Source: an uncultured Clostridia bacterium
GTDB lineage: Bacteria; Bacillota_I; Bacilli_A; RF39; UBA660
Reading direction: 5' to 3'
DNA: 35,092 nt
Assembly (NCBI GenBank): GCA_948433435.1
Contig: CAOJDX010000015.1
Coordinates: forward strand, 1-35,092
Part shown: positions 1-35,092 of the stretch, piece after piece
How positions within the stretch are numbered: the first letter of the stretch is position 1
How the letters are laid out: each line of letters starts with the position of its first letter
Made by a program: the position numbers and the translations under genes
Notes under the pieces: generated by a model
Told to the model about the DNA's origin: nothing
What the model saw: the letters and a program-made list of their open reading frames with translations, nothing else
Databases searched by the model: none

Positions 1-163
1 TATTTCCACTTCCTGATCCTGTTCCAGTACTTGGGTTATTTGTTCCTGTGTTTCCGCTTCCTGATCCTGCACCAGTACTTGGTTTGCTTGTTCCTGTATT
101 TCCACTTCCTGATCCTGTTCCAGTACTTGGGTTATTTGTTCCTGTGTTTCCACTTCCTGATCC
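1..163 (-). repeat. 48-bp in-frame tandem repeat in the tail of the M60-like protein
   Basis: Three full 48-bp units (163-116, 115-68, 67-20) and a partial fourth run off the left edge. Each encodes 16 residues of the form GSGSGNTGTNNPSTGT. The middle unit differs slightly (SKP and GA in place of NNP and GT). The units are nearly identical at DNA level, which favours copy-number change, and encode a flexible wall-spanning linker. Confidence 0.95.
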
Positions 164-3097
164 TGAACTTGTATTACTTACTACTTTAATTAACAAAGTA
201 TAATTAGATGTGTTATTATCAGAATCCTTAACACTATAAACTACATTATAAGTTCCTGGTTTTTGAGTATTGATATTTGAAGTTATTTTTGTATTTTGGC
301 TATTGATGATAATTTTGCCATCTTCGTTATCGCTCGCTTCAATTAACTCATATAAATTAATTGGTTCATTTATTTTATATTCTAACTTCCCAATTGTAGT
401 AATAATAGGTGAACCACCATTTTTTATTTTATTTATTAAATTCGTATATGGTGAACGATCTTTTTCTGTTAAGCCATTGTAAGCGGAAATGACTTTTTCC
501 TTTTCCTGAATATTTAACTTTTTATTATTTAACTCTGCTTCTGTTACTTTCTTTTGATAGTTATTTAATATAGTTAATAATTCTTTCTTTTTTGTCTCGT
601 ATGGATCACCAGGTTGGATATTACTTTTATCCATTATTACACCATTTTCTGTGATAATATATCTAATAGTAGTACTATTTGGAGTTAAGTCTGTTACCTT
701 CTGGTTAGTTCCTGTATTCGTCCAAATTACCTTTTCTTGAGCATTAGAGTGTGTCACTTCAATAATATATCCTGGTTTTACATCTAACATATAATCTGGT
801 TTTCTAATATTATAGTATGGTCCGTTATTTATTAAATTTCCATTAGCATCATATCCTTTACTCTCTTCTGAAATTATATTTTTCTTATCATCATATATTT
901 TAACTGAAGAAAAATCAATATTTTGGAATGGTGCTCCTGCTAATTCTATTTTAACTTTTTTATAATCATCACTAAAAGTTAACTTATATCCGAAATCACT
1001 ATTATTAGAGTCTCCTTTTACTTGGAGAGATAAATAGTCTTGTTTCTTAATTTCAGTAGTGTCTAAATAATCATACTGATATTCTGCTGTTTGATCTTCT
1101 TTTATTAATATATTTATATTAACATTCTCATCACTGTTACTATATTTTGGCATTTGCAAAATATATGAACCAGCAGTTAAAACCTGAGTAATTGTATCAG
1201 ATTCAATTTTGATACTTTTGATTTCCTTTTGTCCATCTTTAATAATGATTGTTTTTCCCTTAATTTTATTAATATCGTCAATGTTAATTTTTAAGTTTAA
1301 AGTTCCATAGGCTAAGTATTTTTTATAAATATCATTTTTTACTAACCTATATTTAACCTGGCTTTTTTCCTTTTTAAGAATAGTTGCTAAGGTTTCGTCA
1401 GTTACTATATCTTTTAAAATAGTAACTCCCTCAGGTTCTTTACTATATATATTTTTCTTTGTACTATCAGAAATTGTTAATCCCCAAGCTTCTAAATAGG
1501 GAATAATATTTACTTTATAATCTCTATTAAAACTTAGAGCGTACATATCTTGATTTTCTATATTATTAGTATGAGTTAAAGTTTTACCTAATTCTGTACG
1601 ATAATAGCTAGACATTTTGGCATATGTATTGGCACCTTCAAATGAATCTAACAAATTAACTAACATGTATGCCTTAGTAGATTGATCCATTTCATTAAAT
1701 TTTTTTCCTGTTTGTCTTGGAATATTTTCTTTATCTTCAATATCTTCCAAAAGTCCTATTTCATTTTTAGTATTTTTATGTAATAATTTGTCAGTTTCAA
1801 TGTAATGATTTAAAACAAGACTAGATATTCCATCTAATTGCATTTGTCCTTTACCATAGTTAATTCCTTGGTAGCCATAAGCAAGCTCTAAAAGACCATT
1901 CCAGTTTGTTTGAAAGAGTGATGAAATACTTTTATCACTTATACCTATATAATTTGTATTATAATAAACATCTTTTTCATGATTAATATCTGCCCTTATT
2001 AAATGCTTAGTATTTACATTTTGGTCTGTTAGAGTTTCAGGATTTAAAGAAACTCCTATATATTTGTCCATTTTCTTTATTACTTTTTCATAATAGTTAA
2101 AGAACTGATCTAGTGTATCAAAACCATATTCATATAATTTATTTCCCACCATTTTATCAATATCTCTAAACGGTACTATAACAGATAATTCTTCACTCTC
2201 AATCACTGAATAATCGGCTTTGCTTTTGTTCCAGTCATCAAAATATTTTTCTTCATCGTCTTTTTCATGATAGTAATTCAATTCTTTTACTGAATGATCA
2301 TATTCTATTTCTATTTTATAAGTTTGATTGATATCTTTTTCATATCTTCCCAAATAAGATGTTTTAACAAATGGAACTGCAGCAGATACTTTATTATCCA
2401 ATTTATTCTGAATAGTTTGCCAACTTCCGTCGTTGCTTAATTGTTGGGTGATTTCTTTTTTAGGATCATTTGTAATGAACGAAATAGTCATATGATCAGG
2501 TGCATTTATAGCTCTAACTTTTATGCTTGAAGAAGCTGGCATATAAACTCCTAATATTTGACTGTCAGCTAAGTTTCCTCTATTGGTTTCAACCATATCT
2601 AAATTCCAAATAGATGGTAATGTATATAATGTTCTTTCTACTGTAATTTTTTGGTTTTCTTCCTCAGTTACCATTACTTCAACATTCATAGAAGATTCAT
2701 TGTTATGTGAGTCTTTTACCCTATAAGTAATATAATATGTTCCTGGCTTTTTAGAATCTACATTACCATAATGTGTTATCTTATCTGTTAAATCTCCATC
2801 CTCAAAATCTTTAGCAAAAACTCTAAATCTAGCATCATTAATATCAAATTTTTCTACACTATTTTTAGCAATGGTTATCTTTGTTGCTCCATAAAAAACT
2901 GGTTTATTGGTGGTATTCCAATAACTATTAGGAAGTTTCTTCTTTGATTGAGTTGAACTTTTTACTTCCTGACTTCCCGTTTTAGCAGTAATTATTTTAT
3001 CATTTATATTACTATTTAGTATGCAACCTAAAAGTACTAAAACAGTACCAAATCCAGATATCATTGTTAGTAATTGATTTTTTTTCTGATATTTCAT
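1..3097 (-). CDS. M60/enhancin-like surface lipoprotein with degenerate zinc site, C-terminus cut by window edge
   Basis: About 1032 codons are open from an ATG at 3097, preceded by a GAGGGGGG ribosome site, to the window edge, where the frame is still open. The signal peptide ends in a lipobox LVLLGC (Cys25), so this is a lipoprotein. In order I see a DUF5011/Ig-like domain (about residues 80-145), an enhancin/M60-type core with ILGVYMPASSSIKV (about 180) and AVPFVKTSY (about 241), a helical segment (about 825-893), a second DUF5011-like domain (about 900-970) and a Gly/Ser/Thr/Asn repeat tail. M60 proteases cut mucin-type glycoproteins with an HExxH zinc site. Here the matching segment, WNGLLELAYGYQG, has Leu403 and Tyr407 in place of both histidines, and there is no other HExxH in the visible chain. 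It is probably a binding protein rather than an active protease. The family call is from motifs only. Confidence 0.8.
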   Translation of the reverse strand, partial: MKYQKKNQLLTMISGFGTVLVLLGCILNSNINDKIITAKTGSQEVKSSTQSKKKLPNSYWNTTNKPVFYGATKITIAKNSVEKFDINDARFRVFAKDFEDGDLTDKITHYGNVDSKKPGTYYITYRVKDSHNNESSMNVEVMVTEEENQKITVERTLYTLPSIWNLDMVETNRGNLADSQILGVYMPASSSIKVRAINAPDHMTISFITNDPKKEITQQLSNDGSWQTIQNKLDNKVSAAVPFVKTSYLGRYEKDINQTYKIEIEYDHSVKELNYYHEKDDEEKYFDDWNKSKADYSVIESEELSVIVPFRDIDKMVGNKLYEYGFDTLDQFFNYYEKVIKKMDKYIGVSLNPETLTDQNVNTKHLIRADINHEKDVYYNTNYIGISDKSISSLFQTNWNGLLELAYGYQGINYGKGQMQLDGISSLVLNHYIETDKLLHKNTKNEIGLLEDIEDKENIPRQTGKKFNEMDQSTKAYMLVNLLDSFEGANTYAKMSSYYRTELGKTLTHTNNIENQDMYALSFNRDYKVNIIPYLEAWGLTISDSTKKNIYSKEPEGVTILKDIVTDETLATILKKEKSQVKYRLVKNDIYKKYLAYGTLNLKINIDDINKIKGKTIIIKDGQKEIKSIKIESDTITQVLTAGSYILQMPKYSNSDENVNINILIKEDQTAEYQYDYLDTTEIKKQDYLSLQVKGDSNNSDFGYKLTFSDDYKKVKIELAGAPFQNIDFSSVKIYDDKKNIISEESKGYDANGNLINNGPYYNIRKPDYMLDVKPGYIIEVTHSNAQEKVIWTNTGTNQKVTDLTPNSTTIRYIITENGVIMDKSNIQPGDPYETKKKELLTILNNYQKKVTEAELNNKKLNIQEKEKVISAYNGLTEKDRSPYTNLINKIKNGGSPIITTIGKLEYKINEPINLYELIEASDNEDGKIIINSQNTKITSNINTQKPGTYNVVYSVKDSDNNTSNYTLLIKVVSNTSSGSGSGNTGTNNPSTGTGSGSGNTGTSKPSTGAGSGSGNTGTNNPSTGTGSGSGN

Positions 3098-3122
3098 CAG
3101 TATCCCCCCTCATATTGCGACT

Positions 3123-3151
3123 ATTATATCATATTTTAGAGAAAAATACAA
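3123..3151 (-). promoter_or_regulatory. SigA-type promoter of the M60-like gene
   Basis: -35 TTGTAT (3151-3146), 17-bp spacer, -10 TATAAT (3128-3123), 25 bp upstream of the start codon. Unlike the promoters at 4806 and 18126, it has no G run in the spacer. Confidence 0.6.
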
Positions 3152-3373
3152 GTTTTTTTGATTGTCTATAATGATGATAGGAAGGGATTAATGATATAGT
3201 TTTAATTTTCTAATTAAATTATTGAACAGTGAAATTAATAATACTTGCTTCTACTATAAACGATTTCTATCTCACTGATTAATTTATAGAGAATTAGAAT
3301 TAAAAATATATTCTTATAGTATATAGTATAATTTCTTTCTAAATACTTGTATTTTTAGTATTTGATACTCAAA

Positions 3374-3403
3374 AAAATTGATAACCTTAGGTCATCAATT
3401 TTC
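3374..3403 (-). terminator. Terminator of the LRR-like lipoprotein gene
   Basis: On the minus strand AAAATTGATGACC, a TAA loop and GGTTATCAATTTT are followed by T residues, just downstream of the stop at 3409. Apart from this and the 3123-3151 promoter, the 300-bp gap from 3098 to 3408 shows nothing I recognise. Confidence 0.75.
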
Positions 3404-3408
3404 CTTTT

Positions 3409-4806
3409 CTATTTTTTAACTTTTATTTTTTCTTCGCTATAGATTGCTTTTACTCTTTCTAAAAAATCATCGAAGATTCCATAGATTTTATAATCAGAAA
3501 AATCATAAGTAATTCTATCAAATACATCAAAGTAATAATTAAAAACATCTTCTGTTTCTAGTTCTACCCCAGAGTAATAAGTAATAGTATTTTCCATATC
3601 TGTTTCTTCATGAAATCCTGGATTTTCATTAAAATGAATATATTCTACATTTTTTAAATCTTTTAGTGCAGATAAGTTAATTTTAGGCACATACTCTAAA
3701 AGAACATGAGCATCATCTGGTAGGGAAAAATGTGTATTTTCTGTAAGTTCAATATTGTGCATATATAAATTAAAATCTGGACAGGATGATTGTATTGCTA
3801 TATTTCCTAATTCTAAAGAGTTTATACCAGGAGCAGCAGTTTTGGATATCATCATAGTGTGAATATTTTCACAAGTAGTTAAATCTAAGTTTAATAAATC
3901 CATTGACCATAAAACTTCAAGATCAACTACTTTGGCATTCAAACGTTCTAGGATATTTAAAACTTCCTTTGAGTTTTCATCTGATATGGATAATTTTATA
4001 AAGTTAATAGGAAGGTTTAAATATTTGGTAAGTGTTTCAATATTACTATTTTTACGAGTATTGATATTAATTTCTGTATCTGTTATATCACAATGTTTAA
4101 TAAGTTCAAGAGCTACTTCACTAGATTCACCATCGAAATTAATTCGATCGTATTTTTTGACTAGTGATTCAACATTAAAACCTTGCTTACATTGATAAAA
4201 TTGCAAATGTTTTATGTTCGATAAATCAACTTTTGAAAAGTCAAATTCAGAATACATATCATGTAAACTTAACTCTTCAATATTGTTTTTTTCAATTAAC
4301 GATTTCAATCTAAGATAAAATTCATCCGATACTTCTTTCCCATTATTATTACTTTTTTCTATAAGAGTTAAAGTATTATCAAAAACATCAACATAGTAAT
4401 TGCTTATACTAGATAAAATATTACAATAATCCTCAGAATTTTCTGATTCAAGTAAGGATTGGTAAACGTGATCATCAATATCAATATTAATATCTGAAGC
4501 ATCTAATTTATAGTTTATGCTTTCAACTAATGAAACTAAGTTAGAATAAGCGTGATCCAATACCTCTTTTTTTTCACTATAAACATGCGACTCTTCATAG
4601 TTAATATCTTGAGTTTGATCTTGACATACAGATATATATTTTTCTAAATCAAGACTTAAATCAGATATAGTACTGACTTGTTCTACAATTTTATTGTCAT
4701 TTTGTGAAAACTCACGATTAAGTTTACAGCCTGAAAGTATAAGAGCTAGTCCAAGTCCTAATGATGTTATGCCGATTTTTTTCTTTATTGATTCTTTTAA
4801 TTTCAT
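3409..4806 (-). CDS. Leucine-rich-repeat-like surface lipoprotein under a poly-G promoter
   Basis: 465 residues. The start has a GGGGG ribosome site. A basic N-terminus and hydrophobic stretch end in a lipobox LILSGC (Cys27), so the protein should be lipid-anchored outside the membrane. Residues about 30-180 are acidic and helical. From about 190 on, spaced Leu/Ile/Asn segments (NIKHLQFYQC, FIKLSIS, VVDLEVLW, NLSALKDLKNVEYIHFNEN) look like irregular leucine-rich repeats, a fold used for binding. I do not recognise a specific family. It is monocistronic, with a terminator behind it and a promoter whose spacer holds 12 G in front. Function is unknown; an exposed, switchable antigen or adhesin is an inference. 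Confidence 0.9.
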   Translation of the reverse strand: MKLKESIKKKIGITSLGLGLALILSGCKLNREFSQNDNKIVEQVSTISDLSLDLEKYISVCQDQTQDINYEESHVYSEKKEVLDHAYSNLVSLVESINYKLDASDINIDIDDHVYQSLLESENSEDYCNILSSISNYYVDVFDNTLTLIEKSNNNGKEVSDEFYLRLKSLIEKNNIEELSLHDMYSEFDFSKVDLSNIKHLQFYQCKQGFNVESLVKKYDRINFDGESSEVALELIKHCDITDTEININTRKNSNIETLTKYLNLPINFIKLSISDENSKEVLNILERLNAKVVDLEVLWSMDLLNLDLTTCENIHTMMISKTAAPGINSLELGNIAIQSSCPDFNLYMHNIELTENTHFSLPDDAHVLLEYVPKINLSALKDLKNVEYIHFNENPGFHEETDMENTITYYSGVELETEDVFNYYFDVFDRITYDFSDYKIYGIFDDFLERVKAIYSEEKIKVKK

Positions 4807-4841
4807 ACTATAAAATTCCCCCTTTTTATGAAATTGGCTAT

Positions 4842-4875
4842 ATTATATCCCCCCCCCCCCATCTAATTTTGTCAA
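4842..4875 (-). promoter_or_regulatory. Probable phase-variable promoter with a 12-G run in the spacer
   Basis: The minus strand reads TTGACA (4875-4870), AAATTAGAT, twelve G (4860-4849), A, then TATAAT (4847-4842). The spacer is therefore 22 bp rather than the optimal 17, so as written the promoter should be weak or off; about seven G would give 17 bp. The 12-mer CTTGACAAAATT is shared with the promoter at 18166-18176. Confidence 0.75.
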
Positions 4876-4928
4876 GCTTTTTTATCTTTTTGGTAGTGCA
4901 AATGATTTGGCTAAAGCATTAAAAAAAG

Positions 4929-4970
4929 AGAAATCTCTATTAAACCTGTAAATATTTAACATAGATTTCT
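4929..4970. repeat. Inverted repeat between gerE and the lipoprotein gene
   Basis: GAGAAATCT and AGATTTCTC, nine bases each, flank about 25 bases, with a further TTAAA/TTTAA pairing inside. It lies upstream of the poly-G promoter. It could be a terminator-like stem or a protein site; its role is unknown. Confidence 0.45.
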
Positions 4971-4995
4971 CATATGAATACTTTATTGTGAAACT

Positions 4996-5033
4996 AAAAA
5001 CTGATTTGTAGAATTCATCTAAAAATCAGTTTT
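4996..5033 (-). terminator. Terminator of gerE
   Basis: An AAAACTGATTT/AAATCAGTTTT stem with a T-rich 3' side lies directly after the gerE stop at 5040. Confidence 0.7.
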
Positions 5034-5039
5034 ATTTTG

Positions 5040-5261
5040 CTAAGAGTTCTCGTTGTCTATACTTATTTCCTTTAATTTGATCAGTTCAACAACAGCACTC
5101 GCTCTTCCTTTTACACCTAATTTTTGCATTGTATTAGATATATGATTTCTGACTGTTTTTTCACTAATCCCTAGAGATTGAGCTATTTCTTTAGTTGTTT
5201 TATTTTTTGTTAATTCTTGGAAAATATTTTTCTCTCTAGGTGTTAGAATCTCTTTTGACAT
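5040..5261 (-). CDS. gerE: GerE, late mother-cell sporulation regulator
   Basis: 73 residues, almost entirely a LuxR/GerE helix-turn-helix, like B. subtilis GerE (74). Diagnostic segments are LTPREK, TTKEIAQSLGISEKTVRNH and MQKLGVKGRASAVVELIKL. GerE is a DNA-binding protein that, after SigK, adjusts spore-coat gene expression in the mother cell. The start has an AAGAAGGGAAG ribosome site. It is followed by its own terminator and lies behind the spoIIIAH gene, so two sporulation genes are adjacent here. A SigK-like motif is upstream. Assignment to GerE rather than another small LuxR protein rests on length and the near match across the recognition helix. Confidence 0.92.
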   Translation of the reverse strand: MSKEILTPREKNIFQELTKNKTTKEIAQSLGISEKTVRNHISNTMQKLGVKGRASAVVELIKLKEISIDNENS

Positions 5262-5297
5262 AATTTTCTTCCCTTCTTTATTTTTACTAAGCTAGAG

Positions 5298-5325
5298 TAT
5301 TATATGAAGGGAGTTTTTTTATGTG
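5298..5325 (-). promoter_or_regulatory. Candidate SigK-type promoter of gerE
   Basis: -10 CATATAATA fits the SigK pattern CATAnnnTA. A CACA (mACm-like) lies 15 bp upstream, slightly short of the usual 16-17. The -10 also contains TATAAT, so a SigA reading is possible. Confidence 0.35.
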
Positions 5326-5329
5326 TAGG

Positions 5330-5833
5330 TTATTTTTTTTGAAATTTAACAGTTATATACATTTTCTCAGTATATTCTTCTTGAAGAGATCGCATAATGT
5401 TATTTGCCAGTTGATTGTCGTGTTTTGAGGAAATACAAACAGCCTCGATATTCGTCTCGTCTATTTTTATAAAACAATCTAGATTATGTTTTTCTTTTAA
5501 TTTTTTTTCTAGTGTTTCTTCTTTTCCTTGTAAAGCATTTAAGTATTTTAATTGCTCATAGGCATTATTTTTTTCATCTGTTGTTGTTTTTTCATTTGTT
5601 AATTTCTCTTGTAAGACATTCATTTCTTCTGTTCTTTCTTCTTCTAAGCTAACTCTCATTGCTTCTAGTGAATTTAGCTCTTTACTGGTAGTTTTTACTG
5701 TTGTCTTTTTATCTTTTGTTTTACTCTCTACCTTTGATAAAAGAAGTTCATTAGGCATTGTTACATAATATACTCCAAGTACTAAAACTAAACTAAATAA
5801 TGTTAAAAACCACAAGTTTTGTTTGTTAATCAC
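5330..5833 (-). CDS. spoIIIAH: SpoIIIAH, forespore engulfment channel protein
   Basis: 167 residues, shorter than the B. subtilis protein (about 218). The N-terminus, NKQNLWFLTLFSLVLVLGVYY, is a membrane segment that matches the start of SpoIIIAH closely. A charged helical linker follows, then a C-terminal domain rich in Lys/Glu ending ITVKFQKK, like the YscJ/FliF-type domain of the family. SpoIIIAH in the mother-cell membrane pairs with SpoIIQ in the forespore to form the feeding tube/channel. The start is GTG with GAGGAGG seven bases upstream. None of the other spoIIIA genes (AA-AG) lies near, so the gene stands apart from its usual operon. The shorter length comes from a reduced linker. 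Confidence 0.87.
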   Translation of the reverse strand: MINKQNLWFLTLFSLVLVLGVYYVTMPNELLLSKVESKTKDKKTTVKTTSKELNSLEAMRVSLEEERTEEMNVLQEKLTNEKTTTDEKNNAYEQLKYLNALQGKEETLEKKLKEKHNLDCFIKIDETNIEAVCISSKHDNQLANNIMRSLQEEYTEKMYITVKFQKK

Positions 5834-5857
5834 TATTTATCCTCCTCACTTTAGTAA

Positions 5858-5885
5858 ATTATATGAGAAAGTTTTTGTTATATAC
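5858..5885 (-). promoter_or_regulatory. Candidate SigE-type promoter of spoIIIAH
   Basis: -10-like CATATAAT (5865-5858) and -35-like GTATATA (5885-5879), 13 bp apart, in the short gap after the PLP enzyme gene. It resembles the SigE pattern (KMATATT, 14-15 bp, CATACAHT) but is not exact. Confidence 0.35.
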
Positions 5886-7130
5886 CTACTTGTTTTCTTT
5901 TTTTAAATATTCTAAAGTATTGAATAAAGCTATTTTACCATAGTCATAGGTTAATGAACCTTGCATGTATGCTATGTAAGGACTTCTTACTGGACCATCA
6001 CAACTTAATTCGATGGAAGAACCTTGGGTAAAACTCCCAGAAGCCATTACCACTTTATCGGTATACCCAGGCATATCCCATGCCTCAACACTACTATTGG
6101 AATCTATTGCTGAGGAGTATTGAATTCCTCTACAAAAATTAATTAAATTTTCGGCAGTATTTAGGGTAATACTCTCCACAATATCAGCCCTTTCCGCTGT
6201 TGAAGTTGGTTCTACACTATAACCTAAGTTTTCCATAACCCTACTAGTTACTATTACTGTTTTTAAAGAAGAAGCAACAACTGAAGGCGCTAGATATAAA
6301 CCTTGTAAAAATTGCTTATTAATTCCTAAAGATGGTCCTACCTCTAAACCTTCCCCTGGTAAGGTTAAACGCTCTCCTATTAGATTGAGTAAATCACTTC
6401 TTCCTGCAACATAGGCACCATTAGGTGCAATTCCTCCTCCTAAATTTTTAATCAATGATCCCACAGTAACATCAGCTCCTATCATAGGAGGTTCGATGGT
6501 TGTCACAAATTCACAATAGCAATTGTCTACCATAATAATCACTTCTTTATCTACTTTTCTTATTTCAGCAATTACTTTTTTTAATTGATTGATTGTAATA
6601 CTCTTTCTCGTAGAATAACCTTTTGAACGTTGAATTTCTATTACTTTTACCTTATGTTCTTTTAAATAAGAGACAATTCTTTCATAATCAAAATCATCAT
6701 TTACTAATTCAATTTGGTCATAATGAATACCGAAACTTTTTAAACTAGAGGGATTTTCTTTAATTCCAATTACTTCTTCTAAGGTATCATAAGGTTTACC
6801 CGTAATACTTAAAAGTAAATCATTAGGACGAAGAAGCCCAAATAAAGTGACAGTTAGGGCGTGACTTCCTGATATAAATTGACTGCGAACAATGGCCTTT
6901 TCACTACCTAAAACTCTAGCAAAAATTCGTTCTATTTTATCACGACCTACATCATTGTAACCATAACCAGTAGTCATATTAAAATCACTTTCCATAACCT
7001 TTTCTTCTTGAAAAGCTTTTAAAACTTTCTGACTGTTTTTAAAAGAAATTTCATCTACTTTTTTTAAAATATCTTTTACTTCTTCCTCGGCATTGTTTAT
7101 TAATGCTAAATTATCCACGATAACCACCAT
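5886..7130 (-). CDS. YnbB-type PLP-dependent lyase-like protein (methionine gamma-lyase family)
   Basis: 414 residues. It matches the Cys/Met-metabolism PLP superfamily branch represented by YnbB ('aluminium resistance protein'): phosphate-binding SGSHALTV near residue 88, Asp202-Asn203 in VDNCYCEF for the PLP ring, and the Schiff-base lysine Lys228 in GSLIKNLGGGIAPNG. The physiological substrate of this branch is not settled. The ATG at 7130 overlaps the upstream reductase gene by 20 bp, so the two are translationally coupled; a GTG four codons later is an alternative start. In B. subtilis ynbB lies beside glnR, but here it sits between an SDR gene and spoIIIAH. Confidence 0.85.
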   Translation of the reverse strand: MVVIVDNLALINNAEEEVKDILKKVDEISFKNSQKVLKAFQEEKVMESDFNMTTGYGYNDVGRDKIERIFARVLGSEKAIVRSQFISGSHALTVTLFGLLRPNDLLLSITGKPYDTLEEVIGIKENPSSLKSFGIHYDQIELVNDDFDYERIVSYLKEHKVKVIEIQRSKGYSTRKSITINQLKKVIAEIRKVDKEVIIMVDNCYCEFVTTIEPPMIGADVTVGSLIKNLGGGIAPNGAYVAGRSDLLNLIGERLTLPGEGLEVGPSLGINKQFLQGLYLAPSVVASSLKTVIVTSRVMENLGYSVEPTSTAERADIVESITLNTAENLINFCRGIQYSSAIDSNSSVEAWDMPGYTDKVVMASGSFTQGSSIELSCDGPVRSPYIAYMQGSLTYDYGKIALFNTLEYLKKENK

Positions 7131-7842
7131 CCACTCTAATTACTGATTTATTGATATAACTTGCTTCATCCGTTGTTAAAAAATAAACTACTTCAGCTAT
7201 TTCTTTAGGATCAGCAAAGCGATTTAAAAGTATTTTCTTTTCTTCTTGTTTCATAAATTCTAAATCTAGATCTTTTGTCATATCTGTCTTAATCCAACCT
7301 GGAGCAACTGTATTTACACGAATATTGGGAGCTAACTCTTCTGCTAGATTAGCAGAAAGAGAAATTACTCCTGCTTTAGAGGCATCATAATCTGCACTAT
7401 ATGGATAATTAGTATCTAGGGCATTGGTTGATGAAATATTAATGATACTACCTTTCTCCATTATTTTAGATGCATATTTACTAACTAAAAACGGACCAAG
7501 TAAATTTGTCTCCATTATTTTTAGAAAATCTTCCTTTGTTTTATCAAGAAATATTGAGTCATTAGAAATTGCTGCATTATTAATTAAAATATCAATTCTT
7601 TGAAATTTTTGTTTTATTGTTTGAATCATTTCTTTTACTTCTTCTTCTGATGATATATCACATTTTAAAGCCAATGCTTTAATCAAATATTTTTTTTCTA
7701 AAGTATTTGCTAATTGTATGGCTTCTTTCTTGCTGTACAAATAATTAATAATAACATTTATTTGGTTTTTGGCAAATATAGTAGCAATTTCTTTACCAAG
7801 TCCCCTACTTGCACCAGTTATTAAGGCTACTTTGTTTTCCAT
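7111..7842 (-). CDS. Short-chain dehydrogenase/reductase, FabG-like
   Basis: 243 residues from the ATG at 7842, which has GGAGG directly before it; an in-frame ATG farther upstream would run back over the efp stop and its terminator, so I reject it. Classical SDR features: NAD(P)-binding TGASRGLG (residues 9-16), NNA (88-90), catalytic Ser137/138, Tyr152 and Lys156 in YDASK, and C-terminal VRVDGGYRG-type ending. FabG reduces 3-oxoacyl-ACP in fatty acid synthesis, but there are no other fab genes nearby, so the true substrate could differ. It is coupled to the following PLP enzyme gene. Confidence 0.85.
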   Translation of the reverse strand: MENKVALITGASRGLGKEIATIFAKNQINVIINYLYSKKEAIQLANTLEKKYLIKALALKCDISSEEEVKEMIQTIKQKFQRIDILINNAAISNDSIFLDKTKEDFLKIMETNLLGPFLVSKYASKIMEKGSIINISSTNALDTNYPYSADYDASKAGVISLSANLAEELAPNIRVNTVAPGWIKTDMTKDLDLEFMKQEEKKILLNRFADPKEIAEVVYFLTTDEASYINKSVIRVDGGYRG

Positions 7843-7860
7843 TTTTCCTCCTAAAAATAA

Positions 7861-7880
7861 AAGAGCATGATTATGCTCTT
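7861..7880 (-). terminator. Hairpin terminator spanning the efp stop codon
   Basis: AAGAGCAT, loop AATC, ATGCTCTT, then TTTTATTTTT on the minus strand. The efp stop (7873-7871) is in the loop. The SDR ribosome site follows immediately, so read-through into the SDR-PLP pair is likely partial. Confidence 0.75.
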
Positions 7881-8428
7881 GATACATATTTTCCATCTTT
7901 GGTTGCAACTAAGATTTCTTCATCTTGATTAATGAATAACGGAACCTTTACGACATAACCAGTTTCCAGTTCAGCATCTTTCATAGCACTATTTGTCGTA
8001 TTTCCTTTTACTGCCTGTTCTGTTTTTACCACTTTTAAAGTAACTTTGTCTGGTAAATCGATTCCTAGAACTTCATCTCCAAAGAAAATAATATAAACTT
8101 CTAAATTTTCTTTTAAAAATTTTGATTCTTCTACAAGATTTGATTTGTCTAATTCAAGTTGATCATAAGTTTCCATATTCATGAAGTAATATGTATCTCC
8201 CATAGAGTATAAAAATTGTACTAGTTTCTTGTCAATTCTTGCTAAGGCTACTTTCTCACCAGCATTAAAAGTTTTCTCGATAATAGAACCTGTTCTTAAA
8301 TTTTTTAATTTTGTTTTTACAATAGCTGCTCCTTTACCAGGTTTTACATGTTGAAACTCTAATATAGTAAAAATGGCATTTTCTGTTTCTATTGTCATTC
8401 CAACTTTAAAATCATTTGAGTTTGTCAT
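7871..8428 (-). CDS. efp: Elongation factor P
   Basis: 185 residues, the usual length. KOW-like domain I carries the HVKPGKGAA loop with Lys32 at the tip that reaches the peptidyl-transferase centre. Then come the OB domain II (NLEVYIIFFGDEVLGIDLP) and domain III (NSAMKDAELETGYVVKVPLFI). EF-P relieves ribosomes stalled at proline runs. Lys32 is the residue that some bacteria modify (5-aminopentanol in Bacillus), but no modification genes are seen here. The start has AGGAGGAAG. It lies behind rpmG, separated by a weak terminator. Confidence 0.96.
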   Translation of the reverse strand: MTNSNDFKVGMTIETENAIFTILEFQHVKPGKGAAIVKTKLKNLRTGSIIEKTFNAGEKVALARIDKKLVQFLYSMGDTYYFMNMETYDQLELDKSNLVEESKFLKENLEVYIIFFGDEVLGIDLPDKVTLKVVKTEQAVKGNTTNSAMKDAELETGYVVKVPLFINQDEEILVATKDGKYVSRA

Positions 8429-8455
8429 TTTCTTCCTCCTTTAATTCAGAACAAA

Positions 8456-8477
8456 AGAATAAAGTAAATTTTATTCT
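8456..8477 (-). terminator. Weak terminator between rpmG and efp
   Basis: AGAATAAA and TTTATTCT form an 8-bp stem followed by TTTTGTTC on the minus strand. All but two pairs are A-T, so it is probably leaky. Confidence 0.5.
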
Positions 8478-8492
8478 CTATAGTTGTATTTT

Positions 8493-8660
8493 TTATTTCT
8501 TTTCCTTATGTTGTGTATGTTTTCTACATCTTGGACAATATCTATTTAATTCTAAACGTTCTGTTGTATTTTTTACATTTTTTTCAATACGGTAGTTTTC
8601 TTCACCACAAACAGTACAAACAAGAGTTTTTCTTTGTCTATTTCCTACTTTTTTTGCCAT
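8493..8660 (-). CDS. rpmG: 50S ribosomal protein L33
   Basis: A short gene of 55 residues, [15 protein letters not shown] and onward. It carries two zinc-ribbon CxxC pairs (Cys15/Cys18 and Cys42/Cys45) and the L33 core [15 protein letters not shown] ending in a basic tail. This is the zinc-binding (C+) form of L33. The start has AAGGAGGGAG. It is the first gene of a transcript that probably runs into efp. No C- paralogue is visible in the window. Confidence 0.95.
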
Positions 8661-8693
8661 AAATTCTCCCTCCTTACGTAAACGTCTGTATAC

Positions 8694-8721
8694 ATTATAA
8701 CAGATATTTTACGAAATGCAA
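8694..8721 (-). promoter_or_regulatory. SigA-type promoter of rpmG
   Basis: -35 TTGCAT (8721-8716), 16-bp spacer, -10 TATAAT (8699-8694), about 35 bp before the start codon. Confidence 0.65.
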
Positions 8722-8755
8722 AAGATTTTCATCATTTTTATTGGAAAATCTTTTT
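8720..8755 (-). terminator. Terminator of the methyltransferase-like gene
   Basis: AAAAAGATTTTCC and GAAAATCTTTT pair around a 12-base loop on the minus strand, after the stop at 8776. Part overlaps the rpmG -35 region. Confidence 0.6.
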
Positions 8756-8775
8756 ATCTTAATTACCTTATCTAA

Positions 8776-9474
8776 TTATTTTTTTATTTTTTGTCTTACC
8801 ATAATAGGAAAATCTATTCCTATAGTAGTTGGCCAATCGATAATCTCTACTTCATGACCATACTTTTCTCTATAATCCATACAAAAATCTTCTGCCCAAT
8901 ATGTTCCTAACCACTTTGGATGCTCTTTGGTAGAATGATCACAGCTACAAAATGCTAATAGTAAATTTTTATCTTCCTCAAAAGCTTTTTCTGCTATTGT
9001 TATAGATGCCTCACAAGGAAACATACCATATATTGTATCAATGTGATTTATATTAGTACTCTTTTTAAATTTATCTTTGATAATCGTTACATTATCTATT
9101 TTAGTAAATAAAATATTTGGTTCATAAATTGTTAATGTTCCTTTTTTAAGTTTTATTTGTGGTGCGGTTAATTCTGCTAAGCGCGGATAATTCCCCGCTC
9201 CTACTTCACAGCAGTTTCCTTCTAAAAAGGAATATTTTTCTAATAATTTAGCCAATTCTTTATATGGATCATATCCATCACTATAAACATTAAACTTAGA
9301 TAAAATTTGCATTAAAACTACGGGTGTTTTATTGATAGAACGAGATAAAACCAAATCATCTTCTATGAACTCTTTCATCCAATTTCCCAGAGTAATATAT
9401 TTACCCCTATTTTTCTCAATAAAAGCTAATATTTTCTTTTTATTTTCAAAATACTTTTCAATATTGATATTCAT
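8776..9474 (-). CDS. Methyltransferase-fold protein of unknown role
   Basis: 232 residues. An N-terminal helical part is followed by CCEVGAGNYPRLAELTA (about residue 88 on), which resembles motif I of the Rossmann-type SAM methyltransferases, and LTIYEPNILF, which resembles the acidic motif II strand. The rest (DTIYGMFPCEASITIAEKAF, LLLAFCSCDHST) keeps an alternating strand-helix pattern. I do not recognise the family; it could also bind another nucleotide. The gene stands alone between two terminators with its own promoter. Six Cys residues are concentrated in its second half. No substrate can be inferred from neighbours (PBP and rpmG). Confidence 0.75.
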   Translation of the reverse strand: MNINIEKYFENKKKILAFIEKNRGKYITLGNWMKEFIEDDLVLSRSINKTPVVLMQILSKFNVYSDGYDPYKELAKLLEKYSFLEGNCCEVGAGNYPRLAELTAPQIKLKKGTLTIYEPNILFTKIDNVTIIKDKFKKSTNINHIDTIYGMFPCEASITIAEKAFEEDKNLLLAFCSCDHSTKEHPKWLGTYWAEDFCMDYREKYGHEVEIIDWPTTIGIDFPIMVRQKIKK

Positions 9475-9507
9475 TATATCTATAGCCCCCCTTTTTTGAA
9501 CGGAACT

Positions 9508-9536
9508 ATTATATTATATTTTTTTTTAATATTCAA
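9508..9536 (-). promoter_or_regulatory. SigA-type promoter of the methyltransferase-like gene
   Basis: -35 TTGAAT (9536-9531), 17-bp spacer, -10 TATAAT (9513-9508). An A9 tract is in the spacer. A G6 run lies later, in the ribosome-site region (9491-9486). Confidence 0.55.
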
Positions 9537-9610
9537 CACTTTTTTTCTTTTCCTCTAATTTTAATGTCATTATGATTATGATAACAAATTAATATTATTT
9601 TTATTAAGTA

Positions 9611-9639
9611 AAAAGACTTTTTTATTATTAAAGTCTTTT
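9611..9639 (-). terminator. Terminator of the PBP gene
   Basis: AAAAGACTTT and AAAGTCTTTT form a 10-bp stem with a T tail on the minus strand, 27 bp after the PBP stop. Confidence 0.75.
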
Positions 9640-9665
9640 AGAGTATTAATTCATATTTTATTTCT

Positions 9666-11741
9666 TTATAATGGATACATTTCAAAATATTTGTTAGTAA
9701 TTGCCTTAGTAATATGAAGAGTTACTAAACTAGCATAATCTGTTTTCGAGTTTGGATGTGATGAATCGGGAGAAGTTACAATAATAGAAAACTTTGGATT
9801 GTTGGCTGGAGCATAACCCACATATGAACTGGTAATTGTTTCCGTATCTATCACCCCATCATTATCAGTGTCTAAAAAACTTTGGGAAGTTCCTGTTTTT
9901 CCTGCAGAGTCAAATTTTTCATCAATATATCCTCTTCCATATCCACCTGCTTGGTGCATAACAGCATAAAAACCTTCCTTCATTCTAGCCATATATTCTG
10001 GAGTCGTATCAATTGTATTTAAAACTTTTTTTTCTACTTGTAAAATAGTCTTTCCTAAAGATTCATTATCTGTTGCCTCATGGACTTCTTTTAATAAATG
10101 AGGAACTAATCTACTGCCTCCGTTAGCGATGGTTGTAATATATTGGGATAATTGCAAAGGAGTGTAAGTTTCATATTGACCCATTACATAATCTAGTAAG
10201 TTTCCTGCAGCTTTATCTTTTGAAGAATATCCTGTACTTTCCACTGGTAAATCGATACCTGTTTTTTCTCCAAGACCAAATGAACGGTACATCTTTCTAT
10301 AAGTGTCAAAGGCTGATTGATTAAAATTTAGTTTAATACCATTAAAATATTCTTGTCCATTCACTCTAATAGCTGCTTTAAATTGATAAACATTACTACT
10401 TTTGGCAAGAGCAGTTATATCATTAATTCTTCCTAAAGTATGGGAAGAACATTTTTGAGGAGTACCCGCTACTTTTATGCACTCATCTACCATATATTCC
10501 CCTATTTTTACAGCTCCTGTATTATAGCCAACTAACATAGAGGCACCTTTTACAACAGAACCTGGAGTAATAGGAGAAGTTAAAATACTTGTTGTATTAT
10601 CTATTATTTGATCATTGACAATCTTTTGAGAAGACATGGCCAATATTTCTCCAGTATTAGGTTCCTGAATAATCACACTAGAATGATCATAGTACGTAGT
10701 ATTCATTTCCGTTTTTGCTTGTCTTACTTGTTCTTTTAGAATTTGTTCTATTTCTTTTTGAAGATTAATATCAATCGATAAAACTAGATCGTTTCCTCTT
10801 TTTCCTTCTTTTAAAAGCTTTAATTCATGAGAATTTACTACTTGATATTTTTCTTTTGTCCCTTTTAAGTATTCTTCATATTGTTTTTCAATATAACTTA
10901 GTCCAACACGATCATTTAAAGAGTATCCTTTTGATAAGTAATAAGCTTTATCGCTTGCTGGCACTCCTTCTTTAGATGTAGAAATCGTTCCCAAAACACT
11001 TCTAAAAACTTCTCCATAAGGATAAGTTCTTTCCCAATCAAGTTTTGTACTAAACCCATTTAGTTTTTGTGTATTTTCGGCAACATAGGCATATTCTTCT
11101 TCAGTTAAATCATCCCCCGTTTTAATGGTCTTTTCTTCATAAGTGTATCCGTTATTCATTAAATAATATAAATATGCTGCCTTATTATCTTCTTCTGTAA
11201 AACCATTTAATTCTTCTTCTGTAATTCTTTCCAATTTTATTTTTTCTAATTCCTTTGAAGTTAATTTTCGTTGGTTATACTGCTCCCATTCTTTCTCTGT
11301 GATTCTTTTTTTTAATTGCTCAGAATGCTTTGCTAGATAAAAAGTTCTTTTTTGATTCTCTGTTAATCTAGAAAGATCTAAATTTAAGTGCTTACTAACA
11401 GTGTAAGCAAGTTCTATTTCATCTTTTGTTTTTAGAGCCTTGTTTTTTTTATAATATATCGTTTTAATAGCTTTATTATCTACAATAATATTATAATTTC
11501 TATCATAGATTCTGCCTCTTGGAGCAGAACCACCTTCTACGATGGTATAGTTTAATTTCTTAAGATTTTTTTGATAAGTTTTATTTTCTAAAATCATCAC
11601 TTGAAATAATCGAATAAAAATTGTGAGGAATAAAATAATTGTAACTACTAAAAATACTAATAATCGTCTATTTAAAATTTTTTCGTTATCTTCTTTTTTA
11701 ATACTACATCTTTTCTTTGCCTTCTTTTTTCTTTCTGGCAT
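9666..11741 (-). CDS. Class B penicillin-binding protein (PBP2/PbpA type transpeptidase)
   Basis: 691 residues. A short basic cytoplasmic tail is followed by one membrane segment (about 26-47), a PBP dimerisation domain beginning at APRGRIYDR (73 on) and the transpeptidase domain. Catalytic motifs are complete: Ser395-Val-Val-Lys398, Ser448-Ser-Asn450 and Lys615-Thr-Gly617. The enzyme cross-links peptidoglycan stem peptides outside the membrane and is the target of beta-lactams. The long Lys/Glu-rich insert (about 100-215) matches the PbpA/PbpH group, which supports elongation with RodA, better than FtsI or SpoVD, which carry PASTA domains. No mreBCD or rodA gene is nearby. It is monocistronic, with GGAGG and divergent from the small gene at 11819. 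Confidence 0.9.
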   Translation of the reverse strand: MPERKKKAKKRCSIKKEDNEKILNRRLLVFLVVTIILFLTIFIRLFQVMILENKTYQKNLKKLNYTIVEGGSAPRGRIYDRNYNIIVDNKAIKTIYYKKNKALKTKDEIELAYTVSKHLNLDLSRLTENQKRTFYLAKHSEQLKKRITEKEWEQYNQRKLTSKELEKIKLERITEEELNGFTEEDNKAAYLYYLMNNGYTYEEKTIKTGDDLTEEEYAYVAENTQKLNGFSTKLDWERTYPYGEVFRSVLGTISTSKEGVPASDKAYYLSKGYSLNDRVGLSYIEKQYEEYLKGTKEKYQVVNSHELKLLKEGKRGNDLVLSIDINLQKEIEQILKEQVRQAKTEMNTTYYDHSSVIIQEPNTGEILAMSSQKIVNDQIIDNTTSILTSPITPGSVVKGASMLVGYNTGAVKIGEYMVDECIKVAGTPQKCSSHTLGRINDITALAKSSNVYQFKAAIRVNGQEYFNGIKLNFNQSAFDTYRKMYRSFGLGEKTGIDLPVESTGYSSKDKAAGNLLDYVMGQYETYTPLQLSQYITTIANGGSRLVPHLLKEVHEATDNESLGKTILQVEKKVLNTIDTTPEYMARMKEGFYAVMHQAGGYGRGYIDEKFDSAGKTGTSQSFLDTDNDGVIDTETITSSYVGYAPANNPKFSIIVTSPDSSHPNSKTDYASLVTLHITKAITNKYFEMYPL

Positions 11742-11818
11742 AGTAATTCCTCCTTCTATTAATAGTTTATCACATAATTAAAAAGTTATTTCATATATTT
11801 TTGATATAGGAGGAAAAA

Positions 11819-12073
11819 ATGTACGAAAGATTAATTAAAAATAATATTAACTATTTAAATAAACATATGACTCGTGGTTTTTTAGAAAATAGAAAAATTT
11901 ATGTTAGTGATAGTGAGGCTGAGTTTATTACTAATCTAGTAAAGGATAATTGGACAAAATTGTATCACAAAGATTATGAAGAAGTTTTTAAAATATTACA
12001 AACAAACGTAAAAAAAGAAACTTATGAAAGTTTACTTAATCTTTATTTAACTTCAGTTAGAGATTTTCTTTAA
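11819..12073 (+). CDS. Small acidic/basic helical protein, unknown
   Basis: 84 residues, one of very few plus-strand genes. It has a strong ribosome site (AGGAGG seven bases before ATG), which makes it credible. The sequence is helical and charged, with no membrane segment, cysteine or known motif. Its last 17 bp overlap the 3' end of the convergent nfo gene, and there is no terminator between them. It diverges from the PBP gene across 77 bp. I do not recognise the family. Confidence 0.7.
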   Translation: MYERLIKNNINYLNKHMTRGFLENRKIYVSDSEAEFITNLVKDNWTKLYHKDYEEVFKILQTNVKKETYESLLNLYLTSVRDFL

Positions 12074-12929
12074 TTTGTTCTAGTATTTTTTGATTGAATG
12101 TTTTATTTTTAATCATTTCTATTTCTTTTTTATATGGAGGATATCCTTCTACGTATGGTGTTTCTAATATTTTAGGAATATCTTTTATTTTATCATGAAA
12201 AATTATTTTGATTAATTTTTCAAATCCTATTGACCCAAATCCAATATTCTCATGACGGTCTTTATGAGAAGACATTGGATTTTTACTATCATTAATATGA
12301 ATACATTTTAAGTAGTTTAGTCCTACTATTTGATCAAATTCTGTTAATATTTGATCAAATTCTGTAAGATCATAGCCAGCATCATTTAAATGGCAAGTAT
12401 CCATACATACACCAATTAATTCTTTTTTTTCTACTTGTTCAATAATTTGTTTTATTTCCTGGAAATTACGTCCAATCTCAGTCCCTTTACCAGCCATAGT
12501 TTCCAAAAGAATGGTTACTGTTGTATCCTTTAAAACTTCATTTAAGCCAGAAGCAATATTATTAATAGCTTTATCTACTCCTAAACCCACATGACTTCCT
12601 GGATGAAGAACTAAGTAGGACATTTGTAATTTTTCACATCTTTTTAACTCTTCTTTTAAGAAGTTAACTGCAAATTCATATTTTTCAGTATTAGCCAAAT
12701 TAATAATATATGGTGCATGTACAATTATTTTATTTTTTTGAATTTTTTCTTCAGTCATTTTTTCTAAAGCCTTTTCTAATAATTGGTCATTAATTGGACT
12801 ACGAGCTGTATTTTGAGGTGCTCCTGTATAAAACATAAAAGTATTAGCTCCATAATTTAAGGCTTCTTCTAAACTTCCTAATAATCCTGTTTTGGCATTG
12901 TAACTTACATGACTTCCTATTAACAACAT
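12057..12929 (-). CDS. nfo: Endonuclease IV (AP endonuclease)
   Basis: 290 residues starting MLLIGSHVSY; the ATG at 12929 has GAAGGAG eight bases upstream, and the in-frame ATG five codons earlier lies inside that ribosome site. TIM-barrel AP-endonuclease motifs with zinc ligands are present: LHPGSHVG, ETMAGKGTEIG, CMDTCHLNDAGYD, HINDSKNP and HKDRHENIG. The enzyme cuts the DNA backbone 5' of abasic sites in base-excision repair, needs no magnesium, and in spore formers helps repair DNA at germination. It overlaps the convergent small gene by 17 bp at its 3' end. Confidence 0.95.
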   Translation of the reverse strand: MLLIGSHVSYNAKTGLLGSLEEALNYGANTFMFYTGAPQNTARSPINDQLLEKALEKMTEEKIQKNKIIVHAPYIINLANTEKYEFAVNFLKEELKRCEKLQMSYLVLHPGSHVGLGVDKAINNIASGLNEVLKDTTVTILLETMAGKGTEIGRNFQEIKQIIEQVEKKELIGVCMDTCHLNDAGYDLTEFDQILTEFDQIVGLNYLKCIHINDSKNPMSSHKDRHENIGFGSIGFEKLIKIIFHDKIKDIPKILETPYVEGYPPYKKEIEMIKNKTFNQKILEQIKENL

Positions 12930-12995
12930 AACTTTCTCCTTCATCTATTTATGACTATAACATCTTAAAAAAAAATCGTCAATATTCCAAAGAAA

Positions 12996-13017
12996 AAAGT
13001 ACCCTCTTGGATACCTT
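12996..13017 (-). terminator. Terminator of the second pilin-like gene
   Basis: AAGGTATCC and GGGTACTTT pair (two G-T wobbles) around a short loop, followed by a T-rich run on the minus strand, seven bases after the stop. Confidence 0.65.
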
Positions 13018-13023
13018 TATTCC

Positions 13024-13617
13024 CTATTCTTCTTCACAAATAGCATCTAAAGTATAGGTTTTTCCGCTTAATTGTAATGTTCCACTTCCTACTGCTGCTA
13101 TATTAGTTTCTGTAGCATTACCAGCTTTAACAGAAGATCGATTTAAATTGTTTTCTTCAATATAGTTTTCTACTCCATTTTTACCTGTATCGATTCCTAC
13201 AAAGTAATAAGTAAATTTATCAGTTTTAGTAGAATCTGTTTGAGTATTAGCCACTATGACATACCCTGATTTGTAATTTTTTCCGAAGGAACTGGTTTTT
13301 CCTCCTCGCTCTAAGATTACACTAGTGATTGGAACTGCTACATAAGTACCATTGGTAGGGGCTTGACAAATTGAACTTGTTTCTTGAACACCACTTTTTA
13401 CGAATAAATCCCCATCAAATAAATCAGTTCTAACAGCATCAATAAACTTTTTAGCATTTGTCGCGAAAGTATCTCTTCTAGATCTGGCAATTGCTTGAGT
13501 TACAGCTGGTATTGCGGTCATCATTAATACAGCTAGAATAACGATAACTGCCAGTAGTTCGATTAAAGTAAATCCTTTTTTATTCATATTTTTGATCTTT
13601 TTTTTCTTATTTATCAT
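13024..13617 (-). CDS. Type IV pilin-like/pseudopilin protein
   Basis: 197 residues. A basic leader ends in KKGFTLIELLAVIVILAVLM: Gly before the cleavage site, Phe at +1 and Glu at +5, as prepilin peptidases need. A long hydrophobic helix and a mostly beta C-terminal domain follow. Two cysteines (SSICQAP and the C-terminal DAICEEE) could form a disulfide. The start at 13617 has AAGGAG; an internal ATG ten codons later has no ribosome site. Such proteins build surface pili or the competence pseudopilus. No assembly ATPase, inner-membrane protein or prepilin peptidase is in the window, so the machinery is elsewhere. Own promoter upstream; terminator behind. Confidence 0.87.
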   Translation of the reverse strand: MINKKKKIKNMNKKGFTLIELLAVIVILAVLMMTAIPAVTQAIARSRRDTFATNAKKFIDAVRTDLFDGDLFVKSGVQETSSICQAPTNGTYVAVPITSVILERGGKTSSFGKNYKSGYVIVANTQTDSTKTDKFTYYFVGIDTGKNGVENYIEENNLNRSSVKAGNATETNIAAVGSGTLQLSGKTYTLDAICEEE

Positions 13618-13649
13618 TACACATATTCTCCTTACTATTTCTAGTATTA

Positions 13650-13678
13650 ATTGTAGTATTATTTATCTATTTCGTCAA
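13650..13678 (-). promoter_or_regulatory. SigA-type promoter of the second pilin-like gene
   Basis: -35 TTGACG (13678-13673), 17-bp spacer, -10 TACAAT (13655-13650), about 33 bp before the start codon. Confidence 0.65.
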
Positions 13679-13773
13679 TAATCATATTAATATTTTACAC
13701 AATTTGACTTATTCTAAACTATTATTTATTAAATTTATTTGGGTACTTACCTGAATATTTTTTGTTTTTGGAT

Positions 13774-14274
13774 CTATTTCCCTTGAATACAGTTTAAATT
13801 CTGGTAAGTTGAGAAACTATTTTGATCTGCTTTAACATAGTTAATTTTGGCAGTCTCTTTTGATAAAGAATTACTTTCTGTTAGTATTACTCCTCTATGA
13901 TAAGTTGTCCCATTAACAGAATACTCTTCTAATAATTGAACATAGTATTTATATTGTCCATCTTCATATTTTATTTCTACAAAACTATAGTTGTCCAAAT
14001 ACTTTCCCTCATTTGGAGGAGATTGAAGGTCTGTTTTATCTAAATCTGTAATTTGATATTTTAGACAATCTGTACTACTGGGATGTCCCTCTCTTGTTTG
14101 AGAAAACTTATATCTAGCTAATTTGGCTAATTTTTGAGCATCTTGAATATAAGCTGTTCTCTTGTTTTTATCTACCATACTAGCAATATTAGGAGTTGCT
14201 ACTAGCATAATCAGCCCTATTATAGCAATTGTTACAATTAATTCTATCAATGTGAATCCTTTTTGATTTTTCAT
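13774..14274 (-). CDS. Type IV pilin-like/pseudopilin protein
   Basis: 166 residues beginning MKNQKGFTLIELIVTIAIIG, a short class III leader cut between Gly6 and Phe7, with Glu at +5 and a hydrophobic assembly helix to about residue 32. The rest is a soluble domain with two cysteines (DCLKY and the C-terminal NLNCIQGK). The start has an AAGGTGAT ribosome site. It is not a recent copy of the next gene: beyond the N-terminal helix the two differ, so they are probably a major and a minor subunit. A separate promoter before the second gene suggests they can be made in different amounts. Confidence 0.87.
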   Translation of the reverse strand: MKNQKGFTLIELIVTIAIIGLIMLVATPNIASMVDKNKRTAYIQDAQKLAKLARYKFSQTREGHPSSTDCLKYQITDLDKTDLQSPPNEGKYLDNYSFVEIKYEDGQYKYYVQLLEEYSVNGTTYHRGVILTESNSLSKETAKINYVKADQNSFSTYQNLNCIQGK

Positions 14275-14341
14275 TCTATCACCTTATATTTATTATACTC
14301 TTTCAAACTAGGTAATAACAGGAAAATTTTATTCATTTACA

Positions 14342-15556
14342 TTATTTGACTTTTAATACTTTTGTTAAATTTGCCAATTCTTTTTCAGTTGTAGCTGTAT
14401 AATTTTTCTTATTAAATAAAGAGTCATATCGAAATAAAGAAAAGCCACTATATTTCGTTGCATTTCTTGCAAGAATAATTTGTTTTCTCATCATATCATT
14501 ATTTTCAATCCATTCATTTCTTCCATCTCTAGCATATACGTCCTCTTTACCAACTTTATAAAATGCTAAAGCATAATAAACTTTTTTTTGCTTATTCGTC
14601 ACTAAATTATTCCATTCATTCATAGTTTCTATAAATGGTTTACTAGTATTATAAAATCCATAATAAAGTTGAGGCATAATAAAATCAATGTACCCTTCTT
14701 TACTACACCATGTCTTGACGTCTGCATAATTTTTATGATAATTATTTTCAATATTCCCATCAGGGGAAATCCCAAATAAAACATTCGAATTAATCTTTTT
14801 TATTTCTTTGTAAATTTTCTTTATTAGATTGTTAATTACTTGTAAATGATAATCTTGTTTGGTAATATTTTTTTCTTTATTATAGGCTGTATATTCTAAA
14901 ATATCAATGTCATCATTAGGATAAAAATAATCATCAAACAAAAGACCTTTGAATTGGTAATTCTTTACTAACTCTTTGATTCCATCCACAATATGAGTAG
15001 TTGTCTCTTCTCTGGCAGGATTATAATAATAAATATTATTTATCTGTTGAACCACAGAAGTATCTTTATAGTTATAGGCATATGTATTTTCTATTAAATC
15101 TTCATTTGGTCTAGTTATTCTAAAAGGATTGATCCAAAGATAGATATCAATTTTTTCTTCCTTAGCAGCCTTCAAAAAGTAGTCTAAAACATCATAAGAA
15201 GAACCATCTTTTAATATAATACTTTTACTTATAGGAAACAAATTGGTTTTATAAATCGCATCATCATAACTTCGTACTTGTAGTATTAGGGTATTAAAAT
15301 TATTATTTTTAGTAGTAGAAATTATTTTTTGAATATTAGTTTGAGATTCTTCTTTAGTCTTATCTTGAATATAGGTATTTAATTCCATATAGGAGAGAAA
15401 AAGAGCTCTCATCTCGTCTGTTTTGTGGATTTTTTTCGAACTTTCTTTTTTTATAGCATCTTCTTTTAAGGAGATAGATTGTTGTTTTTCTTTACTTTCT
15501 ATCACAAAAAAAGAAAATAAGACTATTACTAGAAAAAGAAAAACTATTTTTTTCAT
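14342..15556 (-). CDS. GHL10/YngK-type glycoside hydrolase-like exported protein
   Basis: 404 residues from the ATG at 15556, which has an AGGTGAT ribosome site; a start seven codons earlier has none. An N-terminal membrane segment or signal (IVFLFLVIVLFSFFVI) has no lipobox cysteine. The TIM-barrel domain shows family segments: MRALFLSYMEL, FNTLILQVRSYDDAIY, INPFRITRPNE, FKGLLFDDYFYP, LFGISPDGNI and IDFIMPQLYYGFYN. This is the glycosyl hydrolase-like 10 group (PF02638, as in YngK). The acidic residues in FDDYF and the DGN/QLYYG segments are likely in the active site. The substrate is unknown; a cell-wall or exopolysaccharide sugar is plausible. It sits between pilin-like and DUF421 genes. 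Confidence 0.85.
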   Translation of the reverse strand: MKKIVFLFLVIVLFSFFVIESKEKQQSISLKEDAIKKESSKKIHKTDEMRALFLSYMELNTYIQDKTKEESQTNIQKIISTTKNNNFNTLILQVRSYDDAIYKTNLFPISKSIILKDGSSYDVLDYFLKAAKEEKIDIYLWINPFRITRPNEDLIENTYAYNYKDTSVVQQINNIYYYNPAREETTTHIVDGIKELVKNYQFKGLLFDDYFYPNDDIDILEYTAYNKEKNITKQDYHLQVINNLIKKIYKEIKKINSNVLFGISPDGNIENNYHKNYADVKTWCSKEGYIDFIMPQLYYGFYNTSKPFIETMNEWNNLVTNKQKKVYYALAFYKVGKEDVYARDGRNEWIENNDMMRKQIILARNATKYSGFSLFRYDSLFNKKNYTATTEKELANLTKVLKVK

Positions 15557-15601
15557 ATGATCACCTAGGTTAATCATACCCTATTCTTCTTAAAAAAATT
15601 G

Positions 15602-16246
15602 TTATTTTATATCATTATTTCTAATAATAAATAATTTATTATCATGATAGAAGGCATAAAACACTTGATCTTTTGTTAATTTTTCTTTTTTTAAAGAATC
15701 ATCAATCCAAGTAGATGATTTATCAATTTCTTTTAATGTTTCCTCCATAATTACTCCATCTAAGATAATTGGTAAAGGAAAACTCCCAAAGTTATTTCCT
15801 TCTTTAGTAAAAACGGATAAATTACCATTTGTTTCCAATACAGCATAACTAACCTGTTCAATAGATTTAATTCCTTTATTTCTAAGTTCAACTAATAAAT
15901 CGCTAATGTTATATCTTTGTTTTAACATTTCTTTGAAATTAATTTTTCCTCGATTGATAATTACTGAAGGATTACCCTCAAAAATATCACGAACTTTACT
16001 ATGTCTTAAAATCAATCTAGAAGTTATAATTTGAATAAAAACAAGAGAGATTAAAGGAATAATAGATTGAAGAATGTTGGCCTCATAATTATCAATAGAC
16101 ATTGCAGCTAATTCGGCAATTAATATAGAGACAATTAAATCCATAATACTAAGTTCTCCAACTTCTCTTTTTCCCATAAAGCGATAAGCAATGTTGATTA
16201 CAATGTAATAAAAAAGGGTACGAGCAAGTACTGTTAAATATACCAT
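15602..16246 (-). CDS. DUF421 (YetF/YdfR-type) membrane protein
   Basis: 214 residues from the ATG at 16246, which has AGGTGAT upstream; a GTG three codons earlier falls in that ribosome site. Three N-terminal membrane segments include YRFMGKREVGELSIMDLIVSILIAEL, the DUF421 signature. A cytoplasmic alpha/beta domain follows (NPSVIINRGKINFKEMLKQRYNISDLLVELRNKGI, then VSYAVLETNGNLSVF). Several paralogues occur in spore formers, some in the spore membrane, where they affect germination. The gene is divergent from the small membrane protein gene at 16322. Confidence 0.88.
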   Translation of the reverse strand: MVYLTVLARTLFYYIVINIAYRFMGKREVGELSIMDLIVSILIAELAAMSIDNYEANILQSIIPLISLVFIQIITSRLILRHSKVRDIFEGNPSVIINRGKINFKEMLKQRYNISDLLVELRNKGIKSIEQVSYAVLETNGNLSVFTKEGNNFGSFPLPIILDGVIMEETLKEIDKSSTWIDDSLKKEKLTKDQVFYAFYHDNKLFIIRNNDIK

Positions 16247-16274
16247 AATAATCACCTAATATTATTTTGATATA

Positions 16275-16294
16275 ATGTATATTTTTTTATACAT
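16275..16294. repeat. Inverted repeat in the divergent intergenic region
   Basis: ATGTATA and TATACAT flank a short T run between the DUF421 gene and the gene at 16322. It could be an operator for both, but this is not shown. Confidence 0.3.
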
Positions 16295-16321
16295 AAACGT
16301 ATATTTTATTAGAGGTGAAAT

Positions 16322-16684
16322 ATGTTTTCTTTTAAAGATTTTGGTAAACAGTTATTAAGAATTTTGATTTATTTTCTTATTTTTAGTTTAATAACAACAG
16401 TTTTTTATTATTTTAATGTGATTGGAGATAAAGTTTGTAGTTATATTCGTTTGATTGGTTTTATTGCCATTATTTATTTTAATAGTAATACTTTAAGTAG
16501 AAAAGTGAATGCTAATCATTTTCTTCATGGGGTATTATTAGGACTCAGTATTATTTTCATATTTTTTATCTTAACATTAGTGATGAAATACCAATTTAAT
16601 TTTAGATTTATTATTTATTATTTACTAATACTACTTGTTTCTATTCTTGGTAGTGCTAAAAGAAGAAAAAATAAAAAAAGATAG
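16322..16684 (+). CDS. TIGR04086/YrzE-type small membrane protein
   Basis: 120 residues with four predicted membrane segments (about 10-30, 40-56, 66-87, 93-110), ending in a basic tail GSAKRRKNKKR. Size, four-helix layout and the HFLHGVLLGLS segment in the third helix fit the TIGR04086/DUF3792 family found in spore-forming Firmicutes. Its function is not known. AGAGGTG stands just before the ATG. It diverges from the DUF421 gene, a pairing that suggests shared control, and ends at a terminator that also serves the opposite surface-protein gene. Confidence 0.75.
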   Translation: MFSFKDFGKQLLRILIYFLIFSLITTVFYYFNVIGDKVCSYIRLIGFIAIIYFNSNTLSRKVNANHFLHGVLLGLSIIFIFFILTLVMKYQFNFRFIIYYLLILLVSILGSAKRRKNKKR

Positions 16685-16712
16685 TTTAGTTCATTGATTA
16701 TAACTTATCTAT

Positions 16713-16752
16713 AAAAAGAATCCCTAAGCTTATTGAATTTAGAGATTCTTTT
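16713..16752. terminator. Bidirectional terminator
   Basis: AAAAGAATCCCTAA pairs with TTAGAGATTCTTTT (one mismatch). A-rich and T-rich flanks on both sides let it serve both the plus-strand gene ending at 16684 and the minus-strand gene ending at 16759. Confidence 0.8.
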
Positions 16753-16758
16753 CTTATT

Positions 16759-18126
16759 TTATTTATTAATTACAACAACAGCTCTAGTTCCTGTATATTT
16801 GCTCGAAGTCCTAGCAGCAAATAGACCTGACTCACCATATAAATGACCATAGCGTGATACAACAAAAACAGAAAGTGAATCAATCAGAGATGCAGACATT
16901 GTCCAATAATCATAATTAGCTTTAGAATCATTTACTGTTCCTCCATGTTCTGTTGAATCCAAAAAGTAATTAATCATCCATATTGGACATGAGTGGCCTA
17001 CTCTGCTACAACCAAGTGCCGTTGCCTCTTGCACTGTAATCATTCTAGCCCTTGCTGTTTTTTCTGATAATGTATAAATATTTGTTGTACACGATAAATT
17101 TTTATTACAACCTGTATAAGCATTATATTTGAATATTGTTGTGCCCATAATGTATGTTTGAGTATTTACATTTGTCCAAGAAGCTGTAGTAGATTGCAAT
17201 GCTGGCAATACTGTTGTTGGGCCATTTTTATTATCTGCAGCTGATTCATACCATGGGGTATTATAAAGAGTATTTTCTCTTTGTTGTAGGGTCATTGTTT
17301 TCCCATCATCATGTACTACATGAAAATATTTTTCTTCTTGATCATTTACAGCATATTTAATAATAGTGCCCGCAGGGCAGCTACCTGTACCTTCATCTTG
17401 AAAACAAGTTGATTTTTTACAAGTGACTTCTTCCCCTGTTACACAATAATTTTCAGCATTACTATCTTCATTGTAGGTATATATTTGTTTAATATTTTTA
17501 TTGTTAGGCATTGGCTCTAAAGTAATAGTTCCTTCCTTACCATAAGCGTTGACTCTTATGGTAAAACTTTTGGCTTCACTACTTAATTCATAACTTGAGT
17601 CTACCCACATTCTTAATCGGTAGTAATAGGTTACTTTCTCACTTACTGTTCCTACATCCATGACCATTTCTCCAGCTTTCGCTCCAAACTCATCGTCAGC
17701 GTCTAGTGGTGTATAGGGACTTGGTTCTAACACTTCATCATCATAGTTTGTACCATCTAAAGACTTTTGTAAATACAACCTAACATCTTCATTACCCATA
17801 GTTGATGAGTCATCCTTTACGGCTGTTACTTCATAGGATACTGGCATCTTTGGTCCTGTTTTAATATCAATCGTAAAATCAAAAACATAATTCTCATCGC
17901 TTAATGTTCTTCCAACTTCCTCTGTTATCGGAACTGCATTGTTAATGCTGATTTGATTATCCCCTTCTGTATAGATCATGGTAACAGCACTCGTTGTGAT
18001 CGCATTTTCTGTTACACCTGTTTTACTAAAAGTAAAGGCAGCATAACTTACTCCTACAATTACTAGTACTAGTAATATAACTAAACCTACTGTAATTATC
18101 TCTTTATTTTTCTTCTTTTCTTCCAT
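16759..18126 (-). CDS. Large membrane-anchored surface protein with lectin-like C-terminus, under a poly-G promoter
   Basis: 455 residues. One membrane segment (about 10-30) runs into SYAAFTFSKTGV, like the SipW-processed TasA/camelysin starts. A beta-rich domain extends to about residue 210. A Cys-rich middle section follows (NYCVTGEEVTCKKSTC, GTGSCPAGT). The C-terminal domain (about 300-455) has YWTMSASLIDS and ends GTRAVVVINK, resembling DUF6273/C-type-lectin-like folds. I infer a surface protein that binds a ligand; no enzyme site is visible. AAGGAG precedes the start. Its promoter holds an 11-G run between -35 and -10, so it can probably be switched. No reverse transcriptase or template repeat is in the window, so a diversity-generating retroelement is not supported. 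Confidence 0.87.
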   Translation of the reverse strand: MEEKKKNKEIITVGLVILLVLVIVGVSYAAFTFSKTGVTENAITTSAVTMIYTEGDNQISINNAVPITEEVGRTLSDENYVFDFTIDIKTGPKMPVSYEVTAVKDDSSTMGNEDVRLYLQKSLDGTNYDDEVLEPSPYTPLDADDEFGAKAGEMVMDVGTVSEKVTYYYRLRMWVDSSYELSSEAKSFTIRVNAYGKEGTITLEPMPNNKNIKQIYTYNEDSNAENYCVTGEEVTCKKSTCFQDEGTGSCPAGTIIKYAVNDQEEKYFHVVHDDGKTMTLQQRENTLYNTPWYESAADNKNGPTTVLPALQSTTASWTNVNTQTYIMGTTIFKYNAYTGCNKNLSCTTNIYTLSEKTARARMITVQEATALGCSRVGHSCPIWMINYFLDSTEHGGTVNDSKANYDYWTMSASLIDSLSVFVVSRYGHLYGESGLFAARTSSKYTGTRAVVVINK

Positions 18127-18159
18127 ATTTTTACTCCTTTATTTTATCTTTATACTTTG

Positions 18160-18190
18160 ATTCTACCCCCCCCCCCGGCAATTTTGTCAA
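18160..18190 (-). promoter_or_regulatory. Probable phase-variable promoter with an 11-G run in the spacer
   Basis: The minus strand reads TTGACA (18190-18185), AAATTGCC, eleven G (18176-18166), then TAGAAT (18165-18160). The spacer is 19 bp; nine G would give 17. The first 12 bases, CTTGACAAAATT, are identical to those of the promoter at 4842-4875. Confidence 0.75.
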
Positions 18191-18240
18191 GTGGTATTTC
18201 TAAGACTCTGCCAATTTACTGATTTATTTTATAGCAACAA

Positions 18241-18266
18241 AAAATGATACTTTGCTGTACCATTTT
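18241..18266 (-). terminator. Terminator of the dnaG-rpoD-trmK operon
   Basis: AAAATGGTAC and GTATCATTTT pair (one wobble) around AGCAAA, followed by TTTTGTTGC on the minus strand, directly after the trmK stop. Confidence 0.75.
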
Positions 18267-18268
18267 AT

Positions 18269-18940
18269 TTATCTTAACTCTTCTTTTAATAATTTTATTT
18301 CTTTCTTGACTTTCCATCTTCGTAAATAATAATTTTTAGGAAGTAAAGTTAATAATATTTCCCTAGACTTTAATTCTCTTTGATAATATTCATTAAAAAG
18401 ATTGCCTTTTTTTTCTAATAAAAGAGGTCCAAAGAAAAATTCCTTTTTTGTATATTTCTTTTTACCTTTTACAAATTTTAATACTTGATAAATTATTTTA
18501 CCTTCTTTTACTAAATGTTCTTCTTTAACCTGATAACCTATACTTACTAAAAATCTTTTAACATCACTTTGATAGTTATTAGGTGATAAAATCATTGTTT
18601 TTATGGTTTTGACAGCCTCCAAATGATTTTTAATAATTCCTATCATATTTCTACCACCCATCCCAGAAATGATAATGGTATCTATATCTTCAGTATAAAT
18701 GTCTAATCCTTCTCCTAAACGTAATTCAATTTTATTTTGTAATTGATACATTTCAATATTTTTTTTAGCTTGTTTTAAAGGACCTTCCTTGTTATCACTT
18801 GCTACTATTTTTTTAAAATTCCCATCTTTTTTTCTAGCTAAGTAAATATCTAAAAAGGCATGATCACAACCTATATCTAAAAAAGATGACTCAGCTTCTA
18901 CTAAATCACCTACTTTTTTTAAACGATTATTAATCATCAT
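18269..18940 (-). CDS. trmK: tRNA (adenine22-N1)-methyltransferase TrmK
   Basis: 223 residues. SAM-binding motif I FLDIGCDHAFLDIYL (about 20-34), VASDNKEGPLKQAKKNI and IIISGMGGRNM (about 88-98) are typical of the TrmK/YqfN family, which makes m1A22 in tRNA. It follows rpoD with a TAATG one-base overlap (a second ATG at 18937 is equally usable), the gene order known from Bacilli (sigA then yqfN). The C-terminal half is a basic helical domain (KGKKKYTKKEFFFGPLLLEKK) thought to bind tRNA. Confidence 0.92.
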   Translation of the reverse strand: MMINNRLKKVGDLVEAESSFLDIGCDHAFLDIYLARKKDGNFKKIVASDNKEGPLKQAKKNIEMYQLQNKIELRLGEGLDIYTEDIDTIIISGMGGRNMIGIIKNHLEAVKTIKTMILSPNNYQSDVKRFLVSIGYQVKEEHLVKEGKIIYQVLKFVKGKKKYTKKEFFFGPLLLEKKGNLFNEYYQRELKSREILLTLLPKNYYLRRWKVKKEIKLLKEELR

Positions 18941-20031
18941 TAATCGGTTAAGAAGTCCTTTAACTTTCTAGAACGTGATGGGTGACGTAATTTTCGAAGT
19001 GCCTTTGCTTCTATTTGACGAATTCGTTCACGGGTAACCCCAAAAATTTGTCCTACTTCTTCTAAGGTTCTACATTGTCCATCATCTAGGCCAAATCTTA
19101 GACGAAGAACTTTCTCTTCACGATCTGTCAGTGTCAATAATGCATTGTCTAGTTCCTCTTTTAACATCTCCTGAGTGGTAAACTCTTCTGGCCCCATAGC
19201 TCTTTCGTCTTTGATAAAGTCTCCTAAATGAGAATCATCTTCTTCACCAATTGGTGTTTCTAAGGAAACTGGATCTTGGCTAATTTTATAAACTTCTCGA
19301 ACCTTTTCTACTGTAATCCCTAATTTTTTAGCAATTTCTTCATCTGTTGGTTCACGATTTAATTCTTGAGTTAGTTGACGTTGAATACGAGCTAGTTTAT
19401 TAATGGTTTCTACCATATGTACAGGAACTCGAATTGTACGAGCCTGATCAGCTATAGCACGAGTAATAGCTTGTCTAATCCACCAAGTTGCATATGTTGA
19501 GAATTTATACCCTTTAGTAGGATCAAATTTTTCAACAGCTTTCATTAGTCCAATATTTCCCTCCTGAATTAAATCCAAAAATAACATACCACGACCAACA
19601 TAACGTTTTGCAATAGAAACAACTAAACGAAGGTTGGATTCTGCCAAAGCCTTTTTGGCTTCTTCGTCTCCTTCGACTGCTCTTTGGGCATATTCAAATT
19701 CTTCATCCGATGTTAATAAATTAATTCGTCCGATCTCTTTTAAATACATTCTTACAGGGTCATTAATTTTAACGTCTTTGGATAATGTTAAATCTTCTAC
19801 TTGTGTATCTGTAGTGATATCAGATCCATCGGCATCATCAGTTCCATCTTCTGATACAATTTCAATACCATTTTCAATAAAAGTATTATATAATTCATCT
19901 AAAGTATCACTATCTATTTCTAAACCTTTAAGGCGATCTGCTAATTGTTCATATGTAATATATCCTTGCGTTTTTCCTAGTGCAATTAGTTTATTTTTTC
20001 TTTCTTCAAATGTCGTAATTTCTTCAACCAT
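18940..20031 (-). CDS. rpoD: Primary sigma factor SigA/RpoD
   Basis: 363 residues, as in Bacilli (about 370). The N-terminal sigma 1.1-like region (1-60) is followed by an acidic linker, then regions 1.2-2.4 ([32 protein letters not shown]), region 3 ([15 protein letters not shown]) and region 4 with the -35 helix-turn-helix [19 protein letters not shown]. It directs RNA polymerase to promoters with TTGACA/TATAAT, which agrees with the promoters seen in this window. It overlaps dnaG by eight bases, so the two are translationally coupled, and is followed by trmK: the macromolecular-synthesis operon. Confidence 0.98.
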
Positions 20032-21763
20032 TTATATTATCTCCTATCCTTAAAGCCCTAATCTCATTCCCTATTATTGCTTGCTTTTTAGGATCTAATT
20101 CCTCTTTTAACTTCCGTTCTAAAACTTTTATTTGCCTCTTTATTGTGTCTTCTTTAATCACTTTAAAATACAAATACAATGTTTCCTTATTTACTTGGTC
20201 CATATAAGCTTCATTTATAATAGAATTTAGTGAGACTAATAACTCCTTTTTATCACTTAAATAAGTCATAAAATCCGCAATAGTAATACTTCCATATTTT
20301 TGATAGTAATAAATTATTTCTTTTACTAAAATTCTGACATCTTCATCTGATATTAGAAGCCTTTCTTTTGAAACTTCACTAATCACCCAATCATTTGTTA
20401 ACATAAAATAAATTACTTGCTCTATTGCTTTTCGATACTTATCTTTTTGTGATATACTTACCTTCTTTAATTCTTGTTGTGGTGCCTGTTTTTGACTATT
20501 TTGCCTTAAATTCAAAAACTTTTTTTCCACAGTATTATACTCTATATTAAAATCTTTTGCAAGTTTTTTTAGAATAATTTCTGTACGAATAGAATCATCT
20601 ATAGTACTAATCTCTTCAATTACTCGATTAATATAGTTGGAAGTTTCCTCTGCACTATTAAAATTTATATTTTCACCTAATACTTTTATTTTATAATCAT
20701 TGTAATTAACAGCATTTTCAATGTAACTTAAAAAAGAGTCCTTTCCTTCTTTTAAAATGAAACTATCTGGATCATCGTTGTTAGGTAAAGTAATTACCTT
20801 TACTTCGATATTTTCCTTTAAGAATAGTTCACCTATTTTATAAGCGGCATTTTTCCCTGGTTGATCCCCGTCTAAACATAAAATAATATGATTAGATAAT
20901 CTTTTTATTAATCTAAGTTGCTCGTTGGTTAAAGCTGTTCCCATAAGGGCAATAGTATTTTTAACACCGATTGTACTAGCTCTAATAACATCCATAAAGC
21001 CTTCCATAATAATTACTTTTTTAGATATTCGAGCTTCTTCTTTAGCAATATGATAATGATATAGGCATTCTCCCTTAGTAAAAATAGGAGTTTCTTTGGT
21101 ATTGACATATTTACTACTTTTATCATGACCATATATTCTGCCAGAAAAACCTACCACTTTTCCAGAAGGATCATGTAATGGAAACATAATTCGATTTGAA
21201 TAAATATCATGTCCATAGTTTGATATTCCTATCGTATTTAGATCGGTTAAATCATATTTTTTTAAGGTTAGTAATTTTGTTAAGTCATCACTGGAGTTTA
21301 AGGATAGACCAATTTGGAACTCTTTAATTATTTCTTCCGTAATTCCTCGTTCTTGTAAATAATTGCGAGCCTCTACCCCTACTTCAGTAGATAAATTGTT
21401 CTGATAATACTTTACACAGAAATCATAAATTTCGTAGTATTTATCATATTTTGAATCTTTTTTTTTCATTTTGAAACTTTTTGTTTCAATGCCAATTCGC
21501 TCTCCTAAATAGTTAATAACTTCAGGAAAAGTCATATTTTCGTAATCCATTAAAAAAGTATACACTGTTCCTGTTGCATGGCAAGAAAAACAAGTATAAA
21601 TTTGTTTTTCACGAGAAATCGATAAAGAAGGCGATGTATCATCATGAAAGGGACAAACCGCCCAATAGTTTTTTCCTTTCTTCTCAAGAGGTATTCTTTC
21701 TCCTATAATATCTACAATATCTACTTTCTCACGAATTTCACGTATTAAAGATTGATTATCCAT
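20024..21763 (-). CDS. dnaG: DNA primase
   Basis: 579 residues. The N-terminal CHC2 zinc domain has Cys37, His40, Cys58 and Cys61. The catalytic core contains the TOPRIM segment [14 protein letters not shown] with the acidic [10 protein letters not shown]. The C-terminal helicase-interacting part is helical and poorly conserved, as usual. DnaG makes the RNA primers for chromosome replication at the fork together with DnaB/DnaC-type helicase. AGGAGG precedes the ATG. Own SigA promoter upstream; it heads the dnaG-rpoD-trmK operon. There is no rpsU before it. Confidence 0.97.
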
Positions 21764-21821
21764 AGAAAAAACACCTCCTACTCATATCAAATTATCTCAC
21801 AAAGTAATTTACTTAGCAATC

Positions 21822-21849
21822 ATTATAGTCTATTTTACCACTATTACAA
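21822..21849 (-). promoter_or_regulatory. SigA-type promoter of dnaG-rpoD-trmK
   Basis: -35 TTGTAA (21849-21844), 16-bp spacer, -10 TATAAT (21827-21822), about 60 bp before dnaG. Confidence 0.6.
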
Positions 21850-21864
21850 ATACAAAAGAAAAAA

Positions 21865-21883
21865 GATACTTTAAATTAGTATC
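21865..21883 (-). terminator. Terminator of proS
   Basis: GATACT, loop AATTTAA, AGTATC, then TTTTTTCTTTT on the minus strand. The stem is short but the T run is strong. Confidence 0.65.
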
Positions 21884-21922
21884 ATTTAGTAGTCTTATAT
21901 AATTTTTATAAAGATTATCCTT

Positions 21923-23356
21923 TTAATATTGAATTCCCCAAACGACATGATGTTTAGCCTTCTCACCACAGCAAACACATTTTTCATCAATTGCTTTTTC
22001 ATCTTCTAATATACATCTTGACTTACAACCCTTTATTTCCTTGATTTTTTCTTCACAAGCCTCATCTCCACACCACATAGCATGAATAAATCCAGGTTGA
22101 GTATTCAAGATTCTTTCCATATCTTCTAAATTATGAGCTTCAAATGTTAACTGATCACGACGTTTTTTTGCTCGCTCATACATCTCTTTTTGGATTGTAT
22201 CTAACAGGCCTTTCGTATATTTTACAACATCAATATCTTTGGCTACTTCTATTTTTTCTCTAGTATCTCTTCTTACAAAGATTAACTTATTTTGTTCTAA
22301 ATCTCTTTTACCTATTTCTATCCGAATAGGAATTCCATTTACCTCACTTTCGGCAAATTTATAACCTGGAGATTTATCACTATCATCGATATAAGTAGTA
22401 ATATTATTAGCTACTAACTCTTTTTGAAGTTTTTGAGCTAATTCTAAAGGTTCACGAGCATCTTTTCCGATAGGAATTAATACAACCTGTTTGGGTGCAA
22501 TTTTAGGAGGTAGCACTAGACCATAGTCATCACTGTGAACCATAATTAATGCACCAATCATTCTTGTGGTAATTCCCCAAGATGTTTGATAAGGATAGTC
22601 TTCTTTATTTTCCTTTGTAGTATATTTTACATCATAGGCCTTAGTAAATTTTTGTCCAAAATAATGGGATGTTCCCATTTGTAAGGTCACTCCATTATAC
22701 ATTAAATCTTCATTGGTTAATGTGTATTCTGCTCCAGAGAACTTTTCTTTTTCTGTTTTCTTTCCCTGAATAGAAGGTATAGCTAAAATATCATGATGAA
22801 ATCGATAGTAAACATCCATCATTTGTTTAGTCTCAGCCTCAGCTTCTTCACTAGTTGCATGAATGGTATGCCCCTCTTGCCATAAGAACTCTCTACTTCT
22901 TAAAAAAGGTCTTGTTTCCTTTTCCCATCTTAGTACATTGCACCACTGATTATATAATTTAGGTAAATCGCGGTGTGATTTTACATGTTGATGATAGTAG
23001 TCACAAAAAAGAGTCTCACTTGTTGGACGAATACAAAGTCTTTCCTCTAATTTCTTATTTCCTCCTTCTGTTACCCAAGCAACTTCTGGAGCAAAACCAT
23101 TCACTAACTCTGTTTCTTTTTTTAATAAATTCTCAGGAATAAGTAAAGGCATTTGACAATTAACATGGCCTAACTTTTTAAATTCTTTGTCTAATATTTC
23201 TTGCATTTTTTCCCAAAGAGCATATCCATTTGGTTCAATTACTATACACCCCTTTACTGATGAATAATCAGCTAAATGGGCATTTTTCACTACATCAGTA
23301 TACCATTTGGCAAAGTCTACATCACGAGATGTTATTGCTTTATTTTCTTTTTCCAT
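21923..23356 (-). CDS. proS: Prolyl-tRNA synthetase, archaeal/eukaryotic-like (type 3)
   Basis: 477 residues: no bacterial-type insertion domain, and a C-terminal extension with a zinc site (CGDEACEEKIK, then KGCKSRC and CVCCGE) ending in WGIQY, the marks of the archaeal/eukaryotic-like ProS. Class II motifs include CIRPTSETLFCDYYHQ and LRWEKETRPFLRSREFLWQEGHT. The anticodon domain lies at about 285-395. It charges tRNA-Pro. The gene follows yneF closely and is separated from dnaG by a terminator. No T-box leader is visible upstream (only 55 bp to yneF). The type 3 form is common in some Firmicutes and Tenericutes and usually reflects old horizontal transfer. Confidence 0.97.
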   Translation of the reverse strand: MEKENKAITSRDVDFAKWYTDVVKNAHLADYSSVKGCIVIEPNGYALWEKMQEILDKEFKKLGHVNCQMPLLIPENLLKKETELVNGFAPEVAWVTEGGNKKLEERLCIRPTSETLFCDYYHQHVKSHRDLPKLYNQWCNVLRWEKETRPFLRSREFLWQEGHTIHATSEEAEAETKQMMDVYYRFHHDILAIPSIQGKKTEKEKFSGAEYTLTNEDLMYNGVTLQMGTSHYFGQKFTKAYDVKYTTKENKEDYPYQTSWGITTRMIGALIMVHSDDYGLVLPPKIAPKQVVLIPIGKDAREPLELAQKLQKELVANNITTYIDDSDKSPGYKFAESEVNGIPIRIEIGKRDLEQNKLIFVRRDTREKIEVAKDIDVVKYTKGLLDTIQKEMYERAKKRRDQLTFEAHNLEDMERILNTQPGFIHAMWCGDEACEEKIKEIKGCKSRCILEDEKAIDEKCVCCGEKAKHHVVWGIQY

Positions 23357-23411
23357 TTCTACACCTACTTCATTTAAAAATTATGATTTATATAACAAAA
23401 GAGAAATATAA

Positions 23412-23621
23412 TTACATATATTTACTCATCGATTTCATCATTTGATTTACTTGTTTTTGATTAGGTTTCCTTCCCATTTGCATCATTAATGTCTTAATCA
23501 TTTCCTCATTAATTGGAGGATTCTTTTTCATATACTTTTTAATAAAGAATCTTGCAGTAAAAAATCCTATGATTATTCCTATGATTAGACCAAGTATAAT
23601 CATTAGTATATCATGCCACAT
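23412..23621 (-). CDS. yneF: UPF0154 (YneF) small membrane protein
   Basis: 69 residues from the ATG at 23621, which has AAGGAG nine bases before it; ATGs one to three codons earlier sit within the ribosome site. One N-terminal membrane helix ([21 protein letters not shown]) is followed by [30 protein letters not shown], the conserved YneF signature. Its function is unknown. The order tkt, sirA, yneF matches B. subtilis, which supports all three assignments. Confidence 0.93.
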
Positions 23622-23664
23622 AAACATCATCTCCTTAGGTATTATTCTACTAGAATTTTATGAA

Positions 23665-24090
23665 TTAGACAAGCATTTTAAGACTACTTAGAAAAAAATA
23701 ATCTTGATTGGTAAAATCACAAACAAAATAATTTAAGTCATAGTTTAATAATACTCTAAAAAAGTAAGAAAAATCTTTATTGCTTTTAATTTTAATATAA
23801 TTACTTTTGATTTCCATATAGGTTTCTTCATCTAAATATAAATTATTATAAATATGTTTATCCTTGTCTTTTTTATAAGGCATTTCTTGATGTAACTCTA
23901 AAAAGATTTTCCGATCTAGACTTTCCTTATCGATTCTATTATTGACCTGATAGAATATATTAGTGGCATACACTAGGTCATTAGGCATTAAATTATGAAT
24001 TTGTTTTAGAATATTGAACAAGGAGCTAGGTGTATCTTTATATAGAGTATAAAAATTGTCATGGATATTAAAAATATAAAAAGTTCTCAT
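23665..24090 (-). CDS. sirA: SirA, sporulation inhibitor of replication
   Basis: 141 residues, close to B. subtilis SirA (148). The N-terminal strand MRTFYIFNIHDNFYTLY and the C-terminal FFRVLLNYDLNYFVCDF match the family layout, and the position between tkt and yneF is the conserved one. SirA binds DnaA and blocks new rounds of replication once sporulation starts; it is made under Spo0A. A consensus Spo0A box lies 43 bp upstream of the start. The ATG is in the 3' arm of an 11-bp inverted repeat followed by T runs that are themselves the first codons, so expression could be attenuated. Sequence identity with B. subtilis is low; context carries the call. Confidence 0.82.
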   Translation of the reverse strand: MRTFYIFNIHDNFYTLYKDTPSSLFNILKQIHNLMPNDLVYATNIFYQVNNRIDKESLDRKIFLELHQEMPYKKDKDKHIYNNLYLDEETYMEIKSNYIKIKSNKDFSYFFRVLLNYDLNYFVCDFTNQDYFFLSSLKMLV

Positions 24091-24125
24091 ATGATCACCA
24101 ATATTATGATAACTATATGAGAACT
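24082..24125 (-). terminator. Terminator-like hairpin that sequesters the sirA start codon
   Basis: AGTTCTCATAT (24125-24115) and ATATGAGAACT (24092-24082) are perfect complements, 11 bp each, with a 22-base loop that holds the GGTGAT ribosome site. The start ATG is in the 3' arm, and TTTTTATATTTTT follows. It can act as the tkt terminator and as a block on sirA translation. Confidence 0.6.
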
Positions 24126-24130
24126 AAAAT

Positions 24131-24139
24131 TTTGTCGAA
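24131..24139. promoter_or_regulatory. Spo0A box upstream of sirA
   Basis: TTTGTCGAA on the plus strand (minus TTCGACAAA) matches the 0A box core TGTCGAA exactly. Next to it a -35-like TCGACA and a -10-like TATAGT (24117-24112), 15 bp apart, could form the sirA promoter. It lies just after the tkt stop. Confidence 0.6.
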
Positions 24140-24144
24140 TTTTG

Positions 24145-26127
24145 TTAAGATAGTAATTTTTCTATCTTTTCTTCTAAACTGTCTATATCAAAACCATATT
24201 TTTTTAGAACATCATCTTTTTTTCCACTAGCTCCAAAATCATCTTGACTAATAATATATTTATCATTAAAAATAATTTTATTCCAGTTATAAGACGAAGC
24301 CATTTCAATTACTATTTTTCTTTTTTCTACTGGTAAAATTTCGTCAATATATTCAGGAGATTGTTTTAAAAATCTTTGAAGATTAGGCATACTTACTACT
24401 CTTAAATCAATTCCTTTAGTAAACAGGCGATTTGCAACAGCTAAAGCATAGTGTACTTCTTCTCCTGCAGATATTAAAATTCCATCTAAATGTCTTTGTT
24501 CATATTTTAAAATATACCCACCTCTACTAACTCCAGTTATTGAAGCATTAGCTAGAATTGGTAGTTCATTTTTAGAAAGACAAATAGCTGCTGGTGATTC
24601 TTCTTTTTCCATAATTGCTTTGTAAGAACCTAAAACTTCATTTGCATCAGCTGGCTTAAAGACATCTAAATTGGGAGTCATTCGTAAAGATGTAATTTGT
24701 TCAACTGCTTGATGAGTTGGTCCATCTTCCCCTACTGCTAAAGAATCATGAGTAAAGATATAGATTACTGGTAATTTCATTAAAGCACTAAGTCTAATGG
24801 CAGGTTTCATATAATCACTAAAAGCTAAGAAAGTGGATCCATAGGGGCGAAAACCAACAAGAGCTAAACCATTTAAAATAGCAGCCATAGCATGTTCTCT
24901 AACACCAAAATAAATATTTTTTCCTAAGTAATTATTACTAGAAAAGTCTCCTTGATCCTGTATATAGTTACGACAAGAAGAAAATAAGTCAGCACTTCCT
25001 CCAAAAAGAATAGGATACTTATTTGCATAGGCATTTAAAACATTTCCAGCAGTATCTCTTAATGACTCTCGATCGTTAGGTAATGAAAAATCCAGATTAG
25101 CAAAACTAATTCTTTTATTTTTTAGCATTAATGAATTTAAAATAGTTTGTTTTTCTTCTGGCAGTAATTCTTTTTGTTCATTAAAAGTTACCTCTAACTC
25201 TTTTACTCTTTCATTGATTAAATACTGAAAATCTTCCATAGCTTCACTAGATACAGCGAATGGAATATCTCGAAAATTTAATTTTGTTTTAATATTAGTA
25301 ATATCTTCTACATCAAGCGGTTTTCCGTGAACACTAGAAGTTCCTTGGAATTTTGAGTATTTGCCTATTGTTGTTTTAATTTCTATTAAAGTAGGTTTCT
25401 CCTTTTCTTCCTTAGCCTCTTCTATTGCTTTATTTATTTGAGTTAAATCTTCTCCATCTGTAACTAAAATAGTATTCCAACCCATTGCCTCATAGCTTTC
25501 TCTTACTTTTTCTGTCAAAGAAAGACTTGTTTTTCCATCTAATGAAATGTCATTAGAATCATATAATACGATTAATTTATTTAATTTGTGAATTCCTGCT
25601 AGAGAGGCAGCCTCATGAACAACTCCCTCCATAATATCTCCGTCACTTGCTAATACATAAGTGTAATAATTGATGATTTTATCCTTTCCATCCTCTAATA
25701 AAGCCTCTGTATGAGCTTCTCCCATAGCAATACCTACAGCACTTGCTAAGCCCTGTCCAAGTGGACCAGTTGACATATCTACTCCTGGTGTTATTTCATA
25801 TTCTGGATGTCCTGGTGTAATCGAATCTATCTGCCTAAATCTCATTAGATCTTCTAGTTCAACATCAAAACCCGCTAAATATAGGGTTGCATAAAGTAAA
25901 GCAGAGGCATGACCCGCACTTAGAATAAAGCGATCGCGATTATAAAAGCTTTTATTTGTTGGAATTACGTTTAGATGATGAGCAAAAAGAGTATAAATCG
26001 TTGGAGCAATGCCTAGGGCAATTCCAGGATGACCACTATTAGCCTGATGAATCATATCAATTGCTAATACTCTTAACTGATCTACTATTTTCTGTTCATT
26101 AATTGGATTATCATTATTTTTTACCAT
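24145..26127 (-). CDS. tkt: Transketolase
   Basis: About 660 residues. Thiamine diphosphate site: DGDIMEGVVHEAASLAG to VLYDSNDISLDG, N-terminal SGHPGIALGIAP, and the pyrimidine-domain IYFGVREHAMAAILNGLAL; the C-terminal domain is present. It moves two-carbon ketol units between sugar phosphates in the pentose phosphate pathway, in the cytoplasm. Start choice: ATG at 26127 (MVKNN); an in-frame GTG at 26133 is better spaced from the AAGGGAG site and may be the true start. A SigA promoter lies upstream. A terminator-like hairpin separates it from sirA. Confidence 0.96.
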   Translation of the reverse strand: MVKNNDNPINEQKIVDQLRVLAIDMIHQANSGHPGIALGIAPTIYTLFAHHLNVIPTNKSFYNRDRFILSAGHASALLYATLYLAGFDVELEDLMRFRQIDSITPGHPEYEITPGVDMSTGPLGQGLASAVGIAMGEAHTEALLEDGKDKIINYYTYVLASDGDIMEGVVHEAASLAGIHKLNKLIVLYDSNDISLDGKTSLSLTEKVRESYEAMGWNTILVTDGEDLTQINKAIEEAKEEKEKPTLIEIKTTIGKYSKFQGTSSVHGKPLDVEDITNIKTKLNFRDIPFAVSSEAMEDFQYLINERVKELEVTFNEQKELLPEEKQTILNSLMLKNKRISFANLDFSLPNDRESLRDTAGNVLNAYANKYPILFGGSADLFSSCRNYIQDQGDFSSNNYLGKNIYFGVREHAMAAILNGLALVGFRPYGSTFLAFSDYMKPAIRLSALMKLPVIYIFTHDSLAVGEDGPTHQAVEQITSLRMTPNLDVFKPADANEVLGSYKAIMEKEESPAAICLSKNELPILANASITGVSRGGYILKYEQRHLDGILISAGEEVHYALAVANRLFTKGIDLRVVSMPNLQRFLKQSPEYIDEILPVEKRKIVIEMASSYNWNKIIFNDKYIISQDDFGASGKKDDVLKKYGFDIDSLEEKIEKLLS

Positions 26128-26161
26128 TCTCACAGTAAACACTCTCCCTTAATTAAAATCT

Positions 26162-26189
26162 ATTATAGCATGAAATAAAATAGCTGCAA
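26162..26189 (-). promoter_or_regulatory. SigA-type promoter of tkt
   Basis: -35 TTGCAG (26189-26184), 16-bp spacer, -10 TATAAT (26167-26162), immediately after the clpB terminator. Confidence 0.65.
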
Positions 26190-26195
26190 AGAAAA

Positions 26196-26210
26196 AGACA
26201 CAACGTGCCT
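26196..26210 (-). terminator. Terminator overlapping the clpB stop codon
   Basis: AGGCAC, loop GTT, GTGTCT, then TTTTCTTTGC on the minus strand. The first AG belongs to the clpB TAG stop. Confidence 0.65.
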
Positions 26211-28302
26211 ACTTCTTAATGTATAAATGATGATCTTTATAATCAAAGATTATGATATCATTTGGTTTAATATGATTATTAATTAAGTCTTTAGCTAAAA
26301 TTGTTTCCAAAGTACTTGTAACTAACCTCTTTAATGGTCTTGCTCCATAGATTTCGCTATATCCTTCTTCTATTAGATATTCTTTAGCACTAGGTGTTAA
26401 TTTCAAGTGAATATTAGAATACTCTAATCTTCTTTCAAGTTCATTAATAATTTTATCTAGTATTTTGATGGTCGCTTCTTTCGTTAGACAATTAAAAATA
26501 ATTACTTCATCAATTCTATTAATAAACTCTGGTCGAAAATATTTTTTTATATCTATTAAAACTTTTTCTTTATTTCCTTCTAAAATATCTTCACTACCTA
26601 AATTTGAAGTCATAATAATAATGGTATTTTTAAAATCCACTGTCCGCCCATTGGAGTCAGTCAATCTTCCCTCATCTAAAATTTGTAATAATAAATTTAA
26701 AACTTCTGGATGAGCCTTTTCTATTTCATCAAATAATACAACGCTATAAGGATTTCTTCTAACTGCTTCTGTTAATTGCCCTCCTTCATCATATCCTACA
26801 TATCCAGGAGGTGAACCAATCAATCTAGATACAGAAAATTTTTCCATATATTCACTCATATCTATTCTTACTATATGATGTTCATCATCAAAAAGTTCAT
26901 AAGCAACACTTCTAGCTACTTCTGTTTTTCCTACACCCGTTGTCCCTAAAAATAGAAATGAACCAATTGGTTTGTTAGGATCTTTAATACCACTTCTACT
27001 ACGTAAAATAGCTTCACTAACTAGCTTCAAGGCTTCATCTTGGCCAAGAACTCTTTTTCTTAAATTTTCTTCTAAATTTAATAATTTTTCTTTTTCGCTA
27101 TTAACGAGTTTGCTAATCGGAATATTGGTCCAACGAGAAATTACTGTAGCAATATCCTCTTCTTCGACAACATCACTGATAATCTGATTTTTTGTATTAT
27201 TTCTGAGTTCTAATAATTCTTTTTCTAATGCTGGTATTGTACCATGTTTTAGTCTAGCAGCAGCTTCTAAATCATAGTTTGCCTCTGCCCTAGTAAGTTC
27301 AAATTTGGCTTGTTCAATTGCACTTTTTTTATCTTTTATCTGATCAATCACTTCTTTTTCTTGATTCCATTTTTCTGTTAAAGTGTCTACTTCTTCTTTT
27401 AAAGAAATTAATTCTTCCTCAATATCAGCTAATCTTTTTTTACTTAATTCATCTCTTTCTTTTTTTAGAGCCTGTTTTTCGATTTCTAAACGCATTGTTT
27501 TTCTAGATAATTGATCTAATCTTTCTGGAACACTATCTAGTTGAATACGGATCGTGGCACATGCCTCATCAATTAAATCTATTGCTTTATCAGGTAAAAA
27601 ACGATCAGTAATATATCGATTCGATAAAGTAGAAGCAGCTACTAATGCTTTGTCTTTTATCGTTACTCCATGATGAATTTCAAAACGTTCTTTTAGTCCT
27701 CTTAAAATAGTTATTGTATCTTCTACTGTCGGTTCTGATACTTTAATTTTTTGAAATCTTCTTTCCAAGGCACCATCTTTTTCAATATATTTACGATATT
27801 CATTTAATGTAGTTGCTCCAATAACTCTTATTTCACCACGAGCAAGCATTGGTTTTAAAATGTTAGAGGTATCCATACCTCCTGCTGAATCACCACTTGA
27901 TACTATTGTATGGATTTCATCAATAAACATAATTATTTCACCATCAGACTTTTTGATCTCATTTAAAACTTTTTTAAGTCTTTCTTCAAATTCTCCACGA
28001 TATTTTGCTCCTGCTACTAAAGCAGCCATATCTAATTCCCAGATCGTTTTATTTTTCAAACTATTGGGAATATCACCTTTTATTATTCTTTCTGCCAACC
28101 CCTCTACAATAGCTGTTTTTCCTACACCTGGTTCTCCTATTAAAACAGGATTATTTTTAGTTTTGCGTGACAATATCCTAGTAAGATTTCTAATTTCTTC
28201 ATCTCGACCAATTACAGGATCTATTTTATTTTCCTTTACTGCTTGAGTAATATTACGTCCATATTTTTCAAAAATATTTTCATCATTTTGATTATTATAC
28301 AT
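26209..28302 (-). CDS. clpB: ClpB disaggregase lacking the N-domain
   Basis: 697 residues against about 860 for full ClpB. The protein begins only a few residues before the first AAA+ domain (KYGRNITQ); the N-terminal substrate domain of about 150 residues is absent, and the AAGGGAG before the ATG supports this as the true start. Walker A GEPGVGKT (56-63) and Walker B MFIDEIHT in domain 1; a coiled-coil middle domain (about 260-380) rich in Glu/Lys/Leu; second Walker A GTTGVGKT and [10 protein letters not shown]-terminal [10 protein letters not shown]. The middle domain marks ClpB rather than ClpC. It rescues aggregated proteins with DnaK. HrcA control is shown by the CIRCE element in its promoter. 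Confidence 0.93.
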
Positions 28303-28326
28303 AATACCATCTCCCTTTCACGTTTT

Positions 28327-28354
28327 ATTATACTCAAAAATTAGCACTTGTCAA
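28327..28354 (-). promoter_or_regulatory. SigA-type promoter of clpB
   Basis: -35 TTGACA (28354-28349), 16-bp spacer, -10 TATAAT (28332-28327). The -35 lies inside the CIRCE element, so HrcA would block polymerase. Confidence 0.8.
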
Positions 28355-28367
28355 GTAAGAGTGCTAA
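28341..28367. promoter_or_regulatory. CIRCE operator (HrcA binding site)
   Basis: TTAGCACTT, nine bases, GAGTGCTAA: the CIRCE inverted repeat with one mismatch (T for C at the end of the left arm). It shows clpB is in the HrcA heat-shock regulon. In B. subtilis clpB is absent and CIRCE serves dnaK and groE. Confidence 0.93.
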
Positions 28368-28386
28368 AAAGTTTTTTAATTAATAG

Positions 28387-28415
28387 TTGCATGATAAAAA
28401 AATATATGATATTAT
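28387..28415 (+). promoter_or_regulatory. Promoter of the two tRNA genes
   Basis: -35 TTGCAT (28387-28392), 17-bp spacer, -10 TATTAT (28410-28415), 12 bp before the first tRNA, divergent from the clpB promoter. Confidence 0.55.
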
Positions 28416-28426
28416 TAAATGGCAAT

Positions 28427-28503
28427 GGACCCTTAGCTCAGTTGGTTAGAGCATCCGGCTCATAACCGGACGGTCGATGGTTCGAGTCCATCAGGGTCCA
28501 CCA
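28427..28503 (+). tRNA. tRNA with CAT anticodon, probably tRNA-Ile2 (lysidine type)
   Basis: 77 nt with encoded CCA. Acceptor stem GGACCCT/AGGGTCC, D arm AGCTCAGTTGGTTAGAGC, anticodon loop CTCATAA and T arm GGTTCGAGTCC. It resembles known Ile2 tRNAs (E. coli and Bacillus), which carry a CAU anticodon converted to lysidine by TilS, more than elongator tRNA-Met. The identity (Ile2 or Met) needs checking against the other CAU tRNAs of the genome. Confidence 0.9.
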
Positions 28504-28513
28504 TTAATATTTT

Positions 28514-28597
28514 GCGAGTATGGCGGAATTGGCAGACGCGCTAGACTTAGGATCTAGTGTCTTAGACGTGCAGGTTCAACTCCTGTTACTCGCACCA
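28514..28597 (+). tRNA. tRNA-Leu (TAG anticodon)
   Basis: 84 nt with encoded CCA. Acceptor stem GCGAGTA/TACTCGC, anticodon loop CTTAGGA (anticodon TAG), and a class II variable arm (TGTCTTAGACGT) typical of tRNA-Leu. It follows the Ile2-type gene by 10 bp and is probably cotranscribed. Confidence 0.95.
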
Positions 28598-28640
28598 GAG
28601 AAGAATCTGCTCGAACTTTTATAGTTTTGAGCTTAATGAT

Positions 28641-28672
28641 AAAAATCAATTCTAGAAATGGAATTGATTTTT
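28641..28672 (+). terminator. Terminator of the tRNA transcript
   Basis: AAAAATCAATTC and GAATTGATTTTT pair around an 8-base loop, followed by TTGTTTTG. Confidence 0.75.
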
Positions 28673-28719
28673 TGTTTTGTAGGAAAGTGAGGAGATTCTT
28701 AAAATAGTAACAATAAAGA

Positions 28720-28956
28720 ATGGAAGAAGCACTTAAAAATAAGATAGAGTTTATTTGTAGTACTACATCTACTATTTATACTGGAAGTATAAAGATGATA
28801 GAGCACATAAATTTGCAATATGTAGAACCTCATAGAATTATTATTAAAGGTATTATCTTTCTAGTATTTAACTATGAAAATACTCTTTATATAGAAAATT
28901 TAAGTCATGTTATTTCACTTAACGATTTAGAACAATGTATTAAATCAATAAACTAA
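28720..28956 (+). CDS. Small hypothetical protein, doubtful
   Basis: 78 residues, mixed charged and hydrophobic, with no motif I recognise. No good ribosome site is near the ATG (GGAGA lies some 25 bp away). It sits after the tRNA terminator in the accessory region. It may not be expressed. Confidence 0.35.
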   Translation: MEEALKNKIEFICSTTSTIYTGSIKMIEHINLQYVEPHRIIIKGIIFLVFNYENTLYIENLSHVISLNDLEQCIKSIN

Positions 28957-29117
28957 TAAAAGATTATCAATTCCTTTTCTACTAATTTCTATTTATTAAA
29001 CAATAAGTAATCATACAACCTTTACCCACTTTTTTTGCATGGAGTTCGCAAGAATCTTTGCTAGAATTTGCATACTTCCCTCACCCCGCTAACAAAGAAA
29101 AATAATAGATTTGTTTA

Positions 29118-29642
29118 CTAAAGTTTGGTACTATTTTCAATAATACTTTTTAACTGTTTTAACGATTTATTGATATATTTTCTATTAATTCCTATTATTG
29201 GAATATTGTAATTTTTTGTTTTTTCATATAATTTTTCTATAAATAATCCTTTTCTATTTTCATTACCATGATTTGTATAAATGTAGTTAACACAACACGA
29301 TGGAGATTGTTCTATTCCTAAAATTGCAATAATTTTATAATTTGAAGCAAGTATATTATTAATTTCTTTAGCAACATTAGTTGCTAACTTTTCGCAATGA
29401 TCATTAAAATCTTTATTATTATATTTAGATAATCCCATCGGTTCTCTTATTAAGTTATTGTTGAAGCTACTTTCTGCACAAGGCATTTGAATTATATTGA
29501 TATTGTTATCTAAAAGTAATTGAACAAAAGGTTTTATAGAACTTTTCCATTCATATTTAACTATTCCTTGAGCTTGATATGCTTGGGACAATAAGCAAAA
29601 AGGAACAAAAATAAAATATTTACTTCTATTATCAGGTGTCAT
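29118..29642 (-). CDS. TudS-related putative desulfidase (CD3072 type)
   Basis: 174 residues. Three cysteine motifs in family order: FVPFCLLSQ (Cys16), MPCAES (Cys55) and GIEQSPSCCV (Cys116). In TudS, the thiouracil desulfidase, three cysteines hold a [4Fe-4S] cluster that takes sulfur from thio-uracil. The match is by motif layout; overall sequence is divergent. The ATG overlaps the previous gene's stop by four bases (ATGA), so the two are coupled. Its partner is a PP-loop-like fragment; whether the pair works on tRNA or nucleobase thiols is inference. Confidence 0.7.
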   Translation of the reverse strand: MTPDNRSKYFIFVPFCLLSQAYQAQGIVKYEWKSSIKPFVQLLLDNNINIIQMPCAESSFNNNLIREPMGLSKYNNKDFNDHCEKLATNVAKEINNILASNYKIIAILGIEQSPSCCVNYIYTNHGNENRKGLFIEKLYEKTKNYNIPIIGINRKYINKSLKQLKSIIENSTKL

Positions 29643-30121
29643 AGATATTCATCTCCTATTTTAACATTCATGTATTTTTTAATTAAATCATTGGTTCTTG
29701 AATAAAGAAAATTTTTGTAAATGTTTATGGAAGCAATTAAAATTTCTTCATCATTAATATTTAAAGGCATGCCTATTAAACATTGAGATTCACTAACTTT
29801 TGGAATTATACCACGAATGAGAAATTCATTTTTTTCTTCAAAATCATCTTCTAAATTCTTAACCGGTAATAGCAAATCAATTTTATATTCTTTGAATAAA
29901 TCTTTAAATAGATTTAACATAGCATTTTGTTCAATTGCGAATAGTTGGCTTTTTCTAGCACCATCAGCAACGAAAGATATGTGTAATTGCTTACATAGAA
30001 TAATTGTTGCAACATACATTGATAATCTGCAAGTAAGACAATTAAATTGAGAAAAAGATATTTTTCCATATTCTTTTAAGATTTCATCAACTTTTAAATT
30101 ATAAAAATCTTTAACAAACAT
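29639..30121 (-). pseudogene. PP-loop ATPase-like fragment, probably N-terminally truncated
   Basis: 160 residues from ATG at 30121. FNCLTCRLSMYVA and VADGARKSQLFAIEQ resemble the second half of PP-loop ATP-pyrophosphatases (ThiI/MnmA/QueC type), but the P-loop SGGxDS is not in it. In the same frame upstream, after stops at about 30168 and 30214, FGGITSIVTIQ looks like a decayed P-loop. I therefore read this as the tail of a broken gene. No ribosome site supports the ATG. The four-base overlap with the desulfidase gene shows they once formed one operon. Confidence 0.5.
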
Positions 30122-30329
30122 TCTGAATATAGCATCAATTTTCTTTACACCAAGATATTTTACAAATGTACATTATGGTGTATTTTCCATTTGTATCGTT
30201 ACAATTGATGTAATGCCACCAAACTATATAGTAGTGGTTACTCTTTTTCCTTAGTTTGTAGAAGATATAAAATTTCTAAATTTTCTCTTAGGAGATGAAG
30301 CAGAAATTTTAATGGCACAAAAGAATCAC

Positions 30330-30893
30330 TAAGAAATAATTGCCATAGACCTCTATCTCCTATCCTAATAGCCATATTGATTTAGAAATAAAATGGGCTA
30401 AAATTTAATAAGAAGAACCCTCATATTTCTAGGTATGAACTTTATGGTAAATTAAGAAGTGAAAGAGGACACTCAAGATCTGCTCCAACTTTAGTTAGAG
30501 TACTTAGAAAACTTAACATTTACATTGATAAAGAAAAACATAAAAAAGTATATTCTTAAAAAATATGATTCTCCTACTGATGTTGGAATTAAATAGCAAA
30601 TAGACGTGAAATATATTCCTGAAAATTGTTATTCTGGAACTAATCCTGATAAGTTTTAGCAATATACCATAATTGATGAGGCAGCTCGTGAAAGATTTTT
30701 TTATCCATACAAGGAACAATCCTCTTATTCTATTGTAGAATTCATTAAAAGGACTATTTTATGGTTATCAACCTAAAATAATTCAAAACGATAATGATCA
30801 AGAATTCACCTATACTATGAAAACAAATAAAATTCATCCACTAGATATTTTATTTGATCATTTAAATATTAAACATCAACTTGAAAGATGAAA
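30330..30893 (+). mobile_element. Decayed IS481-like DDE transposase
   Basis: Several frames together read a transposase: SHIDLEIKWAK, then PHISRYELYGKLRSERG, then IKxQIDVKYIPENCYSGTNPDKF, DEAARERFFYPYKEQSSYS, and finally GYQPKIIQNDNDQEFTYT. Amber codons replace TGG and probably TAT, and at least two frameshifts interrupt it. Two catalytic Asp regions remain (QIDVKY and QNDND); the C-terminal part with Glu is missing after HQLER. No terminal repeats are visible. It lies next to the broken PP-loop gene. Confidence 0.72.
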
Positions 30894-30902
30894 GTAAAAT
30901 AA

Positions 30903-30931
30903 ATGAAGCTAAAACTATCGTTTAGCTTCAT
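30903..30931. terminator. Perfect hairpin behind the transposase remnant
   Basis: ATGAAGCTAAA and TTTAGCTTCAT, 11 bp each, with loop ACTATCG. The right flank is T-rich (TATTTTTTG). It may be a terminator of the old element. Confidence 0.6.
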
Positions 30932-31074
30932 GAATTAATATTTTTTGTTATCACATCATTGACAACTACACACTTTCTAGCAATCTGGTACCCTTCAAGA
31001 GAGCATATAACAACTCCTTAGACAAAGAAAATAGTTTGTAATAAGTTTAACTAACTATAATATAAAACTTTTCT

Positions 31075-31584
31075 TTAGACACTATTTTTTCTGCTTTTTT
31101 CTAATTTTCTTTGTAATCTTAATTGTTTTGCCTCTTCATTTTTAATTTTCTCTATATCAACTTGACTAGCTAATACATTGACCATTCTTTGGTGTAATTC
31201 GGTTTCTTCAGGAGTATATTTGATAACACAATCATTGTGTATAAATTGAATTAATTCTTGCATTGATACTATATCTATTTTTTCGTTTTTACTTGTTCTT
31301 GAAAAATAGTCAACATAACATAATAAATCTTTAGATCCTCCAGCTTTTATATATTCGTTCATAAATCTTCCTAATCCAGGATCAGAATAATCTATACCAT
31401 ACATTATTGGGATATCTATATTTCTTCCAAATTCTTTAGCAAATAAGAAGGCTCTACGAGGTCCAATTCTATTTCCACCTCTTTCAATTATTCTATACAT
31501 AACACAATTAAGCATTTCTTCTTTCTGGTAACTCCTATTTTCTACATTATTAATTGTTGCTTCTAATTCGTTATTGATAGGCAA
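31075..31584 (-). CDS. Unknown protein, likely the C-terminal half of a frameshifted gene
   Basis: 169 residues from a TTG start that has no clear ribosome site. A soluble protein: SYQKEEMLNCVMYRIIERGG, then GPRRAFLFAKEFG and a Lys/Arg-rich C-terminal tail (RLQRKLEKSRKNSV). The frame is open upstream of the TTG for about 15 codons (NEYKDVVKILQENGIILP), right back to the end of the upstream gene. That sequence looks coding, so the two are probably one gene. I do not recognise a family. Confidence 0.65.
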   Translation of the reverse strand: MPINNELEATINNVENRSYQKEEMLNCVMYRIIERGGNRIGPRRAFLFAKEFGRNIDIPIMYGIDYSDPGLGRFMNEYIKAGGSKDLLCYVDYFSRTSKNEKIDIVSMQELIQFIHNDCVIKYTPEETELHQRMVNVLASQVDIEKIKNEEAKQLRLQRKLEKSRKNSV

Positions 31585-31613
31585 AATAATCCCATTTTCT
31601 TGTAATATTTTAA

Positions 31614-32213
31614 CTACATCTTTATATTCATTCCTTTTAAGTCTTTATCTTTTATTTTAAATTGTGTATATGCTCCTAATCCTTCTGACTCTTCAACAAT
31701 TCCGTTGGAAGTTAAATGTAAGTGTGCACTCATACGATTAGGCTCTAAATATACTAAGTTTCTATATCTTGGTTTTTGAAATAAGTGCCTTTCATCAGAA
31801 GGTAATGAATTAATAAATGCTTTAGTATTATAAAATTCATCCCAATCCAAAGCTCTTATATCTGATTCTTCATCCAATAAATCATTTATATATCTATTAC
31901 TATTAAACATCACATCATTAATTTCAACATTTTCCTGACTAGATCCAGGCATTAACCTATTGATTTCATAGTCTGGATATCTAAGTTCATACCATACTGC
32001 CATTTTCTCTATAAAATTTCTCATTTCTATTGGTTGAAGATATTCTACAAGGCCCGTATAATGCCCACTAACCATATTTTCAAAATACCAATTTATAAAT
32101 TCATCAACTTTATCGCCTAAAACTACAGGGATTGTTTTCCTTTGTTCTTGTTCATATTTTAATAAAATTTCACGCATTAATTTCCAATTAACTTTTCTTT
32201 TTGGTAATAACAT
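31614..32213 (-). CDS. Unknown protein, likely the N-terminal half of a frameshifted gene
   Basis: 199 residues from the ATG at 32213 (AAGGAAG nine bases before it; a TTG seven codons earlier lies in front of that site). An acidic, soluble protein: NWKLMREILLKYEQEQRK, FINWYFENMVSGHYTGLVEYL, NRLMPGSSQE, YLEPNRMSAHLHLTSNGIVEE. It ends at KGMNIKM in one frame, while the next frame carries on with plausible protein. No known domain seen. It stands at the left of the regulator cluster with a 450-bp gene-free, hairpin-rich gap before it. Confidence 0.72.
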   Translation of the reverse strand: MLLPKRKVNWKLMREILLKYEQEQRKTIPVVLGDKVDEFINWYFENMVSGHYTGLVEYLQPIEMRNFIEKMAVWYELRYPDYEINRLMPGSSQENVEINDVMFNSNRYINDLLDEESDIRALDWDEFYNTKAFINSLPSDERHLFQKPRYRNLVYLEPNRMSAHLHLTSNGIVEESEGLGAYTQFKIKDKDLKGMNIKM

Positions 32214-32402
32214 ATCATAAATCTTCCTTGTCAAAAATATTATACTATATTTCTTATAAAATTTTAAGAGTTATTAATGATTTAAAACAAGTTATTGTTT
32301 TCACATGTTCATTGATTATGTCAATATACAAGTGTGTTTTTATTAAATTGACAAAATTCAATTTATTTACAAAAATATTATATCAAAATTTAGGGTATTT
32401 TA

Positions 32403-32429
32403 AAACTCGAAACATAAAAGTTCGAGTTT
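32403..32429. repeat. Inverted repeat in the 32214-32686 intergenic region
   Basis: AAACTCGAA and TTCGAGTTT, nine bases each, around a short loop. It is the first of several stems in this gene-free stretch; no T run follows closely, so it is not a clear terminator. Confidence 0.5.
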
Positions 32430-32438
32430 GGTATCAAT

Positions 32439-32575
32439 CTGGTGTGAGTAGCAACCCTGTTTACAACTTTTAAGCATTAAAAAATCAACAATCTATTCTA
32501 TAGAAAGTTGATTTTCACTTTAAACTTCTAATTTAAAAGTTAGAAGGTATTTCCTACTGGTGCGTGAGTAAACCA
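32439..32575 (+). repeat. Imperfect direct repeat CTGGTG..TGAGTA..AACC, two copies
   Basis: The gene-free stretch contains CTGGTGTGAGTAGCAACC (32439-32456) and CTGGTGCGTGAGTAAACCA (32557-32575), 118 bp apart, with stems between them. I do not know the element; it could be part of a structured RNA or an old mobile end. Confidence 0.4.
32481..32515. terminator. Hairpin in the gene-free stretch
   Basis: AAAATCAAC and GTTGATTTT pair across a 17-base loop. A second stem, CTTCTAA/TTAGAAG (32525-32546), follows. T residues flank on both sides, so it may end transcripts of the minus-strand genes to the right. Confidence 0.4.
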
Positions 32576-32686
32576 CATTTGGAAATTCGCATACAGGCTA
32601 ATTTCTAAATCAATTATAACATCATTTATATAGTTTTGCACCTAATAATCTAATCTTTGAGAGAAATTGTAATTTTTAATAATAAC

Positions 32687-32794
32687 TTATTTTTTTTGAT
32701 TGTTTTCTTTTTTCTTTTTACTCCACCAAGTACCAGTAAGTGTACAGCCTCCACCAATAAATATAAATAGTATCATAAATATCCAAAATTCCAT
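32687..32794 (-). CDS. Tiny single-pass membrane peptide
   Basis: 35 residues (MEFWIFMILFIFIGGGCTLTG, then a Lys-rich tail). A perfect GGAGG lies six bases before the ATG. The hydrophobic helix plus basic tail is like small membrane peptides of toxin or regulatory type. It starts 26 bp after the membrane XRE regulator ends, so the two form an operon. Too short for a family call; the gene is credible because of the ribosome site and position. Confidence 0.65.
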   Translation of the reverse strand: MEFWIFMILFIFIGGGCTLTGTWWSKKKKENNQKK

Positions 32795-32820
32795 ATTCTA
32801 CCTCCTAAAATCTCTTTTTA

Positions 32821-33402
32821 CTATAATTCTTTCATTATGAATATTTCAATTATAAAAATAATAAATGTTATTAAACCTGTCAAAATCGCTAACAATATTT
32901 TTTGATAATTTCTTTTTCCAATTTCTTGTTGTACTTCTTCATAAGATAATGATTTATTTTCCATAAAAGCAATAATCTCTTTATAAGTTTGAATATCATT
33001 CTTCTTTTTAAATTTCTCAATGACTATTGCTGTTACAAATGTTATTACAAAAAATAATGCCCAAATAATAACACCAATGTATCCATCTAAGGTAAATAAT
33101 GGATATGCACTAAACATAACAATTAGCATTTCTACTAGGAAAATATAACTCATTATATTAAATTTTTCTATTTTTTCTTTACTTACTATCCTTTTCATCT
33201 CCTCTATATCTCCTTTTATAAAATCATCTAGAGTTACATGAAAAATGTTAGATAACATAGTTAAACTTTTTATATCAGGATAACTTTTATTTGTCTCCCA
33301 ATTAGATATTGTTTGTCTTGAAACAAAAACTTTCAATGCTAATTCATCTTGTGAAATATTTTGTTTTTCTCTGTATTTTTTAATTCTTGCTCCAACATTC
33401 AT
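32821..33402 (-). CDS. XRE-family regulator with membrane domain
   Basis: 193 residues from the ATG at 33402 (GGAGGTG upstream); a start 21 codons earlier has none. A helix-turn-helix of XRE type (residues about 5-60: RIKKYREKQNISQDELALKVFVSRQTISNWETNKSYPDI) is followed by DIEEMKRIVSKEKIEKFNI and three membrane segments (two of them about 85-130, one at the C-terminus, ILLAILTGLITFIIFIIEIFIM). The protein therefore binds DNA at the membrane and could sense a membrane signal. Similar XRE-membrane proteins sit next to transporters or peptides; here a tiny membrane peptide follows. Confidence 0.88.
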   Translation of the reverse strand: MNVGARIKKYREKQNISQDELALKVFVSRQTISNWETNKSYPDIKSLTMLSNIFHVTLDDFIKGDIEEMKRIVSKEKIEKFNIMSYIFLVEMLIVMFSAYPLFTLDGYIGVIIWALFFVITFVTAIVIEKFKKKNDIQTYKEIIAFMENKSLSYEEVQQEIGKRNYQKILLAILTGLITFIIFIIEIFIMKEL

Positions 33403-33561
33403 TTTGCACCTCCAATTACATTTTATATGAAAGAAATATTTTTGTCTGTCAAAAGTCTTTGACATCTAGTTATTAGTAATGAATTATAGTAAATTATTTT
33501 TCTTAATTGTAGCAAAAAAGAGTAAATCTTAAATAATCTACTCCACAAATTGTAATTTGAG

Positions 33562-34098
33562 TTACTTTTTAATAACAAGTTTCATTCCCATTAATTTTTT
33601 TTCTACTTCAACATTATACTTTAATTCGTATGATAAAGTCCCTGACATAAAGGCGTCTTTTATTCCCATAATTTCTTTTGACATTTGCTCTTTATCTTCA
33701 TACCAACCTAAAAAAGTATTATTAACTCCAAAAACAGTATTATTACTTTCGTCAATTCCAAATAAAGCATACTTTGGTGAATCTTTTCCACCTTTGTATT
33801 TATTTGATGATTGAATTTTATTGCAAGTTACTATAACATTTTCTATTGATGATATTATAGTAATTTTTCTATCACTATCTGCATCATCTAAATATTCAAA
33901 TGTTAAATCTCCAGTTAAATCATCTAAACTTACATTAAATATTTTAGATAATTCTTTGCCTTGTTTTAAATCTGGGCTAGATTCATCTAGTTCCCAATTA
34001 CTTATCGTTTGTCTAGTGACTCCCATTTTTTCAGCAAGTTGTTCTTGTGAAAGTTTTGCACCTTTTCTTAAATTCATAATATTTTGACCTATATTCAT
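33562..34098 (-). CDS. XRE-family regulator with a C-terminal unknown domain
   Basis: 178 residues from the ATG at 34098 (AAAGGAGTGAT upstream). The HTH (about 3-60: IMNLRKGAKLSQEQLAEKMGVTRQTISNWELDESSPDLKQ) closely resembles that of the other regulator, so both may be paralogues. The C-terminal half (about 75-178) has no membrane segment; it looks like a small alpha/beta sensor (YALFGIDESNNTVFGVNNTFLGWYEDKE). It may be the local regulator of the immunity gene to the right; no operator is clear. Confidence 0.87.
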   Translation of the reverse strand: MNIGQNIMNLRKGAKLSQEQLAEKMGVTRQTISNWELDESSPDLKQGKELSKIFNVSLDDLTGDLTFEYLDDADSDRKITIISSIENVIVTCNKIQSSNKYKGGKDSPKYALFGIDESNNTVFGVNNTFLGWYEDKEQMSKEIMGIKDAFMSGTLSYELKYNVEVEKKLMGMKLVIKK

Positions 34099-34203
34099 AT
34101 AATCACTCCTTTCACAAAACATTTTACTTTTTAATCGTTATTTAATCTACCAAATTTCTTTGGAAGTTACGCAAATATTTTTAACATTTCAACAAATTAT
34201 AAT

Positions 34204-34371
34204 TTAGTCTTTAATTTTAATAATAATATCATAAGCAGTAGAACATTCTTCTTTTGATAATTTTGTTTCCTTTATTAGATATTCTATTGCCTCATCTCTA
34301 CTATCAAACTTTTTCAATATATCTCTTACTTCTTTAAATACTTCAATAGCATTTTTAACTTCATTATTCAT
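34204..34371 (-). CDS. Small helical protein, unknown
   Basis: A short gene of 55 residues, MNNEVKNAIEVFKEV to KIKD, charged and helical, with one cysteine. AAGGGAGATGAGAAT precedes the ATG, the same leader as before the next gene upstream (35021). It follows the Imm11-like gene by 32 bp, so is probably in its operon. It could be a small partner of the immunity protein; no family recognised. Confidence 0.75.
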   Translation of the reverse strand: MNNEVKNAIEVFKEVRDILKKFDSRDEAIEYLIKETKLSKEECSTAYDIIIKIKD

Positions 34372-34403
34372 ATTCTCATCTCCCTTTCAAATTGTAATTT
34401 AAA

Positions 34404-35021
34404 TTATAGTTCTTTAAACTTAAAACCTTTTATATTATTTTCTTCTACAACATTTTTAAATCCCTCTGTAACATAAGATATTGCCTTTGGAAATTCCGGT
34501 AACTTAAAAATAGTTACATTCTTTAATTTTTCAATTTTAAAAACATATTTAATTACTCTCATAACTCTACCAGAAGATGGAAAACGCTTTATTTCTGAAT
34601 TATCATAATCAAGACAATCAATTAAATCTGTTACATTTATTACATAAAATATTGTACCATTATTATTTATTTTAAATATTTGAGAATGGCTTTTTAAATA
34701 TGGATATAAAATTTTATATGCTTTTTCATTCATAATATATGAACTAGGAGTAATACTAAACACATCTCCAATAGGTTTATCTATTTCATCTTTATATTTA
34801 CTTGGACAAATTAAATCAAATTTTCGATTTTCTACTTTATTACCTTCAAATTCATAAGTTTTGTAGCCATCTTTTGTTAAAGTTTCATAAGTTCTATAAG
34901 TATGATCTAACCATAATTCATAAACTTTTATATTTGACTCGTTATTTTTATCAATTCTTCTTTTAGTTCGTAAAGCAAGTTTTGATACTGAACTAATTGT
35001 ATGACCTAAATCAAATCCCAC
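34404..35021 (-). CDS. Imm11/DUF1629-like immunity protein
   Basis: 205 residues from a GTG at 35021, with GTGAGATGAGAAT before it. The C-terminus, IFKLPEFPKAISYVTEGFKN followed by VVEENNIKGFKFKEL, is typical of Imm11 (DUF1629) immunity proteins of polymorphic toxin systems, which neutralise a toxin in the same cell. The N-terminus (MGFDLGHTISSVSKLALRTKRR) has no clear match and could also be a frame artefact. No toxin gene is seen; it could be outside the window to the right or be lost (orphan immunity). Confidence 0.6.
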   Translation of the reverse strand: MGFDLGHTISSVSKLALRTKRRIDKNNESNIKVYELWLDHTYRTYETLTKDGYKTYEFEGNKVENRKFDLICPSKYKDEIDKPIGDVFSITPSSYIMNEKAYKILYPYLKSHSQIFKINNNGTIFYVINVTDLIDCLDYDNSEIKRFPSSGRVMRVIKYVFKIEKLKNVTIFKLPEFPKAISYVTEGFKNVVEENNIKGFKFKEL

Positions 35022-35092
35022 ATTCTCATCTCACTTTCAAATTGACTATCTAAGTTTTGTCAATACTAAATTTATAAAAATATTATACCACG

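Follow-up and report, generated by a model that had tools for sequence, protein, structure and literature searches.

The question raised by this locus is whether the poly-G tract in the promoter of a surface-protein gene (the query site) belongs to a genome-wide set of switchable promoters, as was proposed in the preliminary description after a similar tract was seen elsewhere in the window, by which we mean the whole stretch of 35,092 nucleotides that was analysed. Read directly, the minus strand at 18190-18160 is TTGACA-AAATTGCC-G11-TAGAAT, followed by AAAGGAG and then by the ATG at 18126 of a 455 codon open reading frame, and the boxes, tract and spacer first described for this site are correct base for base. 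The 12-mer said to be identical at the second site, at 4842-4875, is indeed so, with CTTGACAAAATT common to both sites (Table 1). Poly-G promoters were said to occur nowhere else in the window, and there are no G runs of 7 or more in it besides these two promoter tracts. Two G6 runs, at 3104-3109 and 9486-9491, are on the minus strand just upstream of start codons with no TTGACA promoter, and may be ribosome-binding-site tracts.

Table 1. Features of the two poly-G promoter loci, in window coordinates
Feature	Position	Strand	Remarks
-35 box TTGACA, query site	18185..18190	-	direct reading
AAATTGCC between -35 box and tract, query site	18184-18177	-	direct reading
G11 tract within the -35/-10 spacer, query site	18166..18176	-	whole spacer 19 bp
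-10 box TAGAAT, query site	18160..18165	-	flush with tract
Ribosome-binding site AAAGGAG, query gene	18134..18140	-	direct reading
455-aa surface protein	16759..18126	-	N-terminus constant, including a membrane helix/export signal; C-terminal domain variable
-35 box TTGACA, second site	4870..4875	-	
AAATTAGAT between -35 box and tract, second site	4869-4861	-	
G12 tract, second site	4849..4860	-	whole spacer 22 bp
-10 box TATAAT, second site	4842..4847	-	single A between tract and box
465-aa lipoprotein-like gene, second class	3409..4806	-	ATG at 4806; leader and promoter same in C3:28903

The genome that includes the window is a 90%-complete assembly of 1.47 Mb in 49 contigs, with 29% GC. The genome-wide set that had been predicted is there: a search of the whole genome with the strict pattern TTGACAAAATnnnnnGGG gave 12 exact matches, all of the form TTGACAAAAT-N5-Gn, and there is one variant site (C34:253) with TTGACA-AAAAAGCCGGGGA-G7-TAGAAT. 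The homopolymer lies between recognisable -35 and -10 boxes, TTGACA and TAGAAT or TATAAT flanking runs of G6 to G13. G runs of at least 8 occur at 11 loci in this genome, against an expectation of 0.5 (independent bases) to 2.3 (first-order Markov) for the whole genome, and all are promoter tracts of the set except C23:6785, which falls within codons 11-14 of the gene for another member of the surface family, a protein of 1357 aa. For runs of at least 10 the expectation is 0.01 to 0.08 in the whole 1.47 Mb, and nine are present. The shared 12-mer should not be read as a coincidence between unrelated genes; it is instead part of a repeated promoter cassette.

At two of the sites (C3:9136 and C14:13704) the gene is separated from its promoter by inserted DNA. 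The two inserted elements (L080:3256-5129, equivalent to C3:7255-9128, and L085:3215 onward, equivalent to C14:13714) abut the G tract exactly and have ends in common, like AGAATGAAGTATATACCCAAAA. The C3 element is 1.9 kb with inverted ends, and carries a DUF1016/YhcG nuclease gene and a NUDIX gene. In the C14 element the first gene is one for a C5 DNA methylase, and the element as a whole has, judged by eye, the look of a conjugative one; it includes a reverse transcriptase gene at L085:6866-7915 (RVT_1, E 6e-18), and the C-terminal region of the protein that follows may be the variable protein of a diversity-generating retroelement.

The expectation that the targets would be secreted or anchored proteins was borne out, as all intact sites precede hydrophobic, signal-like or lipoprotein-like starts, or members of two gene classes, and none of these sites is upstream of a housekeeping gene. 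About nine copies of the main surface-protein family lie behind G-tract sites, each with its own homopolymer promoter, and there are two genes of the second class (C15:4860 and C3:28903), which have a common leader. The cargo genes stand singly among unrelated genes, mostly housekeeping. Main family genes follow the sites on C1, C5, C7, C15 (the query locus), C18, C20 and C30 and that at C3:81422; the C18 gene is frameshifted and its -10 box lacks one T. In addition C3:7253 is a copy with an internal deletion, and C34 has the start of a more distant family member at a contig end. The N-terminus of the main family is nearly constant for about 200 residues (MEEKKKNKEIITVGLV...GVSYAAFTFSKTG...), and the C-termini are of at least three unlike types.

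A signal peptidase gene adjoins a further family member, C3:52410. It is over the cut-off for TIGR02228 (E 1e-33) and falls below that of the SipW model NF046067, and its position is consistent with a SipW-like export of the family. None of 22 family members is over the cut-off for any Pfam model, the Peptidase_M73 match in one of the 22 having E 0.08. The predicted structure of the N-terminal part (pLDDT 79; 47 for the full-length model) is a long helix and a beta sandwich, with weak fold matches of a generic beta-sandwich kind (TM below 0.4 for the query), and comparison with the SipW-dependent TasA/camelysin proteins gave only these weak generic matches and the sub-cut-off Peptidase_M73 match. 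Two paralogs, C19:7816 and C28:7577 (L169 and L170), have no G tract and share a different conserved upstream region (GTAAGTACATACGACAG...GATATAATA), so that promoters of at least two types occur in the family. The C20 copy (L087:2021-2899) is, judged by eye, just downstream of a prophage amidase/holin-like module and is perhaps a phage-borne switchable surface gene.

The tract lengths at the 13 sites, each an assembly consensus compared between paralogs with one genome per species, are G6, 7, 7, 8, 9, 10, 10, 10, 11, 12, 12, 12 and 13, with nearly identical flanks. For example C3:81422 (G10) and C20 (G12) have no differences in 44 downstream bases, and C1 (G9) and C5 (G12) have one flank difference in 44. 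Such differences in length between paralogs are divergence and not switching. A search for strain variation by way of viral contigs gave zero matches. A run of 6 to 13 G residues in a promoter is prone to slippage, so the level of each gene can probably be changed at random, upwards or downwards. The spacers with which sigma-70 promoters are usually most active are those of 16-18 bp. The spacers of the set range from 15 to 22 bp, and among main family copies with an intact -10 box that of C1 alone (18) is inside the 16-18 range. With most of the tracts the spacer comes to 19-22 bp, off the usual optimum, and therefore either most of the genes are OFF or the optimum differs in this organism.

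In the sister species G005, which belongs to the same genus, there are 36 G runs of at least 8, and almost every one is at the beginning of a surface-protein coding sequence (L391, L395, L398, L400 and others). Among 33 that were examined, 23 are in the signal peptide of a first surface family (MEKRKDILLVIPLILTIVLMGG..VTYAKYSKS), one of them cut by a contig end, and 7 are near the start of a second family (MKKINNCSNGGGYFRR...GISYAAFTYSG) that resembles the family in the window. The first family has 22 readable copies, and every one is out of frame (19 at G9 and 3 at G10). One G fewer or more reopens 20 of them over some 390-500 codons or beyond, and the remaining two for the whole of the stretch that could be traced. 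In the second family, full copies are open with G9 and closed with G10. For the C23 coding tract in the window's own genome, among G9 to G13, only G11 leaves the frame open. The keeping of long frames behind an out-of-frame tract is the strongest sign in the data of switching by such tracts. At the trmK-adjacent site, which is the position of the query gene, G005 has a first-family member with G9, and there is no G tract in the five other sisters with readable flanks.

Of the seven sister species, five have no match to the strict promoter pattern, and even within the genus, therefore, the system is not universal; sister G006 has promoter-type tracts. In the taxonomic family as a whole TTGACA-N9-G7 is present in 71 of 386 genomes (about a fifth) and 40 of 150 genera, and a reversed control pattern in none of the 386. 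A -10-like hexamer is flush with the end of the tract at 55 of 65 sites, which come from as many as 18 genomes, against about 3 at the average other offset. The N-terminus is strongly hydrophobic for 50 of 55 downstream ORFs in the taxonomic family against 58 of 174 background ORFs, the background being from the window's genome with the family itself included and the 55 from other genomes. The products downstream include SYAAFT-like and prepilin-like proteins (KKGFTLIELLAVI), with one GNAT-like and one WXG100-like protein as exceptions (by eye). Contigs of the related genomes often end at or shortly after a poly-G promoter (L315-L322 in G359, L334-L337 in G243, L313-L314 in G160), for which repeats in common, tracts of mixed length or failed reads could each be the cause.

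The sample for the order-level search comprised genomes of the same taxonomic family alone, and is uninformative on other orders. We also scanned 84,980 species genomes for TTGACA-N6..9-G8-N0..3-TAnAAT, and the matches listed include Clostridia, Saccharibacteria, Treponema, Streptobacillus, Helicobacter, Moraxella, Streptococcus and others. The N-terminus is hydrophobic for 42 of 62 downstream ORFs among the matches listed, against 28% of neighbouring ORFs (p 5e-9). The poly-G promoter design is not confined to the taxonomic family, and going by the promoter sequences the layout is not peculiar to the window genome, recurring across the family and beyond.

We think it very probable that these are a genome-wide set of phase-variable sigma-70-type promoters, by which the surface repertoire would be switched through slipped-strand mispairing. 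The G tract would be the variable part of the -35/-10 spacer, and mispairing at replication would add or remove G residues, shifting the spacer nearer to or farther from the optimum of about 17 bp. Transcription of each gene would then rise or fall independently and reversibly, and cells would display differing members of the repertoire of exported proteins, with a presumed gain against host immunity, phages or changing niches. The case for switching is a strong one from the anatomy of the promoters and from comparison, and slippage in this strain and the effect of spacer length on transcription are what we infer. A more elaborate proposal, which we consider unlikely and put forward only tentatively, has the G tract as both switch and recombination joint: modules of two kinds, -35 plus G tract and -10 plus leader plus gene, would be swapped at the tract and mobile elements would insert exactly there, the lineage's switch would move between promoter and signal-peptide codons, and with nearly all copies OFF few surface proteins would be displayed at a time.

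It could be argued that the tract is a fixed regulatory element, either a site bound by a regulator of surface genes or a G-rich spacer by which the promoter is weakened, with a length that is constant in life. The strong conservation between copies, including the bases from the -35 box to the tract, is as one would expect for such an element, but the tract itself goes from G6 to G13 although its flanks hardly change. Moreover the flanks are wholly different between genera (TTGACATA-G in G359, TTGACAAATATGC-G in G019 and TTGACAATAAGACAT-G in G376), yet the G tract recurs, and in the sister species the tract is in codons, where a promoter role is impossible and it is the frame that matters. We consider a fixed element improbable.

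We give still less credence to switching mainly by recombination between copies, with promoter and gene cassettes swapped at the shared G tract, in place of slippage. The -35 plus G module is common to two gene classes that have different -10/leader modules, the inserted elements join exactly at the tract, and contigs in several genomes end at or just after it, all of which could be accommodated in this way. However single-base differences in length with equal flanks are what slippage produces, the out-of-frame copies of G005 differ by one G only, and contig ends are also predicted by long near-identical repeats. That the tracts are artefacts of sequencing or assembly, as might be thought from G359 contigs that end within a few hundred bases past G14-G20 tracts with noisy sequence after them, is barely credible, as in this genome the tracts are mostly inside long contigs, on both strands, with a perfect -35 box and a -10 box and before two gene classes, and the same promoter design is present in G250, which has contigs of up to 752 kb.

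We considered loss of MutS as a cause of slippage, as mutS was not found in this genome and is present in all seven sisters, and rejected it: the neighbouring gene xseA was also not found, and the assembly therefore probably lacks this region.

Slippage phase variation is known mostly from pathogens, which may partly reflect biased genome databases (2025 review, PMC11868660). An uncultured Bacilli family with what appear to be multi-locus poly-G switches provides a testable set outside the classical pathogens, and in the taxon-unbiased scan exported proteins of many phyla are preceded by this promoter layout. The sister-species pair has related genes with the putative switch at the transcriptional level in one and the translational level in the other. 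We found no paper on poly-G switches in this lineage in a search of open-licence papers only, which is weak evidence. The mechanism itself is already known, from porA and vlp; what appears to be undescribed is the lineage, the scale that the system reaches in this uncultured Bacilli family, and the way in which a single genus alternates between promoter tracts and codon tracts.

With regard to the closest known systems, porA of Neisseria meningitidis has poly-G between the -35 and -10 boxes, and 11G, 10G and 9G change its expression (PMC3639595). The two are alike in having a poly-G spacer in the promoter of a major surface protein, but porA is a single gene whereas here one genome, of a Bacilli lineage, has about a dozen such genes, in two classes. 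The vlp genes of Mycoplasma hyorhinis are, in the account that PMC10502178 gives in citing Citti and Wise 1995, turned ON or OFF by insertion or deletion in promoter-region homopolymers. As there described they are also a surface-gene family with a homopolymer in each promoter region, but the tracts are poly-A and the products lipoproteins, whereas our tracts are poly-G and the export signal and membrane helix of the main family are of a different type. In the gut commensal Bifidobacterium breve a G tract in the coding sequence of pilus genes is switched by replication slippage (PMC9187656). It resembles the coding tracts of G005 and C23, but is in pilin clusters, in the coding sequence only and with no promoter set. 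The vlhA genes of Mycoplasma gallisepticum are again a multigene family for surface proteins, and have a variable repeat at their promoters (PMC6258824), but there the GAA repeats are upstream of the promoter core, whereas here the homopolymer is inside the spacer.
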